Virus record (IMG/VR): IMGVR_UViG_3300030060_004778
Coordinates: 5,568-27,107 of that record
Length of the DNA: 21,540 nucleotides
Direction: 5' to 3' (one strand)
DNA from: a virus
A program made the position numbers and the translations under genes. Positions 1-21,540 of this stretch are shown one piece after another. The notes beneath the pieces are model-generated. The model made no database searches, was not told the DNA's origin, and saw only the letters and a list, made by a program, of their open reading frames with translations. Position 1 is the first letter of the stretch. Each line of letters begins with the position of its first letter.

Positions 1-3000
1 GCATTAAATCCAGATTTTGTTATTGATGAGATTGCAATAGTATCTCCTGTTTGAATATTTACTATATTTGCATTGACTATTGGTACAAATCCATTTACTC
101 CTCCAATAGTTACACTAACTCCAGTAAAGAATTTATTTGGAAATGTAACTGCCTTTTGTGCAGTGCCACTCGCAATCTGACTCGTTGGAAATTGAGTACT
201 AGATGTCATAAACATTTTAAAACCAAGTTCGGTTACACAAATATTTGATGTTGTATTTGAAGAACTTAAAACTACTTTAAATTTAAATCCTCTTGCCTTA
301 AGAAGGGTTTTACCAAATTCTTGGAAAGCACTAAATGTAGCTGATCCACTATTAGGATCATCATTTGTTGTACTAACAAAAATCTTTGCATCTACATCAG
401 AAACTGCTGAACCAGTAGAAACATTAAATCCAGTAGCAGATAATCTCCTTTCAATTAACACATCATGAATTTCTTCTAAATCTAAAACATTATTAAATTC
501 ATATTCACCACTAGCTAATACATCATTCGGGAAATCCCAACTCACAAGATTATCTACATTAGAAACAGAATCCCAAAGTATATTGCCTTTTAAAACGATA
601 CCAGTTAAAGGAATTGGATAATTTGGTGGATTGTATTTTTCTAAATTACTAAAAGTACCTTGAAATGTAGGATTATCTGTGTCTTCCTTTCTATCTAATA
701 TTAAAGTATGATTTCCAGTAATAGCAGTAAGTACAACACTAGCTGGATTCGCACTTTGTTTGCCTGCTATATTTTCAAAAACAACAAAATATTTTCCTGT
801 AATAGCTGGTACGTTTGCACTTGTAGAATTACCAGCGACTGTTAACAATGAAACAGCATCAGCAAAAGTAGCATTTGTTTTTGTACTATGTTTTATTACT
901 ACAGATCCACCTGATATGACATCTATAGAAGTTGATTGTGTCCAGTTTAATAATGCTTGCGTACTACTTACTTGAGTAATTTGTAAATTAGTAACATCAT
1001 CTGGCACTGATGTATTACCTACAGAATTAAATGTTAAATCACTTGAAGTAGCAGATAATTGTCCACGTACATTATATGAAAATACCTGTATCTCATATTT
1101 GCCTTTTCGATTATTTAAAATTTCAAAATCTGGTCTTGAAACTTTTTCACTAATAAAATTATTATTCTCATAACGATAATTTACTTGATATTCAAAGACA
1201 CCAATAATAGGTTGCCAAGAGATAATTATTTTTGATGACGCTTGATTATTTATATTTATCATTTTTTCAACAGCAACTAAATTTGATGGCGGATCTGTTA
1301 ATTGATCAAGATTAGTAACATCTCTTGCTGGAATTGATAAATTATTTTCTATAAAATTATATTTTTCATTTACATAAGACAAAGCAGTAATTTTATAATT
1401 AATACCATCTTCTTCCTCTACATTGATCACTCTAAATAATTGTGCTTTTACTGTAGTATTTTCAAGTAACCAAACAGTATTAACATTTGGAGTTTGAGAA
1501 TATGCAGAACTTACAGTTATTGTTCCGCCTGAGATTGATGAAATTGACCTGCTTTCAAAAGTTCCATTAGGTAAAATCAAACCTAAAGTAGCATTATTAG
1601 CAGTCGTAAGATCTGTTGCACTTGTATCGTCTACAGTTACAACAGTTGTTGAAGTAACAGATTTTAATCTACCTCCTCTTCTAACTCCTGCTCTTACAGG
1701 ATCATTTATTTCTATAACAGCTCCAGGTCTAACTATTGCACCAGAATCAATTGAGGTTGTAAATGTACAGATTTCAGTTTCATTAGCTTCACTAAAGAGT
1801 ATTGCACGACCCAATCTTGCAGCTTGACCTCTAGAAGTGCATGCAAAACCTTTGACCTGTTTTACGATATGACCAATTTTGTTTATCAAAGCAGTATCTT
1901 CTACGACCTCATAATCTATTTCTCTACTATCCATATTGAAATAAGATACAGATACGACACTTGATCTTGTCTTAGCACTGCTGCCAGAATAACTAAAACC
2001 TTTTTCACCTACATTTGATAAATTAAATAAATAACTTGCATCTGTTGGTTTATCTTGTGTAATTGTGATTGATCCAGCAGACCATATGGGCATACAACGC
2101 ATTACACCTGCAAGGTCATTTATAAGATCAAAAGCTTCACTAGGAGATTGAATATTGACATTGCAACTAAATCTAGCTTCCTGTCCTCCTCTCCCATCAC
2201 TAACAAGAGTATTTGCAAACTTACTTGCATTAACAAAGGAAAATAAATCTAAACTACTATCTGTTATATGATCTCCAAATCCATATCTTGTATTAGTTAG
2301 TAAATCAAGTAAACACATCGCTGGACAATTAGTATAAACTGCTGCACCCATCACTCCGTTAAAAATATATCCACTGGGATAAACTATTCTTCCTGTTGCA
2401 CTATCAACTCCAGGTGTTCCTGAACCAGATGCACCTGCACCTGGTATTCTCACTTTTATGCCCCTAATTCTAAATATTCTTGAAGGTATAGAACTAAACT
2501 CTTGAGCATCTATTCTTAGGGCAGTATAAGCACTGTTGTTATACCTAAAAGACTGATCTATTACTTCTGTAAAACTTGTAAATTGAAATGCATCAACTAA
2601 ACCACTGTCAGTGCTATCGGCTGTAACTCTTATAACTCTAATATCAACAGGAAAAGATCCTGTGATATTGACTCTATAATCTTTTTGGTATGGGTCTGCT
2701 GTACGACCTGTGATTGTATCCTGTATTACATCAGTAAAACCACCTGAATTATATTGAACAGCAATTTTTAGTTCAACAGAAGAACCTAAAACATCTCCCT
2801 GATCAGTTATTTTTTGCAACTGCGGAAATGTTATTGAAACTCTAATTGCATCTACATTCGTATTTGTTATTTGTCTTGTTACTGGTGTCGATGCTGTAAC
2901 AGTTACACCTACAGAAGATGTAGATTGACTGCTTTTTATCCCAGGAATAGGTGTTTGAGGTGATATTCCAACTCTAAATTTAAAATTACCAGAAATATCA

Positions 3001-3752
3001 TCACCATCTTTAAAACCAGTAAAATTAAAATCTGAAGATGAAGGTGAAGATGCAGATGCAGACGATTTTAGTATAGGAGTATTATTCAAAAAAATATCTT
3101 TTAAAAACGAATTGCGATATTCCTGTGAACTTTTATTTGTAAAACCATCTTTTGATGCAGTTGCACTACCTTCAATTTCACCTTCAGAAAAAAGATCAAG
3201 AATAGTTGCAAACTGCCTACTATGTAAGGTGTCTGGAGTTCTTGTCGGTGTTCTTCCTCCTCCACCTTTTCTACCTCCTCCACCTCCAGCTCCCGTAATC
3301 CCTAAACCTAAACCAGCATTATGAACTCTTATATTATTTGCAATAAAAGTATGTTGATTCTCAACATTTAAATTGTAAACAGTTTTATATCCAATTTTTT
3401 TCTTTGAATTAAATGGTACTAAATGATTATTTTGGTTAACGGCACAATCATCTTTATCTAAAGTTCCAACACCTACAAAAGCATTAAATTGATTTAAAAT
3501 CCAATGATTTGGTGTCGCAATAAAACTACTTCCACCCCAAAAATTGTATTCCCATACCTCTTCGTTTTCATGTTTAAAAACCTCTAAAACTTTTGCTTGA
3601 TAAATTTCACCTTTGTCGTCAAAACTTAAAACAAAATCTCCTTTTTTAATTTCGTTGATTTTTTTATAGCCAAAAGGTGTAGAAACTTTAGTATCACCTG
3701 TAAAACAACCACCACCTCCAGCACCTCTAATAATTTTATTATCTTTTGTCAT
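1..3752 (-). CDS. J: Tail-tip / host-specificity protein, lambda gpJ-like, with N-terminal Hint domain (3' end outside window)
   Basis: This is the central tail-tip protein that in lambda-type phages closes the tail tube and recognises the host receptor. The reading frame is open for 1250 codons from ATG 3752 to the left edge, so the C-terminal receptor-binding part is not visible. Residues 1-15 are a short Gly-rich leader, residues 16-145 a Hint domain, and a second Gly/Arg-rich stretch follows. From about residue 175 the sequence follows lambda J closely: FSEGEIEG, RFSCN, MRCMPIW, ITQDKP and FACTSRGQAARLG all have clear lambda counterparts. Fibronectin-III-like segments follow around 700-1310. 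The start overlaps the end of gene I in an ATGA junction. Homology to J is strong; the Hint insertion is the unusual part. Lambda J is about 1130 residues, so this one is longer even without the Hint domain. Confidence 0.95.
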   Translation of the reverse strand, partial: MTKDNKIIRGAGGGGCFTGDTKVSTPFGYKKINEIKKGDFVLSFDDKGEIYQAKVLEVFKHENEEVWEYNFWGGSSFIATPNHWILNQFNAFVGVGTLDKDDCAVNQNNHLVPFNSKKKIGYKTVYNLNVENQHTFIANNIRVHNAGLGLGITGAGGGGGRKGGGGRTPTRTPDTLHSRQFATILDLFSEGEIEGSATASKDGFTNKSSQEYRNSFLKDIFLNNTPILKSSASASSPSSSDFNFTGFKDGDDISGNFKFRVGISPQTPIPGIKSSQSTSSVGVTVTASTPVTRQITNTNVDAIRVSITFPQLQKITDQGDVLGSSVELKIAVQYNSGGFTDVIQDTITGRTADPYQKDYRVNITGSFPVDIRVIRVTADSTDSGLVDAFQFTSFTEVIDQSFRYNNSAYTALRIDAQEFSSIPSRIFRIRGIKVRIPGAGASGSGTPGVDSATGRIVYPSGYIFNGVMGAAVYTNCPAMCLLDLLTNTRYGFGDHITDSSLDLFSFVNASKFANTLVSDGRGGQEARFSCNVNIQSPSEAFDLINDLAGVMRCMPIWSAGSITITQDKPTDASYLFNLSNVGEKGFSYSGSSAKTRSSVVSVSYFNMDSREIDYEVVEDTALINKIGHIVKQVKGFACTSRGQAARLGRAILFSEANETEICTFTTSIDSGAIVRPGAVIEINDPVRAGVRRGGRLKSVTSTTVVTVDDTSATDLTTANNATLGLILPNGTFESRSISSISGGTITVSSAYSQTPNVNTVWLLENTTVKAQLFRVINVEEEDGINYKITALSYVNEKYNFIENNLSIPARDVTNLDQLTDPPSNLVAVEKMININNQASSKIIISWQPIIGVFEYQVNYRYENNNFISEKVSRPDFEILNNRKGKYEIQVFSYNVRGQLSATSSDLTFNSVGNTSVPDDVTNLQITQVSSTQALLNWTQSTSIDVISGGSVVIKHSTKTNATFADAVSLLTVAGNSTSANVPAITGKYFVVFENIAGKQSANPASVVLTAITGNHTLILDRKEDTDNPTFQGTFSNLEKYNPPNYPIPLTGIVLKGNILWDSVSNVDNLVSWDFPNDVLASGEYEFNNVLDLEEIHDVLIERRLSATGFNVSTGSAVSDVDAKIFVSTTNDDPNSGSATFSAFQEFGKTLLKARGFKFKVVLSSSNTTSNICVTELGFKMFMTSSTQFPTSQIASGTAQKAVTFPNKFFTGVSVTIGGVNGFVPIVNANIVNIQTGDTIAISSITKSGFN
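3318..3707 (-). other. Hint (bacterial intein-like) domain in the N-terminus of J
   Basis: This 130-residue segment, residues 16-145 of J, carries the splicing blocks of inteins and bacterial intein-like (BIL) domains. It starts CFTGDTKV with catalytic Cys16. The N3/B block ATPNHWIL gives Thr80-x-x-His83. The C-terminal blocks read VYNLNVENQHTF and NNIRVHN, with penultimate His144 and terminal Asn145. No homing endonuclease is present; it is only a minimal Hint fold. The residue after Asn145 is Ala146, not Cys/Ser/Thr, which argues against canonical splicing and resembles A-type BIL domains, known for self-cleavage at either end. Both flanks are glycine-rich (RGAGGGG before, AGLGLG after). 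The domain call is secure; the activity is inferred. Confidence 0.92.
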
Positions 3753-4309
3753 TTCACTACCTGCTCTGTATCAACACCTGCACTTATTACAACACTTCCT
3801 GTAAATATTTCACCATAAACTATAGGAACGGGTGTTCCTGCCCTACTGGTTTGCTGTGTTCCAGAAAAACTATACGATAATCTAGGATCTTGTTCATTTG
3901 AAAAATCTGCTTGCTTTGGTTGGGGAAATAACATCTGTGAAACACCTTGTAATACTAAAGCCATACCTAAATTCTTAAGAAATGGAGCAAAGAAAAGTCC
4001 ACCTGTAGCAAATCCTATACCAAGTAAAACTGCACCAGTGATAAATCTTCCTACTCCTCCACCTGCACCAATAATCACAGGAATAAAATGTATATCTTCT
4101 TGTCCTATGGGATAATCTAATTCTGATTCATCTATTTCATAATTACCAATCTTAACTTGATAAAATTTTGGATTCATAAATTTATCTATACCTTCAAAAT
4201 TATTAATTAAAAAACTTACAGCTTTTGCAAGACTATCTACTTGCACTTGAAATTCTGTATGACCAACAAATTCAGCAAGTTCTCCATAAAGTTTTATTTT
4301 ACGCATCAT
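3749..4309 (-). CDS. I: Tail assembly protein, lambda gpI-like
   Basis: This 186-residue protein corresponds to lambda gpI, needed to assemble the tail tip before J is completed. The first 80 or so residues look like a small ubiquitin-like fold (KIKLYGELAEFVG at the start), as in the TAP-I family. A Gly-rich turn (IIGAGGG) leads into a hydrophobic, membrane-like stretch of about 45 residues. The C-terminal part contains GTPVPIVYGEIFTGSVVISAG, shortened here to key positions V-P-I-x-Y-G and V-I-S-A-G, a hallmark of gpI proteins. It lies between K and J in the lambda order, overlaps K by 11 bases and overlaps J by an ATGA. It is somewhat shorter than lambda gpI (about 220 residues). Confidence is high for family and context. 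Confidence 0.9.
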   Translation of the reverse strand: MMRKIKLYGELAEFVGHTEFQVQVDSLAKAVSFLINNFEGIDKFMNPKFYQVKIGNYEIDESELDYPIGQEDIHFIPVIIGAGGGVGRFITGAVLLGIGFATGGLFFAPFLKNLGMALVLQGVSQMLFPQPKQADFSNEQDPRLSYSFSGTQQTSRAGTPVPIVYGEIFTGSVVISAGVDTEQVVK

Positions 4310-5000
4310 AACGATACCTTTTGCCAGTACATTTTAATAACCATTCAGAATATGGTTCTCTACAAGATAGTCTATCTGCTAAGTGATGTAAAACCATCTC
4401 TCCTAAAAAAATAGCTACATGATTTAAAGTTGGATACATTATTGACATTAATAATACATCTCCCTCTTCAAGACTTTCATTATTATTTAATTCTCTAAAA
4501 CCAGTTTGTGAAGCATAAGATTCAAACAAAGGATTTTCTAAAAATTCTAAAGGAGTCATATTTCTTTCATAATCTTTTAAAATAATATTTCTTTCTTCTT
4601 TATACCAATCCACAACTAAACTCCAACAATCAGTAACACCAAAAACCCATTTACGTCCTAATAAAGGTGCTTTGTATCCACAAGGTTCATAATATCCCCA
4701 TTTTTCAGTCTTCGGATTCACAATATGCCAGGGAAGTTTTGTGCGTTCACAACATAATTTATCTGCTTGACTAGGTTCTGGTGGAGTTACAGGATGAGAA
4801 TGAACAATAGCAATAACATCTCCTTTACTAGATGCTTTAACATAATCAATTGGATCAAGAATAAAAGTCTGATATGGGCTTAAAGATAAATTATTGCAAG
4901 AAATATATTTTTCTTTCCCTTTTATATTTACTAATAATCCAACAGATTCTTTAGGATCTTGCTCTTTGGCATGAGACAATGCAACCTCTTTCCAATTCAT
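4299..5000 (-). CDS. K: Tail assembly protein, lambda gpK-like: JAMM protease plus NlpC/P60 domain
   Basis: This 233-residue two-domain protein matches lambda gpK, a tail-tip hydrolase. The N-terminal JAB/MPN domain has a complete zinc-protease JAMM motif: Glu18, then His67-Ser-His69, Ser77 and Asp80 with the expected H-x-H-(7)-S-x-x-D spacing. The C-terminal NlpC/P60 cysteine peptidase domain shows Cys125 in GVTDCWSLV and His194 in LNHVAIFLG, the usual catalytic Cys and His. Family knowledge suggests cell-wall hydrolysis during DNA entry or processing of a tail-tip protein; which applies here is not known. Both active sites look intact. The start overlaps L by four bases and the end overlaps I by 11. 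Confidence 0.93.
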   Translation of the reverse strand: MNWKEVALSHAKEQDPKESVGLLVNIKGKEKYISCNNLSLSPYQTFILDPIDYVKASSKGDVIAIVHSHPVTPPEPSQADKLCCERTKLPWHIVNPKTEKWGYYEPCGYKAPLLGRKWVFGVTDCWSLVVDWYKEERNIILKDYERNMTPLEFLENPLFESYASQTGFRELNNNESLEEGDVLLMSIMYPTLNHVAIFLGEMVLHHLADRLSCREPYSEWLLKCTGKRYRYDA

Positions 5001-5575
5001 ACGTTGATCGTACCAATAGAAGGAAACTCTTCTCTAGTACATTGTCTTTTTGGCCCACGAATACCCGCCATGTCTAATACTGATGCAAGTTCAAATTGAA
5101 CTATTTCTCTGTTTTCTATAGATTTACGATCAATTACATAAATTTCTTGTGGAAACTCTGCTGTTGGATCAGGTGTTCCGTAAGGATTAATATTGCCAGG
5201 GAAATTAAATATATCTAAAAATTTAGCAAGAGTTCTTATACGAACAACAGTTGCACCTGTCAGATCATTACCAATAGTTGTTTGATTAACATTTAACAAG
5301 ATAGATGTAATTGTTCCAAGTGCGTTACTAACAGTCAAAGTCGGTCTAGGTAATTGCCCTCTTTGAAAAGCAAAACCTTCTGCTTTTATTGGAAAACGTT
5401 GATACGCATTTTCCTGCCAGATTACTTCTCCGTTATCTTTTAAACTTGTACCGTTATGAAATCTATAAGTAGTAGCAGATCCATGCAATGCAACTGTAGT
5501 TGTTAAAGTAAAAAGTTCAATAATCGAGGAAGGATTTATATTTTGTAAATCATCTATGATATTTGCAGTACTCAT
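4997..5575 (-). CDS. L: Minor tail protein, lambda gpL-like, lacking the C-terminal Cys-rich module
   Basis: This 192-residue protein is the gpL-like tail-tip hub component by sequence and position between M and K. The body is recognisable: LFTLTTTVALHGSATTYRFH near residues 21-40, a middle FQRGQLPRPTLTVSN segment, and YVIDRKS...FELASVLDM near 146-169. Lambda gpL is about 232 residues and ends in a domain in which four cysteines hold an iron-sulfur cluster. Here the protein stops soon after GPKRQC and has only one cysteine (Cys179), so that module is missing. The next gene starts in an ATGA overlap with the stop, leaving no room for a hidden continuation. The family call is confident; the loss is seen directly. 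Confidence 0.88.
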   Translation of the reverse strand: MSTANIIDDLQNINPSSIIELFTLTTTVALHGSATTYRFHNGTSLKDNGEVIWQENAYQRFPIKAEGFAFQRGQLPRPTLTVSNALGTITSILLNVNQTTIGNDLTGATVVRIRTLAKFLDIFNFPGNINPYGTPDPTAEFPQEIYVIDRKSIENREIVQFELASVLDMAGIRGPKRQCTREEFPSIGTINV

Positions 5576-6138
5576 GGCTCAAATACCTCTCTAAATGTCG
5601 CCTGTACTGTTGCACGGTTATTATAAGGAATAGATTTAGTCCAAGACTCACAAACATATTTACCCGCACCAGATAATGTAATAGAAACATTTCCAGTTGT
5701 TGTAGCACTAGAAGCTGCTGTTACTGTAAAAGTATTAGAACCCACAACAGAAGCGACAAGAAACGTACCATCCGTAGCAGATCCAGAAGTATAATCTATT
5801 GTTAATTCATCACCTAAAGCAACACCATGATTTGTAATAGTAATAGTAACTGTAGTACCTGATTGTGAGTATGTTCCTGTCTTAATAAAACCTTCACCTC
5901 CTGGAGTAAAATCAAAACTGGCATTATCATTCGCCCTGCTATCTAAAAATGCCTCTATAACATCTGCTTCGGTTTCAGACACATTAAAAGTTAAATCATA
6001 AACCTTTGGATTTTGATGTGGTACAAGTCCAAATAAAATTCTATGTTCAAATCCATCAGCGAAACGTACTGTTCTAGTTTTAGGTTGTGATTTCTTTTGT
6101 TGCCCGTATGTTGGGCTAATTGATGGGAAAGTAGCCAT
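5572..6138 (-). CDS. M: Minor tail protein, lambda gpM-like, with inserted beta domain
   Basis: This 188-residue protein belongs to the lambda gpM family, which sits at the tape-measure end of the tail tip. The family core is split in two: residues 1-86 (RTVRFADGFEHR, SETEADVIEAFL, FDFTPGGE) and residues 157-188 (KYVCESWTKSIPYNNRAT, ending FREVFEP). Together these make about 118 residues, close to the usual length of about 109. Residues 87-156 between them are an extra Ser/Thr/Gly-rich beta domain described separately. The start shares one base with the end of the tape measure gene and the end overlaps L by four bases, keeping the lambda gene order. Confidence 0.88.
   Translation of the reverse strand: MATFPSISPTYGQQKKSQPKTRTVRFADGFEHRILFGLVPHQNPKVYDLTFNVSETEADVIEAFLDSRANDNASFDFTPGGEGFIKTGTYSQSGTTVTITITNHGVALGDELTIDYTSGSATDGTFLVASVVGSNTFTVTAASSATTTGNVSITLSGAGKYVCESWTKSIPYNNRATVQATFREVFEP
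5671..5880 (-). other. Beta-rich domain inserted in gpM
   Basis: Residues 87-156 of the M protein interrupt the normal gpM fold. Key elements are a Ser-Gly-Thr-Thr-Val strand, NHGVALGDEL, TSGSATDGTF and NTFTVTAAS, an alternating pattern typical of a small beta sandwich. From memory, modules of this pattern recur as inserts or repeats in marine phage virion proteins. A surface decoration or sugar-binding role is only inference. Confidence 0.65.
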
Positions 6139-8795
6139 TATGCAAGTAAACCTCCAGGACGTTTTTGTTTAACAAGCTCAGATTCAATCGCTGCCGATAA
6201 AGCCAGCCCAAGCTGCCTACCTTCTGAATCATCACCTTCAACAGATGAACCTGATGCATCAACATTTACAACTATATTAGTACTACCACCTAGAGCATTA
6301 TTTGGTGTAACCATACCACTTACACCAGGAGTAAACATTTCTGGACCTTTTTCTCCAACAATATAAGATCTTCCTCCTTTAGCTGGTCCGCCTGAATGTA
6401 AAAGTCCTCCAAAAATAGTTCCTAATAAACCACCACCAGAAAATAAACTGCCTCCAACATTGCCAAATAAAGCCATATTCAAGAAAGCATCTGCCATCTT
6501 ATTTAATATGTTTCTAAAAGCATCATTTAAGCTATTTGCTCCAGTTATTAAACCTTTAATAGCAGTGCTCATTTCTGTAGCTAATAAAGTGTTAATTTCT
6601 TGAGTTAAACGTTTTTGCTCTAATAAACCATCACTTCTTAATTTGTTATTACGTTGAATTTTAAAACCCTCTTCATCAAATAGAGCTAATTGTTCTTTAT
6701 TAAAACCTAATGTTGCTTCAGCTAAAGCGATTTCATATTCAGTTCCAGAAAGTTTAACTAAATTTAGTTGATGTTGTAACTTTAAATTTTCTGTAACAGA
6801 ATTAGCATTTTCTTTAAGTTTTTTAATTCTTTTAGCTTCTTGATCAGCAAGTTTCTTGTCTTTTTCTATTTGATCATCCAGTGCTTTTTTTTGTTTTTCT
6901 AGAAATTTCTGTAATTCTTTTTTATCTTTTAATTTTGCTGCCTGTATATCTTTGTCAAGTTCATTAATCTTACGTGTTGCATTTAATTCAGCTATTTTTT
7001 TCTTGCCTTCATGGTTTCCTGCTTTTTCTATCGCTAGTAATTTTTCACTTTCAATAATTGCCTCCTTAATCTTCACGACATCTGCATCTAAAAGGCTTCC
7101 ACTGGATTTTTGTAAAGCTATTCTTTCTTTTAAAATATTTATCTCAAACTGTGAGAAGTCTTTTTCAGATCCTGATGATCCTAATGAATTTAAATCAATT
7201 TCTGATTTAAAAGCTTTTTTATTAAGTTCTCTCATTCTTTGAATTATTTGATTTTCAAAATCTGCAACTGCTTTAAAATCAGGGGCACTACCACTTAAAA
7301 AGAATCCTTTGCTTGCTTGTGTTCTTTTTTTAAATAAATCTTGAATAATAGTGTCATCTGATCTTTTGGCTTGTTTAAATAAATTTGCTTTTTCTAATGC
7401 ATTAGTTAAAGTTTGCAAAAAACCTATAGAATTTATAAGTTCAGCTACCGCAACCTGCATTAAAGTCATAGCTTTAGCAAACTCATTACCTAACTTCACG
7501 CTATCTTCTCCAAAAGTTTTAAGTGAATTAATTCCATCTTTACCTATTAACAAAGTAAGTTGACCTGTTGCAATTTCTAAAGCCTTTGTTTCTTCTCCAG
7601 CCTCTTTCAACTTAGAAATCAACTCACCTGTTTTTGTCCCTTGTAAACCTAATGATTTTACTAACAAGTCTAAATCAGGGTTTATAGGATCTAAAGCTAA
7701 ACCTAAATCTTTAACACCATTTGTAAATTCCGATAACTTACTAACTAAAGCAGTAACAGCAATAGAACCAGCAAAACCACCTCCAGGACTTATAGCTTCA
7801 CCAATACCACCACCTAATGCACCTCCGATAGCTTGTGCTGGACCACCACCAAATAACAAAGGAAAACCACCTCCAATAAAAGCACTTTGAGCAATACGGC
7901 TACCTCTTCTTTGTAATTTTTCTTGCATTGTTAAATTCTTTTGAGTCTCAATATTTATTTGTTTTGCAAGTTGAAATTCTTGTTTTTTTATTTTTACACC
8001 AGCTTGTTTTAAATCATTAAGTAATTTTTCTTTTTGAGTTTTATTTAAAGTTGAAGATTTTATTCTTTCTTCTATATTTGCAGTTTGTTGTAAAAGAGCA
8101 TTAGTTTTATCTAATATAGATTTTCTTTTCTTTTCATTTTCTAATTCATCTTTCTTTGCTTTTCTTTTTGAAGGAGAACCAGTAAGTTTATTAATCTTTT
8201 TTTCTATAGACGCATTTTTTTCTAATTGTCTTCCTATAGCTTCATTAATATCTTTAAATTCTTGTGAATTTACATTAACAACCTCCAACATACTATTAAG
8301 CATGGACATTGCATTTCTACCTGCAAGTATTGTTTTAGGAAACTTTTCAATTTCTTTTATTGTTTCACCAACATTTCCTAGAATTAATCCTTTATTTCTT
8401 CTCTTATCAGTAGCATTAGCGAAAGCTGTAGCTTCCATTGTTAATTTTTTAAAGTCTCCAGCAAGTATCGCAGTGGCAGCTCTTTGTCTTTCTGTTGCAG
8501 TAGTGGCATCATTAAATGCTTTTTTAATTAAAGAAACCTGTTCAGTAACTGATGAAATTTTAGAGCCAAACGCACTTAAACCTGCACCTTGATTAAATTT
8601 ATCTACTAGCTTTAGCCCTTCTTCAATTTCTTTATTAAGTTTTTCAAATGCTTTTTGAGCTGCTGAAGTTTTTGGTTTTAAATCCTTATTATTTAATCTA
8701 TCAATAGTCTTTTCTAATTTTCCTATCTTTTTAAGAGACTCGTTTAGTTTAGTCTCTACTGTTTTAATTCTTAAGGTTATATCCTTTTGTGTCAT
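6138..8795 (-). CDS. H: Tail tape measure protein (lambda gpH-like), 885 aa
   Basis: This is the longest complete gene, encoding the protein that sets tail length and is ejected ahead of the DNA. The N-terminal 290 residues are Lys/Glu-rich and strongly helical. A Gly-rich hydrophobic stretch at about 295-352 (FIGGGFPLLFGGG, GGGFAGSIAV) could insert in a membrane. More coiled coil follows at about 540-690. The C-terminus has the typical tape-measure signature GRSYIVGEKGPEMFTPG followed by a PNN turn. By the known proportion of roughly 1.5 angstrom per residue, 885 residues would suggest a tail near 130 nm, unless the protein is trimmed. It follows the G/T chaperone frames and precedes M. The start ATG directly follows an in-frame-independent TAA with no clear ribosome site. 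Confidence 0.95.
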   Translation of the reverse strand: MTQKDITLRIKTVETKLNESLKKIGKLEKTIDRLNNKDLKPKTSAAQKAFEKLNKEIEEGLKLVDKFNQGAGLSAFGSKISSVTEQVSLIKKAFNDATTATERQRAATAILAGDFKKLTMEATAFANATDKRRNKGLILGNVGETIKEIEKFPKTILAGRNAMSMLNSMLEVVNVNSQEFKDINEAIGRQLEKNASIEKKINKLTGSPSKRKAKKDELENEKKRKSILDKTNALLQQTANIEERIKSSTLNKTQKEKLLNDLKQAGVKIKKQEFQLAKQINIETQKNLTMQEKLQRRGSRIAQSAFIGGGFPLLFGGGPAQAIGGALGGGIGEAISPGGGFAGSIAVTALVSKLSEFTNGVKDLGLALDPINPDLDLLVKSLGLQGTKTGELISKLKEAGEETKALEIATGQLTLLIGKDGINSLKTFGEDSVKLGNEFAKAMTLMQVAVAELINSIGFLQTLTNALEKANLFKQAKRSDDTIIQDLFKKRTQASKGFFLSGSAPDFKAVADFENQIIQRMRELNKKAFKSEIDLNSLGSSGSEKDFSQFEINILKERIALQKSSGSLLDADVVKIKEAIIESEKLLAIEKAGNHEGKKKIAELNATRKINELDKDIQAAKLKDKKELQKFLEKQKKALDDQIEKDKKLADQEAKRIKKLKENANSVTENLKLQHQLNLVKLSGTEYEIALAEATLGFNKEQLALFDEEGFKIQRNNKLRSDGLLEQKRLTQEINTLLATEMSTAIKGLITGANSLNDAFRNILNKMADAFLNMALFGNVGGSLFSGGGLLGTIFGGLLHSGGPAKGGRSYIVGEKGPEMFTPGVSGMVTPNNALGGSTNIVVNVDASGSSVEGDDSEGRQLGLALSAAIESELVKQKRPGGLLA

Positions 8796-8827
8796 TTACA
8801 CTGAAACAAACAAGCTTTTACTTTATT

Positions 8828-9001
8828 CTACCTTGCTTTATGCATAACGCTTCTATTTTGAACTTTATCCATTTCTTTTTTTTCTTGTTCGTTTTTTAAC
8901 TCAAAAAATGCAGCCCAACCTATCATTTCCTCAACAGTTAATGTTTGACATAATTCACCAACAGATTTTTTTAATTCATTTGCTAATGAGTATATAAACA
9001 T
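8828..9001 (-). CDS. Tail assembly chaperone T frame (lambda gpT-like extension)
   Basis: This 57-codon frame (ATG 9001, stop TAG 8828-8830) lies just after the G-like gene and directly before the tape measure gene, where lambda encodes the T part of the G-T fusion. The motif LTVEEMIGWAAFFEL followed by a charged helix resembles the T domains of tail chaperones. It could be made as a G-T fusion by frameshifting or by re-initiation at ATG 9001, five bases after the G stop begins its last codon region; no Shine-Dalgarno site is visible upstream. Relative to G it is in the +1 (equivalently -2) frame. It is too short for routine gene calling and easily missed. Confidence 0.75.
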   Translation of the reverse strand: MFIYSLANELKKSVGELCQTLTVEEMIGWAAFFELKNEQEKKEMDKVQNRSVMHKAR

Positions 9002-9005
9002 CCAA

Positions 9006-9024
9006 TCAGGATTCGCTTTTTAAA
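9006..9024 (-). other. Candidate recoding region between chaperones G and T
   Basis: The last codons of G read TTA AAA AGC GAA TCC TGA. They contain a perfect -1 slippery heptamer in frame, T TTA AAA (9018-9024), but a -1 shift reaches a stop after eleven codons. The T frame opens only after a TAA at 9020-9022 and is the +1/-2 frame. A +1 slip of Lys-tRNA on AAA-A (9017-9020) or a +1 slip at TCC before the TGA stop would both enter T. Confidence 0.5.
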
Positions 9025-9365
9025 TCGGCTTTTGCCTCTTTAACCTCCTTATCTGATCCAGTTTCTACCATTGCCAATTGAATATCTTGCAACACAGAAG
9101 CAGCTACTTCTCTCCTTAAAAATACTTTATCGCCATCTGCAAATAATCTTTTACCTTCTTTGTCTAAAGCTTTTTCTATCATTAATTGCAAAGCAAAATC
9201 ACTAGTGTCATCAGTATTACTTTTTTTCTGTATCATTTCACGTTCTGCAATAGTCAATGGATGCCAATAAACAGTAAGTAAAATTTCATCATTTTTCTTT
9301 AAGTCAAATTTATAAAGTTGGCTAACACCAAATTTACTCTTAAGTAGGTCAACTGCTCTTGTCAT
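9006..9365 (-). CDS. G: Tail assembly chaperone, lambda gpG-like
   Basis: This 119-residue soluble, charged, mostly helical protein lies immediately upstream of the T frame and the tape measure gene, the fixed place of the G tail assembly chaperone in long-tailed phages. In lambda, G and the frameshifted G-T bind the tape measure protein and recruit tube subunits; neither stays in the virion. Features include an N-terminal segment with FDLKKNDEILLTVYW, a central ...PLTIAEREMIQKK, and an acidic/lysine-rich tail ending in VKEAKADLKSES. The phrase PLT-x-x-E is common in such chaperones. Function is assigned mainly by position and size with moderate sequence support. Confidence 0.75.
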   Translation of the reverse strand: MTRAVDLLKSKFGVSQLYKFDLKKNDEILLTVYWHPLTIAEREMIQKKSNTDDTSDFALQLMIEKALDKEGKRLFADGDKVFLRREVAASVLQDIQLAMVETGSDKEVKEAKADLKSES

Positions 9366-9391
9366 AATATTAGATAGCTATATGAATTATA

Positions 9392-9820
9392 TCAGCTATT
9401 TGCAAAAAAGGCACAAGATATTATTCCAAGAAAATGAGAACGATCTTCTATCTCTACAGGAGTAGGTCCATTTATTTCTCCTAATCTTGGTGAACAAGAA
9501 AATGGATCTGAGTAATTAGCAGCATTAATTGAGCTTAACCCATCAATTACTGCTTCACTTAGAGTTGATAAAACAGAAGAACCTTTACTCTTTGGTACAT
9601 AAATATTGCATTGAATTGCACCAGAATAATAATCTGATGCAGCACCTTGATTTTGTATGGTTGACTGAGAAAAAGTAATAGACGTTGTTATAAATTTTTT
9701 ATTTTTACCAGGAGTAGTATAATTTACATTATCGTAAATCATAAGAACAGTATTATCTGCTGCTATAACTGAATCAGTAATCACCTTTTCAAAAGCTGCT
9801 CTTACATTAACTAAAGTCAT
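9392..9820 (-). CDS. Tail terminator-like protein (lambda gpU-like)
   Basis: This 142-residue protein has the alpha-beta layout of tail terminators: an N-terminal helix (LVNVRAAFEKVI), a beta sheet with FITTSITFSQS, a strand CNIYVPKSKG, a helix SVLSTLSEAVIDGL, and a closing beta pair ending in GIISCAFFANS. Terminators cap the finished tail tube and attach it to the head. It overlaps the upstream neck gene by four bases and precedes the chaperones, the place of lambda U. In lambda the major tail gene V would come next; here it is absent from this position. Family is inferred from fold pattern and order. Confidence 0.65.
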   Translation of the reverse strand: MTLVNVRAAFEKVITDSVIAADNTVLMIYDNVNYTTPGKNKKFITTSITFSQSTIQNQGAASDYYSGAIQCNIYVPKSKGSSVLSTLSEAVIDGLSSINAANYSDPFSCSPRLGEINGPTPVEIEDRSHFLGIISCAFFANS

Positions 9821-10329
9821 AATTTTTTATATTTAGAACCTAGAGCTGAAGCATTTCGACCACCTTTAGTGCCTTTGAATAATACTTGTGATCCAGCTAC
9901 TCTTACGTCAGGGAAATTCATGTTTCTACCAAATACAAAATCAACTACTTTTTCTACTTCAGCTAGATAAGGAACAATAGTACTATTTTGTGAACCTAAA
10001 GCATACCTAGCATAATTTGCACGATTTCCAATAAAAACGGTTTCTCCAAACTTAAATGTTTTATCGAGTGGATATCTTGGTTCAATTTTTGGACTAACTT
10101 TAAGACCTTGACTTTTTTGTTTTTTTATTTCTAACCACGGAGATTGTATGTCTTGATCTGCTGGAGGCCTATAAGTATTTGCTTGCCAACTGGAAGCAAA
10201 AAAACCAGTATATTGAGGACTTTCTGCTGGTAAATCTGCAAGTATAGTTGATATTAAATTATTAAATTGTGTATTAAGTGTTCTTCTTGTTTCTTTTCTT
10301 ATAGAGTCTGTAATAGGAGTTTTGCTCAT
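9817..10329 (-). CDS. Neck / tail completion protein (HK97 gp10-like)
   Basis: This 170-residue protein follows the head-closure gene and precedes the terminator gene, as in HK97-type morphogenesis blocks. It contains TGFFASSWQ near residue 42 and FIGNRANYARYALG near residue 99, patterns typical of HK97 gp10-like tail completion or neck proteins, where an S-W strand and an N-x-x-x-Y-A-x-x-x-E/L segment are conserved. The C-terminus is basic and Gly-rich (FKGTKGGRNASALG). It overlaps both neighbours by one to four bases, implying translational coupling. The role is inferred from these motifs plus order. Confidence 0.7.
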   Translation of the reverse strand: MSKTPITDSIRKETRRTLNTQFNNLISTILADLPAESPQYTGFFASSWQANTYRPPADQDIQSPWLEIKKQKSQGLKVSPKIEPRYPLDKTFKFGETVFIGNRANYARYALGSQNSTIVPYLAEVEKVVDFVFGRNMNFPDVRVAGSQVLFKGTKGGRNASALGSKYKKL

Positions 10330-10715
10330 TAGAACCTCACTAATAAAGTAAATAAATAAGTTTGACCACCTTTTTTTGTGTCAATATCGACTATTTGTGC
10401 AGTTCTTGTACTACCTGCATAATTTAATATTATTTCATCTTCAAAGGTTGGTTGATTATTACCTATTAAATTAGGTGTTATGTATATTTTTGCTTGTCTT
10501 ATTTCTTTAGCTAAATCCTCTTCTGATTTAATAAATTCTATTGGAACTTTTATGTCAGCAAAGGTTGTATCAGTTGTAGTATAAGCACCAGTACTTGTGT
10601 TATAGCTGCCAGAAGCTTTTCTTGTGTAAGTAATAGTCGTATCTAAAGAGCTACCAAGTTCTGCTACCACTTTTTGTGCAACACTTTTAAATAATGAATC
10701 TAGTTGTCCTGCCAT
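10329..10715 (-). CDS. Head closure / stopper-like protein
   Basis: This 128-residue, beta-rich protein lies between the connector and neck genes and overlaps each by one base. Seen directly are a helical N-terminus (LDSLFKSVAQKVVAELG), a strand with TTITYTRKASG, FADIKVPIEFIKSEEDLAKEIRQ shortened here as V-P-I-E-F-I then a helix, the strand AKIYITPNLIG, and a final LFTLLVRF. This resembles the small SPP1 gp16 / HK97 gp7-like head-closure family, whose ring gates the portal channel after packaging. Sequence similarity is too weak by eye to name a family firmly. Confidence 0.6.
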   Translation of the reverse strand: MAGQLDSLFKSVAQKVVAELGSSLDTTITYTRKASGSYNTSTGAYTTTDTTFADIKVPIEFIKSEEDLAKEIRQAKIYITPNLIGNNQPTFEDEIILNYAGSTRTAQIVDIDTKKGGQTYLFTLLVRF

Positions 10716-11245
10716 TATCCTCTAACCACTCTCATTTGAAAACTTCCTGCTCCTCCTAGTATATACGCACCCATGTAACTTTGAAGCCAGGGGTAAACAT
10801 CAAAAATATTATTAATACTACCAGTTCCCTGACTAGATAAATTGTATTTAACTTGAATATCACCTAACCTTACTTCTGAAAAATTGCCATCTTTACCTGT
10901 AGTACCAGTTATTGCACCTGTATCATTAGCCAAAGCTCTTGCCAGTTCAAACTGTGCAAACTTAATATTATTAGGTATTAAACTGCAAGATAATTCAACT
11001 CCATCTACTTCATAATTATTTCTTGGAAATTTTAAAGCTTGTCCATCATCACATCTATCTCCAAGAAAAACAAAACTATCAATCCATCTGGTAGCTGATA
11101 TGAGTGATCTATTCTTTTGATCATCTGTCTTATTTGTCCAAGTAGAAGAATCAGGAACGGTTTCAAAGTAGCTGTTAGCTTCAGCCAAAGTGACATAGCT
11201 ATTAGCATTAGCATCTTTTATGGTTGCATTTATGGTAGCTGCCAC
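10715..11245 (-). CDS. Head-tail connector (adaptor) protein, DnaT-like fold
   Basis: This 176-residue protein is the first gene after the capsid terminator. It has the typical start of DnaT-like / gp6-type head-tail adaptors: NSYVTLAEANSYF, then ALISATRWIDS-type helix (here RSLISATRWIDSFVFLG), then the patch ALKFPRNN, and IKFAQFELARALAND in the next helix. These adaptors form the ring directly below the portal. The Gly-rich C-terminus (GAYILGGAGSFQMRV) is also usual. A one-base overlap links it to the closure gene. Confidence is good from motif order and context. Confidence 0.8.
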   Translation of the reverse strand: MAATINATIKDANANSYVTLAEANSYFETVPDSSTWTNKTDDQKNRSLISATRWIDSFVFLGDRCDDGQALKFPRNNYEVDGVELSCSLIPNNIKFAQFELARALANDTGAITGTTGKDGNFSEVRLGDIQVKYNLSSQGTGSINNIFDVYPWLQSYMGAYILGGAGSFQMRVVRG

Positions 11246-11282
11246 GATAAATAATTTATTTTAGTTTTATTGTAGCGTAAAG

Positions 11283-11312
11283 AAAAAACCCCACCAATAA
11301 TTGATGAGGTTT
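11283..11312 (-). terminator. Rho-independent terminator after the major capsid gene
   Basis: Read on the minus strand, AAACCTCATC and GGTGGGGTTT form a 10-bp stem with G-T wobbles around a 7-base loop, followed by a run of T. It lies 30 bases after the capsid stop, so it probably ends or attenuates a capsid-rich transcript before the lower-dose connector and tail genes. Confidence 0.8.
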
Positions 11313-11341
11313 CGTTATGACCGACAATAATAATCTTACGA

Positions 11342-12418
11342 TTATAAAGTGCTGGTATCAAGTGGTGAGTTAACTGTTAACTGAACGATGGGGATTAAAT
11401 CTACATCGTATGTTGCAGCCCACTTAGCTTTTGCTCCTAAGTTGGAGTTTGTTGGGTTGTCAGCAGCGTCATTCCACTTAGTACCCATAATGTGATAAGT
11501 GCTGTGATAATCAACAGATAATACATCTTGCTTAGAAAGAATATTTCTTTCAGCTTCAATATTAAGATCTTGCTGAACACCTTCAAGAATTGTGCCTGAC
11601 TTAAGTAAGTAGCAGTAAAACTCGATTTGATGACCTGAAGAACCTGGCTGAACAGAATTAACAGAAGAATCAACAACTACGTTCATTCCTGCAAATTGTC
11701 CAACACTTCTTTCGTCAATGCCAACACCACCGCCACCCCATTGGATGCCAGTACCAGTTGATAATGCAGAAGTAGAGAATGTCAACATACCAACCTGATA
11801 TAGGTAGTAAGCAACAGATGGATGAACTACGATTGTATCTAATTCTTCACCTCTTTCTCCAAGAAGATTACGTCCTTTAGCAACTGCTGATGCAGTTAGG
11901 AAGTTTGTTTCAGTAGCACTTGTACCAGCTTTTGCTAAATCAAGAGCGTTAGCTGATAATGCTGTACCAAATAAACCATGAAGTTGGTAGAACAAACGTG
12001 TTGAGTTATTCTTGTTGATTGCATCTGCAAGCTGATTACGGATATGACCCATTGGATCTTCACCAGCAGCTAACTTAGCAATATCATCCACAGCGTATGC
12101 AAAACCTCTATGACAGATAGTTGCGATCTGTGTTCCTGTACCAATTTTTTGTGGTGTTAAGAAACCAGCATTACCAGTACCCCAAGTTGCTGTACCATCT
12201 AAGATCTCCTCAGTTGGAGCAATTGGGTTAAATTCTGGAACTTGTATTCTTGTTCCACCTTCTCTTGAATCGAGAAGTGCGTTACGAACCACAGCACCAC
12301 TTCTTATGAAGGCACTACGTTCTTTTACGGCTTCAGATACATAAGCACTGAAATTATTTCTCTTTACGATATCCGCTAATAGGACACCGCCAGAGTAATT
12401 CTGTAGCGGAGCAGCCAT
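11342..12418 (-). CDS. Major capsid protein (HK97 fold, Gp13/P22-coat-like group)
   Basis: This 358-residue protein follows the scaffold gene. Its early region SGGVLLADIVKRNNFS, the segment RIQVPEFNPI, a WGTGN turn, ICHRGFAYAVDDIAKLAAGEDPM shortened to A-V-D-D-x-A-x-x-x-x-G-x-D-P, and LDTIVVHPSVAYYL fit major capsid proteins of the Gp13-like/phage coat group within the HK97 fold. No separate delta domain or protease gene is visible, so the scaffold may be released by other means. A ribosome site (AAGGA) lies just upstream of ATG 12418. It is bounded by its own leader and a strong terminator, consistent with high expression. Confidence 0.88.
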   Translation of the reverse strand: MAAPLQNYSGGVLLADIVKRNNFSAYVSEAVKERSAFIRSGAVVRNALLDSREGGTRIQVPEFNPIAPTEEILDGTATWGTGNAGFLTPQKIGTGTQIATICHRGFAYAVDDIAKLAAGEDPMGHIRNQLADAINKNNSTRLFYQLHGLFGTALSANALDLAKAGTSATETNFLTASAVAKGRNLLGERGEELDTIVVHPSVAYYLYQVGMLTFSTSALSTGTGIQWGGGGVGIDERSVGQFAGMNVVVDSSVNSVQPGSSGHQIEFYCYLLKSGTILEGVQQDLNIEAERNILSKQDVLSVDYHSTYHIMGTKWNDAADNPTNSNLGAKAKWAATYDVDLIPIVQLTVNSPLDTSTL

Positions 12419-12486
12419 CAGAAATCCTTTTTTGTTGTTTGCGATCCCCTAGTCACGGACAAGGGCATTAGTCTCACGGAAACTAA
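12419..12486 (-). promoter_or_regulatory. Capsid gene leader with ribosome site and near-direct repeats
   Basis: The only sizeable gap between scaffold and capsid genes contains TAGTCACGGA (12450-12459) and TAGTCTCACGGA (12469-12480), two near-identical repeats, and a possible CCCT/AGGG hairpin. On the minus strand AAGGA precedes the capsid ATG by about six bases. A regulatory or mRNA-stabilising role is inference. Confidence 0.4.
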
Positions 12487-13206
12487 TTAATTTTGTTGAG
12501 CCTCTCTCTTGAGCACTGCTGCAAGTTCAGGGTTCTGATCTGATAGTAGCATTTGTTGAGTCACATTGCCTGTTTTCCAGGGGTTATCAGTGCCTCCAGA
12601 AACATTTGCTATTGGACTAGGTTTAGCTCCCATTCCAGCAGCAGTACTTGGCTTAAAATGATGCTCCCAACCACTACCAGGATTTTTAAGACTTGTGAGA
12701 TAACTAGTTAAATCTTGTTCAACTCCACCATTTAGAATAACTACTTTGCCTTCTGCATTTTTTTGTAATTTATCCTGTAATAAAGATAAAGTCTGCTCTG
12801 CATTTATAGCTCCAAGATTACTTATAGCTGAAAGTGCAGTTGTTTTTGTAGAAGCAACTTCATTAGAAGTTCTCATGTCTTCTAACTGTTGAGATAAAGT
12901 AGAAATCTGCTGTTCTTTCTCTTGGTTAGTTTTATTTGCTTCTTCCCAAAGAGTTTTCCATTGACCTTGATCTTCTAACTCTTGTTTTCGTTTGTCTTCT
13001 TTTTGTTTGTAAACTTCATCGAGTTTACCTTTAATACCTTTAAATTTTTCTTCACCATCAGCAACTTGTTTTTTAAGTGCAGTTAATTGTTCTTCATACT
13101 GTTGTTTAACAGAATCAAGATTTGGTGCTTCAGGTTGTGAAGGAGTGTCAGTCACGGACTGTTCAGTACTGGTCACAGACTCAGGCTGAATTACTTTTTC
13201 TTCCAT
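12487..13206 (-). CDS. Capsid scaffolding protein
   Basis: This 239-residue protein is acidic and Gln/Glu/Lys-rich, and is placed directly before the capsid gene, as scaffolds are. Residues 1-30 are low-complexity Ser/Thr/Pro/Glu. Residues 33-115 form a long coiled coil (QQYEEQLTALKKQVADGEEK and on). The middle contains WKTLWEEANK, and the C-terminus has disordered Gly/Pro/Ser segments with GGTDNPWKTG and LLSDQNPELAAVLK. The NPW(K)xG near the end is common in scaffold proteins of this type and likely contacts the coat protein. It should be removed from the mature head. No protease domain is fused. Confidence 0.85.
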   Translation of the reverse strand: MEEKVIQPESVTSTEQSVTDTPSQPEAPNLDSVKQQYEEQLTALKKQVADGEEKFKGIKGKLDEVYKQKEDKRKQELEDQGQWKTLWEEANKTNQEKEQQISTLSQQLEDMRTSNEVASTKTTALSAISNLGAINAEQTLSLLQDKLQKNAEGKVVILNGGVEQDLTSYLTSLKNPGSGWEHHFKPSTAAGMGAKPSPIANVSGGTDNPWKTGNVTQQMLLSDQNPELAAVLKREAQQN

Positions 13207-13208
13207 AC

Positions 13209-13364
13209 TTATGCTTCAGTTGTTTCGGTTGTAGTGGTTTTCTTTTTTGATTTTGTTGTAGTTGTTTTTGTTTCACCAGAAAGTGCTTCTGCTGTGGGAT
13301 GCTCAACTACTTCCCATTTGTAAGATCCATCAGATTGAAGAACCCTATCTACTGATCCAGGCAT
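13209..13364 (-). CDS. Small conserved-looking protein, 51 aa, between portal and scaffold
   Basis: This 51-codon frame starts at ATG 13364 and stops two bases before the scaffold start. The N-terminal half, VLQSDGSYKWEVVEH, reads as a compact beta hairpin. The C-terminal half is a Thr/Lys low-complexity tail with KSKKKTTTTETTEA. Similar short proteins sit beside capsid genes in marine phages, from memory. It fills the otherwise empty gap between portal and scaffold, which supports its being real. Function is unknown; no ribosome site is evident. Confidence 0.65.
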   Translation of the reverse strand: MPGSVDRVLQSDGSYKWEVVEHPTAEALSGETKTTTTKSKKKTTTTETTEA

Positions 13365-13399
13365 AAATTTTTTATGTACTTAGCTATCAGTTTATCAAA

Positions 13400-14842
13400 T
13401 TATTCAGATTTGACCTCATTTGCTGTTGGAAGAACTTCACCTTGAACTAAAATATCTCTAAATTCTTCTCTATCTATTACCTGTTGATCAAATAAGGAAG
13501 TCAACGCTGTAATATCCTGTCCAATTAATCTTTCAATATCAAAATCTCTACTAATTTTTACTTCTGGTGGTTCAATACCTACATATTGAGCAGATAAATT
13601 AAAAGATTTTTGAAGTTTCTGTTCTAATTCCATAGATACCATTGCAAGCATTGAATTTGTATCAACACGATCTAAGCGTCTAGCATCTGCTGATTCTGCT
13701 ACAAACTTTTGTTGTGATAACGTACTGATACCTAGCGTAGCCATTTGCATCTGTAGTTCCTTAATTTCAGCAGATTGAGCATCAAAAGCACTAGAAGCTG
13801 GTTCTACATAATAAATTTTATTTCCAGGTTGTGTTGCCATTGCATAGTTGACAGAAATAGCAATATCTTTTGTTTGATCATCATATCCCTCCATTACAAG
13901 CATGGGTTGAGATGCAACATGTAAACTATGCATTAAATCTGCTTGCCTTTGATAATGTGCAATATTTAAATGTGCAATATCTAATAAAGGTGGTTTGCTA
14001 ACTAAATTATCTACTTTACCGCTATAAATTGTTACTAAAGGAACTTCACCTAATGAAAATTCTCCAGATTCAACTTGTTTATAATTTTCATCAGCAGTAC
14101 CACTTGTAAAATCACCAGAATAACTTCCATCATCCATGTCATACATATCTTCAGTTTGCGATGTCTTTCTAAATAATCTATATCTACCTGGTTCTATAAC
14201 TCTTACTTGATCAAATACCTTTTCTCCAAACTCTCCATCTGGCAAAACAGCTTTCTCTGCAATCCTAGCCTGTATTAATTTTCCATAATTTGATTCTCTA
14301 TCTAATCTCCAGCCATAAAGATTAGTTGGATCAACTTCTATCCAATAAGGTCTGCGATCCTGTGCTCTTTCTTCAGCTAAACTTCTTGCTCCAGAAGGTG
14401 CAGGATAATCTACTAAAATATGACTTTGACCATAAGTAAGAGAACACATAAGAACTCTTCTTGCATATTCATCTAAATCTGACCCACAACCATCAACATC
14501 CATTTTAAACATATCAGTCCAATATGGATCTCCAATTAATGTTATTGGTTTTCTTAAAACTAACCCTGTAGCTGCTCTTAATAATCTTTGAGTAAACGGT
14601 GAGAATACTGATCTTTGTACTCTTGATGCGTATGCACTGAAATCTTCTCTAGGTTCTATGGGCAAAAATATTTCACTGTTATCTCTTAAATAATCTGTTC
14701 CTTCTGTAACAGCTTTCATTATTTCCCAACCTTGAAGCATATCCAATACTGCTCTAGTTCTAGTAAAAGGACTATCTACACCACCAATAGTATTTGATGA
14801 TGTGATTGTTGTTCTAAGTGGACCTGGAATTGAATAAGTCAT
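13400..14842 (-). CDS. Portal protein (DUF4055-type)
   Basis: This 480-residue protein forms the ring at the packaging vertex through which DNA enters and leaves. The sequence matches the DUF4055 portal group: SPFTQRLLRAATGLVLRKP (residues 80-98 or so), YARRVLMCSLTYGQSHILVDYP, then WIEVDPTNLYGWRLD, LGEVPLVTIYSG, and in the long helices LDIAHLNIAHYQRQADLMHSLH and ATLGISTLSQQKFVAESADARR shortened here to S-A-x-A-R-R-L-D. Length is usual for the family. It follows an 89-aa basic protein by one base. Confidence is high. Confidence 0.92.
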   Translation of the reverse strand: MTYSIPGPLRTTITSSNTIGGVDSPFTRTRAVLDMLQGWEIMKAVTEGTDYLRDNSEIFLPIEPREDFSAYASRVQRSVFSPFTQRLLRAATGLVLRKPITLIGDPYWTDMFKMDVDGCGSDLDEYARRVLMCSLTYGQSHILVDYPAPSGARSLAEERAQDRRPYWIEVDPTNLYGWRLDRESNYGKLIQARIAEKAVLPDGEFGEKVFDQVRVIEPGRYRLFRKTSQTEDMYDMDDGSYSGDFTSGTADENYKQVESGEFSLGEVPLVTIYSGKVDNLVSKPPLLDIAHLNIAHYQRQADLMHSLHVASQPMLVMEGYDDQTKDIAISVNYAMATQPGNKIYYVEPASSAFDAQSAEIKELQMQMATLGISTLSQQKFVAESADARRLDRVDTNSMLAMVSMELEQKLQKSFNLSAQYVGIEPPEVKISRDFDIERLIGQDITALTSLFDQQVIDREEFRDILVQGEVLPTANEVKSE

Positions 14843-14843
14843 T

Positions 14844-15113
14844 TCAACATCTCCATCGTTTTAATGCTAACGCTTTTCTTGTAGGCCTACCCTTTTTATC
14901 CTTTAATGGTCCAGGCATCCCAGACATTCTTGCACAAAAACTCTTTCTTCTTGCTTTTTCTTTTGGTGTTAAATTCTTTTTCTTAGTAACAGGTGCTTTT
15001 AAATTACTTCCAGTTGCAGCATTATATTTCTTTCGACCTTTAGCAGTCAGCCCACCTTTCTTAGACTTTTCACCTCTTCCTATTGATAAACTGACTCCTT
15101 TCTTTCGTGGCAT
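14844..15113 (-). CDS. Small basic phage protein, 89 aa (DUF6321-like)
   Basis: This very basic 89-residue protein has two recognisable blocks: GGLTAKGRKKYNAATGSNLK (residues 20-39) and RKSFCARMSGMPGPL...KGRPTRKALALKRW toward the end. These resemble a phage family that I recall as DUF6321, found in several tailed phages with structural or packaging gene neighbours. The repeated Lys/Arg and the K-G-R-P-T-R motif suggest nucleic-acid contact, but this is inference. It starts in a TAATG overlap with the 49-aa gene and ends one base before the portal start. Function is unknown. Confidence 0.8.
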   Translation of the reverse strand: MPRKKGVSLSIGRGEKSKKGGLTAKGRKKYNAATGSNLKAPVTKKKNLTPKEKARRKSFCARMSGMPGPLKDKKGRPTRKALALKRWRC

Positions 15114-15262
15114 TATTTTCCTACTTTAGCTTGTGCCTTTTTATGGGCTTGAGTAAAAGTATCTCCTGCTCTCATACGTATTTTCATAAACTCCATGTGT
15201 TTGTCACTATGGTGTTCAGAATGTTCTTTTAATTTATTTTTTTGACGAGTAGTTAACTTCAT
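15113..15262 (-). CDS. Small His/Lys-rich protein, 49 aa
   Basis: This 49-codon frame starts at ATG 15262, inside an ATGA overlap with the preceding 41-aa gene, and stops in a TAATG overlap with the 89-aa gene. A GAGGA ribosome site lies about six bases upstream. The sequence begins MKLTTRQKNKLKEHSEHHSD and has KHMEFMKIRM then TFTQAHKKAQAKVGK. Two short amphipathic basic helices are likely. Very similar small proteins occur in marine phage genomes, as I recall, without assigned function. The coupled overlaps on both sides support its being translated. Confidence 0.75.
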   Translation of the reverse strand: MKLTTRQKNKLKEHSEHHSDKHMEFMKIRMRAGDTFTQAHKKAQAKVGK

Positions 15263-15384
15263 TTCTTTTTCCTCTTTTTTTTCTTGGTACGTAATTTCTT
15301 TAAATCAGCAGCCGTAATCTTATCTCTTGGAGGTGCAACAGCAGCAAGCTTACGTTGCTTTGCAGAATAAGATGTTTTAGGCAT
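15259..15384 (-). CDS. Small Lys-rich protein, 41 aa
   Basis: This 41-codon frame starts at ATG 15384, in a TAATG overlap with the stop of the putative major tail gene, and ends TGA in an ATGA overlap with the 49-aa gene. It reads MPKTSYSAKQRKLAAVAPPR, then DKITAADLKKLR, and ends in a nearly pure lysine/arginine tail of nine residues. The AAVAPPRDKITAADLK core looks conserved in marine phage proteins from memory. The function is unknown; the tail could bind DNA. Confidence 0.72.
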   Translation of the reverse strand: MPKTSYSAKQRKLAAVAPPRDKITAADLKKLRTKKKKRKKK

Positions 15385-15803
15385 TAGATATCAAATGCAG
15401 TTACAGGACCACTCATTTGAAAGCTCAAAGAAATAGTTTCGATATCACCAGTAGTTGCAGTTACAGAAGCACCTGTAACAATTCCATTAAATTCTAATTT
15501 TTTGTTACCACTTGTATCTAAAAACAGATGAAACTTAGCATCAGCAGGGTCTTCTGTTGTAACAATATCAGAAATAATACTTGCAGTAGCATCACCAGAT
15601 GTTGCAGTGTAAAGAACATCAACAGATCCAGTACCAGAAATTAAGCTACCTACATACTTTCTAGCAGTATCGCCTTGAGCAGTACATTCCAAAGTATCTT
15701 TTGTAAGATCCATTGACCAAGCAGTAGTAGATGCTATAGCAGCAGGAGTGCTACCAGAAGCATGAAAGGCTACTGAACCTTCTTCACCACGAAAAAATGC
15801 CAT
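15384..15803 (-). CDS. Putative major tail (tube) protein, 139 aa
   Basis: This 139-residue beta-rich protein looks like a major tail tube subunit. It begins FFRGEEGSVAF, then WSMDLTKDTLECTAQGDTAR (around residues 29-48), RKYVGSLISGTGSVDVLY, and ends with GDIETISLSFQMSGPV. The pattern W-S-x-D-x-x-K-D-x-L-x-x-T, a central S-G-x-G-S turn, and a final strand F-Q-x-S-G is typical for this protein type. No other tail tube candidate exists in the structural block. It is displaced: lambda-like order would put it between terminator (9392-9820) and chaperone G. Here it lies between terminase and portal among tiny basic genes. Confidence 0.75.
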   Translation of the reverse strand: MAFFRGEEGSVAFHASGSTPAAIASTTAWSMDLTKDTLECTAQGDTARKYVGSLISGTGSVDVLYTATSGDATASIISDIVTTEDPADAKFHLFLDTSGNKKLEFNGIVTGASVTATTGDIETISLSFQMSGPVTAFDI

Positions 15804-15835
15804 TATTCTAAGAAAAAAGAGTATTTATAGATAGT

Positions 15836-15976
15836 TTAACCTGTTGTTGACTTTTTCACAGTATCTTTTTTGTTATTTTCTAAATATTGTTTACATCTGT
15901 TATCCCATAAGGCAGGATTACGTTTTCCTTTAACAGCTTCAATAGCGTCAAGCATTTCTGAGGATAATTCAGTCAT
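15836..15976 (-). CDS. Small hypothetical protein, 46 aa
   Basis: This 46-codon frame starts at ATG 15976, within an ATGA overlap with the 35-aa gene, and stops 33 bases before the tail protein start. It begins MTELSSEMLDAIEAVKGKRN and contains PALWDNRCKQYLENNKK before a Lys/Ser/Thr tail. One helix followed by a W-D-x-R-C patch is visible. Coupled overlap and position in a run of short genes support it. Function is unknown. Confidence 0.68.
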   Translation of the reverse strand: MTELSSEMLDAIEAVKGKRNPALWDNRCKQYLENNKKDTVKKSTTG

Positions 15977-16080
15977 TTCTTTTTTGATTTTGTTGATTTT
16001 TTAGTAGATTTTTTCTTTTTGTTCTTACGAACAGCAGAAACATAACCCATACACCTACTCATAGCAGCAGATTTAGCCAT
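15973..16080 (-). CDS. Small Lys-rich protein, 35 aa
   Basis: This 35-codon frame starts at ATG 16080 with a strong AAGGAG ribosome site about seven bases upstream, and ends in an ATGA overlap with the 46-aa gene. It reads MAKSAAMSRCMGYVSAVRKN and continues as a Lys/Ser/Thr tail. The good ribosome site makes translation likely despite the size. The basic tail matches that of its neighbours. Function is unknown. Confidence 0.7.
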   Translation of the reverse strand: MAKSAAMSRCMGYVSAVRKNKKKKSTKKSTKSKKK

Positions 16081-16082
16081 AT

Positions 16083-16403
16083 TCAACTCCTTTTTTTAGT
16101 TTTTTTACGTCTATGTTGATAGGTTATCTTCTTTTTACCAGTTTTTTCACGTTTAAACCTTTCTTTCTCACTTTTTGTCATTTCTCCTACAGTCTTAGGT
16201 GTCTTACTTGATACACGTTTACTTGGACGACATGCAGGATAACCTCTGTTTTCACCTTTAGAACGACCACAAGGTTTACCAGTTTTAACATCAACCCAGT
16301 TTTCCTTAAACCAACGTGTTAAGCCACCTTTAGCTCTCGGATTAGGTTTACTTTTTCTTCTTGCTTGTGGCACGTTTTCTCTCCACTCTATAAGTTCCAC
16401 CAC
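16083..16403 (-). CDS. Small basic phage protein, 106 aa (DUF5872-like)
   Basis: This 106-residue protein has a conserved block GGLTRWFKENWVDVKTGKPC (residues 26-45) followed by GRSKG and RGYPACRPSKRVSSKTPK, then a long Lys/Arg C-terminal tail. The W-F-K-E-x-W-V-D and C-G-R...Y-P-x-C-R-P pattern, with two cysteines that could bind metal, matches a family I recall as DUF5872 in tailed phages. A GTG GTG start at 16403 is used, overlapping the 57-aa gene by 56 bases; the true start could be one codon later. Function is unknown. Confidence 0.8.
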   Translation of the reverse strand: MVELIEWRENVPQARRKSKPNPRAKGGLTRWFKENWVDVKTGKPCGRSKGENRGYPACRPSKRVSSKTPKTVGEMTKSEKERFKREKTGKKKITYQHRRKKTKKRS

Positions 16404-16521
16404 GCTTTTTATATTCTCGGACTAGCCAAGCATTAGCGTAGGCAGAAGGATAAACAGCAAACTTTCGTTTAGCTTCAGCTTTTACTCTAGCGTAAAGTGT
16501 TTTATTAACAGGTACATTCAC
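16348..16521 (-). CDS. Small protein with YANAWLVREYKKRGG motif, 57 aa
   Basis: This 57-codon frame uses GTG 16521 and stops TAA at 16348. It reads VNVPVNKTLYARVKAEAKRK, then FAVYPSAYANAWLVREYKKR, GGTYR, and a short Lys tail. The Y-P-S-A-Y-A-N-A-W-L-V-R-E-Y-K-K-R-G-G-x-Y-R core is strongly conserved in small proteins of marine phages as I recall, often beside the C-G-R protein, as here. Its start lies inside the 25-aa frame and its end overlaps the 106-aa gene by 56 bases. Function is unknown. Confidence 0.78.
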   Translation of the reverse strand: MNVPVNKTLYARVKAEAKRKFAVYPSAYANAWLVREYKKRGGTYRVERKRATSKKKK

Positions 16522-16582
16522 TTCTCTTCTTACCTCCCTTTTTCTTTTTTTTCTTTTTCTTCATTCCAGTGTGATAAGGCAT
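16505..16582 (-). CDS. Lysine-run microprotein, 25 aa
   Basis: This 25-codon frame starts at ATG 16582, 16 bases after the terminase stop, and overlaps the next gene. It reads MPYHTGM followed by a run of eight lysines, GGKKRSECTC and stop. Small MPYH...KKKK proteins recur next to structural genes in marine phages, from memory. No ribosome site is clear, and the poly-A tract could make the frame fortuitous, so confidence is moderate. Confidence 0.5.
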   Translation of the reverse strand: MPYHTGMKKKKKKKKGGKKRSECTC

Positions 16583-16597
16583 AAACAAAAGAGTAAC

Positions 16598-17860
16598 TTA
16601 ATATATTCTAAACGCTGTCTGCCCTAATGTCTCAGGTTTCGCTAAGTTAAATTGTTGCAAACAAAGATAACCAAAAGCATCAAACGCATGATCAACTCCA
16701 AGATTCTTATTAGGCAATCCAGTATTAGGTGCATAAGTTAATGTCCTAAGTGCTTTTATCAATTCTTTACAACGAGGGTGTATAAGCGTCCTCCTATCAC
16801 CATTAGCATCAAACAGGGCAGTATTGACAGCAGTGATCTTATCTCTGATCTTCCAGGGGCTTCTAGGACTCATAACAGTAAAACCAGACCTTCTAAGTAT
16901 CGTATGATCCGTTACACCAACACCACTGGTCTTTCTTGCACTTCCAGTAGGGTCAGGACAAGCAATAATTCTACGATCTACTCCATATCTTCTCGTAACC
17001 TCCTCGGCAAAATCCCATGTGGTAGCACCTCCTGTCAGCATGATTTCATCAAATACATAAAGCGTATCATTATGCTTCACAGCACAGATTCCAGCCATAG
17101 GATCTACGTTAAAATCCAACCCAATTAACAAGGGAAGCATGTGTAAATCTGCTACTTCCTTGTCAATATTGTCATCTCCAAAACTAACAGCCACCAATCC
17201 AGTTAAATTCTCAAAACTAGCTTCAAATTCCTGTCTAAACGTCCTCGCATCCAACTGACTCCTAGCAGCTTCAACTTCCTCTTTTACAACATTACCCCCC
17301 TCTATAGTTGTAAAACTCCATCTTTGCCAATCCTCCCACTCTTCTTCTCCGCAATAACACCACATATCGTAAAACCAACTCGCAGTACCATCTGGTGTAC
17401 TAATAAACAGTGCCCATCCTTGTTTGTCGGCTAAAGCAGGTCTTATTACTTCAGCCCAAACGTCTCTATCCATAAATGCTGCCTCATCCAGCACAACACC
17501 AGCTAAACTTCTACCTCTCAATGCCATCGCATTTTCTGTTCCCTTCAACTCAATAGTCGATCCATTAATCAATTCCAGCCTTAAATCTGTTTCATTCTTA
17601 CTTTGAATCCATACCTTTGGTGTCAACCTCTTCAATTCCTTCCATGCAATGTCCTTTGCCATCCTGTAAGTAGGAGCACAATAGAAATACACCTCCCCAG
17701 GACGATTTATAGCTCCTCTCAATAGTTCTATACAAGAAAGATAACTCTTCCCAAACCTTCTACCCGCTACCAACACTCTAAATCTTTTCTTTGAATTAAA
17801 AACTTCCCCTTGTGCATACCGCAAACTTATCTCACTCTTCTTTTTTTCACTGACAGCCAT
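16598..17860 (-). CDS. Terminase large subunit (packaging ATPase-nuclease)
   Basis: This 420-residue motor protein cuts and pumps phage DNA into the prohead through the portal. The ATPase domain shows Walker A GRRFGKS (residues 33-39), Walker B VVLDE (122-126) with the catalytic Glu, and the coupling motif FISTPDG (152-158). The RNase H-like nuclease domain starts at about 246 with IGLDFNVDPM (Asp249), then VFDE (Asp271), a CPDPTG loop near 301, and GVDHAFDAFGYL (Asp390, Asp394), so all metal-binding acids are present. It reads leftward at the head of the structural operon. ATG 17860 is the first possible start in frame; upstream is a stop. The likely small subunit is encoded on the opposite strand. 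Confidence 0.96.
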   Translation of the reverse strand: MAVSEKKKSEISLRYAQGEVFNSKKRFRVLVAGRRFGKSYLSCIELLRGAINRPGEVYFYCAPTYRMAKDIAWKELKRLTPKVWIQSKNETDLRLELINGSTIELKGTENAMALRGRSLAGVVLDEAAFMDRDVWAEVIRPALADKQGWALFISTPDGTASWFYDMWCYCGEEEWEDWQRWSFTTIEGGNVVKEEVEAARSQLDARTFRQEFEASFENLTGLVAVSFGDDNIDKEVADLHMLPLLIGLDFNVDPMAGICAVKHNDTLYVFDEIMLTGGATTWDFAEEVTRRYGVDRRIIACPDPTGSARKTSGVGVTDHTILRRSGFTVMSPRSPWKIRDKITAVNTALFDANGDRRTLIHPRCKELIKALRTLTYAPNTGLPNKNLGVDHAFDAFGYLCLQQFNLAKPETLGQTAFRIY

Positions 17861-17955
17861 AAAATTAACAAAAAATACAACTCATACCCCTCCTTTATAG
17901 CCTATTTCACTTCTTTTAAGTTATCATTCAACTAAATACTACTAAGATCAAGTCC
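17861..17955. promoter_or_regulatory. Divergent intergenic region between the terminase genes
   Basis: These 95 bases separate the leftward structural operon from the rightward small-terminase gene, so promoters in both directions are expected. I see AT-rich -10-like hexamers on both strands (TATAAA and TGATAA read leftward) but no well-spaced -35/-10 pair. A dedicated late sigma factor or activator site cannot be excluded. Confidence 0.4.
17865..17885 (-). CDS. Six-codon leader frame upstream of terminase (MSCIFC)
   Basis: A strong ribosome site AAAGGAGG (about 17889-17896, minus strand) is followed at a good distance by ATG AGT TGT ATT TTT TGT TAA, which stops four bases before the terminase ATG. 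No other ribosome site serves the terminase start, so re-initiation from this leader is a plausible mode of translation. It may equally be chance. Confidence 0.35.
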   Translation of the reverse strand: MSCIFC

Positions 17956-18390
17956 GTGGCTTCCTCTACTTTTCCTGAAAACATATTAAATAATCCTCTC
18001 GCTAATCCTCCTAAAAAAAGAACTCGATCCACTATCTCCGATGTACTAAAACGCTCTCAACGTCTATACGCTCGTCAACTTGAAGGTAAAACTACTCGCC
18101 AATTAGTAATTGAACACGCTTCAATAGAAAATATTTCTGAAACTACCGCCTGGTTAGATTGGGACAGAGTTAAAGTTTGGAATAATGAAGATTGGGAAAA
18201 AGATAGAGAAGCTCTCCTACCTCGACTCCAAGCAATGCGTATCCGACTATTCAATAAAGCTGTTAAAAAAGGTCAACTTCAAACCGCAGCACAAATTCTC
18301 GATAGCCTAGGAAAAGTAATCGGCGAATCCATAGAAACAGTCAACATCCAAGCTCCAGAACTTTCTATAAAAGTAGAACCAAAAATTTAA
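17956..18390 (+). CDS. Terminase small subunit-like protein
   Basis: This 144-residue protein resembles phage small terminases, which recognise the packaging site and load the large subunit. A basic N-terminal part (PPKKRTRSTISDVLKRSQRL) precedes a helix-rich region with LVIEHASIENISETTAWLDW, a possible helix-turn-helix, and then a helical pair IRLFNKAVKKGQLQTAAQIL followed by DSLGKVIGES, typical of small terminases of this group. The start is GTG 17956; a TAA lies 13 codons upstream with no ATG/TTG between. It is encoded opposite to the large subunit, which is unusual. The call rests on pattern and location. Confidence 0.7.
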   Translation: MASSTFPENILNNPLANPPKKRTRSTISDVLKRSQRLYARQLEGKTTRQLVIEHASIENISETTAWLDWDRVKVWNNEDWEKDREALLPRLQAMRIRLFNKAVKKGQLQTAAQILDSLGKVIGESIETVNIQAPELSIKVEPKI

Positions 18391-18453
18391 TCAAAATATA
18401 TTTAAGTTGCCCGCCAAGGCCTACAAAAAAAATTTTTTACCTACAGTACCCCC

Positions 18454-18552
18454 AAGTCCATAAAAGCCCTTAGAAGTCCATAGAAGTACCATAGAGATTA
18501 AATACTGAACTAATAGAACATAGAAGTAAAAAAAAGTTTATAGAAGTTTATA
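18454..18552 (+). repeat. Iteron-like array of TAGAAGT-type repeats
   Basis: AAGTCCATAAAAG (18454) and AAGTCCATAGAAG (18474) are near-identical 13-mers 20 bases apart. TAGAAGT occurs at 18471, 18481, 18521 and 18541, with variants TAGAGAT at 18492 and TAGAACA at 18514. Several steps are 10, 11, 20 or 22 bases, so the copies face the same side of the helix, as in protein-binding iterons. Confidence 0.6.
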
Positions 18553-18572
18553 AAAAATACTACTAGGTAAAA

Positions 18573-18601
18573 ATTTGTACTCTTAATAATTTATTTGTAC
18601 T
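18573..18601 (+). repeat. Paired ATTTGTACT direct repeats
   Basis: ATTTGTACT is found at 18573-18581 and 18593-18601, exactly 20 bases (two helical turns) apart. The second copy ends five bases before the -35 box, the usual place for an activator or a dimeric repressor. Confidence 0.45.
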
Positions 18602-18606
18602 TTCTG

Positions 18607-18636
18607 TTGCTTTTGTTTACTATTTTTTGCTATAAT
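18607..18636 (+). promoter_or_regulatory. Extended -10 sigma70-type promoter
   Basis: TTGCTT (18607-18612), an 18-base spacer, and a perfect TATAAT (18631-18636) with TGC just before it form a strong extended -10 promoter reading right. It would start transcription near 18643 and drive the 110-aa gene and followers to the terminator at 19931. Confidence 0.75.
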
Positions 18637-18644
18637 AAAATTAA

Positions 18645-18655
18645 GTTTAGTAAAC
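18645..18655 (+). promoter_or_regulatory. Palindromic operator candidate GTTTAGTAAAC
   Basis: A perfect 11-base palindrome lies at about +2 to +12 of the promoter. A matching half, GTTTACTA (18615-18622), lies in the -35/-10 spacer, so a repressor could grip both. The 51-aa ribbon-helix-helix-like protein encoded downstream is one candidate; this is inference. Confidence 0.5.
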
Positions 18656-18774
18656 CCTTAAATTTTGATCTTAGGAGTAGTTAATTTTCTCAGATTAGTA
18701 AATTATTATTTCTATCTTTTTAATTTATAGATCACTTAACTAAACATCTAACAAAATTATTTTTCATACCAGAA

Positions 18775-19107
18775 ATGAACTCATTTAATTTATTTCCTAC
18801 TAGTGATAGACAAACGCTAGACACTGAACAACTTAAAGTTAATTTTGCTTTCGGTTCTTATAGTTCTTTTTTAGACATTTCAAACGAGTCTAAAGAACTA
18901 CATATCAGATTAGATAACAAACAGATTAAGAAAGATATTGTTAAAAGCTTTCAAATGTTATCAGCTACTTATTCAACAGATAAAGAATATTTAACAGAGG
19001 TATTCAAAATTATTGTTAACAAGATCGAACAATCAAAAGATGACAGCTTGAAAGATGAATTAGCCGCTTATTTGGTTAATAACTTAAATAGCGAGGTTAA
19101 CAAGTAA
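18775..19107 (+). CDS. Hypothetical protein, 110 aa
   Basis: This is the first gene after the strong promoter. I do not recognise its family. The N-terminal half looks beta-structured (VNFAFGSYSSFLDIS, ELHIRLDN), and the C-terminal half is two amphipathic helices: IKKDIVKSFQMLSATY and YLTEVFKIIVNKIEQS, ending DELAAYLVNNLN. It is acidic and has no cysteine or membrane segment. It ends in a TAATG overlap with the ribbon-helix-helix-like gene, so the two are probably co-translated. There is no clear ribosome site before ATG 18775. Confidence 0.75.
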   Translation: MNSFNLFPTSDRQTLDTEQLKVNFAFGSYSSFLDISNESKELHIRLDNKQIKKDIVKSFQMLSATYSTDKEYLTEVFKIIVNKIEQSKDDSLKDELAAYLVNNLNSEVNK

Positions 19108-19262
19108 TGAAAACAAAAAAGAATATAACTATTCAAATTAAGGTTACTGTTGATCCAGTAACCCACAAACTTTTATGTGCAAGAAGTGAAGAGATTCTCG
19201 GAGAGCAAAATTTAAGTTTGCTAACCAGGATCATGTATAAGAAGGAGTTAAGCATCAAATGA
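19107..19262 (+). CDS. Small ribbon-helix-helix-like protein, 51 aa
   Basis: This 51-codon frame begins in a TAATG overlap with the 110-aa gene and ends ATGA into a 15-codon frame. It reads ITIQIKVTVDPVTHKLLCAR, then SEEILGEQNLSLLTRIMYKK. A basic N-terminal strand of alternating residues followed by two helices separated by a Gly-x-x-Asn turn is the layout of Arc/CopG ribbon-helix-helix repressors. The length fits. If so, it could be the repressor acting on the promoter palindrome at 18645. The fold is inferred from pattern alone. Confidence 0.6.
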   Translation: MKTKKNITIQIKVTVDPVTHKLLCARSEEILGEQNLSLLTRIMYKKELSIK

Positions 19263-19306
19263 AATTTATTTTATTACCTTACATAGTTCTAATAATTTTA
19301 TTATGA
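19259..19306 (+). CDS. Hydrophobic micropeptide, 15 aa
   Basis: ATG 19259 overlaps the previous stop (ATGA) and the frame encodes MKFILLPYIVLIILL, a single lysine followed by an almost purely hydrophobic stretch with one proline. It overlaps the next ATG by another ATGA. This length would just span a membrane. It could be a toxin-like or regulatory micropeptide, or chance in AT-rich DNA; coupled overlaps are the only support. Confidence 0.35.
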   Translation: MKFILLPYIVLIILL

Positions 19307-19383
19307 CTACTTTCATAGTTTGGGCGTGTATTAACACGCTTATTTATATTTTTTTAAAAAACATAGTTAACCATTTTAATTAA
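19303..19383 (+). CDS. Putative membrane micropeptide, 26 aa
   Basis: This 26-codon frame starts in an ATGA overlap and reads MTTFIVWACINTLIYIFLKN then IVNHFN. Residues 3-18 form a plausible membrane segment. The frame contains a hairpin with a T run (see 19324), so the stretch may be a terminator rather than, or as well as, a gene. Function is unknown. Confidence 0.35.
   Translation: MTTFIVWACINTLIYIFLKNIVNHFN
19324..19355 (+). terminator. Possible weak terminator / hairpin
   Basis: GCGTGT-ATTA-ACACGC is a perfect 6-bp stem with a four-base loop, followed after nine bases by seven T. The gap between stem and T run is long, so termination would be partial. It lies between the 51-aa gene group and the 133-aa gene. 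Confidence 0.4.
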
Positions 19384-19387
19384 AACA

Positions 19388-19789
19388 ATGCCAACATTAA
19401 AAGAAAAAAAAGATACTATGTATCAAAATATTTTTGAACATGGTCAAAACTTGAAAAAAGTTTTTAACTTGGATTCATCAATTGATGAAATAAAATTATG
19501 TAAGTCTTTATTTAGAATAGAAAATAAAGCTCATTCAATAGCCGAAAACTTTTGTAATGGCTTTGAATGTACCGAAGAAGAACAAGAAAAAATTATTAAT
19601 GATATTTTGAATAAAGTAGACAAACTTTTAAATTTTAAAAATCAAAAGATACCAGTATTTTTTAATGGTGACTGTAGAGGTTACTCATTAAAAATTGAAG
19701 ATTCTTACATGAAAGAAAATAAGATTTATCCCTTTCATAGTGACTGGGGCGGATATGGAATAATTGCACCTAGTTTTAGAGAGGTTTGA
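19388..19789 (+). CDS. Conserved phage protein of unknown function, 133 aa
   Basis: This 133-residue protein resembles a family of unannotated small phage proteins, recognisable by the helical N-terminus (MYQNIFEHGQNLKKVFNLDS), LCKSLFRIENKAHSIAENFC, and a C-terminal FFNGDCRGYSLKIED with WGGYGIIAPSF. In relatives I recall FINGDPRGYALKI at the same place, followed by a D-W-G-G-Y-G-x-I motif; here Asp-Pro is replaced by Asp-Cys. It is soluble with an acidic middle. The family has no assigned function. It sits before the terminator at 19931 together with a 50-aa gene. Confidence 0.82.
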   Translation: MPTLKEKKDTMYQNIFEHGQNLKKVFNLDSSIDEIKLCKSLFRIENKAHSIAENFCNGFECTEEEQEKIINDILNKVDKLLNFKNQKIPVFFNGDCRGYSLKIEDSYMKENKIYPFHSDWGGYGIIAPSFREV

Positions 19790-19791
19790 TA

Positions 19792-19944
19792 ATGTCATTA
19801 TCAAAAGAAAGAAAAGCCTATTTAATTGAAATAGCTAATCAAATAACTTTTGAATTATGCAGAGATTTAAAAGTTAATAAATGGACAAGAGAAAAAAAAC
19901 AAAATTTTAGAAAAATAATAGAAGAAGCAGAAAAGAGACTGTAA
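19792..19944 (+). CDS. Small helical protein, 50 aa
   Basis: This 50-codon frame starts at ATG 19792, two bases after the previous stop, with GAGAGG as a ribosome site. It reads MSLSKERKAYLIEIANQITF, then ELCRDLKVNKWTREKKQNFR and KIIEEAEKRL. A single charged helical hairpin is likely. Its last codons form the left arm of the terminator, so gene and terminator overlap. Function is unknown. Confidence 0.65.
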   Translation: MSLSKERKAYLIEIANQITFELCRDLKVNKWTREKKQNFRKIIEEAEKRL

Positions 19945-19959
19945 AAAGTCTCTTTTTTT
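19931..19959 (+). terminator. Strong rho-independent terminator
   Basis: AAAAGAGACT and AGTCTCTTTT form a perfect 10-bp stem around a six-base loop, ending in a run of T. It closes the transcript begun at the 18607 promoter. The stop codon of the 50-aa gene lies in the loop. Confidence 0.88.
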
Positions 19960-19976
19960 ATATATATTTAAAAAAC

Positions 19977-20005
19977 TTGCAAATTTTAATATATATACTT
20001 ATAAT
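19977..20005 (+). promoter_or_regulatory. Near-consensus sigma70-type promoter
   Basis: TTGCAA (19977-19982), a 17-base spacer, and perfect TATAAT (20000-20005) lie just after the terminator and 25 bases before the next ATG. It should drive the right-hand group of genes. With the terminator before it, this separates two rightward units. Confidence 0.82.
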
Positions 20006-20030
20006 AACCTACATAAACATACCAGTTTAA

Positions 20031-20198
20031 ATGAAACCAACTAAAGACTTAAAACCCATGAATGAAATGATCTTTCAATCAATTATGGGTGAATATTTAA
20101 TTAATCCTACTGAATACTATGAGAATCAAGGTATTCGTAGAGCATACGCTTTGAATGATGAGCCTATGTTGAGAAAAATTCTTGAATGTGAGTATTAA
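20031..20198 (+). CDS. Small hypothetical protein, 55 aa
   Basis: This is the first gene after the 19977 promoter; its leader is only about 20 bases with no ribosome site, so it may use a near-leaderless start. It reads MKPTKDLKPMNEMIFQSIMG, EYLINPTEYYENQGIRRAYA and LNDEPMLRKILECEY. Two helices joined by a Pro turn are likely. I do not recognise a family. A second ATG nine codons in is an alternative start. Confidence 0.6.
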   Translation: MKPTKDLKPMNEMIFQSIMGEYLINPTEYYENQGIRRAYALNDEPMLRKILECEY

Positions 20199-20200
20199 TC

Positions 20201-20518
20201 ATGAAACTATCTCAACTAAAAACCATAGATATTAATGCTAAACAATGGCGTGACAAGATTTATGGTAACTCTTATTTTTCTAGTGATGTAATACTTAATT
20301 TTGGTATGAATAGCCAAGAAACAATAAAAGTACCTTTTCAATATGGTTATGGAGATCAATATATATATGCAAGTTTAGAAGAAGTAAAAAATCTTTTCCC
20401 AAAATCAAAATGGTATAAAGAAAAATACTTTCATAAATATGAGATACAAAAAGAATACAAAATAATAATTAGAAATTCTATTAAAACTAACTGTTTAAAA
20501 AGGGAACTAAACAAATGA
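20201..20518 (+). CDS. Conserved phage protein of unknown function, 105 aa
   Basis: This 105-residue protein begins KLSQLKTIDINAKQWRDKIY and continues GNSYFSSDVILNFG, then VPFQYGYGDQYIYASLEEVK. The W-x-D-K-x-x-G-N-S-Y-F and P-F-x-Y-G-Y-G-D-x-Y pattern recurs in small proteins of many phages as I recall, with no known role. A basic C-terminal region follows. It ends in an ATGA overlap with the 56-aa gene, implying coupled translation. It is probably an early, host-takeover or accessory protein; this is inference. Confidence 0.78.
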   Translation: MKLSQLKTIDINAKQWRDKIYGNSYFSSDVILNFGMNSQETIKVPFQYGYGDQYIYASLEEVKNLFPKSKWYKEKYFHKYEIQKEYKIIIRNSIKTNCLKRELNK

Positions 20519-20685
20519 ACTGGACTTCAAAAGAAAAATCTAAGTATTGGAATAAAGCATATCAAGAATATTCTCTTGAGAGTGGTTTATCTTTAAAAGA
20601 CTTAAGTAATTGGATTAAAGTTAATCCTTATGTAGCTTTGTATATAGAAAATAGAGCTATTGAATTTTTAAAGGATAATAATTAA
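20515..20685 (+). CDS. Small hypothetical protein, 56 aa
   Basis: ATG 20515 overlaps the previous stop. The protein reads MNWTSKEKSKYWNKAYQEYS, then LESGLSLKDLSNWIKVNPYV and ALYIENRAIEFLKDNN. It is helical and Trp/Tyr-rich, with no recognisable domain. The stop is two bases before the next ATG, so it belongs to a tight operon. Confidence 0.65.
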   Translation: MNWTSKEKSKYWNKAYQEYSLESGLSLKDLSNWIKVNPYVALYIENRAIEFLKDNN

Positions 20686-20687
20686 TT

Positions 20688-20888
20688 ATGCAAGAAATAA
20701 ATCATCAAAAAATAGCATTAGTTGAGACTTTTGTAAACTTTTATCTATCTAAAGATGAAGTATCAGATAAGTTCTATAAATCAGATATTGTCTGGTTTGC
20801 TACTGGTTTAACAATGAGTGAATTTGAAGCGTGTAAATCCGTAGCTGAAGATTTATTTAGAAAGGAGTTTTTTAATAATGGCAATTAA
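20688..20888 (+). CDS. Small hypothetical protein, 66 aa
   Basis: This 66-residue acidic helical protein reads IALVETFVNFYLSKDEVSDK, FYKSDIVWFATGLTMSEFEA and CKSVAEDLFRKEFF. The middle DIVWFATGLT patch is the most distinctive part. I do not recognise a family. Its end overlaps the next gene by 11 bases, and the AAGGAG that serves the next gene lies within it. Confidence 0.68.
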   Translation: MQEINHQKIALVETFVNFYLSKDEVSDKFYKSDIVWFATGLTMSEFEACKSVAEDLFRKEFFNNGN

Positions 20889-21024
20889 TCCTAATAAAAA
20901 ATACAAATTTGTTGATAAAGATTTAGTTAATGGATTTGTTGTACTTACTGGAAAAGAATTAAATGCAATTCTAGAAAAATCTTACAAAGAACATATGGAG
21001 AATAAAAATGAAAATTCAAATTAG
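20878..21024 (+). CDS. Small hypothetical protein, 48 aa
   Basis: This 48-codon frame starts at ATG 20878 with a clear AAGGAG about ten bases upstream and stops TAG 21022. It reads MAINPNKKYKFVDKDLVNGF, VVLTGKELNAILEKSYKEHM and a short Asn/Glu tail. A beta hairpin followed by a helix is likely. It overlaps the next gene by 17 bases. The good ribosome site supports it. Function is unknown. Confidence 0.68.
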   Translation: MAINPNKKYKFVDKDLVNGFVVLTGKELNAILEKSYKEHMENKNENSN

Positions 21025-21406
21025 TGAAAATTGTACTCAAACATTATTAGATAATGGATTTTGGTTACATGAAGAAAAACAAAAAGATGGAAAAATTTTT
21101 AGTTTTACTTTTGTTAAATACTGGCATTGTTGCGAAATTAAGCATGAAATGAGAGATTTTGCTTCAAATAGTCCAGTAAGTTATATCAAGTTAGGTAAAA
21201 GATTAAATGAACTCGGATTATGTATTGAAGAAGATGATAACTCTTGGAATTTAAAAGAGATATTGATAGCTATTAGCGAAAATATCCCTATGAATTGTAA
21301 GCCTTGGAGATCAGGATTAAGTAACGATAATAGAACTGTTAAAGGTATTTATGAAAATAGAAAAGGATATAAAGAATATTTATTTAAAACATTTTTGGAG
21401 AATTAA
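21008..21406 (+). CDS. Hypothetical protein, 132 aa
   Basis: This 132-residue protein starts at ATG 21008 with GGAG upstream. It contains several cysteines and histidines close together (VKYWHCCEIKHEM, near residues 37-49), which could bind metal, and LNELGLCIEEDD and LIAISENIPMNCKPWRSGL further on. It ends YKEYLFKTFLEN. I recognise no family. The gene lies in the tight rightward operon and overlaps the 48-aa gene by 17 bases. Confidence 0.72.
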   Translation: MKIQISENCTQTLLDNGFWLHEEKQKDGKIFSFTFVKYWHCCEIKHEMRDFASNSPVSYIKLGKRLNELGLCIEEDDNSWNLKEILIAISENIPMNCKPWRSGLSNDNRTVKGIYENRKGYKEYLFKTFLEN

Positions 21407-21408
21407 TT

Positions 21409-21540
21409 ATGCTAGATAAAGAAAAATGGGAATATTCAAGGCATGAAGCTAAAGACTTAGCTCAGGATTATCTTGACGATAAAAAAACAAGAGCCAGTTG
21501 TATCAAGTATTTTGAATCACATTTTAAAATATCAACTGCT
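21409..21540 (+). CDS. Hypothetical protein, 5' part only (runs off the window)
   Basis: The frame begins at ATG 21409, three bases after the previous stop, with GGAG eight bases upstream, and stays open for 44 codons to the edge. It reads MLDKEKWEYSRHEAKDLAQD, then YLDDKKTRASCIKYFESHFK and ISTA. Charged helices are visible. The truncated length prevents any family call. Confidence 0.6.
   Translation, partial: MLDKEKWEYSRHEAKDLAQDYLDDKKTRASCIKYFESHFKISTA

Follow-up and report, generated by a model that had tools for sequence, protein, structure and literature searches.

A mobile, probably self-excising Hint domain at the extreme N-terminus of the tail-tip protein J of uncultured phages

The J gene and its surroundings

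The window analysed here is a stretch of 21,540 nucleotides from an uncultured, apparently marine phage (IMG/VR record IMGVR_UViG_3300030060_004778, positions 5,568 to 27,107 of that record), which begins within a homologue of the lambda tail-tip gene J. Its relevant features, all on the minus strand, are as follows; relatives are given by locus (L) number.

3..3752, minus strand: reading frame of the J homologue, open at the window edge
3708..3752, minus strand: N-terminal flank ("leader"), J residues 1-15, MTKDNKIIRGAGGGG, with motif copy 1; identical to the N-terminus of the Hint-less J of L045/L046
3318..3707, minus strand: Hint domain, J residues 16-145 (TIGR01445/TIGR01443, Pfam Hint/PT-HINT, AlphaFold and PDB comparison, relatives, dN/dS)
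3255..3317, minus strand: C-terminal flank, J residues 146-166, AGLGLGITGAGGGGGRKGGGG, with the +1 Ala and motif copy 2 (AGLG/AGIG in 103/110 relatives; motif in its loose form in 115/115)
3169..3721, minus strand: donor-like block, 80% identical in DNA to L004 over 553 bp, with L045-like DNA (85-91%) on both sides (BLASTN breakpoints, alignment)
3..3254, minus strand: remainder of J (HDII, FNIII-A, HDIII/IV, FNIII and onward), running past the window; PHROG_31 and NF049904 match from residue 157-160 on
3749..4309, minus strand: gpI-like tail assembly/plug gene directly upstream of J (PHROG_32, E 1e-46)
4997..5575, minus strand: gpL-like hub gene P0004 (PF05100), without the C-terminal four-Cys Fe-S domain

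The identity of J is firm. Profile searches returned PHROG_31 (E 8e-193) and PF24801, FNIII-A_GpJ (E 3e-36), so that both the J hub and the FNIII-A domains of the lambda gpJ family are present. The order of the genes, gpL-, gpK- and gpI-like followed by J, is that of lambda, and the start codon of J overlaps the stop codon of the gpI-like gene as ATGA at 3749-3752. Since the first aligned position of the NCBIfam lambda_TipJ model (NF049904) is J residue 160, the Hint domain precedes everything that corresponds to lambda J.

Several neighbouring genes deserve mention in their own right. The gpL-like P0004, whose C-terminus reads ...PKRQCTREEFPSIGTINV, lacks the C-terminal four-Cys [4Fe-4S] domain described as universal among gpL homologues. 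A link between this loss and the Hint domain looked promising because the C-terminal domain of lambda gpL and the N-terminus of gpJ jointly build one domain (PMC10721106), but it was rejected: the truncation also occurs in the Hint-less relatives of the window (L045-L124), and more distant Hint-bearing phages retain the four cysteines. The gpM-like minor tail protein P0006 (5572-6138, minus strand) carries at residues of about 85-155 an inserted, PF12195-like beta domain (YSQSGxTVTIT...GD...G.F.V..V...NTFTV), and a similar segment lies inside the J of L002, around residues 430-500; this domain may be one that shuffles among the structural proteins of phages. At 15384-15803 (minus strand), a major-tail-protein-like gene (phrog_10528, E 3e-22) is located between terminase and portal, apart from the other tail genes.

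Anatomy, profiles and predicted fold of the Hint domain

The domain comprises 130 amino acids, with Cys16 as its first residue (Cys1), the block Thr80-Pro-Asn-His83 and a terminal His144-Asn145, and is followed by Ala146 at position +1. The initial annotation had placed at this site a complete Hint domain with all its catalytic residues, no endonuclease and Ala at +1, preceded by only 15 residues, and had proposed a profile search as a check; the coordinates, the residues and the length of the N-terminal flank are all correct, and the search returned Hint and intein matches. The N- and C-terminal splicing motifs both score above cut-off, as befits the Hint superfamily: TIGR01445 (intein_Nterm) matches J with E 8e-9 and 36.4 bits against a cut-off of 24.5 (36-42 bits across tests), and TIGR01443 (intein_Cterm) reaches 17.0 bits against 15.6. 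The Pfam profiles Hint, PT-HINT and Intein_splicing are weaker and mostly lie just below their cut-offs, with E-values between 2e-4 and 2e-6 for full-length J and between 2e-6 and 1e-7 for the excised domain; PT-HINT (PF07591, cut-off 27.7) gives 23.6 bits on full J and 28.7 bits on the excised domain. In a profile search of PDB sequences, the top match was the BIL domain 2lwy (E 1e-9), and gp41-1 and other mini-inteins were found as well.

An AlphaFold model, computed from an alignment of 44 sequences, has a pLDDT above 90 for most of residues 20-140 with disordered flanks. Its best PDB matches in structure comparison are inteins and BIL domains, with VIA Z-scores of 20-22 (maximum 22.4, to inteins) and deviations of mostly 1.3-1.9 A over about 130 residues, and Foldseek aligns it to 6y75 with E 6e-13, in keeping with a Hint fold. 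A chance match is ruled out by the several independent profiles, the fold and the 110 relatives described below.

With regard to the known Hint classes, the domain has the Cys at residue 1 and the block B TxxH of class 1 inteins (Cys16 and T80-P-N-H83, conserved in 110/110 relatives), but Ala146 stands where these require Cys, Ser or Thr. It is not a homing intein, as nearly all distinct copies are 130 amino acids long without an endonuclease insert. Neither is it a PT-HINT domain releasing a C-terminal toxin, since the part C-terminal to it is the phage tail protein J. A-type BIL domains, in the definition used here (PMC9185962, PMC4031507), span 130-155 amino acids, end in His-Asn and have no obligatory nucleophile at +1; the J domain agrees with them in its 130 residues, its terminal HN and its Ala or Gly at +1.

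Distribution and conservation of the family

Successive, progressively wider scans of IMG/VR with the Hint domain matched 9, 37 and finally 559 loci; four loci were from bacterial or MAG contigs (Betaproteobacteria, Oxalobacter, and Cyanobacteria and Chloroflexi bins). In all 139 ORFs holding both ends, the domain sits at the N-terminus of J, and five further loci are J N-termini cut by contig ends; outside J, the IMG/VR scan found nothing except one weak match in an unrelated protein. The J-Hint domain appears to be a previously unseen Hint subfamily, encountered only at the J N-terminus. The cultured-phage records searched contained no Hint on J: tblastn with three divergent members retrieved only other Hint- or intein-type matches (in helicase, RNR, TerL and similar proteins), never J, and a fourth member, L007, gave no match. 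A class-wide search around the Oxalobacter genome found the domain in that genome only, among 274. The open-access literature searched yielded no description of a phage tail-tip J with a Hint or BIL domain.

The length of 130 amino acids is kept in nearly all copies, and Cys1, TxNH and the terminal HN are intact in 110/110 distinct copies, totals which for TxNH and HN include rows listed as exceptions to the search patterns; a copy with lost catalytic residues was not found among these 110. Position +1 is Ala in 103, Gly in five, Ser in one and unreadable in one, followed nearly always by GLG, and position -1 is Gly in 112/112 distinct copies. The patterns used in the IMG/VR scans included the NHWxLNQ block, and the count was therefore redone on loci found via the J sequence alone, free of Hint-based selection, where Cys1, TxNH and HN were intact in 35/35. 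Identity between members falls to about 41-45% overall while pairwise dN/dS lies at 0.02-0.13, which points to strong purifying selection on the domain. The conservation of Cys1 and TxNH goes beyond what C-terminal cleavage needs, and a specific N-terminal reaction may thus be relevant. Two further segments, NHW[VI]LNQxNxF and DDC, are invariant and specific to J. They exceed generic Hint needs and could reflect an interface, a dedicated partner or a function beyond self-removal. The single Ser at +1 belongs to L130 (around 5989-6400, HN|SGLG), the sole family member with a nucleophile there and, among these domains, a natural candidate for true splicing.

The flanks and a duplicated J N-terminal motif

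The host protein J is conserved, but the insertion site lies in its variable Gly-rich N-terminal tract. J proteins without the Hint domain start with Met, a few residues, the motif [IV]-x-G-[AS]-G-G, a Gly-rich (or Pro-rich) stretch, often one Lys, and then the conserved start of the hub domain. Those with the domain carry the motif twice, ahead of Cys1 and after HN (AGLGxxIxGxGGGG-K-GGGG). The hydrophobic residue of I-x-G-x-G-G stands at +7 in 99/115 relatives, similar to the distance of 4-8 between Met1 and the motif in Hint-less J. In its strict form, the motif is missing from copy 1 in 19/115 relatives (kept in 96/115, about 83%) versus 6/115 for copy 2, and its spacing is variable in copy 1 and nearly fixed in copy 2.

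Pairs of J with and without the domain differ by the Hint domain plus one motif copy, as exemplified by L248, which lacks it (MTQTKYVVGAGGG-KGGGGRSTPTEADD), and L193, which has it (MTQTKYVVGAGGG-[Hint]-AGIGLRVAGAGGGGGKGGGGSRSTPTEADD). Because of the duplicated motif, the predicted joined product is longer than the Hint-less allele by about 14 residues, so that removal with joining does not restore the uninterrupted protein as it does for class 1 inteins. An ordinary class 1 intein is ruled out by the +1 residue together with this empty-site comparison.

The initial annotation had suggested release of J from a 15-residue leader as one possible role; these first 15 residues match the native N-terminus of the Hint-less L045 J letter for letter, and so are not a foreign leader. 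Its prediction that cleavage after Asn145 would leave a native-like J N-terminus is supported by the lambda_TipJ match from residue 160 and by the motif position at +7. An alternative start that bypasses the domain was also considered and rejected: J residues 136-240 contain no ATG or GTG and a single TTG at 222, and the next Met is at 468.

Two flanking arrangements were noted besides. In the Hint-less J of L045/L046, MTKDNKIIRGAGGGG is followed by an unusual FQK[FM][VA]KILLGSNND in place of the Pro-rich or Gly-rich linker of the others. L164 (3949-4545) reads MTQIIGAG-[Hint]-AGLGLGIGG-TRKIVGAGGGGGGKGGGG and is possibly an intermediate, as if the whole cassette had been placed ahead of a complete native J N-terminus. 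Direct DNA repeats at the edges of the domain agree in 15 of 18 bases in the window, and 136 loci average 14.7 versus 13.6 of 18 in codon-shuffled controls; being only slightly above these controls, the repeats are not claimed as a mechanism.

Horizontal acquisition and presence/absence polymorphism

The body of the window J is 89% identical to the Hint-less L045 and 49% to L002, whereas its Hint domain is 85% identical to that of L002. DNA identity to L045 (85-91%) ends at the Hint start and returns 90 bp past the Hint end, and the L004-like 553 bp span the domain and its immediate flanks. The GC content is 27% in the domain versus 33-35% in the flanks. These breakpoints and identities indicate that the window Hint was acquired recently from a distant J lineage, by recombination with one junction inside the Gly-codon tract and the other within or ahead of the conserved start of the hub domain.

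The domain is present in 0/79 readable close relatives of the window J. Another J clade is polymorphic, with the domain in 36-38 members and absent in 41, and J proteins about 87-93% identical to each other differ in its presence. At least 12 presence/absence changes are needed on the J tree, 8 of them forced by well-supported branches, and on the Hint tree the window groups with L002, within a clade located elsewhere on the J tree. Gain and loss are not fully separable on the J tree as a whole; in the case of the window J, a gain explains the pattern more simply, given that the domain is missing from its sister and from nearly all J proteins close by. The initial annotation had described the domain as built-in, "not a passing intein", a description not supported in view of its absence from the close relatives, its variable presence among J proteins about 87-93% identical and the window copy derived from a distant J lineage. 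What stands of that interpretation is the set of intact, selected residues and the native-like J expected after cleavage; what falls is the fixed maturation module.

A proposed self-excising cassette and its alternatives

Taken together, the J-Hint domain is probably a mobile, endonuclease-free, A-type-BIL-like self-excising cassette at the extreme J N-terminus, a removable passenger spread by recombination. Type A BILs, which lack the +1 nucleophile, have been proposed to form a thioester at their N-terminal Cys and to cyclise their C-terminal Asn; the amine thus released may or may not attack the thioester, and cleavage usually prevails, with ligation an occasional outcome (PMC4031507). By analogy, the Hint domain would fold on nascent J, and Asn145, helped by His144 and the block F His, would cyclise and cut the chain before Ala146, freeing a J with the N-terminus AGLGLGITGAGGGGGRKGGGG (beginning AGLGLGITGAGGGGG) as a substitute for the native one. 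Cys16 and the TPNH block would form a thioester at Gly15-Cys16, which would then either undergo hydrolysis or react with the newly exposed Ala amine in a BIL-type ligation, so that the domain would be fully excised with the 15-residue flank joined or not. The cassette would spread without a homing endonuclease, the Gly-codon tract and the downstream J sequence being the places of homologous recombination.

Because the cassette brings its own motif copy, J would be native-like and working both with and without renewed attachment of the 15-residue flank. This would explain the lost +1 nucleophile, the extreme N-terminal location and the persistence as a removable passenger. The invariance of Cys1, TxNH and Gly -1 suggests that the N-terminal reaction is selected too, and hence favours full removal of the domain, possibly accompanied by some ligation, over C-terminal cleavage alone. 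As related J genes manage without the domain, it would be a removable passenger selected for self-removal and not a required maturation step. A counter-point to a discarded leader is the conservation of motif copy 1 in about 83% of Hint-bearing J proteins, although this conservation may stem from shared descent and Gly codon bias.

The same invariance of the N-terminal (Cys1, TxNH, Gly -1) and C-terminal (HN) centres would also suit a true splicing element, in which BIL-type aminolysis of the Gly15 thioester by the Ala146 amine chiefly yields MTKDNKIIRGAGGGG linked to AGLGLGITGAGGGG, and thereby a J with a doubled N-terminal motif. Retention of the N-flank motif in 96/115 agrees with this, as does the presence among the close solved relatives by sequence of CthBIL4 (2lwy), whose paper, going by its title as cited in PMC7664689, concerns ligation without nucleophilic side chains. 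We nevertheless consider splicing as the main outcome unlikely: a +1 nucleophile is almost absent (one Ser in 109 readable copies), type A BILs mainly cleave (PMC4031507), about 14 residues would be left over relative to the empty allele, and the leader motif is degenerate in 19/115 while the loose motif is never absent from copy 2. At the other extreme, an inactive Hint could remain unprocessed on J as an extra N-terminal domain, an extension that the variable Gly tract would tolerate; yet none of the three catalytic centres varies across 110 distinct copies with overall identity as low as about 41-45%, and purifying selection is strong, which makes such mere decoration scarcely credible.

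A dedicated role in tail assembly has also been weighed. A tail-tip partner (gpI, gpL or gpK) might trigger cleavage and so license J for assembly, a maturation or timing switch to which the J-specific invariant block NHW[VI]LNQxNxF...DDC, the strict restriction to one gene and one site, and the packing of lambda gpI on the gpJ hub domains via beta augmentation (PMC10721106) would all be congenial. Such a switch is rendered improbable by J proteins about 87-93% identical that lack the domain, by its absence from 79/79 readable close relatives of the window J, and by the gpL Fe-S loss, the only neighbour change examined, which does not track Hint presence. There is also a slim chance of a dedicated phage module that uses its N-terminal thioester to put the 15-residue flank back on J, or to hand it to a different tail-tip chain, in a transpeptidation controlled by the invariant NHWxLNQ/DDC segments; tip assembly or release would then be timed by protein chemistry.

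Significance

Hint domains so far described are either inteins, which are spliced, possess a +1 nucleophile and reside in conserved enzymes, or BILs, which cleave and reside in variable bacterial proteins. The J-Hint domains form a large and abundant family that is site-specific and horizontally mobile like an intein, yet has no splicing nucleophile and carries a copy of the host N-terminal motif. If the self-excising cassette is the true reading, an intein-like element can maintain itself at the front end of a protein with neither homing nor splicing, and the virion J of many uncultured phages starts at a different N-terminus than annotated. The family also offers naturally varied mini-Hint domains, probably C-cleaving, for protein tools, and the J pairs L193/L248, L222/L258 and L250/L235, each with one empty and one filled allele, make a fitness cost or benefit directly testable.

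Comparison with known systems

Among known systems, A-type BIL domains such as CthBIL4 (2lwy; profile E 1e-9, Z 21.2, 26% identity to the window Hint) share with the J-Hint domain a length of about 130 amino acids, Cys1, TxxH, a terminal HN, no required +1 nucleophile and no endonuclease. Known members have been described from variable regions of non-conserved bacterial proteins, whereas J-Hint occupies one fixed site at the N-terminal end, in the variable Gly-rich tract, of an otherwise conserved phage tail-tip protein, and has its own invariant NHWxLNQ block and a copy of the host-protein N-terminal motif after HN. Class 1 mini-inteins (gp41-1, DnaB, the Mtu RecA splicing domain) have in common with it the fold, the catalytic blocks and TIGR01445 and TIGR01443 scores above cut-off, and both are polymorphic in presence and move horizontally at one site; unlike them, nearly all J-Hint members lack a +1 Cys, Ser or Thr, exact excision would yield a product different from the empty allele, and there is no homing endonuclease.

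The pretoxin Hint domain PT-HINT (PF07591) is similar as a Hint whose action would release the polypeptide C-terminal to it, but J-Hint would free structural J instead of a toxin and has almost nothing N-terminal to it. Inteins of phage genes such as TerL and RNR (e.g. in phiCbK, PMC3556154) are likewise Hint domains within phage genes, although they lie inside enzymes, at conserved sites and with intact extein on either side. Lambda gpJ, finally, is the same protein as that downstream of the Hint domain (NF049904 from residue 160), and none of the cultured-phage records searched has this Hint on J.
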